DNA of 64,000 nt from Lytechinus variegatus. Its lineage: Eukaryota > Echinodermata > Echinoidea > Temnopleuroida > Toxopneustidae. Position numbers and translations under genes: made by a program. The notes beneath the pieces are model-generated. The model saw only the letters and a list, made by a program, of their open reading frames with translations, made no database searches and was not told the origin of the DNA. Below are positions 1 to 64,000 of the stretch, piece by piece. Location of the stretch: positions 39,186,687 through 39,250,686 of the forward strand of contig NC_054746.1 in NCBI RefSeq assembly GCF_018143015.1. Reading direction: 5' to 3'. The number at the start of each line of letters is the position of its first letter. Position 1 is the first letter of the stretch.

Positions 1-714
1 CTATTAAATAAGTAGGTGAAATTCCGATGAAAATGAGCTCACTTTGACTACTCCTGGATCAGAGCATGATCCAAGCATGGAGCTATGACCAAAGCAATAT
101 CTACGTGTCATGCACAATATACACATGAGTGGTCTCTTGAAAGTCTACCATGTGTGCTTGTGTCTGAAGTTGTTCAAACATTGGTAGGCCTTTATCCAAA
201 CAGTTTGCCTTGAATCACAAGACTCATGAGGAGTAAAGCCTTAATAAAGTAACACACACAGATAGCTTTTACACAGCATACATCTACCAAAGAAACTTTG
301 ATCCTCACGCAATCTCTCAAAATAAACATTTATCCTTGAGTATGGAAAAAGTTTGCCTCTTTCATAACCATTCAATTTTAATACATTTTGGAAGAACAAT
401 TTTATTGATACTACATGTCTAAAGTTCATATCTGACTGAAGAACTTAAAAACATTGGAGAGTAAATAAAGTCAAAGGGCTTAAAAGAAAAAAATTCTTAG
501 GCAAATTTATTTTCTCTATCAGTCAATTGTAGTTATGTAAATGTGCAGGAAGAGCTGGTGATTAGAAACTTGAAAGACTTTCCAATGTTTGCTCCTTCCA
601 CTTTGCCTATTAAAGGTGGAGCATGTTGCATCTTAAAACACAGAGTGATTCAAACAGTTTCATAAGCCATGTGTCTCGCCTGATTTTGCAATCAATAAAA
701 AAAAAATGCACTAA
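1..714. other. gene-free stretch, no recognised content
   Basis: No open frame resembling a known protein and no clear repeat border is visible. The sequence is ordinary AT-rich intergenic DNA leading into the degenerate tandem array that follows. Confidence 0.5.
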
Positions 715-1515
715 GATCTTTTGACCCCTTGATGACCTTTAACCTTATTATCCTCATGAACACATTACTGAGTAATTATTTGTACCAAGTGTAAACAAAA
801 CTGATGCATAAATATAGAAATGAGAGCAAGTTGAAAACTATACATGTAGATGAACCTCAGATCTATTGACCTTATGATCTCATCATCCTCATGAACACAC
901 ATACATGTGGTATTATCCATGGATCATTTGTATCAAGTGTACAAACACAATTGATGCTGAAATAAAAAAAAATGAGAGCAATTTGAGCAAAAACTTGACA
1001 TTTTGACCCCTACATGACCTTTGACCAAATCATCCTCATGGACACACACATATTACCAAAGGATAAAATGTACCTAGTGTAAAAAACGATTGATGCTGAA
1101 ATAAATAAATGAGAGCAGTTTGAACAAAAACTTGACCTTCAACCCTTACATGACCTTTGATCCAAGCAACTAGAAGTAAAGAAATAAGAGCAAGTTGCAC
1201 AAAAACTTCAAAAAGGATGGACATGTCCACATAATATTGAACCTTTGACACCATCCTCATGGACACACATGTAGTATTACCCACTTGTACCAAATGTGAA
1301 TCAATGATGCAGAAATAAATGAGAGCAAGTTGGAAAAAAAATAAACCTTGACCTTTCGACCCCATAATTCTGAACAAAATACACATGGTATTACCAGAAG
1401 ATCTGTACAAGGTGTAAATATAACATGCAGAAATAAAGGAAGCTGCACAAAAACTCCCCCCCCCAAAAAAAAAGGATACACATGACCTCATATTATTTGA
1501 TACTTTTGATCCCTA
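715..1515. repeat. degenerate tandem array, units about 140 bp, TGACCTTTGA-rich
   Basis: The phrases TGACCTTTGA, ATCCTCATG(A/G)ACACACA, 'aaataaatgagagcaa' and 'aaaaacttgacc' recur in the same order near 720-790, 860-990, 1005-1130, 1140-1290 and 1330-1515. Spacing is mostly 135-145 bases, with decay and indels. The unit differs from the one at 10.8-11.5 kb but has the same TGACCTTTGACC flavour. Minus-strand open frames across it (1036-1491) lie entirely in the repeat and are not taken as genes. Confidence 0.7.
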
Positions 1516-2554
1516 GATGACCTTTGACTCCATCGTCCTCATCATCTTTCGAGGGAAATGCCCGATACATGTATATTTGTTTTATATCGCTCTTTAACTT
1601 GCACACCTTGTCCTTACCGATGTGTACCAATCTATACTAATTCTAATGCTGCCGGACCTAAACCTACAATGTATGCATGTCAAGCTCATGCTAACCAGTT
1701 CCTGGGTAGGCTTCTACCTGACTGCAGATGAGAGGTCCTCTGCGCTACGCTGCTGCAGTTGCACTCACGAGGGAAATTGTAACGCGCAGACAAACTTAGA
1801 GGCCAAACATTAAACTCTGTAGAATCGAATCTTGACTCATCTTGTTAGGTATGCTAATTCTGAATTTAAGTGTCCTGTATGGATAGCCGTCATGAAATTA
1901 TACTTCCTGCATGAAAATCTAGACCCGATTCCTATTGAAATTATACTTTGTCACATGATCACGAATTGACAAATCGTTTATCTCTATACTCGTGAATAAT
2001 CAGAAGAGGGAAATATACCAGGTTTGAGAAAGTATAGTGGAAATATTTTCATCCGAGGTTAGTTCGTCAATTGATATTTTTCCTCCGAGGGGCGCAAGCC
2101 CTGAGAGAAAATAGTAACATAGCCAGACCAACCGAGGATAAAATATTTCCACTACACTTTCAAAAGAAATGCCCAATATTTGTTTCATATCCCTTCTATA
2201 GATAAAGTTTGAACCTAATCTAGTCCTAATTGGCCCATCTCCATGATCTGGACAAAATCTAGATCAGCTTAGCTCTAATATAAGTAAAATTGGTTTATCA
2301 TTTTAAACTAGCCTATTCCTGATCGAATAGAGCGCGCAGCTACCGTTGGCTCCCATAAGCATCACTTAGGGTGGCTTGTTGTTGCACAGCGCAGGGGCTG
2401 TACTAGTGAGATCGATCTTCTAATATCAATTCCATACCAATTGTGAAAGTCGTGAACAAACCCTGCTGAACAAAGTAAAATCAAGCAGCCCGAATCATTC
2501 GATGATCAAATGATGGCCATCATTTATTTTATTTTCAGCATACTGATTCATTAT
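1516..2554. other. gene-free stretch with one hairpin repeat
   Basis: Nothing coding is recognisable. The only structure I see is the inverted repeat at 2028-2161, listed separately. Confidence 0.5.
2028..2161. repeat. hairpin (MITE-like) repeat
   Basis: The left arm, starting GAAAGTATAGTGGAAATATT, is answered near 2140-2161 by its imperfect reverse complement. Arms are about 35-40 bases. The loop holds 'cctccgaggggcgcaagcc'. Short palindromic elements of this kind are typical non-autonomous DNA transposons; no target duplication was identified. Confidence 0.5.
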
Positions 2555-3125
2555 TAACAAGTCTTTTCTTTTCGTTCTTTCTCTCCTTCCATTATTTCTC
2601 TCAGACTCCCTTCATTCTTTCCTCCCTCTCTTTCATTCATTCTTTGGATTCTTTTTTTATATTTTTTGCTATTTCCTTCCTTCCTGTTTTTATTCTTTCT
2701 TTCAAAGAATGAAGGAAACATTTTTCTTTCCTTCATTCATTCTTTCATCCTCCTCTTTTTCTTACTCTCTTTTTCCCTTTCTCTTTATTTTTTCTTTCAA
2801 TCAGTCATCTTCTCTTCCCTTCCTTTATTTTCCTTCATCCTTCTTTTCTAACTTTCTTTTTTTAAACGTTTTTTCCCTTCATATTCTTCACTTCATTGTT
2901 TCCCTTGAATTTTTTTTCTTTCTTTCTTATTCATCTTTTTTCTTTCTCTCCTTCATTTTTTCGTTTACCCATTTGTTCTCACTCCCTTCCTTTCCTTTCT
3001 ATTTTTTCCCTCCCTGGTGCATAGCCATGGGGCGGTCGCCCCGCCCCCCCCCCCCCCCCCCCCCGCGCCCCAAAAAGAAAGGGGGAAAAGGAGAAAAGAG
3101 AAGAGAGAAAGGGAAAGGGGAAGAA
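2555..3125. repeat. CT-rich low-complexity tract, C-run, then purine tract
   Basis: About 460 bases of almost pure pyrimidine on the plus strand (CTTT, CATT and TTCC words) end at a C homopolymer of about 20 (3044-3064), followed by about 50 bases of G/A. At 2702-2735 it contains a CTTTCAAAGAATGAAGGAAA core that recurs in the tract at 5870-6130. Open frames across it on both strands are Phe/Ser/Pro-rich or Lys/Glu/Arg-rich translations of low complexity and are rejected. Confidence 0.8.
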
Positions 3126-5305
3126 GGGTATATCTTTATTGTTTTTCTTTTCTTTTTTTATCAAAGAATAAAAACATAAACAAGGCATTCTTCTCTCTCT
3201 TCATGCATTCTTTTGCTTCCACGCTCTGTGCGGGAAAAATATCTAAAATGCCTTTCCCTTTTGTTTCCCACACGTTTTTCCCCTCCCAGACCATAAGACT
3301 TGAATATTCTTGCCAGAAATTATAAAGTAAACATGGGTGGTGTAGTAGGATTCACAGTACACCATGTATATTTCTTGGGCAAGTGTTGGTCTTGAAAATG
3401 ACCACTTAATCTCTATACATGGGTGAAAAGAATATGATTTTTTTTTTTCAATCGCATTGACACAAAATTTCGGCTCTTCTGTTCGGAGCAGGTTAACACT
3501 ACCGACAATCTCTGAGTCCCCAATGCTTTTTCTTCCACTTTTCAGCAAGCAATTTTTGGCAAAGTATCAGCTCAAAGATGGAGGCATTCCCGTGCTATAT
3601 GAAAAAGTATTTACGATGAAACTTGAGTTTATTTTATATCGCTTTGCTGCATATTCACCTCCCGTTTCGTTTGCACCATCAATTTGAAATTTTGAATGTC
3701 AGTCACTGAAATTTCTTAATCATACAAAAGAAACTAAGAAAGCACTTAATATGAGCAAAATTATACCTTTTTTTCTTACAAAATAAATCAGAGGTTTCCA
3801 TTATTGCATGCATAGAATGGAAAAGTTCCTCTTCTAGCATCATTCCTTTCACAATTTGAGCTTTAAAAAATATCAAAATTTCAGAGAAATTAAAAAAATT
3901 CAGAGCTTCAACGTCATTCATAGAAAGTAATATTTCCTCCCTGCGTACAGGCCTACCTAGCCGCTGTCTTCTACTGTTTGCGAGTTAAAGAATTTAATGT
4001 GGCTAGTTTTTGAACAACATATCTGATGTGACCAAGGTACCACTTCTGTTCTCAAATTTTATCAAACGTTTTAGCATCCGTGCTTTGCACGATACGATAA
4101 ATTATTTCAAATTCCTCATTCATTTCCCATTTTTGGGGCGCTCATAATTTCTTTCCAAAACAAGAATTTTTTTTCAGGGGAGGTCAATTTAATTCCAATT
4201 GATAAGGGTAATTGAGACGCAAGAGACGTCTTCTTTTGATTTGAATTTGATGATATAAAAAACTCCCCCCTCCCAGCAACCCCCCCCCCCCCCGGGAGCG
4301 CGCTTTACGTGCTCTTCAAGTGTTGGCACGCTTTGCGTGCACTTACCATCCCCTCAAAAAAATCAAATCCTGGCTAAGCGGTTGCTCCCGAGTCCCTCCC
4401 TCCCTCGCAAAAGTACATGAACTATATGAGAGAGGAAATCATTCAAATGGCATACCAACACACTAATTTCGGACATGGCAGGCAAGAAAATATCTCTTTG
4501 AAAAATAAAAAACTAGAATTTTACAAAGGTACATCAGTTCATGTTAAAAAGATGAAAAGGGCAGCAGTAAATATAGAACAGCCCCACTTTCTTTTTAAGC
4601 GGTAAAATCTTGTTTTGATTTTATGGGGGCAAGTATTTTCCAACTACTTCAAAATTACTTGCCCAACTGGGCAAATGCTTAAAAAAAATTTTTGTAGCAC
4701 CCTGTACAAGAGTAAGTACATTTGACATCAAAAAAAGGATCCCGATAAAAAATTGGCCTTTGATGCCCATCTTGGAAAAAGATTTTGGCTTTGGTGCCCT
4801 CTGAAGTGGCCTTGGTGCCCTTCATAATGTGAGGTATTTCAAGGCCAAACTGGCATTGCCCTAAAAATGACAAAATTTAAGGCCTGCAAAGCCATCGATG
4901 GAAGATCATTAAGGCAAACAAAACAACCTCATAATCACCCCCAAATTTCTGTCTCTTAAGCATCTTCTTGCAGGAGAATCGAAACCATACAAAAAATTAA
5001 ATTATGGGACGACAAAAATTAGGTTCGACTTATTTTAAATTGAATAGCAAACTATTTGTTTGTTAGGTATCTGCCACTGTACCAAGAATGATTACGTACA
5101 TGTATCTTTTAACAAACATATTTAGCAAAATACATCCTTACCTCTCACATTATTAGCATTATTTTAGGGTTGAAGTTTTATTGATAATTTTGGGGCTCGG
5201 TAAAGGAAATAATCTGTTGTCTCACGATGCGGGCAAAATCGCACCTTTTTCTCCATAGACACTGTAAAGGCATCGGTGGAGCTCCACCACTATGAGCATG
5301 ACAAG
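3126..5305. other. gene-free stretch, no recognised content
   Basis: No supported gene. There is a C-run near 4275-4292. A 'gggcaagt...acttgcccaactgggcaa' segment near 4628-4680 resembles dispersed repeats seen elsewhere in the window. Open frames here are short and show no domain. Confidence 0.45.
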
Positions 5306-5310
5306 TCCAA

Positions 5311-5758
5311 CAGTAGAGGCGCACGGCCAATATGGGAGACTCTCTCCAATAGGGGAGACAATCTCCCACATTGGAGACTTGCTTTGCAAAAGGACAAAAG
5401 AAACAACACCAACAAAAGCATGATTTTTTCCACCCAAAATTTTGTCTCACACGAGGTCATAAGCCCATTTGTTTTGTGTGTGATTGACAACAAAAATCCT
5501 TATCAAAACAAAAGTAGACGGTGAATTTTTAAAGTAGATGGTGAAAAGGGGTAATTTGTCATGAGGAATCTGCTTATCACATTTTTATTTGCCGCCAAGG
5601 TAATCCTTTTGCCGCAAAAGTAAACAAAGGAAATTAGTCTCCAAAACTGGAGACTGTCTCTGAAATTGGATACCCAAATTCTTTACAAAAGTCTCTGATG
5701 TTGGAGATAATTTCCCACATTGGAGACAGTCTCCATTATTGGCCGTGCGCCTCTACTG
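5311..5758. mobile_element. non-autonomous DNA element, CAGTAGAGGCGC family, copy 1
   Basis: Both ends carry CAGTAGAGGCGCACGGCCAA as inverted repeats, and internally 'GGAGACT.TCTCCAAT' motifs repeat in both directions. The element is flanked by a 5-base direct duplication TCCAA (5306-5310 and 5759-5763). At 448 bp with no coding capacity it is a MITE. A second copy lies at 49671-50079, also with a 5-base duplication. The superfamily is not assigned. Confidence 0.85.
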
Positions 5759-5869
5759 TCCAATGGCTGTCATCGGTCTATTAGTATTGACGATTGGGAT
5801 GCCGCGGAGCCACACAAAGCGAAGTCTGAGCGGAGCATATGCCTGACAGAAATAGACCTATTTATCGGT

Positions 5870-6130
5870 CCAATCTTTCCTTTTCTTTTCATTTGTTCTT
5901 TCATTCCTTTCCTTTCTTCTATTCATTCTTTCCTTTTTTCCTGTTGACCTGGGCCTAGAAATCTGTTCTAGGCCTATTCTTTTTGTTTTTATTTCATCCC
6001 TTTGTGCTTTTTTTCTTTTCCATTACCCTCATCCTTTTCTACCTTTCATTTTCTTTCAAAGAATGAAGGAAACATTTTTCTTTCCATCATTCTTCAATCT
6101 CAATTTTTTATTTTCTTTCAATTTGTTTCA
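5870..6130. repeat. CT-rich tract sharing a core with 2555-3015
   Basis: Pyrimidine-rich low complexity. Near 6056-6090 it contains the same CTTTCAAAGAATGAAGGAAA core, followed by 'catttttctttcc', as at 2702-2735. The two tracts are therefore copies of a dispersed repeat and not independent microsatellites. Confidence 0.6.
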
Positions 6131-7328
6131 TTCCCCAGTCCTTTCTTTTATTTTACTTTTATCTAGATCTACCAGTATATGGTACTTTCTTTTCTTCCTT
6201 CACAGGTCTTCATTTTAAGTTAGGCTACATGTACTAACTAAGGACAAAAATAAAAAATCATTCATGGCATCACACTAAACTTTATTATGGACTAGGCCTA
6301 ATACCATCTAGAATACCTTACAGTTCATGCAGTTTGGCATTGGGTCCTCGCCTACACCATTTTCTATTTGTGGGTCCGCTTTGAGTTTGAGGGACATCCT
6401 GACCCGAGCTCAAATGATCAGGCTCGAGGCATTGACAATTTGCTCCCTTCAAAGTTCAATCAAGATACCACTTAAACACAAAATTCAAACACATGAGCTT
6501 ATCATACCTGTTGGCGGGGACTTTGGACCAAAGAAGCCATGGCACTGCTTTAAAAAATCGAGGGGGCTCGATGCGCAAACCTGCACGTGAACTTTGATCC
6601 CATAAAACCAATTCGTTGATGATCGATCGATCTGAAAACCTACGTGCCAGCGCCAAGCGGTACACGTACACGGCGCGTGCATGCATGAAGGCTAGGCCGC
6701 CGGTACTGTGCATGGTGTCTTGGTGATGAAGGCACGCCCCGTGTACGCCATACGTCTATGGCACTGATCTCGATTTTTTATAGAGATCAGTGGTCTATGG
6801 CAGGTCCATGGCTATGCATGTCCATCCTCTTTTTTTATTGCCACGCCCCAGACCACGCCTTTTGCCCCACCCCCTTTTCCCCTCATCTTTGTTTATGTGA
6901 TGATTCTGGATATATTTTTGTGAGCTGTTAGGTGTCAATTTTTTTTCTCAGTACATATATGTACAAAAGCTTGAAACCCAACAAATCCCCAAATGAATGA
7001 AATGAATATGCCATAAACACATAATTATGATATAGGTATGGCTGGAACAATTATCTTCTCCCAGATAATTTGATACCAATTTAAGAAATAAAGATGACAT
7101 AAACACAATTATCTTCTCCTAAATAATTTGATACCATATTTACGTGTTATGTCTTCATGCTAGGATAATCAGTAGGTATACCCATAAGGTCCATGGTATA
7201 CCCCCTATGCCAATGACGTCATCCTGGGGATGTCATAATCCTACATGAGAAAGTTAACCTACTTGCAGACTTCTTGTCATATAACTTGAAATAGATTTTA
7301 ATGCAACCCTTATCGGATTATGACATTT
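6131..7328. other. gene-free stretch with small hairpin and short duplication
   Basis: No gene is recognised. A 10-base inverted repeat CACTGATCTC/GAGATCAGTG sits at 6762-6792. A short imperfect duplication around 'aattatcttctcc.agataatttgatacca' spans about 7010-7140. Confidence 0.4.
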
Positions 7329-7599
7329 GGGCCCCGTCTAACAGAGTTATGATTGATCCAATCAATCGTACTATGGAAATCCATCATTGTCATAATTTTT
7401 TCTACAGGAAATTTGCAAAATGTCCTTTGTAAACAAAGAGAAAAAAAACAGATTGTCAAAAAATCAATGACTTTATGGATATACATTCTATATCTGGAAT
7501 TTTTTTTGAACAATCATGCATGTCATACGTTGACTTTGCTGGCTTTCCATAGTTGCGATTGATCAGATCAAGCGCAACTCTTTGTAAGACGGGCCCCTG
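7329..7599. mobile_element. hAT-like MITE (GGGCCCCGTCT ends)
   Basis: Inverted ends of about 50 bases: the left end GGGCCCCGTCTAACAGAG and its 'TGATTGATCCAATCAATCG' continuation are answered on the right by CAGGGGCCCGTCTTACAAAG and the matching 'TTGATCTGATCAATCG' read in reverse complement. Total about 270 bp, no coding. The CAGGG(G)CCCG-type terminus recalls hAT MITEs; that assignment is inference. Confidence 0.7.
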
Positions 7600-8731
7600 G
7601 ATTCATTCATTGTAGTCGTGTCTTACATTGATGCAAATCAAAATTTACACTATCACTGTAAAGCATACTCCCTGAACATCCAAGCATTAACAATAATATA
7701 GGGTATTTATATTGCGCACATTAACATATACCACATAAATATGGTACCAAATTATTTTAGAACATACTCTTTTAGGCCATATATTCCGCGTAGAATGCCC
7801 TTTTTCCTTATATTGGGGATTTGTGAGGAGTCAAATTTCTCTGACTCACACTGTATTACCAGTAACAGTCACAAAATGTCATTGAAACTACAGTAGTTTG
7901 TTTGGATCTGAACCAGACTAATGCTCTCAATATAACAATTTTTTGTGCCGGGCCGGTATTTTGATTGAATGAGGCCAAATTAGTCCTTGTATTATTTTAT
8001 GATAATGATATATCTTATTCTTTTCATTCATTTTCTCTGTTTTTGAGCCTTTTCTCCTTTTCTTTCAACACACAAGAGTTTAGGGGGGGGGGCTTGATTG
8101 CTCTTCCTATCCTTTCCAATGTGATGTATTCATCCACAAATGTATGTCTCTCTCAAGGTCCCAATACTAAGGTATCTGTAAAGGCCACCTTATGACTGAT
8201 CCACAATCCCATTTTAGCATTTTGCTCATTTTTTTTCAGAAAATGTGATGAAAAATGTTTGATTTGAGGTTCAAAGTAACTGAGAGAATACTAACATGAG
8301 TGCAAGCCTTTACTTTAGAGTTAAGGCCAAATAAATTTCAAATCATAGCCAATAGTACCATTGCTATGATGTCATTACGACTAGATATTTAATTTGCTTT
8401 TCTGTAATGTACTTCATTGCATGTGGTCTTTTAATTAGCACAGTGACAACATCACAATTGACAATCAAATCTTTGACACGCTTGTTCACACAGATCTATC
8501 AGTTATATCACTTTATTGATCGGCTACTAATTACATCAAACAAGATGCCTTCAGTAGTAGCAGTACATAATTGAAGCACAAAACACAATATCACAGGGTA
8601 CCAGAGATATTATAAGGAAAAATATCACCTCACTATTTCTTTTCATCAGTAGTTCTGCAACTTAGTTGCGCAATAATTGTTGCTTCTTGGAAGCGCTTTT
8701 CAATTTGGTCAAAGATAAAAAGCTTTTATCA
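7600..8731. other. gene-free stretch, no recognised content
   Basis: No coding similarity and no clear repeat border. A G-run lies near 8085. Confidence 0.4.
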
Positions 8732-8735
8732 TTAA

Positions 8736-9314
8736 AGGAAACCAAAACCCAAGAAGAGAAGTAATCTTATTGGAAAGAGTAAAATGAGAGGAACAATTTA
8801 AAAAAAGTTTCATCAAAATCGGTTATGAAATAAGCAAGTTATGGGAGTTTGAAAACTCTTGTTTTACTTTCTATGGGCATCCTCAAATTGGCAAACGTGC
8901 TTCAAAATGGCTGATTTTGTGGACAACTATCCATTTGTTTTGTACACAAATTTTCGGATTTTCCTCATTATCTTTAAAATTGCATCTTGCCTCCTTCTGA
9001 GCACAACATATGTCATGGGAAAATATAATCCACACCATATATGTCAAGGTCAGGAGGAGATAATGTGAAATATGTAAAATAAAGGGGAAAATCTGAAAAT
9101 ATGTGTACAAAACAAATGGAGAGTTGTCCACAAAATCAGCCATTTTGAAGCACGTTTGCCAATTTGAGGATCCACATAGTAAGTACAACAAGACTTTTTA
9201 ATCGTCCATAACTTGCTTATTTCATAACCGATTTTGATGAAACTTTTTTTAAATTGTTCCTCTCATTTTACTCTTTCCAATAAGATTGCTTCTCTTCTTG
9301 GGTTTTGGTTTCCT
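8736..9314. mobile_element. TTAA-flanked MITE with very long inverted arms
   Basis: The ends AGGAAACCAAAACCCAAGAA are near-perfect inverted repeats, and complementarity continues inward for more than 150 bases (for example 'cctcaaattggcaaacgtgc' at about 8880 answers 'gcacgtttgccaatttgagg' at about 9150). It is flanked on both sides by TTAA (8732-8735, 9315-9318). Similar open frames appear on both strands because the element is palindromic. The TTAA target suggests a Kolobok- or piggyBac-type mobiliser; AGG termini favour Kolobok-like, as inference. Confidence 0.85.
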
Positions 9315-9318
9315 TTAA

Positions 9319-9980
9319 TACAGAAAAAAATATATGAAATATACAGGTTTTTTTACTTCATAAGTATAGTTTTCAATTTGGGGAGTCAAAACAACATAAA
9401 AACTGTTTTTTTTTATATAATTCATGGATCATTAATTCAAGACCTGACAAGGATTATACATATGTCTTATTTTAAAATGTTCAGAATAGTTGCAACAGTC
9501 ACACCTAAGGCCCCTAATATTTAAAGATAGGATTGTATCACCTTTAATAAACCCCAAAATAGGTCACTGAAGATTGGCTACCATATTTAATCAGGAAAGC
9601 ACTGGGATACTCATCTTAGTATATCATTGGCATCTAAAATATGAAGTATAGCTTCGAGGCCGTGGAAAGAGTACTTTAAAAGGAGAGTCAATACAAATGA
9701 AATCACTTTAATTTCAAAAAGAATAAATCAAAGATATCAGATTTAATGCAGAACCCATCAAATAGGCCGTTGTAGTAAAATAAAAGTGTGGACAAAAAGA
9801 GAAAAATATTAAACAAAATACAGACTTTATAGGCAAACCAAACATCACAACTCCAATGGCACAATAGTTCTTGAAGCAAAACTACCATGGGTAGCAATAT
9901 TTCAAACTGGCAGAAAAATTGATATTACATTCAAAGATTATATGTATATACCTTGTCAGTTAATCACCTGGCCAACATGT
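9319..9980. other. gene-free stretch 3' of MDH1
   Basis: Nothing recognised; downstream flank of MDH1 on the minus strand. Confidence 0.4.
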
Positions 9981-9986
9981 TTTATT
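9981..9986 (-). terminator. candidate MDH1 polyadenylation signal (AATAAA)
   Basis: AATAAA on the minus strand lies about 195 bases past the MDH1 stop codon, a plausible 3' UTR length. No transcript data are available, and other AATAAA-like sites lie further down. Confidence 0.4.
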
Positions 9987-10139
9987 GGGATGAACGGTTA
10001 TTAGCTGCACATTCAAATGGTCATATAAAGAAAGCTTCAATAGTAATCCACACCAATTAAGTTTTATATCAATCATATAGTATATGCTAAACATTTGTTT
10101 CCATTCAATTTTCTCCATAGAAATAGACTAAACAGAGTC

Positions 10140-10184
10140 TCAGAGACGAGACTTGTCTGTACTCATTCCACGAGCAGTCGGTCA
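10140..10184 (-). other. in-frame readthrough extension of MDH1 ending in a PTS1 (KSRL)
   Basis: Past the MDH1 stop (CAA TGA C) the same frame encodes PTARGMSTDKSRL and then a second TGA at 10142-10140. The last three residues, Ser-Arg-Leu preceded by Lys, fit the peroxisome targeting signal type 1 consensus. UGA followed by C is the leakiest tetranucleotide stop known, although the mammalian high-readthrough context UGA CUA is not present (here UGA CCG). Mammalian MDH1 is known to make a peroxisomal form by readthrough, so this is likely a functional extension giving a 348-residue isoform. It has not been shown by expression. Confidence 0.6.
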
Positions 10185-13100
10185 TTGTTGGATGAATTTG
10201 AAAGCAACTTCCTTCTCATCAAGAAGCTCTTTGGCAGTCAGGTCCATCTTCTCTCGAGCAAAGTCAGAGATGCTAAGACCCTGGACAACAGTCCACCTTC
10301 CATCTTTACCAATGTCCACTGGCATACTGTACATGAGGCCCTGTGGAATGCCGTACTGATTATTATCACTGTATACTCCCATGGATACCCAAGAACCCTG
10401 CAAGAAGAAAGAAAATGAGCTCAAAATATTAGCAGTCTAAAGAGATCATGTTCTGAAATAATCCGGGCATGGTGATTTTGCCTGTGGAGCAAACAAGATC
10501 ACTCTCTACAACCCTCAAAACTTTATTTACAGGAGCAACCATTTTCTCTAGAGCCACCTGAAAAATATAAGACACACAAAAAATATCACAATGAAATGAT
10601 CAAACTTAGGCCTAACAAAGATTAACAAGTGGAATGCCTCTGGCCGTCTCACCTGCATCACGCGGTTCAATATAGCAGCAGTGCTGACTTTGAATACTAC
10701 TCTAACTCGCACAAGATGTTCAGTGATACATGGTTACTCTTATGTCCACTTTTTATGAACTAGACCAATAAACTTACAGAGATATGATGGTTATTCAACA
10801 AAAAACCCCAACATGGCCAAAGTTCATTGACCTTACATGACCTTTGACCTTGATCATGTGACCTGAAACTCGAACAGGATGTTCAGTGATACTTGATTAC
10901 TCTTATGTACAAGTTTCATGAATCAGATCCATAAACTTTCAAAGTTATGATGGTAATTCAACAGATACACCCAATTCGGCCAAAGTTCATTGACCTTTGA
11001 CCTTGGTCATGTGACCTGAAACACGCACAGGATGTTCAGTGATACTTGATTACTCTAATGTCCAAGTTTAATGAACTAGACCAATAAACTTTCAAAGTTA
11101 TGATGGTAATTCAACAAATACCCCGATTCGGCCAAAGTTCATTGACCCTAAATGACCTTTGACCTTAATCATGAGACCTGAAACTTGCACAAAATTTCAT
11201 GAATCAGATCCATAAACTTTCAAAGTTATGATGGGAATTCAACAGATATCCCCAATTCGGCCAAAGTTCATTGACCCTAAATGACCTTTGACCTTGGTCA
11301 TGTGACGTGAAACTCATGCAGGATGTTCAGTGATACTTGATTAACCTTATGTCCAAGTTTCATGAACTAGGTCCATATATTTTCTAAGTTATGATGACAT
11401 TTCAAAAACTTAACCTCAGGTTAAGATTTCGATGTTGATTCCTCCAACATGGTCTAAGTTCATTGACCCTAAATGACCTTTGACCTTGGTCATGTGACAT
11501 GAAACTCTAATAGGATGTTCAGTAATACTTGATTAACCTTATGGCCAAGTTTTATTAACTAGGTCCATATACTTTGTAAGTTATGACGTCATTTCAAAAA
11601 CTTAACCTCAGGTTAAGATTTGATGTTGACGCCGCCGCCGCCGTCGCAAAAGCGGCGCCTATAGTCTCACTTTGCTTCGCAGGTGAGACAAAAACCATGA
11701 TCACTCTACTGGGCGACATTTTGCTTGTGCACCTCTCAAGACCAAACTTTGACAACCAGGTACACAGTTGCAAAATAATGCAACATAAGTGCAGCAGCAT
11801 ATCAGCCTGAAAATTTCTCCAAAATATGATTTTGTGTACAAAGTCAAAGAAACTTGAGTTTTCATATTCATTAACCCTAAATAGACTGGGCTATTTCGAC
11901 GCCTAAATAGAGTGGGGGGGGCTGATTCAGCCCCCCTTATGATCTCGGCCGTTGATCGCGCGATCGCGACGAAAATTGGCACACGCGTTACCCATGGCAT
12001 TATCTACAAAACTATAACATCAAATTTGGCAAAAAATCTCATGTCTCATTAATTATGTTAATTTATGCGTAAAATCATAAGTTTGCTTTAATTAATAAAA
12101 TGCCCCTGAAATGCTAATTTTTGTTTCACATACTCTAGATAGGCATTTGATCAAATTGGTTTAAAAAAATTTCAAAATCAAATTTATTTTCTTATGTATT
12201 CTATTGTTTTCTAAATTTCTTATGTATTTCTTTGTTTTTCGACTTGTTTTTTATTGTTTTTTCAATGGAAATTGTCGGGGACTTTATTTTGACCATTAAC
12301 AAGATAAAATTAATTGATTTTAAGCAGTAAAAAGAAAAATAATGAAACATTTATGAATTTTGGCTAAGAACACTATTTGCATTGGATTTGTACACAAATT
12401 CACATTTTTTGAGTAATTTTGGGTCTGCATGCACTTACGAAATGTTGCGTAATTTTGTAACCGCGTACCCGGGGGTCACAATTTTGGTCTCAAAAGTTGT
12501 GCGAGACTTGAAAGTAAAAAGTCAGCGAGCGACGCGGTCAAAAAAATTCGCGGAGCGGATTTATCGCGAAAAATGTTGAGGGGGGGGCTGAATCAGCCCC
12601 CCCCAGTCTTTTTAGGGTTAAGACATGATTATTTTTACATTTATCAGCTGAAATGGATTTTAATATGATTATGCTTCAAAAAGTCATTGCAATAAATTTA
12701 GTGGGAAAAAAAATCAAAAGGTTGACAAGAGTTTTGTTAAGGCGAGCGATAATACGCCCGCCCATAACGCAGAAAATGGAGTCATTGGTCAAGCATGTAA
12801 AGCACGTTTGACTTTCCGACCTCAAAATCAATAGAATTCCTAGGATCTATGATAGTATCATACACACCAAATCTTATGAGCCTAGGTTAGGTTCATCTAA
12901 AGTTATCACGTTAATGAGGACTTCAGAAGGGTAAGATGAAAACATGTCAGTTTGACCTTGACCTTTTGACCTCAAAATCAATAGGTTTCCTGAGATCCAT
13001 GCTACTGCTAGTATCATACACACCAAATTATATGAGCCTAGGTTAAGTCAAACTGAAGTTATCGCATTTACAAGGAAAAGTTAGCGGACAGGTGGACGGA

Positions 13101-16100
13101 CACCGAGCATGCTACTGTAATACGTCGTGTATAAAAAACAAAGAAATACACCCTAAAACAATAATGTGAATAAGAAATTGACTTTCAACCCAGATATTTT
13201 TTCTTCTTCTTCATTTGTAAGGAACAGTATAAAAAATGTTTACATGAAAAATTAGCATTCTGAGAGCATTTTGCATCAAATCAGAGCATAGGTATGAATT
13301 ATGAAATTATGTGGTTTTAGCATAACTATGCTTCAAAACCTTTCTGCAATAAAATTTGAAAGAAAAAAACAAGAAAAACAAAAAGTTGAAAAACAAAAAA
13401 TACATCCCAGAATAATAAAACAAGTAAAAAGTTGACTTTCAAATTGACTTTTCATCTGTTAGGAATGGTATAAAGAATATTCACACCTAAAATTAGCACT
13501 CTAGGAGCCCTTCTTAGCAAATCAGGGCTCCGTGTCACACAAAGATTAGCGATCAATCGCTAAATTAACTGACCAATCAAGATCAACGTTACACGCGCAT
13601 TTGTCGCAAAATACTGACTAGGAACCAACCAGAAGTGTTCTTTCATATTTGCTATTCATCGCAAACCTTTGTGTTACGGAGCCCTGATTATACTATAGGT
13701 ATACTTTGTGCATAAATACATCCCACACTTTATCATGCAAATTTTGCGGCGACCAGCAGCCAAGATCTCAAAGGGGGTTGATTCAAGTCACCCCCCCCCC
13801 TCATCCAGCTAACACCCAAAAAAGCCTGGCCTAGTAAGGGTTAATTTATTAACATGAAATGAAGAAATGATCATTTTATGGTAAGTAATAAGATACAAAG
13901 ACTAATAATTTACCTCGGAAGTGCCAAAATGCCAGTCCTTCAAGTGATCACAGATAGCCTTGGCAGCTGACATAGCACTGGATAGCTTCCTTGCCTTGAT
14001 AATGCTAGCTCCACGGACTTGAACAGTCTACAAAACATGTTAAAAATAGCGGTAAGTATAATCGCTTAATACACATTCAATTATGTTGCACAAACATTCA
14101 AGAAACCATAATTGCAAATCTTGACCTTCCACCTATAAACGGCTATCCCCATTTTAACATCATCCCTCGCTAATTTTTCTGAAAAACTATTCTGGAAGAC
14201 CTTTAAAGGTTGGGGAAATATGTTACAACAAAAGAAATTAACTTAACATTTGAACACCTATAGTTGTATTCAAATTGGCATAATTTATTAATCATGCAAA
14301 AAAAGAATAATAAAAGAAAAAGGATAATTAACTACACAGCAATCAACCAAATTTATTTTTCATTCATGTTTTTAAATTTTATTTTGTAGACCAAATCTTG
14401 GGCTGAAATTTGAAAAATTCAATAATTAGCAATATCAACCAATTGCTTGGTAGAATATAAACATTTCAAATCATTTTGAGATAGTTATTATCCACATTGC
14501 AATTGTGTGCACAGGGGCCCGTTGCAGAAAGAATTGCAATCAAACGCAACTCTAAAAATCATGCGCAACTTGATTTTCAACCAATCAACAGCGCGCATTT
14601 GGGACTTGCGATTGATTTTTTGACTTGCGTTTAAACACAACTCTTTCTGCAACTGACTGCACAGATCTAATATGAGCAAAAAGTCAAAATAAGACTACCT
14701 TGATGAATTCTCCATTGAGCCAATCATCATCCTTGACAGCTTCAGGAGCTTTCAGCTGCTGGCCATCAATGTCTACAACAGCATGAGCAGCATCAGGGAA
14801 TTGAGTACTGGAGTGGTTACCCCAGATGGTAACTTTCTTAACAGCATTGCAAGCAACACTCAAACGATTGGCAATCTGAGAATATGTACAAATCATTCAT
14901 GAAAAGAAAAGTGAACCAGTATGAGGATCATCTTATTGCATCTATAAAGGGCTATGGAACAGAGAAAGACGACACTTGTACATTGCATGTCATGTGTACT
15001 TCAGCAGGTGGAACTGAAATTCTTGTATTGGTTTAAGATTATTTATGTCAAACATAATGGGCTTTCATTTGGGCAATATTGGTACAGAAATTACTTACTC
15101 AAAGAAATAGATATTAAATACTTGTACATGAGATTGGTTCATATTAACTCACCTGAGCCTGGGCCCTGTTTTGATCCAGTCTTGTCATACAAGAAAAATT
15201 TTCTTGAGGTATAGAAGGAGCACATTTCATGCAGACCAAACAATTGGTGTTTGCTGGGTTTCCAACAACCAGTACCTAAAGAGTGTCAAAAAGAATTTCA
15301 TATTTGGTAAATAAAAAAAAGAATCATATGGTATTGCTGAACAATTTGAATGAAAAATAATGAATGTACATGATGCATAAAGCGTAACTGCAACCTTTAA
15401 TACATATATTCCCTTTTTATGACTTATGAATGAAAATATATTGTCATCAGTGTTGTTTATTGATACTACAACCACTATGGGATCATTCCACAGCTTGAAA
15501 CCACCAGGATTTCACCCGAATCCCCAATCAGATAATGTGGTGGAATCTATTTGAGTAATCCTAATGAGATTCAGCATGTCATCTTAAAGCCTTCTAAAAT
15601 AAATGGAAAAAATATTTTTTACCTTGACTGTTTTCTTAGCAAACTGATCGATAGCTTTTCCCTGGGATTCAAATATCTTGACATTGGCCTTGAGAAGATC
15701 AGATCGTTCCATACCCTCCCTACGGGGCATGGCTCCCACGAGGACAGCATAATCAACATCAGTAAATGCCTCCTTCACATCACAAGTTTCAGTAATCTCT
15801 ATTTAGGAAAATCACAAAAATGCATTCAAAACCACATGTACATATATGAGTGGCAGAGGGGCAAAGCCAAAAAAAGGGCAGATAGCTCTGGGGAACCTTG
15901 ATTTACGCTACGCCTACCATTATTCTCTTCATTCATTTTTTTTTAAACAACATATGTTGCCAAAGCTGCTGTATGATTTGTATATATAATTTCTCACATT
16001 TGTATAATTTGTCTCATACATGTACTGTATCTAAGCAATAGCTTTGATCCAGCCAAGCTATGTCTGCTTGTCATTGTTCAAAATTTAATTAGTGGTGTCA

Positions 16101-19100
16101 AAATTATGTTTATCTGACGGTCAATCCGATCAGGGGTCGCCCTAGCCACTACCCATCTCTGTGGTCTAGTGGTTAAGGCACCAGCGTTCAAAGCTGGGGG
16201 CCTGGGTTCGATTCCCGGCAGAAGTTTTTTTTTTACCATCACCAATTATTCCAAAGGGCAGATAGCTCTGGGGAACCTTAATATAAGATATGCCTCCCAC
16301 TGTTCTCTTCTTTCACTAAATATATACATGTATACATGCCAATTAAGGTACATTAATACCCAATCTTTTTAATTCTTGAAAAGCATTCAAACAAACAAGA
16401 GTGTGTTAAATCGAAATCAGTTTCCTATATTTCATATTGTCAATGGCTCACATATTCATAAAGTAAAGTAAGACATACAATTTTTTCCCCCTGTAAAAAC
16501 GACAAAAGTTGGAGGTGCACTTTCAAATCAGAAACAAGTTTGGCCAGAGCAGACAATTTAAAAGCACAAGGGATACTCACACTCTTAAAAAGGTAGGCCA
16601 AAAAAGGCCCAATTTTTAACCATCACTGGGCAACATACTGACGGTGACCACACAACAATCTGTCCAAATTGGGTAATAAAAACTAATAATTGGGTAATAA
16701 ATTTGCTTAATAATTGCCCAGAATATTTTTTTTACCAACATACATTGCCCAACACAGCAGAACATTTTAAGTGTGCACAATTCACAAGAGGATGGTGGGT
16801 CATCACTTTCATTATACTAGGTCACAACAGCATTTCACCAATAGGATCCCAGTGCAGCGATAAAATATGAAATCAACTGATTTAGAATTCTTATTTTAAC
16901 GTTTAACGGACATTCATATGACTGTTGACAAAAAAAGGTTTACAAATTTACAACCATTTGGAAAAGGGACAATTGTACCTTGAAATTGACTAGGCATGAG
17001 TCACAACATTTAACCAATATTTAAACGACCACTAACACAAAGAACATTTACAAATTTTGGTAAACATTTAAACTGTTAGGGAAGTGACCCCAAAAACCTT
17101 AAAACTGACCAAATGTTCCTTTAATTCTTATCATACTGGTTTAAAATGGATTCAAAATGTATATATCATGAATAAATAATTCTAATTTGAATGGAAAATG
17201 AAGTGAAACCATGTTATATTTCCATAAAAAAGACAGAGGATTTTCATTTACAAGTCTAGATATAACAGCTACAATACACAAACTTGAGCATTTGGGACAG
17301 TTACATGGGTAAAATCGATCACTTCCAAGGGCCACTGCACTTTTCTTCCAATATATGCAATGATAAAACTCACTCTGGACAAGAGGTAGAGAACAATCTT
17401 GGAGTTCCATGACGACCCCACCTAAAACTGTCATCATTTGTGGGATATCCAACAGGACAAGTTCCAAAGTCTGTCAACAAAAATACAAACACATTCAGAA
17501 AGTGTACATGTAAATCATATTTCTTTCACATCCCCCTCCCTTTCTCTCCCACTATTTCAATATGTAAGCATACATATAGGGGTAAATAAGGGCCCGAGTT
17601 AGTTGTTTTTAGCTCACTCAAGTTTACCAGCGTCTATGAGATTGCTGTTTGTGTGGTATTTGAAACAGTTCATTATCTTGAGCATAGACAATATCTCATA
17701 GCACAATGCACATGGCCAGAAGGGGCACAAACTTAGCAGCACCTCAAAATAAAAATGTGTATTATGTCTTTTCTTTGTTTACTTTTGTAAGGCATTATGG
17801 TACATGCCAATACTGTACATAGCAAAATCCACCACTTTCCCTCCTTTTTTTTTATACTGGAGGCCTTTGAACTTTACATGCCTGATGGGGCAAATGAGCC
17901 CCCCCCCCCCCCCCGATTAAAACATATTTAGCACTGTATGGTTACGTCTCTTAAACCAGTAAAATGTAAGTGTAGACATCTCCACAACTGCTTAGTGTTT
18001 ACACTAAAAGTGTCCATATTTCATAGCATTGATTAATAAATCTTTAAATGAGGGCCATGGGGGAAATAATTAAATATCAATCTTGTGATTGTCACAAGTA
18101 AATGTTTTGCTATGTACTGTGGCTAGCTCTACCATATGACACCGAGGCCCGTATTCTGAAGTCGGGTTTAACTTACATGTAGTTTAGGTTTAAAGTTGTG
18201 GTCTAAGTATAGGCAGCCAATTGTTACATAAATCACTAAAGGTAGAGATCTGATATTTCAGCTCATTTGGCTTTCAAATCATTCATAATTGTGTAGGAAG
18301 TATTTAAATAAATGATTATCTTCACCATCGATGAATCAGAAAAGAGCACAGCAAAAATATGAAAAATACAACTTAATAAAAACTTTGACACTTTTGGCTT
18401 CCCATAATTTTAACACAAAATTAGACCATGGTCTAAGTTAAACCTGACTTCAGAATACGGGCCTGAGAGTCTGGTCTTCACTTTAATTTAGGCATGGCTT
18501 TGGTTGTCTAATTTGAATGTGTGCTTGCAGAATATACAGTTGAGTTTACACATAACCATGGAATTCAGTGAAATTTGTTCGCTTGCCAAACATCATAAAA
18601 TATCTTCAGAAATATACATACTACCATGACAAATTTGTTATCAAATGAAAGAGCACATTAAGCTCTTTCACATGACTGGGATGCTGTTGGGATTAAAGTT
18701 TATTTCAGGTGGAATTTTCTTTGAAGAAAAAACATATATTTGTGCCAAATGTATTCTATTTGTTTGTTATTATATTTCCAAACATCGTTTCATAGAAATA
18801 TATAAATGCCAAATCTATGATCTACATTTTCTATCATGATATGTCACTACTGAACAAAAAAGTTTAATCTGCAATGTTTGTAGTGAGAAGCAACTTGCAC
18901 AAATATGAAATGTTTTTATTTTCAATTTGTCTAAAAAATGTAGATTTTGGGGGAAAAAATGACACCTAAATATTTTTCAGATCCTGATGACAAAGCATTG
19001 TGATGACGGGCATGACATACTCATAATTTGTTTGATATCAAATTATTCATGATAGCACAAAGATACAGTATATTTTATGATGTTTGGCAATTGTCACCTT

Positions 19101-22100
19101 TTCTTTGAATTTCCTGGGTGTATGTGAACTTCTCGCCTCAACTGTATATAGTTTGACCTTGGGCTTAAGTCTTCTACAAAGAATAAAATTTGAGCTGTGA
19201 TGGCAAAGAAACCATGGATTTTCAAGGGGAAGGGGCTCATGGGATTGCCCTTGATAAGCTCCATATATAAATTCATATACCATTTCTTGGGTTGTTGATT
19301 TTTGTAGATTTTATATTGCTGATTCTCCTTTTCATGTGATTTTCTCATATTTTAAAAAATTCTGTTTGAATATCATGCAATTGTTGAACTGGAATCTATA
19401 AACTAAAATTAAAAGACAACATCACACACAATAATGACAATATTGAGCTAATTATGGGTGGTAGATTTTGAATCTCCAATGCTTAAATCCACTGCCACTG
19501 GGGTTCAATACAACATACTAAGTAACTATAACATTTTATGTTGAATTGATTTATTTTTAACTGCTGAAAGGAAATTTACCTGCTCTGGTCCAAAGACATC
19601 TCCCTTGCCAATGGAATAGAGAAGGGAATATGCAATCTGTCCAGCAGCACCGGTTACAAGCACACGAAGTGGAGCAGCCTGCAACACAAAAGCAAACAAA
19701 CTGTCAATAATTTGTATGCCTTACCTATGGCTACATGTACTCGCATTCTAAAAATTAGAAATCAGCAAATGAATGGAAAGACAAGACTATGTACCGTAAG
19801 ACGTAAGTAATGTAACATGACATAAGGTATAAACTGTGTATAGTTCTAATAACTGTTTAATTCTCAATTCCATAATTGACAATAGGAAATCATTTCAAAA
19901 CTTAAATTCATATTGCCTAAAAACATACTGTAGGTATTACTTACTTTGTATTATAGCCTAATCTTGCCTCACCTAACATACTGCAACTCAGTTTCGGGTC
20001 ATACTTTGAAATGTCATCTTTGTAAATTATTGTAAATTATTGATAAATCTACTCCAGAAAAAATCAACTTATTTCATCATCTCCATCTAACTGTCCAAGT
20101 TTGCCATTGTTAAAGAAAATAAATATTTTACCTTTGTATGATCTCATTTCTATGGATTCCCTTATTTTCATGTATAAAATACAAATCTGGAATTTTGCCA
20201 AAGATATTTGAAAATATGTTTAGATCTACTCTTAACTACAGTATATGCAAGGCTAGACATTAGCGGTGGCCCGGGGCCACCAAAACATCATCTTGGGCAA
20301 CCATTATTTAAAAAATGTTAAGTTTTGGTGGCCCGAATCGGGCAACCAATAATTTTCAAAGTAGCGCAATTTTCTCCCGACTTTGCATGCATTTATCAAC
20401 TTTCTACAGTTCAAATTGCAAGAAAATTTGTCATGCGCCTTTTTTGTTAATCTACACACAAATACACACACACAAAGATTGCATAGTCATGACAGTATGT
20501 AGGCCTACAGCTAGCATACAGTAACTATTGTACAGCCGGCTATGCCGGCTGTCTGGGTGAGCTTTGCATGCATGAAACCACTGCACCTAGCCGTGCGCTT
20601 GCAGTCTATTCAGACTCGGGGAGCTGCGATACGAAATGTTACTGCTAAGAAATCTTCCCCAGAACTTTGAAAATCTATGTCAAAGTCACATTTTACACCA
20701 ATGAAATGCCCTTCTACAGTCCATATAACTGAAACCTGATTATTTGCAAGCATTAAAAGGAGGAATTATGACCTCTCTTTTGACTCAAAAAGACAGATTT
20801 CCAAATGCATTAATACACATAAAACACATAGGTGAGTACATCACAGTCCCACATGTGCATTTGTATGTATGTTGATATTTGGTTTATTTCGACGCTGTGT
20901 CTCTTCTAGCCAAAAAATGAATAAAAAGCTTCTTTCTTTCTTGTTTATAAATGACTTCTTAAACCACTCTAAAGGAAGTAAATACTTTGGGAAGGCATTT
21001 CATTGATATGAAATGTGAATTTTTTCCATCATTTTGTCAAATATAAGGAAGGAATTTTCTCACTGTTTTTTCCAGATAACTTATGCCATTTTCTTATTTT
21101 TTCTTTCATTTTTTACAGTGATTAAACCATTTATACCCCTTCCCATTGAATATGCCTGATTAAAGAACATGTTTCTTCTGAATAATAATTTTCCCCATTT
21201 TTTTATAATTTTGTCTTAATTTTTCTTACATTTTCTTTGGTTTTTTTCTCAATTTTTTTCCCTCTGTTGGTTCTTTCTTCATTTTAACATACAAGATGTA
21301 TAAAGAATAGTGGTACGTGCTAGTGACTGCATAATATTTTAGTTTGTTTTAGGCCCTATTCATTTTTAATTAATGTTTTTCTTTATATTTTTCGGGCCAC
21401 CACCAAAAAAAGTTAATGTGGAGCCTTGGTATATGAATATAACACTCGTAAATATTTTTTTTCTCTTAATCCTCATAAGAGGGACTTTATTTGTTGATAC
21501 GATATTAACAATCATTTATACAAAAGTCACAAATAAAAATATAGATAAAATAACGAAACAGGAACTAAAGGATCGAAAGAACCTTTGAGACCTGTTTTAA
21601 ATCAAGTCTCTTCTAATTACATTTTCTTCTTAAATAAATTAGAATATCTACCTTTAGATCTTTCATACACGTATGTAAAATAAAAAGCAAGAGTCATATG
21701 CTTGTCATTTCCAAAACATTTTCTGATAAACATGTCATTCCTATAGATTAAAATTGTGAAAAATTTAATATAAGAATACCAACATTCATTTCTGTTTTTT
21801 CTATTTCATGACCTATCAGGATAATTTTTTTCGTTCAGAACAATCTTTACATTGAACAAAACATCTATTAATTCAGTAACAATTTTCCAATATACTGTGA
21901 CCACTTGACAGGTAAAAAGAATAAGAATACTGGTTTCTGTAACTTTACAAATATTACATAAAATATCATTTTTAATTTTCCATTTGCAAAGACTGTCTTT
22001 ACTTGGTAGTATTCTAAAAATTAATTTAAAATTAAATTGTTTAATCCTGTTGTCGTTTATAAAATCAAGTTTAAACTTTAATAGATTCAAGAAGCAAGCT

Positions 22101-23397
22101 AAAGAAATCGTTCCAAAATGAATACAAGGGAGGTCTCTATTCTCCTTTTCGATCATCAAATGATAATAGTGTCTGGCTTTCATGCCATTGATTTCTATAC
22201 AGTCACCTTTTGATGATATTTCAATAGTGCTGGATTTTGATGACATACTATTTACATTTCGTGCACTATTATTACGTAATTTGTCAAGCCATGACTTCGG
22301 GAATGCATTTTCATCAATTCAACGGTAGAAAGTAATTCTCTTTCTTTAAATACAGTACATACTGAATCAATCTTCTTTGATTCACCACCTGTTCGGATTT
22401 GTTTAACTTCCAAAATATTGTTTCTATCCAGTTAGGAAAATATATTCCTTTTTATACTTTGTTATTATTGTACCAAATAATTTTGTTTTCAATATTCGTT
22501 ACTTTAAACATATATACTTTAAATCAGCCCATGAATGAACAGAACATGTCAACATAAAATATGGGCAATTTTTTTCATACAAATACGATACATATCATTC
22601 TTTTTGCAATTAAAAGTCAAAAGACTCGTCAATATATCAACCCAAGGTTTCCTCTTTATGTTAGAATATTAAGGTAATAGTAGAAATGCTGTTTTGTTTT
22701 TTCATTGTCCTACCTGCAATTCATTTTGTGTGCAATATATCAAAATTTCAAATTGTGGAATAGGTAGCCTTTTTTTTTAACAAGTGCACACATAGGGGCC
22801 TACATAGTTACCAATGAAAGCAGGATAAAAGAGCATTGTAGATTAAATGCCTTGCTCATGGGCATAGGTGCTCCGGCCGGGGATTGAACCCCGGACTTTC
22901 CATGTAGGCTATACCAGACCACTTGACCACGGCAACTCCACTTGACCACATTCCTAATCCTAGTTCCTACTCAACGAACTTCAACACTTTCCATTCTAAA
23001 ATCTAAGTAGGGCCTAGGGGCCTAAACTCTCTTTTAGACTTTATAAAGACTGTACTTTTCAAACAAGTGGAGTGCCTCGGCTCTGGCAGTCGTGGAGAGA
23101 GACAGAGGTCTACACACTGGACAGTGCTGCTAATTTAGTTCCAAATATAATAGGGCCAATATAAGAAGATCTGGATCAAGGACAGGTAGCCTAGTTAAAA
23201 TAGGTAGCCTAGGCCTAGGTCTCGATCTAGACTATGTCAGTGGAAAAAAGGCTGAACACAAGTTGTTGTGAGTTGTGTAAAAATTTGTATTATTATAGCT
23301 AACTTTATCAAGCCAAGCAATGCTAAATATCTTCTGGTTCTGTCATGGCTGGCTTGTGCCTAAAAGTAAAGCCAACATTGCCTTAATTGCTTACCAT
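10182..23397 (-). CDS. MDH1: cytosolic malate dehydrogenase, 8 coding exons, complete
   Basis: NAD-dependent interconversion of malate and oxaloacetate in the cytosol; part of the malate-aspartate shuttle. Coding exons in order: 23397-23395 (the ATG alone), 19678-19580, 17470-17374, 15798-15623, 15275-15153, 14875-14699, 14027-13914, 10397-10182. All junctions are GT/AG and in phase, giving 334 residues, identical in length to the human enzyme. Visible motifs: dinucleotide fold TGAAGQIA (residues 10-17), Asp42, active-site loop MPRREGMER with Arg92 and Arg98, VGNPANTN (129-136), TRLDQNRA with Asp159 and Arg162, and IWGNHSST with catalytic His187. The start is the ATG directly followed by a donor, giving [11 protein letters not shown]. 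An 83-codon open frame (23650-23399) ends one base before this ATG. Introns 1, 3, 6 and 7 are loaded with mobile elements. The stop is followed by a possible readthrough extension (separate entry). Confidence 0.97.
10622..11694. mobile_element. element with internal tandem units carrying five DR1-type TGACCTTTGACCT sites
   Basis: Sits in MDH1 intron 7. The ends carry GTCTCACCTGC at 10646-10656 and its reverse complement GCAGGTGAGAC near 11680. Between them about five units of 130-195 bases repeat 'aaagttcattgacc', TGACCTTTGACCT, '(g/a)tcatgtgacctgaaac', 'aggatgttcagtgatacttga' and 'aagttatgatggtaattcaac'. The second end contains 'aacttaacctcaggttaaga' and a GCC triplet run. A short copy with the same two ends but almost no internal units lies inverted at 40082-40432, which shows that the unit number varies within the family. 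No coding capacity; superfamily unknown. Confidence 0.8.
11875..12617. mobile_element. inner TTAA-flanked piggyBac-like MITE, inserted in a relative
   Basis: Ends CCCTAAATAGACTGGG and, reversed, CCCTAAAAAGACTGGG, flanked by TTAA on both sides (11871-11874, 12618-12621). Next to each end is a GGGGGGCTGA(T/A)TCAGCCCCCC palindrome. The body, read in reverse, matches the 61646-62279 copy ('gggtacgcggtt', 'aagtgcatgcagacccaaaatt'). It therefore belongs to the same family as the element it entered, in the opposite orientation. CC(C/T) termini plus TTAA are the piggyBac signature. Confidence 0.85.
12735..13130. mobile_element. tandem-unit element, copy 1 (GGCGAGC...ATAATACGCCCG end)
   Basis: One end reads AAGGCGAGCGATAATACGCC. 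The other holds 'acaggtggacggacaccgagcatgctac' and 'aatacgtcgtgtat'. In between, two units of about 170 bases repeat 'gacctcaaaatcaatag', 'gatccatg.ta.tagtatcatacacaccaaat', 'tatgagcctaggtta' and 'aagttatc'. An inverted homologue is at 38320-38765. Short tandem units between short terminal sequences are shared with the 10622-11694 family, but the sequence is distinct. No coding. Confidence 0.75.
13523..13686. mobile_element. hAT-like MITE (CAGGGCTCCGT ends)
   Basis: A 164-bp element with imperfect inverted ends CAGGGCTCCGTGTCACACAA and CAGGGCTCCGTAACACAAAG, extending inward through 'agcgatcaatcgc'/'gcgatgaatagc'. It lies inside the outer TTAA element. No coding. Confidence 0.75.
14512..14662. 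mobile_element. hAT-like MITE, CAGGGGCCCGTTGCAG family, copy 1 (right tip lost)
   Basis: The left end CAGGGGCCCGTTGCAGAAAG is complete. The right end matches only as 'ctctttctgcaac', the terminal dozen bases having been replaced. The body aligns with 29453-29603 in reverse order ('caaccaatcaacagcgcgca'). Located in MDH1 intron 6, close to exon 6. Confidence 0.75.
15873..15939. repeat. direct repeat flanking a tRNA-like sequence, copy 1
   Basis: AAAGGGCAGATAGCTCTGGG followed by 'gaacctt', 'acgcctaccattattctcttc' is repeated with few changes at 16253-16318. The pair brackets the tRNA-like sequence at 16155. Confidence 0.7.
16155..16226 (+). tRNA. tRNA-like gene or pseudogene, UCA anticodon, followed by a T-run
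   Basis: The strand folds as a cloverleaf: acceptor ATCTCTG with CAGAAGT (one C-A mismatch, one G-T), A-box TGGTCTAGTGG, anticodon stem CCAGC/GCTGG closing the loop GTTCAAA, 4-base variable loop, T-arm CTGGG/CCCGG with TTCGATT. The loop reads anticodon TCA, which would pair with UGA. A run of nine or more T immediately after is a good Pol III stop. It could be a decayed tRNA, the head of a tRNA-derived SINE, or (less likely) a true opal-reading tRNA. Located in MDH1 intron 3 on the opposite strand. Confidence 0.5.
16253..16318. repeat. direct repeat flanking a tRNA-like sequence, copy 2
   Basis: Second copy of the roughly 66-base segment found at 15873-15939, about 380 bases away in the same orientation. 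Confidence 0.7.
16579..16776. mobile_element. short MITE (CACACTCTTAAAA ends)
   Basis: CACACTCTTAAAAAGG at the left is answered by GCACACTTAAAATG (reverse complement) at 16776. The interior has repeated 'attgggtaataaa' and 'attgcccag' words. Located in MDH1 intron 3. Confidence 0.55.
18145..18464. mobile_element. MITE with AGGCCCGTATTCTGAAGTC ends
   Basis: Inverted ends of about 30 bases, AGGCCCGTATTCTGAAGTC(G/A) continuing 'GGTTTAACTTA', with one or two mismatches. Near the right end 'agaccatggtctaa' is itself palindromic. 320 bp, non-coding, in MDH1 intron 2. Confidence 0.8.
18594..19089. mobile_element. MITE with GCCAAACATCATAAAATAT ends
   Basis: GCCAAACATCATAAAATAT at 18594 is answered by its reverse complement ending at 19089. 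Inner complementarity is visible around 'atgacaaatttgttatcaaatga' against 'tttgatatcaaattattcatgat'. Non-coding, about 500 bp, in MDH1 intron 2. Confidence 0.6.
20253..21424. mobile_element. putative TIR element with GGTGGCCCG ends
   Basis: The left border CTAGACATTAGCGGTGGCCC is answered at the right by 'ctccacattaactttttttggtggtggcccg' read in reverse. The interior carries 'ggggccaccaaaa' and 'ggtggcccgaatcgggcaacc'. About 1.17 kb with no coding similarity. Borders are approximate; the end match is partial. Confidence 0.45.
21806..22680 (-). mobile_element. LINE fragment: C-terminal end of a reverse-transcriptase ORF, decayed
   Basis: An open frame at 22246-21806 reads in order [34 protein letters not shown] and 'VYWKIVTEL'. 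This follows the 'ilp...slyrW...d.lC..C......HlF..C....fW' pattern found after the reverse-transcriptase domain in L1/Tx1-type non-LTR retrotransposons. Upstream, up to about 22680, other frames give IWYNNN- and KKEYIF-type words seen in the same region of those proteins, but stops and frame changes interrupt them. Old and inactive. Located in MDH1 intron 1 in sense with the gene. Confidence 0.6.
22769..22939 (-). mobile_element. tRNA-derived SINE, copy 1
   Basis: Minus strand: a tRNA-like head with A-box remnants ('gccgtggtcaagtggtct') and B-box GGGTTCAATCCCC, then 'agcacctatgcccatgagcaaggcattt', 'tttatcctgctttcattggtaacta', ending in an A-run (plus-strand T-run at 22769-22778). It matches 42177-42365 throughout. 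Located in MDH1 intron 1. Confidence 0.75.
22940..23394. other. MDH1 intron 1, 5' part; no other feature seen
   Basis: Plain intronic sequence up to the first exon donor at 23394. No repeat border recognised. Confidence 0.4.
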
Positions 23398-23700
23398 TTT
23401 AATGAGAGTTGAGCTTCAGAGGCCTGAAATTGTACCGGTACACAGTCAATCCGTCGAAGCCACGCATGCACAGTGTACTACCTACGCCTGGCTGATAGCT
23501 GATATAGCTCGATCGCCAGCTAGGCGCTAGCGCTAGCCGCCGGCCTCGCCGCCGCGACGCGTCAAAGCTAGAGCTCGGCACTTGCAGAACGAGCTCGCAC
23601 TGATCATGCGTAATCTGCATGCAGCCGCGGCACCTCGTCACATGTGTCACGATGTCAAAGTTCGTTAGTAGTTGCTTGACCAGCCAAGTTGTACAAACAG
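23398..23700 (-). promoter_or_regulatory. MDH1 5' UTR and proximal promoter region
   Basis: A GC-rich island (23520-23580, repeated CGCCGCG and GCTAGC words) in otherwise AT-rich DNA, immediately upstream of the MDH1 start, as expected for a housekeeping promoter. No TATA box is evident near a likely start site. An 83-codon frame (23650-23399) would be an upstream ORF if transcription begins above 23650. Confidence 0.5.
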
Positions 23701-24261
23701 CATTTGAACATCCGCTTAAGTCCCAGGGCTGTCAGACAAAAAAGAAGTTTTAGTTCATGTGAACTTTTAGAAATTACTTAGGTACTGGAACTTGAAGATC
23801 AACGAAAATAAATAATAAAATACTAATTATCAACCATGTCGACCGACAGTTTTGCTGTCTAAGGTCTGTAGTAGCAGACTATTTAACTTCGGGAGCGTGC
23901 AAACGAAGGAGGCGGGGTCGAGGGCATTTCGAGGGGCCGATCTTAAAGCCCCGTTCGCCACATCCATACCATGAAGCTATCTGTAAGCTGTATGTCCATA
24001 CCAGCATCCAATCACATTGTGGTCATCATGTCTTGATCTTCTCCGGGATGTGTTCCAACTGCTGAAAAATTTCTCGCTCGCTTCGCTTTTTTTTAATATT
24101 AACTGTAGTTAGGTCTAGGTGGTTTATAATAACAAACTCATTATTATAGCCATTGAAAAAAATCATTAGAGGCTTGTAACTGAGAGATAAAAAGGATATA
24201 AAGGGATCGATGATCGGGCTGAAATAAAGTATTTAGCTTGATAGCCAAATAACAAAGATAC
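23701..24261. other. MDH1-SAE1 intergenic DNA, no recognised content
   Basis: No gene. A 'ctcgctcgcttcgcttttttt' word near 24073 belongs to the dispersed GCGAGCG motif noted in the findings. Confidence 0.4.
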
Positions 24262-24970
24262 ATGAATTTTAAAGTTTAGCAATATTTTATGAAAACAGTC
24301 GCCATGAACATTCAGTAGGTGTGGGCTGATGATGTCACATCCCCACTTGCTCTTTTGTATCTTATTAATTTGGTTTATTCAAAGTTTTTCCTCCAAGAAC
24401 TGGAAAAATTGGATTTGACAACTGATTAAGTGCATTAGATATTTATTGCTGCAACTTTTTTCATTATAAGGGAGACATATTATTCACTTAAGTATAAAAT
24501 AATGAAAAGATTATGATTTTATGCATGTATCCTTCAACCTTTATGTCACCTTTGTTTTTTATGTATATATATTTGTTTTTATTATAATATGCAAAGTATA
24601 GCCTCCACATAAGCATTTGATAGTTAAGGAGACTTTATCTCACAAGGCCATTGCTGGCTTTATTTTAAGTCTTCCTATTTCATTTCTTCTATGACCATAT
24701 AGGCCAAATTATATCATTGTATCTATCCTAAGTTATTTTTGTATGATTTATTCGTTCTATTATTAATCTGTATACTTGATGTGTATATTTGATGCAAATA
24801 TGTACTCATTGTTTTTAGAGATGAAATAAATACGAACTGAACTGAACTGAATAACATAAGAAAACGGAAAGTGGAGATGTGATATCTTCACCCCACCTAA
24901 TGAATATTCATGACGACTGTTTTCACAAAACTTCAATAACTTAATTATTTCTTATCCGATTTTGATGAAT
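24262..24970. mobile_element. MITE with long inverted arms, copy 1, split by a LINE 3' end
   Basis: The left part ('gaaaacagtcgccatgaa', 'tcagtaggtgtgggctgatgatgtcacatccccact') is answered in reverse by the right part ('agtggagatgtgatatcttcaccccacctaatgaa'). The same sequence uninterrupted is at about 27500-27904, which locates the insertion at 24529-24848. Outer borders are approximate. Confidence 0.65.
24529..24848 (+). mobile_element. 3' end of a LINE-type retroposon with (GAACT)n tail
   Basis: About 320 bases missing from the sister MITE at 27.6 kb. It ends 'gatgaaataaatac' plus GAACTGAACTGAACTGA, an oligomer tail like the 3' ends of CR1/L2- or RTE-type LINEs, and contains 'aggagactttatctcacaaggcc', a 3' UTR style seen in those groups. 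No coding part remains. Confidence 0.55.
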
Positions 24971-26265
24971 CAGGGCTGTCGCTAAAGGATCGAAGGGGGT
25001 GCGATTCCCCCCCCCCCACTAATTTCGGGCGTCTGTAAATCAGCGCTGCCGTCTGGAAAATGGGGGGCGAGAAGGAAAAAAAAGGAGAAAAGGGAGAGAA
25101 GAGAAAAACTTAAAGAAATAAAAAAAGGAAGGGAATTGAGGACGGCAGAAAAAAAAGAAAGAAAGAAAGACAATCAGACCTGAAAATTGATATTTTTTTT
25201 AATTATGGAATACACGAAATTGATAGGTACCAATCAAAATTTGCGAGCGCGCAGCACGAGCAGAAATGTCAATATTCAGACCATAAACTGACATGTTTAC
25301 AGCTAAAGAGCACTTTTTAAAAATTAATGTTTAAAATCACACCGTAATGAAAGGTCGATTTCCGAGGTGAAATGTGTGTTGTATATTGCCTTCCAAACTT
25401 GATATTTAAACTCCATATTGAACAAAATATGAAAATTACCTAACAGGCAATGCGAGCGCAAAGCGCGAGCGAAAATTTTATATAGTGACATGAAAGATTC
25501 TTTTATTTTCCAAGTCTTCCCCTCATCTTATTTTATTCACTCGTCTTCCTCCTCTTCTTTTTTTCTCCTCTCTTTTCCCTTTTCTTTCTTTCTTTCTTTC
25601 TGTCTTTCTTTCTTTCGTTCTTTTTTCCTTTTTTTTGCTCCGCCAACCGGGGGGGGGGGGGGGTCCCTCGGCCCCCTGGATCCGCTTATGTCTGTTACAC
25701 AAGCGTAGGGCTGTTGGACTGACGCTTGTCCATGTTAAAAATGACAAACTGTCGGCTCACGCAGATCTGTTCCAACAGCTCCATGTTCCTTAATAGACCG
25801 GTTTACTAATGTAGTCAAATTTATGGATGTTTCTTCCCTTGGGGCCTAGTGACGAATTATTCCATTAACCTGTATATCTAACAATGGTATTTCAAAACTT
25901 GGAATCTACTTTGCATACATTAGTTGTTGCTATGTCGGGCAAACCACAGGGCAAGCTTTCCGGTTGTTAGAGGCAAGGAAAGGAAAGGAGGAAAAGGAAA
26001 GGGAAAAGTGAAAAAAAACGAAGATTTTTTTTAATGGAAAAAGAATGAAATCGGGAAAAGGAACGAAAGAACATTTGAGAACGAACGAATCATTCCGAAA
26101 TAAGCCACTGATCTATCAGTGAAATAAGCCTATGTAATGCAATAGCATGATGGAAAATAAATTTAAAGATGACAAAATGGCAAACAATAGCGGGAAATGA
26201 AGGTTGAGTGAACTTAGTCTAAAGCTAAATTGGAAAACAAAGAAAGCTAGGGACAAGAGAAAAAA
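24971..26265. repeat. low-complexity and dispersed repeat patchwork
   Basis: Contains C- and G-homopolymer runs (about 25010 and 25650), AAAG/CTTT microsatellites (25155-25170, 25585-25625), purine tracts, and GCGAGCG-type GC palindromes at 25244 and 25451. Open frames here are low-complexity translations. No gene. Confidence 0.6.
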
Positions 26266-28226
26266 CTTAATAATACGACCGGGCTGCCGAGGATAGAAAA
26301 TAAAGAGCGGGAAGAAAGATGGACTGCATACAACATTGTGCTATATAAGCTTGCTAAATTTTATGCAAATAAGCTACCGGGGCTTTGCCCCAGACCCCAC
26401 GCAGTAGGGGCTCTTTATTTATAACCTTCAAATGGCTCTATAACGCCCCCTGTAGGAACCCTTCCTAAACTAAGCTTTACGTTCAATCACTGGCGTACAG
26501 GCCGGGGGGGGGGTCTTGGTTCCACACCCATGCAAGAGGAAATAAAAGAAATTATAAGAGACAATGTATAATGAAAATGAATGGAAACAATTAAAATGTG
26601 TTATTTTCTGAATATGATGGAAAAATCTAACACATAAATAGAAGATATAGTCATCATCCAGCTCGCTTTGCTCGCTGGCGATTTTTTTAAACAAATTTTC
26701 CCACATTAATATATTTGCCCCCTCAAAATATTTGGTTCAACTGGGTTGAATAAATAAGAGCTATATTTTATATATCCCCGCGATTTGATTACAAATTGCG
26801 GCAATCTGCGAGGTTTAAATGGCTTTGATATCAAAATGTTCTGGGGCTCCAGACGGACCACATTAACCGCATAGCACTGCAGTATTTGAGTATGGAAGGG
26901 TTGGGCCATGGTCCCCAAAAGTTCTACAACCAAGAAAAAAAAAGGAGGAAAGAAAAGCAATGGAAACGTGTATAGGATATGATTTTATTTACTGAATATA
27001 ATGTAAACAAAAATCTCAAAGTTGGATTCTCATTAAAAGTGTTTTTTTCTCGCTCGCTTCGCTCCCTCGGGACTTATATCAAGCAGCTTTTTAGCACATG
27101 CGCCATACAGCGCCTCTCGTTTTTTTTTTTACTCTAGTTTGATCACGCTACTGCCGCAAAGAATCATGTTCACAGTGGCATAATACAGACCACAAAAAAG
27201 AAGGAATTGAAAGAGAGAAGAGTGCAATATAATTTTCTGGATATCATGTCAAAATCAGTATCACAAAATTGATTTTTTTTTTTATAAAAAATTTCAAAAT
27301 TTTTGCTCACTTGCTTCGCTCGCTCGCAACTTTTTTTTTAAAGATAAATTCTGCCTATACGCAAACGTCTGTCCCTCCCAAAATCGTCGCCTCATTACAC
27401 CGGCCATGACACTTGTTCATACTATGATATTACGGAGAAATTTTTGGCTCTTGCCCCCCTCCCCCTGGCCAACGACCTCTATTACGCCGCTGCATATCCT
27501 CACTTATTCTTTTATATTTTATTACATGAAATTAGGTTCATTCAAAATATTTCTATCAAGAACTTAAACAATTGGATTGACAACTGATTAAATGCATTAG
27601 TTATTTACTGCCGCATCTTGTTTCATATAATGGAGACGCGTCATTTACATAATATGAAAAAATGAAATGAAACATTTATGATTTCATGTAATAACATAAG
27701 AAAAAGGGAAAGTGGGGATGTGACATCATCAGCCCACCTGATAATATTCATGACGATGTGCATATAACTGTCTTCACAAAATATTGATAAACTTTAGATT
27801 CAATAACTTATTTGTTATCCGATTTTGACGAAATTTTCAGCATTTTGCTCTAAGAATTTTACTCTATTTATTTAGATATAATATTTTCAGCCTGGACCAT
27901 CCCTTTAAGGACTAGCTGTTTGCATGCGGTCATGAAAATTATATCTCACCCAAAAAATCATGCGAGTGCGAAGCGCGAGTTGAAAATTTTTGACATCCTG
28001 AGATGATAAGTGGACGTTCTATAAGCACTTTTTTAAATCATAAACTGGATGGCTATCTAATAAAACATTTGATAATATCAGGATAATATATCTAGCCATT
28101 GGCTAAACCTTTAATTGGCTAAGGATTTTTTGTCCTGAAAGGCGACCATCATTACATAAAATTTAGCAAGCTTATAATAGACGCCCTTTACTCTTGCCGT
28201 TCTTTATATTGGTCGTATTACAGACC
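26266..28226. mobile_element. putative 2-kb element with inverted ends
   Basis: At 26270-26380 the words TAATACGACC ... AAGCTTGCTAAATTTTATG appear. At 28150-28226 the same words appear in reverse complement and reverse order. The interior is non-coding, holds several GCGAGCG palindromes and a MITE (27500-27904). Could also be two separate insertions of one short repeat in opposite orientation. Confidence 0.4.
27500..27904. mobile_element. MITE, copy 2 of the 24262 family, right end at TTAA
   Basis: Matches 24262-24970 without the LINE insert ('ggattgacaactgattaa', 'taacataagaaaaagggaaagtgg', 'gacatcatcagcccacctgataatattcatgacg'). It ends 'cagcctggaccatccct' followed by TTAA (27905-27908), a terminus (AGGGATGGTCCAGGCTG in reverse) of the TTAA-targeting, Kolobok-like type. 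Confidence 0.65.
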
Positions 28227-29190
28227 AGTTCGTAGTTACTTCATGGACAATTTTGGTCAAATGACCTTTCATTTCTTTCATTATGATAGGCAGATTTCAA
28301 AGCAAGATATTACGTAAGATTGCCTTACATAGCAGGATGAAGAAATTGAATAGACCAGGTGACTATTATAGCACACCAATTAACACTTTATGAAGGTATT
28401 TAATGCATTCCTACTTTGAATGCATATCATAGCAAGTTGCACAATGTACTTGGCAAACTGTGAAATACCAGTCGTTCGTGGACGCATTGTTGTTTTTTGT
28501 GGATGTGAATGAAAACCACTATTCAAAAGAATATATGAATAATCATGCATCAAAGTTGGTGCTTATCTCATTAGATTTTAAACCACCATGTCACTTTAGT
28601 ACAAATGACCTTCCTCTGATCCGATGCGTAGAAACTTTTGATCATGCGCAGAAAGGAGCTACAAACTGGCTTACTCTCTGATCGTCCCTTTCGCCATTCT
28701 TGCCTGTGCCATAATTTGAGTCATATCTTTTATTTCATACCCCTCTCTTGCTAATCATGCTGTATATTTCAGGATATTTTGTTCTTCCTCATGTATTCTT
28801 TGTTAAATTGTTTCCTTCCTTTCCCCCTTTTCTTCCATTTTCTCTATATGTTCTCTTTTTCTTTTCCCAGTATTCCCTTTCTTTTTTCCCCTTTTTCTTT
28901 CTTTCCCTTTTTCTTTCCCTCCTTCCCCTTGTCTCCTTTTCCCCATTCTGGTTTATATTTCTCCGGTGAAATCCGCCGGGGAGGGGGGGGGGGGGCTTGC
29001 CCCCCTGCCGCCCCCCCCCCCCCCCGCCTGTTAATACGCCACTGTATGTTTGTTGAGCTTGTTCAATTACAGATGCAGAAAGTTTTTTATAATGTAATGT
29101 TTAGTTTTCAAGACAGAATTCTAAAATATTCAGCTCGTGCTTCGCGCTTGCATTATGTTTATTGATATACACACCTTCAGTTCAATTATG
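28227..29190. other. gene-free stretch with CT-rich tract and G/C runs
   Basis: 28800-28960 is pyrimidine-rich, followed at 28975-29030 by G-runs and C-runs ending 'gcctgttaatacgccactg'. A GCTCGTGCTTCGCGCTTGC motif sits at about 29132. Open frames here are low-complexity. No gene. Confidence 0.5.
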
Positions 29191-29347
29191 CCATGGTCAC
29201 ATTTGTTCTACGGCGGCCGTACGGCGAGTCGGAAACAGCCGTTTCAACATTTTTTGTCCAACTAGATGATGGTGGTTTGAATCAAAATTGATGAAACGGC
29301 TGTTTTCGACTCGCCGTACGGCCGGCGTAGAACAAATGTGACCATGG
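29191..29347. mobile_element. perfect-arm hairpin MITE upstream of SAE1
   Basis: Arms of about 57 bases, starting CCATGGTCACATTTGTTCTA and running through 'ggccgtacggcgagtcg' and 'aaacagccgtttca', pair with three or fewer mismatches around a 45-base loop. The GC-rich arms contrast with the AT-rich surroundings. Confidence 0.8.
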
Positions 29348-29452
29348 TATTACAGGTGCAGAAACTGATTTTGTTTCAGTCAAGGAGCTGTCTCAACACT
29401 GCGTTGCTGCGGTCAAGTATACTTGTATGCTACCGCTGATCTCTATAGAGAT

Positions 29453-29603
29453 CTGGGGCCCGTTGCAGAAAGAGTTGCGTTTAAACGCAAGTAAAAAACT
29501 CAATCGTAAGTCAAAAATGCGCGCTGTTGATTGGTTGAAAATCAAGTTGCATATGATTTTTGGAGTTACGATTGATTGCAACTCTTTCTGCAACGGGCCC
29601 CAG
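29453..29603. mobile_element. hAT-like MITE, CTGGGGCCCGTTGCAG family, copy 2
   Basis: A 151-bp element with a perfect 26-base terminal inverted repeat beginning CTGGGGCCCGTTGCAGAAAG. Subterminal 'cgtttaaacgcaag' and 'acgattgattgcaact'. No clear target duplication. It lies 119 bases upstream of the SAE1 start codon. Confidence 0.9.
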
Positions 29604-29722
29604 TGCATGCTACCTACCCTCGACCTCTACGTCCGTTGGATATTATGATCGGAGGCTAGGATAGTGAGTCAGTCGAGAGGCTAAAGTAAAGTCGCCGGTA
29701 ATATTTGGAACATTCGTAAAAT
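29604..29722 (+). promoter_or_regulatory. SAE1 proximal promoter / 5' UTR
   Basis: Only 119 bases separate the SAE1 ATG from a MITE. They contain a perfect AP-1-type TGAGTCA at 29665-29671 and no TATA box. The transcription start is not determinable and may lie inside the MITE. Confidence 0.35.
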
Positions 29723-32700
29723 ATGTCTGATCTGGGCCTACAGATAACTGAAGAGGAGGCTGAGTTGTATGATAGGCAGATTCGCCTGTGGGGCCTCGAC
29801 GCCCAAAAGAGGTATATTTCATCTTTAATATTTCATCATTTATTACCTACCGGTAGGCGGTACCTCGGTCCCACCAACCAATTTTTGTGCACCGCTTTTT
29901 ATTCAGAGATTAGCCATTGATTGGGTATGTGACAAAAAGAAAATCATCATATATGAATAAATTTAGTATCATTTGAAAGCTCTTAAAAAGACATTTCAAA
30001 TGATAACAAGAACTCTAGTCTAATTTTCATCAAGGAATTGTTAAGTTATTCCAGTTAGAATCGCGTATATTATTATGGTCATTAATTAGGCTTTAGTTTA
30101 GTTAAAACTAAAAGGGAAGTCCACCCTGAAGAAAACTGACTTTTTTGTTGTAAAATTAAAAATAGCAGAAAAAATAGAAAAATATTGGTGAAGGTTTGAG
30201 GAAAATCTGATAAAAAGTAAGAAAGTTATTAGAATTCAAAGTTTTGGATTTGTCATAAACGAGCAGCTGCCCGATGTGTTATGTAATATAAAATGCATGA
30301 ATTTCAAATTTTGGTTTGGTACCACTCACACAACATGCGAGGTTAGTAATACTAACCTCGCACAACGCATGTGGTTTCATAGTGGACTTTGACGTTTTCA
30401 TTCATCACACGAATGTGAGGGAATAAAAAACGCCAAACGTTTCAGTATTTCTCCACTAATGATTTCTTTTTTAATGGTTTAAGTTTTAAAAAAAAAATGA
30501 ATTGGAAATTATTTATAAAACTGTTTTTATCGCTTACCTCCAAGTCTCAACCAGGATACTCCGTTCGATCCGTCCTTAATACTGCGGTGGAAAGTACGCA
30601 AACAGCAATCGAAAAGCAATTTTTCGTATCGAACATTCTCAATTCAAGTCGTCAGCGCGTAATAGGAAATTGTACCAAAAATCAACAGGTTGCATCTCAT
30701 GTATATACTTATTGGTAAAGTACGCCATCTTTTGACAAGATGATGATGAAAGTGGATTGAACGAGCAAGAAAATAATGCTGATCGCCTAGAATGCAGCTA
30801 GCTTGCAACACCGTAAACAAAGGTACGGTAGGCACTTAAGAACCAAGTTTGAAAGGACACTCGTAAAATTATGTCACTCTCGCGATGAATATTCATTAGA
30901 TCGTGGTCGTGCGTGTTCAATACAAACTCTGCATGCATGCACTCGGTGTGTATGAAACACGCACGACCACGATCTAATGAATATTCATCGGCGAGAGTGA
31001 CATAATTTTACGAGTATCCTTTCAAACTTGGTTCTTAAGTGCCTACCGGCTTGGTGAATAATATCGCGCGCCCTCTTTAGGCAAAAGTTGATATCAACGC
31101 TGATCAAGAGGCATCTACGTGAAGATCATGAAAAATGCTCTTATTTTATTAAAAAAAACAGCAAAGAGAATTCAACAAACGATCCATATGGTTCGGTAAG
31201 TGTTATAGAAAAAGTATAATTCATAGCTATGATGTAAAGTCATAGTTATTTTAGTAAAAATGGTGTGAAAGATTCGCGTGCACCAGGTGCATATATATGA
31301 ATCCTTCACACACGAGACGATTTGAAACCATGAGTGGTTTGGTGCCCGATGACTTAATTTTGTTTTCTATTCATGATCGAGTGTGACATGATGCGTCTAT
31401 TGATATACAAGGTAGGCCTACAGTCAAAACCATTTTCAATTTTCTGAGAAAATGACATCTTTTTGTTTGATTTTTTACCATTCGCTATGTATGAATGCTG
31501 CTCGCATATGACGTCACAAATCAAATAATTAAAATTCTAATAACTTTAATTATTTGATGAATTTTTCTCAAACCTTCAGCAATATTTTTTATTATTTTTT
31601 CTGCTATTTTTACAATAAACTTTTTGTCAGGGTGACAAGTCAAATGGAGTACGGTACAGAAAATCGGTTCTGTCAGAACCGATATTTGCGACCATTTTGA
31701 ACCCAAGTCTTCAACAGGCTCTAAGTCTAATTTCTTTGTTATTGAGCCCTATGAAGTAATTTTGGTATCAATGGAAAGGTGAAAGAAGGTTCAATTGATG
31801 TGTAATCATTTCATCTTGTAATTTTTCTTTTTATCATTGGTAAAATAATTTCTCCTAATTAATTCAAATTAATTGCAAATTATGCAAAATCACAATTACT
31901 TGCCTCTTTTTTTGCCCAATGAAGGTGATCATGGTAGATAAATTTCATAATTTAGTTGGCATCAAAACAGCATCATGTAGATAATTTCCTAAATGAATTT
32001 GTTTAAAGTATTGTTTTTGTAATTTCTAATGTATTTCTTTGTTTTTCTGATATAAATTACAAGCACATTTTCAACATAAGTATTGTAATATTGTGGAGGG
32101 GCCGGTATAAATAACGGGTCATACGCTCAACTCACATACAGAAACCGGGAAAAGGTCCTACATATACCTTATTCACTTGTATATTCAGGCACTGCTCACT
32201 TGTATACTATGTCTGTACCTCTCGGGGGTTGAGTATGGAATGCTGCTCTGTGTAGTATGTGTACCGGTATGTATTGTTGCAGTCGTGAGTGCAGATTGTG
32301 TTTGTTCGTACTCCCGCCAATGGGTCATGTGACGTTGTCTGCTTAATTATTACTAAACCCCTACACTAGTAAGTTTGTATACATCTATGTACGGGGGTCC
32401 TTGTTTGCGTATAAAATTATTCCTTTTGTACTTTGTATGACCAAATAAAAATACAAACTTTGTGCTTTTTTCATTAATTTTATTACAGACCTTATGACCA
32501 ATAGCCATTAGACAAGGCACTGAGTCTGCTCATTTGATGTTTTTTTTATTAATTGATTGTTTGACCAATTCCTTATGTATTCTATTGTTTCAACAATTTG
32601 TTATACATGTATAATATGTAGCTTTTGATTTTATAGACAATGGACATTTGATTACGGTACATATGTTTTAGGAGGGATGAGCAACTGAGTGTAAAATATG

Positions 32701-35700
32701 TATGTAGCATTGTATGCAATTTATTTCAAGTATTAAGAACAGACCTTCACGTTTATAATTTCGTGGAGCTCAATAAATTGCTCTCCTTATTTTTTTTAGG
32801 AGCTCAATTGAGCTCCTCAGAATCGCTCTCTGTGAGGAGCTCAAATCAATTCATTACAATACATGTATGATAAATTGTAGATTTTTCTTAACATTGTATA
32901 TGCAATAGCTGTGGAGCTATTAATTATTAATCTGTGGTGAAACTAGGCCTGGGTCACATCAATACGTTTACAAGATGTCATACACGCTCCTGCTAAAAAA
33001 AAAAAAAAAATTGCTAAAATTTCACATTTTACATCTTTAAATCCATGAATTGGCCTTCTTTTTTCATAATTCCTTGAAATTACTTTGATTTAGTTGAAAA
33101 CTATCAGAAAAATGAAGAATATTCACCTCTTTCCCGACTCTGATTTGAACTTACCTCGGTAAATATTGTACTTTGTAGTCCCACATGTAGACTTCCATGG
33201 TGTTGCCATGAAAATCTACATATGGGACTACATGGGACTGCAATATTATATTTACAGAGTTTAAATTAAAATCAGAGTCGGGAAAGAGATGAATATTCTT
33301 CATTTTTTTGATAGTTTTCAACTAAATCAAAGTAATTTCAAGGAATTATGAAAATAGAAGGCCATTTCATGGATTTAAAGATGTGAAATGTGAAATTTAT
33401 TTTTTTTTTTTTGAGCGCGATTTTTTGCTCTCATTTTTTTTTAGAAGCGCCGGTTTTCAATGTATTTCTTAGATTTGTATACATACATTGTATTACAAAG
33501 GCCCTGTTTGAGCTCTCTTTTTTAAAGAAAAATAAATAAATTCAAATTATTAGTTGAAGACAAAAGAAAAGGAAAAGAGTGGTCTATTTCTTTCAAAACA
33601 AAACAAAAAACAACCATGAAAAAAGATAACAAAGCTCTAGACAACAACAAAACAGACATAAAAGCTCCAAACAAATACTAAAAACAAGAGAAACAAAAGT
33701 GACACAAAAACTTGTACCAATCCCATCTCCATTTTCCAGTTTAAAACACAACCCCCACCTGCACCCCTAATGAAAAAAAATAGAAGTAAATAAAGAAAAA
33801 TGGTCAAATTAATAAAAAAACATAAATACAGTACTAGACCCATCTGGAAATTTTTTCTACTTACCATCACAAAATTTCGATCATTTACGCATCCAAAAAT
33901 TTGATGAATTTTCAAGCTCCGATATCACAGGTGAGTATCCATATTGAAACTTAATATGTACAGAAAGTGCACATCTTCAACTGTCTGAAAAAGGGCACGA
34001 GATTGCATGCAACTATGTGCGCATGCGCATTAAACCCCATTTTCAAGGAGCCGCCCAGACAGAGGCGATGCCACTTGCAGCAAAACCCGTGTGAAAATGG
34101 TGCAGCCAAAACCAGCACTCGCGATGCAGTCGCATTCGCACATACCTAGAGATTATATTTCCTTTTCTCATTTGTACCAGAAACTCCTGCATCTGGTATA
34201 GTTAGCTTCAATAGGTGTCCACACTGCCCTGTAAAGTTTTGTACTATTAAAGTTATTTTGAATGACTGTTCAAATAAGTGGCATAAATATATAACTGTGT
34301 TCTTAATTTGTCTTCTCACTCTGCTCCCTTTATTATTCAGGTTGAGAGCTAGTAATCTTCTCTTGGTAGGCCTTGGTGGTCTAGGTGCTGAGGTCTGCAA
34401 AAACATTGTATTGGCTGGAATAAAGGCTATCACTTTGATGGACTCAGAATGTGTGACAAGGGATGATTCTAGTTCCCAATTCTTGGCTGCTAGGGAAGAC
34501 ATCGGCAAAAATGTAATTTGGATTCTTAAATATATCTTTTCAATAATTCAGAAAGATATTCAAGAATACCTAAAAGCCTTGTTTTTTAAAATATCTTTCA
34601 GAAGTCTTGAATAGATATCTTTAAGAATCTGTTAACTCCTAGAAATCCAAAAAGAAATGGTCTCAAAGAATCTCTTGTAGCTTTATTCTGTTACGTAAAT
34701 TGGTATTTTTTTATTATTTCCACTTTATATTTCAGAAAACCTTGATGAAAAATTATTGTGATTTTTAGCTGGATAGTCATTTTGTATTGAAATTTTAAAT
34801 GGAATCATCACATTTCGAATTTAATTTTGGTCTGATGTGCAAGTATAAATTGTGTGCATAACTTTGGGCATGCATGGCCAAATGTCATTTATTGATTTTT
34901 ATTTCATGTCATGCATGTTTTTTTTACTACAAACTAATTAGCTGCTGTGTCTCTTTCCTCTTTCAGAGAGCTACAGCTTCAGTACAGCGAGCACAGAACC
35001 TGAATCCCAATGTGGTTGTCACCTCTGATGAAGGGAATGTATGTGACAAACCTGAAGACTTCTTCAAGCAATTTGACATTGTATGTGTGACCTGCTGTAG
35101 TGTCCAAACCATGATGCATGTTAATCAAATATGTCATGAGGCTGGTATCAAGTTCTTTGCTGGAGATATTTATGGTTTCTATGGCTTCTCATTTACAGAC
35201 CTCAATGAACACAGTTATGTTGAGTAAGTCATGTTTACACTTTTTTATTACTACTATTCCTGAGAGATACAAGACATTCATTTTTAATTGGGGGGGGGGA
35301 TAGCTAATTTTTTTCAGCTGCAATGGTCTAGAATCTTGACTAAAGTTTGTTAATAAACATGTCATAGTTTGTTCTGATGGTGTATTCCATAATGTTTGAC
35401 TCTTCCTCTTTGCTTTCAAGGGGAAGAGTTGTCCATGGAGATATATTACACAGAGACTGCCCAGATATTTATTTAGCCCATGTGTATTGTGATACACTAT
35501 TGTTCCCAGTTTTCTGCTATAATATGGAAAAAATTGTGAAAAAATGCCAAGATACAGTAAAAGATTATGAAAAGTCAAAGTGAAATCCAATAAATGAAAA
35601 CTTTGCATCAGGTGAAAATTTGCTGATCAAACCTGTTTGCAATATTGTGATTGTCAAGCTTTCACTTCATCAATGCAATGTGTGTATATAAATAATAGAA

Positions 35701-38700
35701 AGTTCAAGACCCAGACCAGAACTACTCATAGTCTGAATGCATATAGAATTGGAAAGCTGCACCAAATAAGCGAGAAAAAAAATGTACCAAATCATTGTCC
35801 AACGTTCTAGATTCCGTCAGTTCGAGCTTGCAGGAAAATATATCTATGATAACTCTATGTGATAGAAGTGAAGAAAATAAAACCGTAATCTGAAAAGCAA
35901 AAAAATATCACCCAGGTTTTCTATGTACAAACCATCACAGTGCTTTTTACACAAAATGGCATCAGGCTAGTGAAAAGCCCAATTAAGCTTATTTGTGAAG
36001 CCTGGTCATTAAAGCTATTCTTAAGCAAAATACTCAGCTGGGAAGCTTACATTGTTTGCTTAAAAGCATTTTAAAAGCTTTCAATATGATTGTCAATTTC
36101 AAATTTGGTTCTGGTCAGGGTCTTTAAATTTTTTCTTTTCTTATGTTTTGTACATGAAATGAAATAACACAAAAATTAGAATGTAGACAGTGGAAAATGA
36201 TAGACTTTGTAATTACAGTGGATGTAGGGCTGAGTCGAAGCGGACAGTGACTGTGGTGCAATTTCTTTCAGACTGATGGACAGCGAAAATTAAGAAAAAC
36301 ATATTTAATACACAAAAGAAGCTGATTTTCATAGTCTTTGGTGGTATTGAATCTCTTGTTTTGAGCAGTCCACTTTTCTTCCTTGAAAAATAAAAGCTCA
36401 CAGACTTGATAATGTTCACTCAAATGTGAAGGGAAAATGCCATGTCCTGCCACTAATTTTCATTGGCCTAAAATTCATACTGAAGAGGTTCCTGTATGAT
36501 ATTTAAGGACAACTCATGCACTCAACAAAAAGAACCAACTGAAACTGATAGCTAAACAGTGTTAATTTTGCAGCTTTAGACATTAAATTCAATTTTTGAG
36601 GTTGACACCATCAGTGCTTGCTTTGGCCATGTTTGAATATTTTCCACCCAAAGGTAACATAGATTGAGTCCAATTAAGCTAGTGGATGTAGGACCTATTG
36701 GTAAGTAACTAACAACAATGATAGTTATTCTCTAAACTCATTTATTTTTTTGGCATGGGGCTTCTCAATGGAAAAAGTCAAAAGTGGACCCTATCTGTGG
36801 ATTGGACCATTATTATTATTATTAATTACCTTAGTTTTGCATTTATCATATGATTGATAGCTTAATTAAGGGTAATTTTGTTTCATTTTTTAGAGAAAAA
36901 CCCAAGAAAGTAAAAGGAAGCAGTGCAACAGACAGTGAATCTAAGAAATTGAAGGCTGATCCAACAGAGACTGTATTCGTTAAGAAAACAAAAACCTTTC
37001 ATCGACTGAAGGAATGTTTTGATAAAGATTGGTCAACTTTAACAGAAAAACAACTCAAGAGGTCTCCATATGTATTCTTCATTCTAAGAGGTAAAATCAT
37101 GTTCAGTGATTATTAGATTAAAAGTCTACATATGTCTTTCATAGTAAATAGTTCACTCATTCAATGGGAGGTTGCTCCAAGAGAAGTTTCTGAATATCCC
37201 AAATAAACAATTTTCCACCTTATAAAAACAACAACATTGTTTCATTATGCTGAATTTCAAACACAAATTATGTTAATGCTTTTTTAAAGTTGTACTGGAT
37301 TCAAAGTTACTATGAAGCCCATCTCACACTGTGTGATCCGAAGCAACACAATTTTTCAAAAAATCACATTTTGCATTAAGTATGAAAGTTCCAAGAAGTA
37401 TTTTGATTTTATTTGAAGTTTGGCATGATGTTAGAAATACCAGAATCATTTTTACTTTGCGGCAAAGCCCATGGTTGGAGTTCAGTCCAAATTGTCTTCA
37501 AATCGCTGGTGATGATGACGTCATTATGATTTGGAATGGAAGTTGTTCTTATTCACTCAGGGAGGCTCAAACTGAACTGAACTTCGATTTCAGTAGTCAT
37601 ACCACTATTCTGAACTCTGATCCGTAAGATTTTATTAGTTGGATTCCCACCAAATTTTGGTAGTGGGCTAGTGGGGGTTTTTCATCTACCAAAATATGTT
37701 ATCAAAAATTCTGAAATGCTAAAAAAGTTTTATTTGTGTCATCACTTTGTTACTCTATACCTCAGTATACTCTTTGTTCTGACATAGTAAATAAAATGAT
37801 TAGTATTTAGCTTCCTTTTGTTCCTTTACCTGACTGACTGAACAGTTTAAGTTCAGTCTTTTAATTCTGTACCATGGAATTAAAACAATAGAATTGTCTG
37901 CATTTCAAGCTCAAGATCTTCTTCATTCTATGTTGTCATGTTGAATGAATATGATTGGTATGATCTATTCTCAATTTTCCCACCATTATTTTGCAGTGCT
38001 TTTCAAATTCCATGATGAGTTTGGTCGGAAGCCCAAGGCAGAGAGCTTAGAGAACGACGGAACAGAACTTGAAAGACTACATAATGAAGTTTTTACTGAG
38101 CTGGGACTAAAGACTGATCTAATTGACAGCAATTATACACAGTAAGTGACTTTGTTCAAAAGGATATCATGATGTTGCAAGTACATGTTTATGTTATATT
38201 ATCTGTGTAAAATGTTTTTAATTGACCCCAAAATTAAGAAAGAAATTATGGCTTAACACAGTTAATAGGTCTGATACATTTTAGTGTGTACATCACATGG
38301 TCATTTGTTTTTATTATATGCCCGTCGTAGAATTATACGCCTGTCTTAGACGGGATGTATTGTTGTATCACGCTCGGTGTCCGTCTGTCTGTCCATTAAC
38401 TTTTCCTTGTAAACGCAATAACTTCAATTTGACTTACTCTAGGCTCATATAAATTGGTGTGTATGATACTAACATGGATCTCGGGAAGCCTATTGATTTT
38501 GAGTTCAAAAGGTCAAGAATAAAGATCACAGTAAATGTTTTCATCTTACCCTTCTGAAGTCCTTGTAAACACAATAACTTTAGTTGAACTTAACCTAGGC
38601 TCATATAATTTGGTGTGTATGATACTAGCATAGATCCTAGCAATTCCATTGATTTTGAGGTGAGAAGGTCAAAGGTGAAGTTGCCACCTATCACTTTTCA

Positions 38701-40994
38701 TGCTTGACCGATTACTCCATTTCCACGTTACAGACGGGCGTATTATATGCTCGCCTTAGCGACACTATTGTTGGCTTTCTTGATATCATTTGATTTGATG
38801 TTTCTTGTAACTCTTTTCACACGTACTTCTCACCAATGCACACTCGGTGCCATATGAACTTCACATTTCACGTTCAAACAAACAATCCATTCTATTTATC
38901 TTTACCATAATGAGACCATGTATGTGTGAAATCAGGGATTATTTGCCTAATATCTGAACATAGTATTCTAAATAATATTAGTGAGAAAGCTTGTGAAATT
39001 ATCTATAACTTTGCTGTGAAAAATTTCCCCTCAAAATGTTGCTGTGAAAAGTTGTAGCATCTTTCCCTGAAAATAATTCAGCACAGACGGGTTCAAACGA
39101 TTAATGTCTTTCCTTTTTTTGATTTGTTAAGTAATTACTGGATTTTCTCTGTTTGATCTAAATAGATACTGTACAGGAGAACTAGGACCAACATGTGCTA
39201 TTGTCGGTGGAATCATGGGACAGGAAATAATCAAGGTATGTTATTTTGAGTAACAAACCTTAGAGTCTGCAATCCAATAGTCAAATCACCATTCCTCAGA
39301 CTTTATAACAGTTGAATAATATAACGGTTCCTTTCTAATGTTTTTTGAAATATTTTTATTGGTATCTTTCAAGCTTTCTCCAATCATCTATTTCTATCCC
39401 TTCTTATTGATTTAAAAATTAATTCTGGATTGATGTCCTGGGCTGTTAGATTAAAGTTCAACTTTTACACTTAGGTAATATACAAATGCAATCTTGATTA
39501 ACCACTTGACTGCATAGCAAGCACGTAATATTACGTGCTGGGCGAGCGTGCGATCTGTGCGAGGTACGTAATATTACGTGCTTGACCTATCTTCTGTTTG
39601 AGGCGTCAGCACCGTGCTGTTAATACCCCTACGATGAAAACAGCGTGTGTATATCAAATTTCAGACTATGGACACCAGATGGCGCTATTCCACAAAAAAT
39701 ATCAAAACTTTTGCAGTGATTTATAAATGTTTGTATTCACTTTGCCATAGTGAAAGTGTATGATACTCAGTTCAAAATGGCGACTCGCAGTGGAGAAGTT
39801 AATCAGAAGGATTTTGCCGAAACTTTTGATGATAGGAATGATAAATTTAGTGAAAGATCTGGGTCAGAAGGGGAGGATGATTTTTTTAATGGATATTGGA
39901 AATAGTGATGAGGAAAGTGATGTGATTGTTCAGAATTTTTTCCCCAAGTTGCTGTCCGTTGTAGTCCCAAATAGATCTAACTTGTTTGTCCCATTCAGTA
40001 GCACCAGGGGGGTCAGTGCGCATTACAGCCTGTAGCAGTCAAGTGGTTAATACCATGTTGTTTTATAGAATTTCATCCACATTTTTGTCTCGCCTCCATA
40101 GCAGAGGTGCTGCTTTTCTGGTGGTCGTGGCATCATCAGCATTTAAATCTTAACCCAAGGTTAAGTTTTTGAAATGTCATCATAACTTAAAAAGTGTATG
40201 GACCTAGTTCATGAAACTTGGAAAGAAGGATAATCAAGTATCACTGTTCGTTTTGCACAAGTCGTAGGTCAATTGATGAAAGTTTATTGTCATTTAGAGT
40301 CAATAAATTTAGTGTTTAATTAATGTTTTTATTGTGAACAATTATCAAAAGTTGTTTTCTAAGTCAGCAATGCTGCTATATTGAATCGCATAATGCAAGT
40401 GAGATTGCCAGAGGTGTTTCACTTGTTGCTTTCTATGTTTTGTCCTTTTATGCATTTTCTCTTTTGTGTAATATTAATTGTGAATATTGTTTGCCTTTCA
40501 TTAATATTTTCAATATGAATTGATATGAGTATACTTTTTAATCTCTATTAGCCAATTTGAAAATAAAACTGAATCTTCTGCTGAATGAAACAAATTCAGT
40601 ATTTTCTACTTCAAAGAATAAAAGATAAATTTCTTATAAGATCGGTTTACCACAGAAATTGAAAATATAGAAATTTCTATATTTTCAATTTCTGTTGTTT
40701 CAAATTGGTTTGTGCAGAAAAGGAGAGGAACTATGATTTGTGAGCTTTCTAAATAGTATACAGGACAGAAAGCCCAGTTCATAGCATGACAGTATACACA
40801 ATAACTCCATATTTGATGGCATTTTCAATACTTAATATGTTGAGCAAAGGATTCTTATCCATTTTACTAAAATTGTCATTCAATTTCATTTGTGTCCACA
40901 GGCTGCGTCTGGTCGAGATGCCCCACTGGACAACTTCTTTCTGTATGATGGAGTAGACAGCCTTGGAATGGTGGACTGTATTATAAGATCATGA
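29723..40994 (+). CDS. SAE1: SUMO-activating enzyme subunit 1, 7 exons, complete
   Basis: The adenylation-partner half of the heterodimeric SUMO E1 (with UBA2), which activates SUMO in the nucleus. Exons: 29723-29811, 34341-34512, 34967-35223, 36894-37090, 37997-38141, 39166-39235, 40902-40994; all GT/AG, phases consistent, 340 residues (human 346). Residues 16-24 YDRQIRLWG hold Arg18, equivalent to the human Arg21 that reaches the ATP site in the partner. LLVGLGGLGAE (37-47) is the Rossmann-type loop. VCVTCCS (exon 3) and DIYGFYGF match the family. As in other SAE1 proteins there is no E1 catalytic cysteine domain. Exon 4 encodes a lysine-rich, poorly conserved linker (EEKPKKVKGSSATDSESKK) where vertebrates have a nuclear signal. 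The C-terminus NNFFLYDGVDSLGMVDCI is near-canonical. The 4.5-kb first intron and the last intron are filled with mobile elements. Confidence 0.96.
30321..31338. mobile_element. 1-kb insertion with ACCACTCA ends and 5-base duplication
   Basis: It begins ACCACTCA and ends TGAGTGGT (8-base inverted repeat), and is flanked by TTGGT on both sides (30316-30320, 31339-31343). The uninterrupted sister at 46.5 kb confirms the insertion point. Near the left end is the hairpin GCGAGGTTAGT-AAT-ACTAACCTCGC (30337-30361). It contains the long hairpin 30827-31047. No recognisable transposase; short open frames (30497-30718) have no domain. Superfamily unknown. Confidence 0.65.
30827..31047. mobile_element. 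long near-perfect hairpin element
   Basis: Two arms of about 91 bases, beginning GGTAGGCACTTAAGAACCAA and running through 'gaatattcattagatcgtgg', differ by one substitution and one indel. The loop of about 40 bases has 'gcatgcatgc'. A palindromic MITE, apparently young, nested in the 30321-31338 insertion. Confidence 0.85.
31640..33015. other. SAE1 intron 1 sequence; LTR-like segment only
   Basis: No gene. Apart from the LTR-like block at 32093-32465 and clustered GAGCTC words (about 32765-32840), nothing is recognised. Confidence 0.4.
32093..32465 (+). mobile_element. possible solo LTR (fossil), weakly supported
   Basis: A block of different composition begins TGTGGAGGGGCCGG, with a TATAAATAA promoter-like word right after, and about 340 bases on has an AATAAA-type signal, the order expected in an LTR. 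No internal retroviral or gypsy-type region and no clear target duplication was seen. It could equally be unrelated intronic DNA. Confidence 0.2.
33016..33399. mobile_element. 384-bp near-palindromic element
   Basis: Arms of about 170-180 bases ('aatttcaca', 'catctttaaatccatgaa', 'ccttgaaattactttgattt', 'cctctttcccgactctgatt') pair almost completely. The centre adds a second pairing, TAGTCCCA.ATGTAGA with TCTACATATGGGACTA. Such long intact arms indicate a recent element. In SAE1 intron 1. Confidence 0.85.
33400..34340. other. SAE1 intron 1, 3' part; nothing recognised
   Basis: A/T-rich intronic DNA up to the exon 2 acceptor. Open frames on either strand lack domains. Confidence 0.4.
35224..36893. 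other. SAE1 intron 3; nothing recognised
   Basis: No repeat border or RNA gene was identified in this 1.67-kb intron. A 68-codon frame at 35377-35583 has no domain. Confidence 0.4.
38320..38765. mobile_element. tandem-unit element, copy 2, inverted relative to 12735-13130
   Basis: Contains two units of 'tt.ccttgtaaacgcaataactt', 'ctaggctcatataa.ttggtgtgtatgatactaac', 'attgattttga', bordered by 'acgctcggtgtccgtctgtctgtcca' on the left and GACGGGCGTATTATATGCTC on the right. Sequence and order match copy 1 in reverse complement. SAE1 intron 5. Confidence 0.75.
39502..40046 (+). mobile_element. shrunken piggyBac element with N-terminal transposase remnant
   Basis: A TTAA pair (39498-39501, 40047-40050) flanks inverted ends CCACTTGACTGC. 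After the left end come two palindromes, GCACGTAATATTACGTGC (39521-39538) and ACGTAATATTACGT (39566-39579). An ATG at 39777 opens MATRSGEVNQKDFAETFDDR and an acidic stretch, stopping after 42 residues at TAG 39903-39905. Another frame continues NSDEESDVIV. Short acidic N-terminal regions of this sort precede piggyBac transposases; the catalytic core is absent. At 545 bp it is an internally deleted, non-autonomous copy in SAE1 intron 6. Confidence 0.8.
40082..40432. mobile_element. short copy of the DR1-unit element (10622-11694), inverted
   Basis: TTTTTGTCTCGCCTCCATAG through 'cttaacccaaggttaagttt' matches one end of the 10622-11694 element. 'gtcagcaatgctgctatattgaatcgcataatgcaagtgaga' matches the other end. 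Only a fragment of one internal unit remains and no DR1 site. SAE1 intron 6. Confidence 0.75.
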
Positions 40995-41338
40995 ATGAAT
41001 ATGACTTTTGTCCTTTCAATGTAACTCTTCGAGAGATGTTGAATCCTTAAATACACAGCCTTGGAAATATGGAGTATAATGCGATGTCATGAAAGATTAC
41101 AATTAGTGCCCTGTATGGAGATCCTTTACATTCCAGCTTTGTATGGTATTTAGAAGATGGCGTTAGAGACTGGACTTAACTTTGAGTTTTATGGATATGA
41201 TGTTTTAACAAAATATGGAAGCTCCATTAAAAACATTTTATTTTGAAGATAGAGAAATATGATAAAGGATAATGGACTCTAATGCCATGACAGGTCATGG
41301 CAGGTCATGGCATCACCTCTTAAAATACCTCAATTGAA

Positions 41339-41344
41339 AATAAA
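41339..41344 (+). terminator. candidate SAE1 polyadenylation signal (AATAAA)
   Basis: The first AATAAA after the SAE1 stop, 345 bases downstream. Another lies near 42718 ('catgaataaagcattatg'), so the 3' UTR could be longer. Confidence 0.4.
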
Positions 41345-42035
41345 TAATTGTGTGTTAATAATGGTGAAAGTGGAGATAATATTAATGATAGTTTATTACA
41401 TTTTAATATGATATTACAGCTTCGTGTAAAACTTTATTGTAGAGATCTGTTAAAGTGAAGGGGTACCGTACAATGACAACAAAAAGAGAAGAACAAGTTC
41501 ATTCCAGTTGAAGTTTATTTATCAGATCTCTTCAAAAAGATTGATATATCAGCGTTCCCTTGAATGTCAAAAGATAAATCTTTATAAATATAGGAAATGT
41601 CTTTTTTTGAAGGCTGGGCAAGCCACAGTATGGAAACCAACTAGAAGGCGCACATCCTTACTGAACGAAGAACGAAAATCAAACTGACCAGGCCCTGTGA
41701 GACTCAGTGCTCACTGGCCTTCGAGACGCTAGCCCTTCTCATACAGCGTCAAGTACTGTACCTCAAATACTATCTAATCACAAAGGCCATTACAGCCATA
41801 ACCAATTTAAGTGCGACGCTAGTTGCCTAACCTAAAATGGCCAATCTCATAGTCAGTTTCATATGACCAATCAGAAAACAACTCTACTAGAGTGCGTCCA
41901 ATCAGAGCTATTGTATAAAACAGAAAGAAAGAATGGTGGAAGCACTGGGAATAGCTAATTAGCTAATGGATAGTTTCAGGATACTCAGGTGTACATTTCC
42001 ATTAACACAAAAGGGGTCTGCATGGTCCCTTCTCA
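41345..42035. other. SAE1 downstream flank with CCAAT/TATA cluster
   Basis: No gene recognised. 41868-41925 contains two CCAATCAG boxes followed by GTATAAAA, promoter-like in layout, but no open frame of note follows. Confidence 0.35.
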
Positions 42036-42150
42036 ACATTTTAGAGGAAACACAGTAGCATTTAACACATGAAAGGGATTTGATATCCAGGGACATTTTA
42101 GAGGAAACACAGTAGCATGTAACATGTGAAAGGGAATTGATATCCAGGGA
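42036..42150. repeat. tandem duplication, unit about 57 bp
   Basis: ACATTTTAGAGGAAACACAG, 'tagcat', 'aca.gtgaaaggga..tgatatccaggg' occurs twice head to tail with four or five differences. Confidence 0.85.
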
Positions 42151-42176
42151 CAGCTATTCTATTGTTCTGTATACAA

Positions 42177-42365
42177 TTTTTTTTTAACAAGTGCACACCT
42201 AGTTACCAATAATGCATATATCATTTCCATTTATTTGAAAGCAGGATAAAAGAGAATTGTTGATTAAATGCTTTGCTCACGGGCATAGGTGCTGAGGCCG
42301 GGGATTGAACCCCAGACTTTCCATATATAGCCAGGCGCCTTAGACCACTCGGCCACGGCACCTCC
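42177..42365 (-). mobile_element. tRNA-derived SINE, copy 2
   Basis: The minus strand begins with a leucine-tRNA-like head: GGTGCCGTGGCCGAGTGGTC, then TAAGGCGCC, and B-box GGGTTCAATCCCC with closing 'cagcacc' able to pair with the 5' end. After it come 'tatgcccgtgagcaaagcattt' and a unique body ending in an A-run. Shared with 22769-22939. Confidence 0.8.
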
Positions 42366-44157
42366 ACAAAGATTAAACATAAACTGGCAAAGCGCCCTCC
42401 TAAAATCGATTTGGCTCAGTGTGACAAAATGTGTACCACTTCAAAAGGATGGACTATAATGTCATTACAGGTTGTGACTTCACATATATTAGAATATGAC
42501 ACACCTTAAATGCTTAAATGTATGTTAATAATGGTGGAATGTGAGGTTCTTGACACGAATGTTGGCTCGTGAATCACAACGTTAGTATTATAACATTATG
42601 AAACGTAAGCACGATTGAAATTTTCCACCGAGGCATGGTGTCTTTAAAAGATGATTTAGAAATAGATTTTAAAAGTGCTGTACTTGTAGAGGTGATGACC
42701 GGTTCTTCGATGTCATGAATAAAGCATTATGGATAGGGCTATATGGTAGTGCATAATATTGTCACAGACTTTGTTATTTTATAAAGAGGTATAATGTTGG
42801 TATCCTCATTGCATTGTCAAACATTGTACACATATAAGTAGATCTAAGATACTGTGCAATGCTTTATCTCTTCAACCTTTGGTATAAAATCTCATTATGC
42901 CCAGGTTCACACTAGACAAGCACAAGAATGGGAAAAAGTGGTTAATTGATGAAAAAGAATATGCTCCTTTTCCCTTCTACGTCAAGTCCATTTGTATGTT
43001 ACAAAATCAGTTATTTAGTTCTGCCGAATATTGCTTGTATGTTATTCTTGCAACAAAATCAGCTCAAATGAATGACTTCTCAAGTTTCGATCCCAGATAA
43101 TAGGAAACAATTTGTGTAAGTATTGCAGGATCTGGCTACCTTGAGGATAGTGATTGGTCCATGTTTTCATGAGGAATGTATATATCATGCAACAATTTAA
43201 TGTGCTTGTTTTCTAATAAAGGGTTAAGTATCACCTTTCTTTTTTAAATGAATGCTTTAATGAAATGTGTTTGTGTTTGACCCTGTCAAACTTTTCCTTC
43301 TTTCTAATTGCATAGTTAACACACAAAAAATATGTATGTTGTGTGTAAGTGAATGTTTGAATGTGATTTTAAATGATTTGACACGATAAGATAAGCATCG
43401 TGATGATGATTACAAAAAGTGCTTAGAATATTCATTCTTAAGATTTTAGTATTCAGAAAAATAGACTCGCGCTTCGCTCTCGTATTAGGTTGATTTATTT
43501 ACTGAGGTACCTATCATCTCCTAAAAAAGGGTCTTTTTACATGTTCCCTTTTCAGCGCTTATAGCGCTTGCATTCATTGCTTATGTTAGATGTGCATTAT
43601 GTTTATGATTTCAAAAATATATATATTTCTTCATAACGTCTTAATACTGAAAAATATTCACACTTGCATTGAAACGCACTTGCATATTATGTTTTATTTT
43701 GACTGGCTGAATTTAGGATATATATAAACAGTGTAATACACTTTTAAAGGGACGCGATTTTAGCGCTTGCCCTGGGCGCTGTTTGTCCCGCTAGGTACGC
43801 CACAGGGATAGGGTGTGCTACTGGTATAGACTGAAGGGACACATTAGTGAAGAATATGGAGTTGCTGCATGGTTCCAAATATTTCCCAAAGTACGCATTT
43901 TTAAGAAAAAGTGCTCCAATTAACTATTTAATAACAATACAAATAAGTGCGATTACTAAGCAACAAATCCATAATTTAAAATGCAGGTGCACAGGTAAAA
44001 AAAATACAAAATTTATTTGAAAGGATTACTGACTGATAAACACTTTTTATCAAATAAAACACTGTTTATCAGCAATAAACTGCGCTTTGGTCTTGATAAA
44101 CATTGGGCGAAAAACAAATCATTGGGAAAATAGCACGCCATAAAGGCATATTCTTAT
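42366..44157. other. gene-free stretch with GCGAGCG-type words
   Basis: No supported gene; a 67-codon frame at 42897-43100 shows no domain. 43440-43800 holds 'gactcgcgcttcgctctcg', 'agcgcttatagcgcttgc' and 'agcgcttgccctgggcgct', members of the dispersed GC-palindrome repeat. Confidence 0.4.
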
Positions 44158-44316
44158 ACACTGTAAAAAAACGAAATGCTAATCTAGCACTTATTGAGAC
44201 TGCACTTATATTCGTGCTAATTTTCTAGTTCAAATTTAAACTAGAAAATCAGCACTCATAGTGAGATCACTATACAAGCACTGTAAGTGCTAAATTAGCA
44301 CTTCATTTTACAGTGT
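44158..44316. mobile_element. MITE with ACACTGTAAAA ends
   Basis: Inverted ends ACACTGTAAAA...TGCTAATCTAGCACTTA and ACACTGTAAAATGAAGTGCT pair over about 40 bases. The centre 'ctagttcaaatttaaactag' is also palindromic. 159 bp. Confidence 0.75.
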
Positions 44317-46186
44317 CATCATGAAAGAGCAAAACGATTGAAAAAAAGTTTAGTCGGAGCAAAAAGTCCCAGAAAATTTTTCAGTGGAATTACTGCTTCA
44401 AAAAATGGATGCACTAGCATACAATAAGGTGGGGGAATCCACACCTTCCCCCAATAGTTCCACAACCAAGAAAAAAAAAGAGTAAATGAAGGAGGAAATG
44501 GAAGAAGGGGGGAGTTCCCAGTTATATTATTTGGCAAGGGCCGCAGAACGCGTGAGGGTGCTTCAGCTCTTCAACTTTTTCCAAAACCGTGTAAAGATAA
44601 AAATTCAAGAAATTACCATCTGCAGGATCTGATTGTGATTTTTTGCATGGTCAGTCACCCCCCATATTTCCTACTTTAAAAAAATATGGCGGCGTGCAAG
44701 CATTTGTTTGGTGAATAAAATGTCAAAATCTATCATATGATTAGATTTTGTTATTAAAAGGTGGTGGTGTTGATTTTTTTTTACCTGATTGCTGGTTGTG
44801 ATTTTCTCTCCTGAAAACTAGATATTCTAAGCACTATTTTGTATAACCAGGAACAGAATGAGTACCTTAAACAATAATTGATATTCCAACCTGAAAACTG
44901 GACACCCTATGAACAGGAAGAATACCTTATTCTAAACAATGATGCCGGGCGCGAGCCAAAAATTTTGTGATTTCCTAACCTAAAGTGTATGTTTTAGTTC
45001 AATACCTATTTAACTTTGAAAGAGTTTTTCATTTTGAAAAAAAGGAAATTTTTCACTCTGAAAAGGGGCCATTTTCCTATACGGGAATTTTTTTGCTCCC
45101 CAGCAAAACTGTTTGCTGAAACGCCATAAAACCATTCATTTAGAAAATGGTAAAATTATTGTATTGATAAAGATTCTGCCACGTCAGGCCATCCATATTT
45201 GGATTCGTATTCTTTGTTATCAACAGTTTGGTAAATCTATCTCTTCTTTTATACCTAGATCTTGTCCGTCAAATCTTACGTTTCGGTAAATTCACTATTT
45301 TGATAATGTTTGGAATCATAAAAAAACGTTAATCATGATTTTACATAGAAAACATTAATTGTGTCAGGGAAGGAAGAAAGTTGTCATTTTCTCGGACATA
45401 AATACAGCTATATATATGCTGTATCATTTCAGTTTGCCTCTGCTAATATTTTTATCAGATACATTTCCAAATTCATCACAAGTCATGGTAATTGCAGTTT
45501 ATTAACAGTTTTTGCTTTTGAAAAATAGGAAATACTTTATGATAGCTAGAGGTATCGATCGGGGGGGGGGGGGCAACCAATGGAAATATTGGGGTGGCGA
45601 GCATGTTGTTAATCCCCCCCCCATAATTCCTTAATTGCAAGAATAAAAAAATATGTCATATTACACAGAAATCAGCAAATAAAATATTTAAAAAATTGAG
45701 CTTTTACATCTACAAAATCATGATTTCATCTATCATTGAAACTTTTGTTAATGTAGGCCCTACATTTACGCAGGAAAATAGACACATAGAATCTTTTCTG
45801 CCAGCAATGAATAAAAAAGATATGGCAAACTCCTTTTTCCACAGGCGGATCCAGGTGAGTTACATGTATGTTTATCGCTAAATTAATTTTACCAAACTAC
45901 CAAGCAAAACCCTTTCGGTGACAGTTGATCAATTTTTTTTATTGTTAAAATATATTAACCCATGCACCCTATTCTTACTACTACTAGTAGTTTTAAAAGT
46001 GCTCAAAGGTCCAGTATTCGATCAGGCCTTAATTTCAACATATTTCAAACTACATTTTGAATTAATATACGAATCTAATTAGAATATGGCAAACTCAAAC
46101 TAATTAAAATTAATGGAATTTAATGGTGAGAAAAATTAGTATTAGAGATTGTAGAATGAATATAAGTCAATTTCTTTACAAATATC
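44317..46186. other. gene-free stretch, no recognised gene
   Basis: G- and C-runs at about 45560 and 45616. A 'ccacaaccaagaaaaaaaaa' word near 44460 is shared with about 26920. Nothing coding. Confidence 0.4.
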
Positions 46187-46190
46187 TTAA

Positions 46191-46684
46191 AGGGGAAGTT
46201 CACCCTGACAAAAAGTTTATTGTAAAAATAGCAGAAAAAATAATAAAAAATATTGCCGAAGGTTTGAGAAAAATTCATCAAATAATTAAAAAGTTATTAG
46301 AATTTCAATTACTTGATTTGTGACGTCATATGCGAGCAGCATTACATAGCGAATGGTAAAAAATCAATGAAATGTCATTTTCTCAGAAAATTGAAAATGG
46401 TTTTCACTGTAACTTTTGTATATCAATAGAGAAATCATTTCACACCCGATCATGAAAAGAAAACAAAATTAAGTCATCAGGAACCATACAAAATTTGAAA
46501 TTCATACATTTTATATTACATACCACATGGGGCAGCTGCTCGTTTATGACGTCACAAATCCCAAATTTTGAACTCTAATAACTTTCTTACTCTTTAACAG
46601 ATTTTCCTCAAACCTTCACCAATATTTTTTACTATTTTTTCTGCTATTTTTACAACAAAGTTTTCTTCAGGGTGAACTTCCCCT
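46191..46684. mobile_element. TTAA-flanked MITE with long inverted arms, copy 2 (intact)
   Basis: AGGGGAAGTTCACCCTGA at both ends, flanked by TTAA (46187-46190, 46685-46688). The arms pair imperfectly for about 200 bases ('aaaaatagcagaaaaaata', 'gaaggtttgag', 'gtgacgtcat', 'cgagcagc'). 494 bp, no coding. AGGG termini with TTAA suggest a Kolobok-type mobiliser. Confidence 0.85.
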
Positions 46685-47217
46685 TTAAGTTGATAATTTT
46701 GATTTTTTTTTTAATTGACGATACCATAATGCTGCATATTTCGAGATTTCCATGGAGTGCGGTGTAAACATCTACTGTCCTGATAACCGATTTTTGGTGA
46801 CACATAAAACAAGGTTTTGGTGAGTGAAATCTCTGCTCAGTAGTTTTATTGTATTTTTTATTGAATTTTAGTGTAATAAAACTTTATTTCATTTTTTCTA
46901 TATAGAAGTACGAATGTAATTTTCCACGTCAAAAACTCGAATAACTCCGCCTGGGGCTGTGCTGTGCCCGCTCTCATAATCATTATGAGTCGCACTTCGA
47001 GCAGAGCCCGTGCTGTCTATCTACGGTATGCACTACCGTACTACATGTACCACCAATGGCCTTCCGACCATACCGGTACCGGTGCCGAAGAGCGGGCGCT
47101 AATGCAGTTTCGCACCTGCCGATTACCAGAACACCTCATCACCAATAGGCATACTTTTTCCCAAATGTCATGATAATTCAATGTCAATATATCCACCACA
47201 TTTCGATGTAAAAATTA

Positions 47218-49434
47218 ATGTTGTAACCCGCAAGTGAAAACCCGAACCGTACCGTCCCGTATAATCCAATAATTTGCAAGCGGGACCCGCTGACCCGTCG
47301 GGTTTTAACCCGCAAGTCAATTTATCTTTGAAAAATGAAAAACATTATTTCTGCAATCCCCACACTATACAGGCTCAAATCAGGAAAATATATGTCTACT
47401 ACTACCTAGCCTAGAGTGAATTTACTTAATTTGCAAATTCGCATTTTATTCCGGAGAGAAAATGTTTTTGGGTGACTTTGTACCACGAAATGGGTCCGCT
47501 CTGATCTCGAAATTGAAAGCATTACGCAATTAACGCCTCGGATCGATCGGAGCTAGCGAGCCGCAGCTCAGCGCGCTAGCTAGCCCAGGCTGCCCAGCAA
47601 GGATCGGCAGACGGCAATGTTGTTTTTCAGTCCAGGTCGGTCGACACTGCGACTCACAACAATCATAATTACAATATTCAATTCTATGGGACCTCGTCTA
47701 TAAAGTAATCAAAATTGCAATAAATACCTGGATAATGATACAGTCAATTTTTTCTTCTCGTTTATCTCTATATTATTTCCTTCTGTTTTTGTATTTCATT
47801 CGATAATATGGCCGCTAAAACTCGATGTTCAGTTTCCCGTCGCCCGCGTTATGAAATTTGGCCCGCGTTTGAAAATCAAATTCTGAAAATAAACTATTTG
47901 GATATCTAGATTCAAAACTGATTTAAAACATTAATATAAGCTTTTCAGTAAGACAATTACTTGTATATCTTGTAAATACCTGCAAATCTTTTCTTTCTTT
48001 CTTTTTTTGTGAATGGAATGACGCTGCATGCTCAACCATACCTCGAGGGATGTTCGTGCAGGCTCCACTCAACAACCGTAGAAGTGGTGGAGCCTGCATG
48101 AACATCGCTCGAGGTACATGGTTGAGCTACCTCAATAAATCCCAAAGTCTAGTAACCTCGCGTTGGTGAGTTATCATACAGCCTAGTACTCATCCAAAAT
48201 AACTTATCTTATTTGCTGATTATTACTTAAAAATCATTTGTTTTATTTTGCCAGGGGATGAGTTAAATATCAGACCAAAAAAATCATCAAAGCTCAATAT
48301 GTTACAAGGCCGACGGGAGACTCACCCACGTACGCATTGGCGCTTGTGCTAGCTAGTCTGAGCTCTGTCTCTCTGCCAGAGCTCTGGGGGACAATTTGCT
48401 CTGTAAAGGCCTCAATGATGGTGATTTTCTGCTTCAGACAGAGTTTATATTTCGGGTATATTTTTCAAAACTGCCAATGAAGTTTGATGATTTCTTCATT
48501 GTCATGTATATTTAAGTTATTAATGAGTTCATTCTCACCAAATTTAGACTCCCCCATAGAGAAATACAATTTTCGTGGAGATGTGCGTTTTCAAAGAACT
48601 TCAGGAAAAGTAAGGGTATGTGGGCCTTTATTACATGGCCAAGTAATGGAATTAGATGGAGTAAAAATTAGATATTAAATTCATTTATATCAAGTTCAAC
48701 TCACAGTCTCACCCACACAAACACACCCACATCCAAGATTCTAGGCATGAAAAAAACTTTAAAAATCATACAATATTAAACAACAAGTAATAATTAATTT
48801 AATAAGTGAACAGGTATTCCTCAAAATACAAAAACGTAGCATTTGAAAAGAGCCCCTGAAATATTGCAAAAAAATGAAAATGGAGCCCCCCCAAAAAAAA
48901 ATGATTAATTTTTCCCTGGCTTCAAGTTCCACGGAATAAAGTGCGTTAAAAGGTTACAAAAGGTCAAACTTTCATCTTCTGAAAAATAATGAATAATGAA
49001 ATCGGTTCCTCATTATGAGCTGGAAAAAATAGGACGGGAAACTCAACATCGAGTTTCATTGGCCCATGCGGTTGCTTTTGACTGCGCTGCATGCACGCAC
49101 TGGCGCTGGCATGGCCTTTGTCAACTCGATGTATTTATCATGTTGAACTGTCTCAGACTCAGTCCTGTTCACTATTCACAAGACAAAAATACGCCGGCAT
49201 TTTTAAACGGAAATATCTACGTCTCTAAAAGAATCTGCCACGTAAGAAGCACATGATCTTAACTCAATTTTCACTGTGGATGTTTTTATTATGCGTCGTT
49301 TATTCTCCCTTTTTTTCGCATGACGGTCTGCGGGTTTGAGAATGAACTCGGCCCGGCCCGCAACCCGCGATCGGAGGCATACCGGCAGGTTAACCCATAC
49401 CGCAACGGGTGCGGGTTACAACATTAGTAAAAAT
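47218..49434. mobile_element. 2.2-kb TIR element with ATGTTGTAACCCGCA ends
   Basis: Perfect 15-base inverted ends ATGTTGTAACCCGCA with TA on each side (47216-47217, 49435-49436). Subterminal regions are rich in AACCCGC, CGGGTT and ACCCGT words in both directions. No transposase is recognisable; the only frames are short. A TA target suggests a Tc1/mariner-like mobiliser, but the subterminal structure is unusual and the assignment is open. Confidence 0.6.
48031..48126. repeat. 96-bp hairpin
   Basis: CTCAACCATACCTCGAGGGA...GCAGGCTCCAC is answered by GTGGAGCCTGCATGAACATC...GGTTGAG. Arms of about 38 bases with few differences and an 18-base loop. Confidence 0.85.
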
Positions 49435-49670
49435 ATCCACCACTTTTCAAAATTTCGTGATCGGGAATGGCTACATAGCTGTAGGTCCTATTTCAGCTTC
49501 GATCTCAACGTCGTTGATCTACATTGTACATACTACATGGCGTAGACATCGCTTCATCGAAGCGATCTGCGAAGCTATGTCTACGAGTACGATTCACCGT
49601 GAAGTTAGCAACCAAATCATGCAAACATAAATTCGCATGCGGCATGCTGGCAGTTTGTTTGGCACATATT

Positions 49671-50079
49671 CAGTAGAGGCGCTGGTCAGAAAATTGGGAT
49701 CGTCCCAGTTTACAGGGACTGTCTCAGTTTATAAGGATTTCTTCACACAAGAAATCTAGGAAAGTTCATTCACCTGTCAAGTGCCGACACCAATCAAGTG
49801 TGCTAGTCAATGTAAACATATCAGGTTTCATAACAAGATTATTGGAAGACGGTAAGTCATGAAAAATAGACGGTGAACTGGGGGGAATTGAGGTCACTGA
49901 ATCTATTTTTAGCACTCTCAATTTCCGTAATTGCTGTCTTTGTCCCGTAGGGGAAGTGAAAAAAAAATGTCCCCATAAACAAGGACAGTCTCAATTTATC
50001 AAGACATGATTTGTCTTGGTTTATGAGGATATCCTTGTTTTCTGGAATAATCCCAATTTTTGGACCAGCGCCTCTACTG
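49671..50079. mobile_element. CAGTAGAGGCGC-family MITE, copy 2
   Basis: Ends CAGTAGAGGCGCTGGTC inverted, continuing 'AAAATTGGGAT', with ATATT duplicated on both sides (49666-49670, 50080-50084). The first 12 terminal bases match the element at 5311-5758, which also has a 5-base duplication. Interior repeats of 'cagttta.agga' and 'ctca.ttta' type. 409 bp, non-coding. Confidence 0.85.
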
Positions 50080-50914
50080 ATATTCGCATGATTTGGTTGC
50101 TAACTACAGTTCATATCAACATTATGGTGCATGGTGAATCCAAGCGATCTGCGAAGTGATGTCTACACCGTGAAGATCAATGACGTCGAGATCGAAGCTG
50201 AAATACAGCCATTCCTGATCATGATATTTTGACATCAAAATGTGAATGAGAAACTTGTCATGACATTTGCGAACAAGTATTGGTGATGAGGTGTGCTGGT
50301 AATCGGCCGGTGCGAAACTGCATTTGCGCCATAGAGCGGACCTGGAGAGATGGCACCCACTGTTGCTTTTACATGCCGCCGTGTACAGGAAAATTGATGG
50401 GGCGGCGCATGCAAATTTGCAACACTTCCATGGCCCTTGCAATTTCAGACAAGCTTTTATTAAATCAAGTCCTTCTTACCTTCTTAGTTTACTCAACCTT
50501 GTACCTAGACAGCTGGCAGCCTCGCCATCTGTTTCGAGGAGTTTTTTAAATTCTAACCTTTTTTTTAAATTTCTCCTCGTACACAGACGGCTCGCTGTCG
50601 TGCAGCCACCATTATTACTGGGGACTTGCAATGCAAAATCCCCCGTCGGGGCTCTTCAATATTTGTCTTCAGTGAATAAAACTTTGAAAATTAACGCGAC
50701 CAAAATGCAAATTAATATTCCCTCTTGGCATTAATTGCCAAAAAACGGAGAAAAATCAAGTTAAAAGGAACAAAAACCAGTGACTTACCTCGGCTGTCGC
50801 GCAAATTTACTTTCCCGTTTTATCCGATCTTAAGTACATAAACATATGGCCATTGAGTCCCCTGTACAGATCGCGCTAGAACTTTGGTCTCTGTATTTGG
50901 TGAGTGAAGCCAAT

Positions 50915-51077
50915 GGAGTTCAGCTGAACAACCAACATAACAGAGACCGAAGCTTTTGGTCTACCTTGAACCTTGAACTGAAGTTGAAGAAGTACTCTCC
51001 CAAAAAGCGTACACGCTGTCCTGGAGAGGGTTGTGCTCTGTCAGGTCTCTGTTATGTTGGTTGTTCAGCTGAACTCC
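50915..51077. repeat. perfect 34-base inverted repeat with 95-base spacer
   Basis: 50915-50948 (starts GGAGTTCAGCTGAACAACCA) and 51044-51077 are exact reverse complements. The flanks do not pair further. Could be the ends of a very small element or a cruciform-forming repeat. Confidence 0.85.
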
Positions 51078-51489
51078 GTGTTCCTTTTGCGTCCACTCTG
51101 ACAAAAACAAAACTTCTGAAATCTGAAGTTTCAACTTCAAGAAATTGTCAGTTTGCAAGCGAAGGTCTTCAAAAAAGTAGATTCTAAGTAATAGTAAATT
51201 GTGATACCAGTCTAAATTCTGGCATTTTAACCTCTATCTGATACAATTATCTTACCTTTGTCTGCTCAATTTCACTTCTCAGCAGAGCGCGCACTAACGT
51301 TAGTTGATTGTCATGGAATTTTTAGATCGTAATACCAGCGAAACCCTTGACCTACTTTATAATTCTGTCGAGCAAATTGTTTTGGCTTTGGTATCTTGGT
51401 TTTCACAAAATACGACGTTGCGACAAGAATGAGAAAAAAAAAAACCATTTGCCGTGCTGGTCAGTATAGCTTCCGTGTTGGTCTGTGTA

Positions 51490-52310
51490 GCTGACATGTT
51501 GGGAGGAAAGAAAGAAGGAAGAAAGGAATGAATGAATAAAAATTGAAGGTGTGTGAAAGAAAGAAGAAAAAGACATAAATGATGTAAGAAAGAAGGAATA
51601 AAAGAAAGGGCATAGGAAAGAAAAAGAGAATAAAAGAATGAATGAAAGTATGAAAGAAAAAAGGGGGGAAAAGAGAGAAAGGAAAGAAAGAAAGATAGAA
51701 GGAAGGAAGGAAGGAAGGAAGAAAGAAGGAAAGTATGGGAAAAGATGAAGAAACAGGAAAGAAACAAGAGAAAAAAGACGAAGGAAAGAAAGTAAGAAGA
51801 AAAGAAGTAAAAGAAAGAAAGAATGAATGAATAGAAGAATTAAGGAATGCAGAAAAAAAAGAATGAATAGATGAAAATAGGAAGAAAAAGAGGAAAGAAA
51901 ATAAATAAAAATGAATGAAAGTAGGAAACAAACTAAAGAAAGAATGAATAGAAGAATGAAGGAAAGTATGGGAGAAAGACAAAAAAAAGGGAATGAGAGA
52001 AAAGAAAAAAGATGAGGGAAATAAAGGAAGAAGAATAGAAATCAAAGAAACAATGAATGAATAGAAAAATGAAGGAATGCAGGAAAGAGAAAGAAGAAAA
52101 GGAATGGACAGAAAAAAGTAGGGGAGAAAATGGGGAAAAGGAAAGCAGAAAAAGAAGGAAAAAATAAAGAAAGAATAAAGGGAGATAAGAAAGAAAGAAA
52201 TAAGAAATAATCAAGGATGTAGAATGTAGAAAAGAAAAAGTGAAGGAATATAAAAAATGAAATGAAAGAAGGAATGAATAAAGAAAACAATAAATGTAGG
52301 CCTATAGCTA
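51490..52310. repeat. about 820-bp polypurine (GAAAG/GAAGGAA) tract
   Basis: The plus strand is almost entirely A and G, in GAAA, GAAGGAA and GAATGAATGA words. Minus-strand frames of up to 194 codons across it are Ser/Phe/Leu low-complexity translations and are not genes. Confidence 0.9.
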
Positions 52311-53369
52311 ACTGAGCTGGCTGTGCTGCTAGCATAACCTGCCTTGCAGTTTGCTTCTGACTTTGTGGGTGTGTGCATGTCAATGAAAGAAAATTGAGTC
52401 AAAGAAGCCCTCTTTTTGAATGTTGATGGCAGTTTCTAGTTTTGGAGTTTGTTGCTCGAATAGAGATTTCACTTAGACTTAGGAAATATCAATTTATGAC
52501 GGAGGCAATTTTTAAATACGTGTATATGTGTGTGGGGGGGGGGGGTTCTTGCCCTTTGGTTTTACCATGGCGATTCCAGATGTGTAGGGGCAAATCACGC
52601 TCTCATTCTGGTGTTGCATTGCTGAGAATTGCGACAACACCTTATACATGTAAGTAGGTTTCCTGGTCTGATTTGTAATAGTAGTCACCACACAGGTATT
52701 ATACCGAGGATAAGGATAGGATAAGTTTGATAAGGATACTGACCCATATTTGCAAAAAAAGTATGCATGAATGTGAGAGCCATCTTGTAGTACAAATGAT
52801 TTCCCTGGACCTGTTAATCTCATTGCAATACCAGTGTAGGTTCATTAATTTTCATATTCACTTGGCTCTCATTCATAATTCATTTAGGTCTACATGCATT
52901 TTTTAAAAAAGCAATTATAAAGATGATTGCAGTCCAGCGTTCTCGCCAGTGTATAATACGCATGGTGCAAACACCATGCGTGCGGAAATGGAGACCAAGT
53001 GGAACCATGCGTAAAATTTCAGCGACATGCGTGGAAAAATTAAATGGAAATATTCAGAAAAAAATAATACACTCCATGAACTCATCTTAGTGATATCAAC
53101 TTCATTTATCGGGTTGCGCCGAAGTCCCACCAACTTAAGACCACTTACAGGCCTACTACGGCTAGGAAAGTGGCAAGGCGCCCAGCTAGCTCGCGGCTGC
53201 TATTGCGGGCATATGACGGCACGGTACGGTCGTTCTGTTGCCTATTCCCCCGTCTGCCCCGCACATCACACCGGCTATGCTCCATGACCTACCGGTAGCT
53301 GCGCTTACTGATATGATGGGAGTGGAACTTGGAATAAATGCATTGTATATACAAGGATCATGTACTAGC
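52311..53369. other. gene-free stretch, no recognised content
   Basis: A G-run at about 52535-52547. No gene, no clear repeat border. Confidence 0.4.
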
Positions 53370-53488
53370 TGTGTTTGTCATTTATCCCGCCCTCTATACA
53401 CACAATGAACGAATAGCAAAGGAGTTGTACTGTGTTTGTCATTTTATCCCGCCCTCTCTGCACACAATGAACGAATAGCAAAGGAGTT
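53370..53488. repeat. tandem duplication, unit about 61 bp
   Basis: TGTGTTTGTCATTT(T)ATCC, 'cgccctct', 'cacacaatgaacgaatagcaaaggagtt' occurs twice in a row with minimal change, so it is recent. Confidence 0.9.
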
Positions 53489-53523
53489 TGAGAACTGTGC
53501 GTGACCGCTATGGTGCATGGATG

Positions 53524-54750
53524 TTAGGCCTGGGACGATTGTCATTTTTACCATTCAATTATTTCCTGAAAAAAATAATCGAATGATTCGATTGTTCGTC
53601 GGAAATCAGGTCTTTTAATAGTTGACCTACTTTATGGTGAAATCTCCATCAAAGTCACATGTTTAGAATAAATGAAAGTAGGACCTTTTTCCCCTTCTCC
53701 ATGATATTTATATCAAAAGAAACTACATGAAATGAGATTAAAACTTTCAGTTTATTGTTCCAATGAAAATCCTTCCTAAATCCATGCTGGTACTCTGGTA
53801 TTATGCATGCATCCCTCCAAGTGCCACACCCCTGCATATGAATGAATCAGCCCAGATCAGCCAGTCCAAAGCCCAAAGATGTAAACAACTCATTCATGAA
53901 CTATTCTTTGAGACTAACCCCGGTGGAGCATTTCTTGAACAATTTCATCCCTTGCCCACACCATGTCCCCGCCCCCACTTGTGGCACTGCCCACGATTCT
54001 ACACATGTATTTCAAAAAAATATTTTGCAAAATATTTAATTTGAAATACCTTTTAAAATTACGATTTTTTTATCATTTGAACCTACATGTATAACTGGGT
54101 CTATTTTTGGAGACTAGTCGAGAAAGTACCGGTGAAGACGGGCGCATGTTGGAATGTAGTTTTCATTGTGTGAGGGGGATAGAAAAAAGGTTGCATTATT
54201 GTTTTGAAACATGAAAGGAATTCTCCGGCTCCCACCCTTATCTTTCTCCCTCACACACACACAGATGGGGGAGGGGTCAATTTATTTCTGAAGTCATGAC
54301 CTCTCCTGATAAGGGAACCACTGCCTTCTTCTTTGTTTCCCCAAAAGTTTCATTGGCTATCCGAAGGTCCAATCAGCTCAAGTGAGCTTGGTTGTGTGTT
54401 TTCTTATTGTTTTGTGCACGCAGACAATGAACTCATTTTGTGTATCGAGGGCAAGGTTGGGTGGGACTTAAAAAAATTCGGAGCGCTTTCATGTTGGTGT
54501 GTAACTGTGAATGTAATACAATCATTGATTATTTTTGAAAAATTATCTCGGTAACATAATTTTTAAACCTGTATGAAGTGTCATTGTTTTCTTGTCATTT
54601 TGTTATTATTACTTGGGTATTCGAGTTCTCCCAATGTCATAATCGGGATCTGCCGAACATTCGATTTGTGTAAATTTTGCTAATCGATTGGTGATTGGCG
54701 GCATGCCAATCGAACCATTCGATCAATCGATGTTTACTCCCAGGCCTAGC
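53524..54750. mobile_element. putative 1.2-kb TIR element (TAGGCCTGGGA ends)
   Basis: TAGGCCTGGGACGATTG at the left is answered by TAGGCCTGGGAGTAAACATC in reverse at the right. Both ends are rich in 'atcga'/'attcgat' words. The interior is non-coding. It ends about 245 bases before the TTC8 start codon. Confidence 0.5.
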
Positions 54751-54976
54751 ATTTATGTGCATTTGTGTGGGCTTAAAAATACGCCACAATGGGGCTTCCT
54801 TGGCGTCTATTTGATGAAAAGGCCATGGCTTCCGCGCTCCGCGGGAGTGGCAGCACAAGTCCCCGACATGGGTGAATTTTTTTCTGGCGAGAACGCTGTT
54901 GCAGTCTGTATGATAAAAGGATCAATAAAAAATATCAAAATCAGTAACAATGGATTGCTGTTTCTTTCAATTACAG

Positions 54977-54996
54977 GTCAGCTTAGCAGAGTGAAA
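54977..54996 (+). other. TTC8 5' UTR tail after a likely splice acceptor
   Basis: A pyrimidine-rich run ending TTACAG at 54976 looks like a 3' splice site, so the 20 bases before the ATG would be the start of the first coding exon, with a non-coding exon further upstream that I could not locate. An in-frame open stretch upstream (from 54688) is therefore probably not translated. Confidence 0.5.
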
Positions 54997-57900
54997 ATGG
55001 ATCCCTTGTACATGGCAATGAGTCTGTTCCGCAGGAGAAAGTTTGAAGAATGTGTAACAGTCTGCTCTCAGCTTTTGGATAAGAATCCTTATGATCAGGT
55101 ACTTGTACTTGTTTTTTGCCTGGTACACGGTCTTTTATGTAGCTTTTTGTAAAGTTCAGAATTATTGAAGGACCTGCATCTACCTTTCATCAACTACCTT
55201 AGACCATTCATTTTCACAGAATTTAAAAAGGCTTTTGATAAATAAATGTTATATAAATAAATGTCATGTGATACATTCACTGCATCTTGACACACTTTTC
55301 AATATGTTTCAGCACATTTATCATCCTGTTCTTGTCTCATTTGTCACCCAAACTTACTGCCTTGCCTTATCTAAAATAATTTAACTTTCTTATTATTTTT
55401 CAAGCAAATGGTATATCAATCCTCACCATCCTCATATTCCAGAAAAATGTCGTTTATACTGTATGGCATTTAAATGAAGTTGCCACCAGCTGTAGGATGT
55501 GGATATTTTTTTTAATGTGCCAGTGCAAAGACTTGAAACTCAATAGACTATTTCAGTTTATTTTACATTTATTTTGATAGCGATCAAAGTTCTCACCATT
55601 TCTCATAATTCATTCTGTATATAAGTATAAATCAGTCTTTTTTCAATCGCCATATTAAAGTCTGCTTGGACCTTAAAGACAAGAGCATTGACTGAACAGG
55701 TTTACTTAGATGAGGTAGATGTGGATGAAGAAGGCATTGCTGAGATGCTTATGGATGATAATTCAATAGCTCAAGTAACACGTAAGTTTATTTTTTTTTG
55801 TTATTAAATAAAATCTTGGAGGATTTTATTGAGACTTATACCAGAATTATATCAAATGATTTAATGATGGTTTTGGTTTAGTATATCTGATAATTTAATT
55901 TCTATTTTGATTCATGTACATTTAGGATATTGATTTATCTGATATAGGTTTTGAAAGGATACCTTCATGCAAATTTTAATAGTGAAATGATAAAGGGCCA
56001 AAACTTTCATGCCAGAACCCTTTACAATCATTTAGGGATGAATTAAAATTCAGTATATAAAAGATAAAAAACTTAAAAAGAATAACACAACCCTAGTTGG
56101 TGTATGTACACAAAACCTTTTTGTACATTGATCTTTCTATGAATTTTATTGCAATAGGTCTTCATTTTATAAAGGAAGTGGTTAAAAGTTGGGATTAAAA
56201 TATGAATATTTATAATACATTCAGGTCCAGGCACATCATTAAAGAAACCTGGTACTGGTTCAGGGGCACCCAGTGCAGGGATGCGTCCTACATCTCAGTC
56301 TGGAAGACCTTTGAGTGGGTTTGTAAGACCAGGTACACAGAGCGGTAGACCAGGTACTATGGAACAAGCTATCAGAGCCCCTAGAACGGCACACACAGCT
56401 CGTCCTGTCACCAGTGCTTCAGGCAGATTTGTTCGCCTTGGAACGGTGAGTTACGAGATTTAATTTGTTATTAATTTAATTAAGATATTGAAGCTTGGTT
56501 AGTTTTCACCAAAAATAGAAATGATGAGAGTGCATCTCTGCATCAGAATAGAAATGCTGAATTTACTAAATGGTTTGTAAACAGGATGATTGAGTATTAT
56601 TGAGCATTATAATGCTTTAACTCAAATTGTGTGGTGTAAAAAGGGATGATTTCATGTGGGAAAGTACTTGGGCATAGATTCATGAAACCTAAAGAAAATT
56701 TACATAATTTGAAAAGGTCTGTCATCTCCTTTGCCATTTGATCAATGCAAACTGCATAATATTCCACACATTGTCTACACACTACACAAATCTCCCCAAT
56801 CTACTCCGCATATTTAACAGAAATTTGCACTCAGTCATCATGACCAATTGAATATATACTCTTAAATGTTTGAGCAGCTATGAATTCACATCAATAAACA
56901 TAATAATTATAATTTATTGAACAGGCTTCTATGCTGTCCACACCAGATGGGCCATTTATCAATATTGCAAGATTGAACATCTCAAAGTATGCTGCCAGAC
57001 CAAATCTAGCCAAGGTAATGTACTCACTGTAGTCAAATGAATTATTTGGGGTTAAAAAAGAGCTTCCGTGAATGTCAGGTTTCCTGAAATGACGTGATTC
57101 TATTGCAAACAAACTCAAAATATTTCTCAAAACCTCTCTTATTTATGCATTATACAAATTCATTAGATTGTGTAAGTGAACATGATATCCCTGAAAGGTA
57201 GATATTGCTCAAAGTAATGTTTGCAGCTCTGAGTAAAGTGATTAGGTATTATACTTCAAAATCGCAACAAAATTTGCTTCTTCATGAAAAGAAAAGAAAG
57301 ATTTATTCATTTACGTTGGAATTTTATATTTTTTAATTAATTGAAGAAAGGAGATTCCATGCCTTTCACACTGTCTTGGATCAAAATTTTACTCATCTAA
57401 CCAACTTTAAACCTAATCCTTATCCTCACATTTATTGAACCCCAAAATCCAATTATAACTGAATTTCTATGTCTTGCAAGGAATTGAAATAATGAGCAGT
57501 GTGTACCAAGATCAAACATCAAGTAAAAAATATGTTAGCATGTAAATACAGCATGTTTAGTCTGGTCTAATTTCTTTATATACCAATAAGTTCACAGATG
57601 TTTCAATAAGTTTTGTTATCAAATGGATCGTCATTACAAAATATTTATCAACATTGTGCTTGTATTTTTTTTTTCTAGGCTTTATTTGAATATATTTTTC
57701 ACCATGAAAATGATGTGAGGAATGCATTAGAGTTAGCAGCCAAGGCTACTGAAGCTTGTCAATTTAAAGACTGGTGGTGGAAGGTACAGCTTGGAAAGTG
57801 TTATTACAGGTAAGACGGTTACAACTGATTCTTCAGTTTGGGTTAGTTTTTATGCTCATTTCTTATAGGGCAGCTTCAAGTACCTGACCAAAGATGATAT

Positions 57901-60900
57901 ATGCACTGACATAACATCATGCCTGGCTGATTGCATGATTGTTGCTATATAACCAATTGAAAATGCTTTTGGTATTATTTCGAAGCCTCTCAGTTTGGGC
58001 CACCATGTATTAAGAGTTCTAGATTCATTTACCTGTATATAGCTGTAACCACTTACACACAAAGCCATAGAACTTTTTTATCATTTCAAGGTATTGCAAC
58101 TTGGTGAGGAGACAACTATGCATACATGAAAGAGGGTTTGTTCCAAACATGTGAATCTATTCACACTTTTGTCATAGGTCACAGCTTGTTATCATATTTT
58201 TAGTCCACTGTTTATGTAAATTAACCTAAATGAACTATTGACTCATTAATTCAGAAATTTTGGGTAGTTATTTGTGAAAACATTGAAAAGCATGAGTTTA
58301 ACACCATAATTCAAAAGTGTACATTTATTATTATACCCTTGATCAGAGTGTGTACATGTGAATGCATGACATGTGCATTTATTATGGTATCAAACCATTG
58401 ACTCGAAACCACATTTGTGAATTGGAGAACAAAGTTTCGCTTGCTGTCTTGGTTCATGAAATAAGTCCCTTGAATTTATATCACAAGGTTTAGGGATTGT
58501 ATCATAGTATTAATGTTATTTGGTATGAAATCTGTATTGGCAGCACTTAATTCTGTGTAAATTGAATGAATGCCCAGCAGGATTCCTCTGTTGAAATGAA
58601 AGATCACAATAATGCAAACTATGTTGTAGCCGGACTTATGATTATGGAATGTACAGCAAATATTATTTCTGAAAAATTGACCTTTATGCATGAACCTGAT
58701 ATTATCATGAGTTTTTTTATTTTATATTTATTTTACATTAAATCAGGTTAGGGTTATTCCGTGATGCTGAGAGTCAGTTCAAATCAGCTATGAAGCAGCA
58801 TGATGCCATAGATATATATCTATACCTTTGTAAAGTATATGTGAGGTTGGATCAGCCGTTAACTGCTGTGGATATCTACAAACAGGGTCTGGAAAAGTTT
58901 CCCAGTGAGACTACTCTTCTGACTGGCATTGCCAGAATATATGAGGTAATTTTTCCTCATTATTGTAAATGCAATCTCAAATTTGTAATTGTAACCAAAT
59001 ATCACAAAAACCTAATTATTCCTTAACTTGGTGTAAAAGGTTCATTTCTGTAGGACTTGTTCATTGTCATCAAGCAAGTCATGTGAGGAAAATAAACAAA
59101 ACGAGCTTCTTTGTTGGTATCATTCATACCTTATGCAGCTATGAATAAAACTTATGTCAAATTCAATTCTGAACAATTGAATTATTATTAATATTATTAT
59201 CAGACGACTGCTACACCGTTCTCGTTCACTGCTCCTAAAACTCCCTATTGAAGTGAAGTAACCCACTATTGATGATGAATAAGAATTGATGTTTCTTTGT
59301 TTTGTTTATACAGGCAATGAATGACATGGTGAATGCAGTTAAATACTACAAAGATGTATTGAAGCATGATAACACACATGTAGAAGCAATAGCTTGTATA
59401 GCAAATTATCATTTCTACTCTGACCAACCCGAGATAGGACTCAGATACTACAGGTTTGATATCCTTTTATTCCTTAAATGTTTTTTAGAACTGCGAGTTA
59501 TACAGAAAGTAACATGACATTGATTAAATACAAATGGTTACAGTGTCTAAATTGCACATTAAGATAATTGCATGAGATCCTGTTAGATTCCATGCATGGT
59601 TTCTGTTGAATTTTAATATTCTAATGAGAGTACAATTTGAAGTAACCAACCCAGATGATGCTGCTTAGCAATAACAGTGCACTGTGCCCATATTGTCTGG
59701 TTTGCATATGAACATACCTGCATGAAATCTATATCTTTTTAAAGAAACAGATATGCCTTGAAAAAAATGAAGAAACACTTTGTGGTCAAATGTTATTTTA
59801 CAGACTATTTTACAAGTTTTTTCTTTTCTTGCACTTCTTCCAATTTTAGGTAAATATGTTTTGAATGCATTTATTTCTTTTGACTTGTAATGATGGGAAA
59901 AAAAATTAATTGAATTGAAATGTTATTTTCTTTTTCTTAAAAATGTCTTAAACAGGAGATTACTTCAGATGGGTGTTTACAATGCAGAACTCTACAACAA
60001 CCTTGGATTATGCTGCTTCTATGCACAACAGTATGACATGACACTGACATCATTTGAGAGGGCGCTATCACTCTCAACTGATGATGCCACTACGGCAGAT
60101 ATCTGGTACAATGTTGGTCAAGTTGCTATGGTATGTATCTTGTTTGTAAGATGTGAAAAAACATTCCCAATCTTAACTAATTCTATGAATGATTGTAGTG
60201 ATGTTTCTATGTTCTATACTTCAGTGATCAAAATCTGATCGAATGTTTGGAAATAATAACTATCAATGATCGAACCATACATTTGCCATTTTGAATTTTT
60301 CTCTTACGATGAGAAAATATTCATAACATTACTTTTTGTAACCTATCTAGCACATCACAGTATTTATTAGTATTTGAAGTGATTTCAATATTAAAATATT
60401 TGGATTCATAATGTAATAATGCTATAATAGGAGAGGGATATAATTTGTTTAGTATATGGTCCATGTTGAAAATGTAGTTTTGAATACGTATGAAAAGCAT
60501 TTATTGATAACGACACTGATAGAATCACCCTTGTATTCCTTTGCAGGGTATTGGTGACACAGGTCTAGCTCTACAATGTTTTAGGTTAGCTCTCACATCA
60601 AATAATGATCATTCTGAGGCGTATAATAATCTGGGAGTACTAGAGTTACGTAAAGGACACATCGATCAGGTAACTCAATTCATATCTCATACAAAGTATT
60701 GACAATTTCTTGATGTGTCATAATTGTAAATGAGTGGTATAACACTTTTATATAAACATAGGGTTTATACCCTCTACATGTATAATACTTTGACCAATTT
60801 ATTTTATCTTCAGGGATCTTTTAAAATGTATTAGATATATTAGATAAATGAACTCAATGTGACAATGGGTGTATCCCAATTCAAGGTTCAACATCATTTA

Positions 60901-62907
60901 TCACAGAAGTTCAGTGTGTTGATTCATAGCTGAAATAAATCATTTACAATGTGTGTTTTTAGTGTCTTACAAAATGTATTGAAATTTCAATTAACTTTTA
61001 ATGATCTGATGTTACGTGTAAACTATCGTCAGTGTCAGATGTACAGAGTATGTATATAATTACAAATGTACATGTACATGTTATTTCAATTGATTCATGG
61101 TGTAATATTTTTAGAAAAATAAGGTTCTTTTCTTTACATATGAGGTTATATGGACTTGGTCTTCGACAAACTCTTTTAAACTTAACCAACATCCATTATT
61201 ATTTTTCTATCTCAAAGTTTTCAATGGTCTTAAAGTTAGTTCATCATATACATGCACTCCCAAAGTCTGTTTGCCTTTAATAGTGTTAAGCCATATCTTA
61301 CCTTGACTATGAACTATAACAAAACGATCGAAGTCTGCTTCACTTGAATTCTGTATTGATGACACTTTGAATATGATATCAACACAAGAAAAAAAATATA
61401 TTCTCTTATGTCATTTTATTTTTTTTCCAAGGCAAGAGCATTTTTCCAGGCAGCCCAGATGCTTGCTCCTCATATGTTTGAACCACACTATAATTTTGCA
61501 TCACTTTCAGACCAAGTAAGTTGACTAGTATTACTCCATTGAGCTCACTTCTTATACTTTCATCCTCCTTTCTCTTCTAATTGGATGTTCATTTTCCTCT
61601 CTTTCATCTGTTTTTCTACATGCAAAGTTATCTTGTTTGCTTTAACCCTAACACTGCAGGGGGAGGGGGCAGTGGGGGGTTGAATCATCCCCCCCTTGAC
61701 ATTTTTTGCAACAATTTTTGTCACAAAAAATGCATCTTTTGAGTCCAAATTTACGATGCCTGGGTACGCAGTTGAAAAATTACACAACTTTATGTAAGTG
61801 CATGTCAGACCCAAAATTGCTAAAGATGTGATTTTGTGTACAAAGTCAATGTAAATTTAGTTTTCTAATCTTATTCATAAAGATATGATTATTTTATTTA
61901 TCTGCTGAAATAAATTGATTTTAGGGTTATTATGCTCCAAAAAGGTTCGACAGTAAATGTAGCATAAAAAACAAAGAAAAACAATAAAACAATAAAATAC
62001 ACCAGAAATTTATTTCAAACCAGGATTTTTTTAATTTGTAACTGTTAGCATTTGTATGAAGAATATTTACACCAGAAATCAGCATTCTAGGAGCTTTTTT
62101 ATGTGAATTAGCATAATTAAACATTTTTTTAAGATTTAACTATACAGCCTTGTAGATTATATCCCACATTATTATCATGCCAATTTTCAGGGTGTTTGCT
62201 CGATCGGCAGCTAAGATCTCAAAGGGGGTTGATTCTACCTCCTCCTCGTCATGGAACACTCAAAAAAGCCCGGTTAGGGTTAAATTCAGTTTCAGTTCAA
62301 TTCAATTTGCATTTATTTAATTCTCGATAAAAACAATTATAAAGCAAGGTATGAGGAACAATATATTTACAAGCAAGAGTAAAAATGAAAATGAAATGGG
62401 GAACTGCATAAATAAAGCCAAGTGGCATTGTGTAAGCTTAGTTCCCAAAACATTAATAACACAAATGACAAGTGTTTAAGAGTAAGTATGAGCAGTGTAT
62501 ATTGACTGTCTTGTAGAAGCTGTGTACCAAGAGAGGCTGACTCACCTGTATATCTTTCTTTGTAATCCCTATGTATCGGTCATGTTTATCAAAAGTCAAG
62601 TTGTGGTCACGTATTGATATGAGATCTAAATGAATAGAAAATTGGGCTGCAATCTGCTTTATAATCTTTTTCATGTCCATTCATGAATTGATAAATTTGT
62701 AAATTCACAGTTGTGACAAACGTAATAGTTTTCTTGCTGCAACCTTAGTGTTCCTCTTAACACTTTTCCGAACCTATTATTCGATGGCAGGTTGGTGATC
62801 TCCAAAGCAGCTATGGGTCAGTGAAGAAAGCAGTGGATTCTTATCCAGAACATTGTGATTCTAAGGAGCTCTTCTCACAACTCAAGAAACATTTTGCTTT
62901 GCTCTGA
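54997..62907 (+). CDS. TTC8: tetratricopeptide repeat protein 8 (BBS8), 11 exons, complete
   Basis: A BBSome subunit needed for ciliary membrane-protein traffic. Exons: 54997-55098, 55661-55781, 56225-56445, 56925-57014, 57679-57809, 58747-58945, 59314-59453, 59956-60130, 60547-60669, 61432-61515, 62791-62907; all GT/AG, phases consistent, 500 residues (human forms about 505-541). It opens MDPLYMAMSLFRRRKFEECV (first TPR). Residues 76-148 are the Gly/Pro/Arg-rich linker with repeated SGRP (QSGRPLSGF, QSGRPGTMEQAIR, SGRFVRLGT). Next comes FEYIFHHENDV...KDWWWKVQLGKCYYR, then tandem TPRs including KVYVRLDQPLTAV, DNTHVEAIACIANYHFYSDQ, NNLGLCCFYAQQYDMTLTSF and EAYNNLGVLELRKGH. It ends LKKHFALL. 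Exon 1 joins directly to SAWTLK, without the 10-residue segment of the vertebrate retina-specific exon 2A. The last intron contains a TTAA MITE. Confidence 0.97.
61646..62279. mobile_element. TTAA-flanked piggyBac-like MITE (intact relative of 11710-13840)
   Basis: Ends CCCTAACACTGCAGGG and, reversed, CCCTAACCGGGCTTTTTT, with TTAA on both sides (61642-61645, 62280-62283). Inside each end is a G/C-run block ('gggggttgaatcatccccccc', 'aaagggggttgattctacc'). 634 bp, non-coding. It lies in TTC8 intron 10. Confidence 0.8.
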
Positions 62908-64000
62908 TTGGTGACACTCCAGCCCATCCTGATAACTTAATGAATGGTGAAAATATCTCTCACAATAGAAAGAAGACTGATAAAGTTCTGGTACGAGAAG
63001 CAGAGTTGACATGGTACATAAAGTCAATGGTGTATGTTGACATATGAAAGTGTGTGTCTTATCTGGTAATGAACCATTACAATCAGCAATGCTTTCACAC
63101 TATTCCTTTGGCAGTGTGCAACTTGAAGTTCATTGATTTTTTCCCCTCTATGATTGGAGGATGAAATATCCAGAAAATTCTTCATTATCTCCATCACTAT
63201 CTTCACAATTTCATTTGAGAGGACTTTTATGCAGTTTCATGTGCACCCTTTTAGAAATCTCTCTCGTGTGAAAGTGTAGAAATTATGAACATCGGCACAT
63301 TGCTGGTTGAACTGTGTTTAGAAAATATGATGCAAAACACACTTCTGCTTTTATTTATAGTACTATTTTGAAAAGTGAAAGATATATACATGTGTAGGTA
63401 TATGGTTTTGAACACATTTAGACATGTGTGCAGTGATTGATTGGGTCCAGGTCATGTACTCCAGTTCTGCATTTCATTTCCTCAGTATATACTGGTATTT
63501 TATGTTGATGCATGGAGAATTAAATCACATATAAGCTCTTCTTACAAAAGCTGAATATTTAATAGATGCTGCCATCAATATATATGCATAATAAGTCTTG
63601 CACTTTAATCAGAATATATCATGTTGCATTGTATATCATGTTGCTACTATCACCTTGATTTCATAAGTAAATGCATTGTCCACTGAAAAGTGGCAACTTC
63701 TTTTCTTTTAGTTTTGGATAAAAGAATAGGTATCCAGATGATTGTATACCAGGCATCACTAAAAAATGTCATCTATTTGAAATTATGCAGAATAGCAGGT
63801 TATTCTCTTCATGCTTCAAACATGGCATATGATAAATACAAAATAAGGGGAAATGTTGTTCAGAAAAACATGGTCCTGGAATATGAATAAGATAAAACCT
63901 TTTTTTTCCAGGTGGTAAATAGTTTGAAGTTATTTTTTTTTTTCATTATTTTTGAAATTCTTGGTACATCAAACAATAGATAGAAATGTATGAATGTATT
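62908..64000 (+). other. TTC8 3' UTR and downstream flank
   Basis: No second gene begins before the window ends. No perfect AATAAA follows the stop; ATTAAA near 63519 is the best polyadenylation candidate. A 66-codon frame at 63690-63890 has no domain. Confidence 0.4.

Follow-up and report, generated by a model that had tools for sequence, protein, structure and literature searches.

The human MDH1 and LDHB proteins are targeted to peroxisomes in a readthrough-dependent manner (PMC4207609), as shown for MDH1 in HeLa cells. Readthrough at the human MDH1 stop amounts to about 4%, with Trp and Arg found at the position of the stop (Hofhuis et al. 2016, PMC5133446). The extended protein, MDH1x, ends with CRL in mammals and with SRL in other vertebrates, amphibia excepted, and the SRL of the zebra finch targets better than the human CRL (PMC5133446). 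An SRL-ending isoform of the zebrafish Mdh1aa is produced through UGA readthrough (PMC8919083). The cryptic PTS1 of MDH1 has been reported to be highly conserved among animals and to be present in Hydra (Stiebler et al. 2014, PMC4207609). Readthrough of about 1% is thought to be sufficient, as peroxisomes represent 1–2% of the cell volume (PMC4207609). NAD+ and NADH are described as unable to cross the peroxisomal membrane (PMC5133446). Most readthrough is nonadaptive error according to a rival view (cited in PMC10471768).

The gene examined here lies in a window of 64,000 nucleotides from the sea urchin Lytechinus variegatus (contig NC_054746.1), which is the whole stretch of DNA that was analysed. 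Seven coding exons were found on the minus strand between positions 19678 and 10182, with GT-AG at all six introns between them. They are, from 5′ to 3′:

19580–19678, minus strand: most 5′ coding exon found, from exon joining; it carries what we take to be the NAD-binding motif
17374–17470, minus strand: coding exon TLELVLLDI...PLVQ, from exon joining
15623–15798, minus strand: coding exon ending with KTVK, from exon joining
15153–15275, minus strand: coding exon ending with AQAQ, from exon joining
14699–14875, minus strand: coding exon with WGNHSS, presumably the catalytic-histidine motif, from exon joining
13914–14027, minus strand: coding exon ending with GTSE, from its GT-AG borders
10182–10397, minus strand: last coding exon, encoding the C-terminal domain; 72 codons including the TGA, with a CAG acceptor

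Joined, the seven exons encode 333 residues, the exon with the start codon not having been found. The translation scored 506.8 bits against the equivalog model TIGR01758 (NCBIfam MDH_euk_cyt), for which the cut-off is 470.4, and its alignments with the five top-matching chains of cytosolic MDH in the PDB cover 330–331 of the 333 residues. By homology, the gene is the cytosolic NAD malate dehydrogenase MDH1. The last exon alone gave 53.7 bits with Pfam Ldh_1_C, and its translation could be aligned with the C-terminal end of cytosolic MDH from animals in the PDB. When this exon was compared with genome contigs, nine loci were matched, all in prokaryote records (eight at 50–55% identity and a short one of 17 residues); viral contigs yielded two short matches.

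Several other elements are present in the window. The last MDH1 intron contains minisatellite-like arrays at 10704–11191 (period 153, 3.1 copies) and at 11264–11629 (period 192, 1.9 copies). Past the polyadenylation signal of MDH1, an inverted repeat occupies positions 8731–9319, with two 281-nt arms that are 90% complementary and 27 nt apart. Exons of TTC8/BBS8 lie on the plus strand at about 54900–60700, where 240 residues were assembled from open frames with putative splice borders; residues 31–240 of this assembly match a PDB chain of TTC8/BBS8 with an E-value of 9e-115. An open frame of 170 codons on the minus strand (21809–22318) scored 24.0 bits with PF13966, the reverse transcriptase zinc-binding domain, below the cut-off of 27.5, and is probably a retrotransposon remnant.

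The reading frame of MDH1 stays open behind its stop codon. The features of this region are:

10182–10184, minus strand: first stop, UGA, in the context CAACAA UGA CCGACU, from the sequence
10143–10181, minus strand: in-frame extension of 13 codons by translation, PTARGMSTDKSRL, with the PTS1 tripeptide SRL at its end and Lys preceding it
10140–10142, minus strand: second in-frame stop, TGA, from the sequence
9981–9986, minus strand: polyadenylation signal AATAAA, 198 nt past the first base of the first stop

Given the distance of the AATAAA from the first stop, the extension falls within a plausible 3′ UTR. The arrangement is that of a hidden PTS1, namely a stop, an open frame ending in a PTS1 and a second stop, and the SRL end fits the PTS1 pattern of Stiebler et al. 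(PMC4207609). The tail was scored by tripeptide patterns only. The first-pass annotation had described this extension, and its coordinates, the number of 13 codons, the stop context, the SRL tripeptide and the Lys before it were all found again on re-reading.

The tail shares with MDH1x, and with the cryptic MDH1 PTS1 of animals, the gene, the position behind a UGA, the open frame to a second stop and the PTS1 end. This comparison with the MDH1 tails of other animals concerns the end tripeptide only, and SRL is also the end of the non-mammalian vertebrate MDH1x, apart from amphibia (PMC5133446). The differences from human MDH1 reside in the stop context, which is UGA CUA G in human (PMC4359377) and UGA CCG here, and in the extension, which is of 57 nt in human and of 13 residues here (PMC5133446). 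The mammalian LDHBx is similar to the present case in that a cytosolic NAD dehydrogenase has a hidden PTS1 behind a UGA; it differs by the gene, by its description in mammals only, by the context UGA CUA G and by a tail of seven residues (PMC4359377). Readthrough-coupled dual targeting, shown or predicted, is also described for Tpi1, Art1 and Rpe1 of Ustilago and for the NADP-IDH of the fly. These are other genes, and they have UGA CU, unlike MDH1 here (PMC4207609).

That MDH1 carries a hidden PTS1 beyond the vertebrates was known before. The suggestion that the dual targeting is older than vertebrates was right but already in print, since the MDH1 PTS1 is reported down to Hydra (PMC4207609). 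The alternative offered with it, that the feature arose twice, is unnecessary. No paper on a hidden PTS1 in echinoderms was found among the matches listed, a search covering titles and the openings of abstracts. The MDH1 tail is a correct observation of a known type of feature in a further animal, and only the absence of UGA CU sets it apart.

The frequency of such ends was evaluated in two ways. The window, searched in all six frames, contains 7511 stops that are followed by another one within 100 codons. These stops overlap, include repeats and are not independent, and every count includes the MDH1 tail itself. An S[KR]L end was found behind 12 of the 7511 stops, an end fitting the strict pattern [SAC][KRH][LM] behind 36, and an end fitting the broad PTS1 pattern of Stiebler et al. 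behind 76. In addition, 200000 tails were simulated to match the MDH1 3′ UTR in dinucleotide composition, and 199751 of these tails were usable; 144 ended with S[KR]L, 540 with a strict PTS1 and 1393 with a broad PTS1. Together, the window and the simulation put the rates in random tails at about 0.07–0.16% for SRL or SKL, 0.27–0.48% for a strict PTS1 and 0.70–1.01% for a broad PTS1. For a single gene named beforehand, the probability of a chance occurrence is below 1 in 200 with the strict pattern, and about 1 in 100 to 1 in 140 with the broad one. The first-pass annotation had put it well under 1 in 100, which holds for the strict consensus and is only about right for the broad one.

It could be that the frame of a random 3′ UTR merely happens to end with SRL. 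At the above rates for SRL or SKL and for strict PTS1 ends, such tails are expected across many genes, and 11 other stops in the window are followed by an S[KR]L tail, four of them in the intron repeat region 10704–11629. As genomes with many genes do contain such tails, the weight of the observation rests on the gene being MDH1. The tail sits in one of the few genes in which animals reportedly carry exactly such a feature, and the SRL is preceded by a basic residue; [KR]S[KR]L ended only 12 of the 199751 simulated tails. A chance origin is considered very improbable. Directly established are the MDH1 gene with its stop, the open frame that ends in SRL, the second stop and the rarity of such an end. 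With the small odds of a chance occurrence and the same feature in the MDH1 of other animals, the hidden PTS1 proposed in the first-pass annotation is the best reading of the region.

The bases following the MDH1 UGA are CCG A, which do not form the UGA CU(A) motif. The propensity for readthrough was calculated with the regression coefficients of Schueren et al. 2014 (PMC4359377), a human model that correlates weakly with measurements (0.34 in cross-validation). The LINiter score was 0.125, to be compared with values of 0.816 (human MDH1) and 0.608 (LDHB). With LINfs3, the score in this human model was 0.342, against 0.940 for both human MDH1 and LDHB. In the same human model, CCG ranks 28th of the 64 triplets behind UGA, and the combination ranks 48th of the 192 stop-triplet combinations. 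Among 100000 random contexts, whose composition and mix of stops were chosen by the analyst, the full context scores at the 49.5th percentile. A high readthrough propensity is not predicted for the MDH1 stop by this human model, the score being average. The remark of the first-pass annotation on UGA CCG is sound in this respect.

Measurements from the literature bear on the same question. For the four human reporter contexts in which UGA is followed by CA or CG, readthrough was 0.10–0.27%; the table that lists them contains no UGA CC (PMC4359377). The efficiency is reported to be set mainly by the two bases after the UGA, CU (Stiebler et al., PMC4207609), whereas the MDH1 stop has CC here. UGA and a C next to it each favour readthrough (PMC12233894, PMC4132726). 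Readthrough is also reported to be favoured by an adenine at −1 in mammalian cells and, in yeast, by adenines at both −1 and −2 (PMC12233894); the regression of Schueren et al. gives adenines at −1 and −2 little or negative weight (PMC4359377). The UGA with the C that follows is the sole clearly leaky element at the MDH1 stop. Since the context is UGA CCG rather than UGA CUA, readthrough is expected to be low, and a low but non-zero leak would be predicted.

The PTS1 may have been inherited from the animal ancestor while the leaky context was lost in this lineage, for example by a change from UGA CUA to UGA CCG, so that the tail would hardly be translated and would await loss. This reading, a decayed relic, competes most closely with that of a hidden PTS1 still in use. 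It is in line with the predicted leakiness, average in the human model, and with the occurrence of readthrough-coupled PTS1 among eukaryotes, described as patchy, with targeting that is easily tested and rejected (PMC9549241). However, the frame, the SRL end and the second stop are intact, when a drifting tail would tend to lose them, and the UGA and the C at +4 are still there. We hold the relic to be unlikely.

The first-pass annotation had proposed that either weaker readthrough suffices or another stimulator is used. A candidate for the latter was found by folding the RNA:

10115–10173, minus strand: predicted RNA hairpin of 23 pairs, from +12 to +70, with an 8-nt spacer after the stop; −22.3 kcal/mol by folding

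The predicted hairpin, formed by the 70 bases behind the UGA, includes the codons for SRL as well as the second stop. In the context of 300 nt, the pair probability is 0.47–0.71 for 21 of the 23 pairs. When the region was compared with dinucleotide shuffles, P values of 0.206, 0.047 and 0.023 were obtained for lengths of 50, 70 and 80 nt, respectively. In further comparisons, shuffles were as stable in 11 of 200 cases (73 nt, stop included), 22 of 200 (105 nt, z −1.24) and 28 of 200 (215 nt, z −1.16). Equally stable folding was found in 1.8% of the 2993 stretches that follow a TGA in the window; the share was 2.5% among tiled stretches (n = 3654) and 3.6% among those matched for GC (n = 836). 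Synonymous recoding of the 13 codons gave a P value of 0.0134, and shuffling of the bases past the second stop gave 0.0052. A P value of 0.003 for two stretches trimmed to the stem was obtained post hoc and was left out as evidence. Depending on the length and the control (P from 0.206 to 0.0052), the predicted stability ranges from unremarkable to modestly unusual, and is suggestive at most.

Structures behind leaky stops have precedents. In insects, they are reported to be enriched behind readthrough stops, at 9–10% of the candidates versus under 1% (PMC5100048). A 3′ RNA structure behind the stop, such as predicted here, is described for hdc (cited in PMC5100048) and SACM1L (PMC4132726). 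ACP2 likewise has a predicted stem-loop, of 42 nt and starting six nt past the stop (PMC4132726), when that of MDH1 spans 59 nt with a spacer of eight. The two human candidates with structures, ACP2 and SACM1L, gave little readthrough when assayed (PMC4132726), and readthrough of human MDH1 is reported to be independent of 50 bases past its own context (PMC5133446). The predicted hairpin is a weakly supported candidate for the stimulator proposed in the first-pass annotation. It would be speculative to propose on this basis that the leak signal was swapped during animal evolution, the PTS1 being kept while UGA CUA was replaced by UGA CCG and a strong hairpin. The corollary that one stretch of 59 bases acts both as targeting signal and as readthrough stimulator is equally doubtful, and we would give either proposal little credence. 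Such an exchange is a subset of the reading in which the hidden PTS1 was inherited and is still used.

The tail might also be reached by another route, that is, by alternative splicing that removes the stop, by selenocysteine insertion, by A-to-I editing of the UGA to a Trp codon, or by frameshifting. Some of these routes have precedents. The Nurf-38 protein of the fly gains a C-terminal PTS1 by alternative splicing (PMC4207609), alternative splicing also yields the peroxisomal GAPDH of fungi (PMC9549241), and the PTS1 of the yeast IDP2 is exposed through +1 frameshifting (PMC4526572). If introns down to 40 nt are allowed, 13 in-frame pairs of splice sites could bypass the MDH1 stop. None of their donors scores above 4 of 7, however, and any of the five pairs scoring 3 or 4 would delete 112–185 bases of the conserved C terminus upstream of the stop. 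To judge from these sites, alternative splicing around the stop is unlikely.

SECIS models are included in Rfam. The Rfam scans gave no SECIS match in the window at the gathering score, nor any in 9400–10450 up to an E-value of 5, and selenocysteine at the MDH1 UGA was rejected on this ground. Neither of the other two frames past the stop, which encode RLLVE and a 24-residue tail, contains a PTS1, and frameshifting into such a signal was rejected for this reason. Taken as a group, these other routes are hardly credible.

A tRNA-like sequence is present at 16155–16226 on the plus strand, within the MDH1 intron between the exons 17374–17470 and 15623–15798 and on the strand opposite to the gene. 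It scored 50.4 bits with the Rfam tRNA model and is followed by a run of T. ARAGORN gives it the anticodon UCA, which would read UGA, and a UGA-suppressor tRNA gene was considered. One pair of the acceptor stem is non-standard in the model alignment, and a 63-base piece at 16253–16315, 26 bases past the tRNA-like sequence, recurs at 15873–15935 with 86% identity. These two features suggest that the sequence is a tRNA-derived repeat.

The tail is probably the inherited, animal-wide hidden PTS1 of cytosolic MDH, still used through readthrough at a low level. We infer its inheritance from the animal ancestor, as well as its readthrough, import and function, from what is described for MDH1 in other animals. 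The majority of ribosomes would terminate at the UGA and yield the cytosolic MDH1. A few would read the UGA via a near-cognate tRNA, possibly with Trp or Arg as at the human MDH1 stop. Readthrough would add 13 residues ending with Lys-Ser-Arg-Leu, with termination at the next UGA. It is presumed that PEX5, the PTS1 receptor, would import the extended subunit, possibly together with an unextended partner. In the peroxisome, MDH1 would convert oxaloacetate and NADH to malate and NAD+, and the regenerated NAD+ would sustain peroxisomal fatty-acid oxidation.

The MDH1 tail of the sea urchin adds a data point on the age of dual targeting, a question that was already opened. If the tail is read, one gene would supply both the cytosolic and the peroxisomal MDH, despite the absence of the context thought to drive readthrough. 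The MDH1 stop would then offer a natural test of the minimal readthrough required for peroxisomes, or of what may substitute for UGA CUA.
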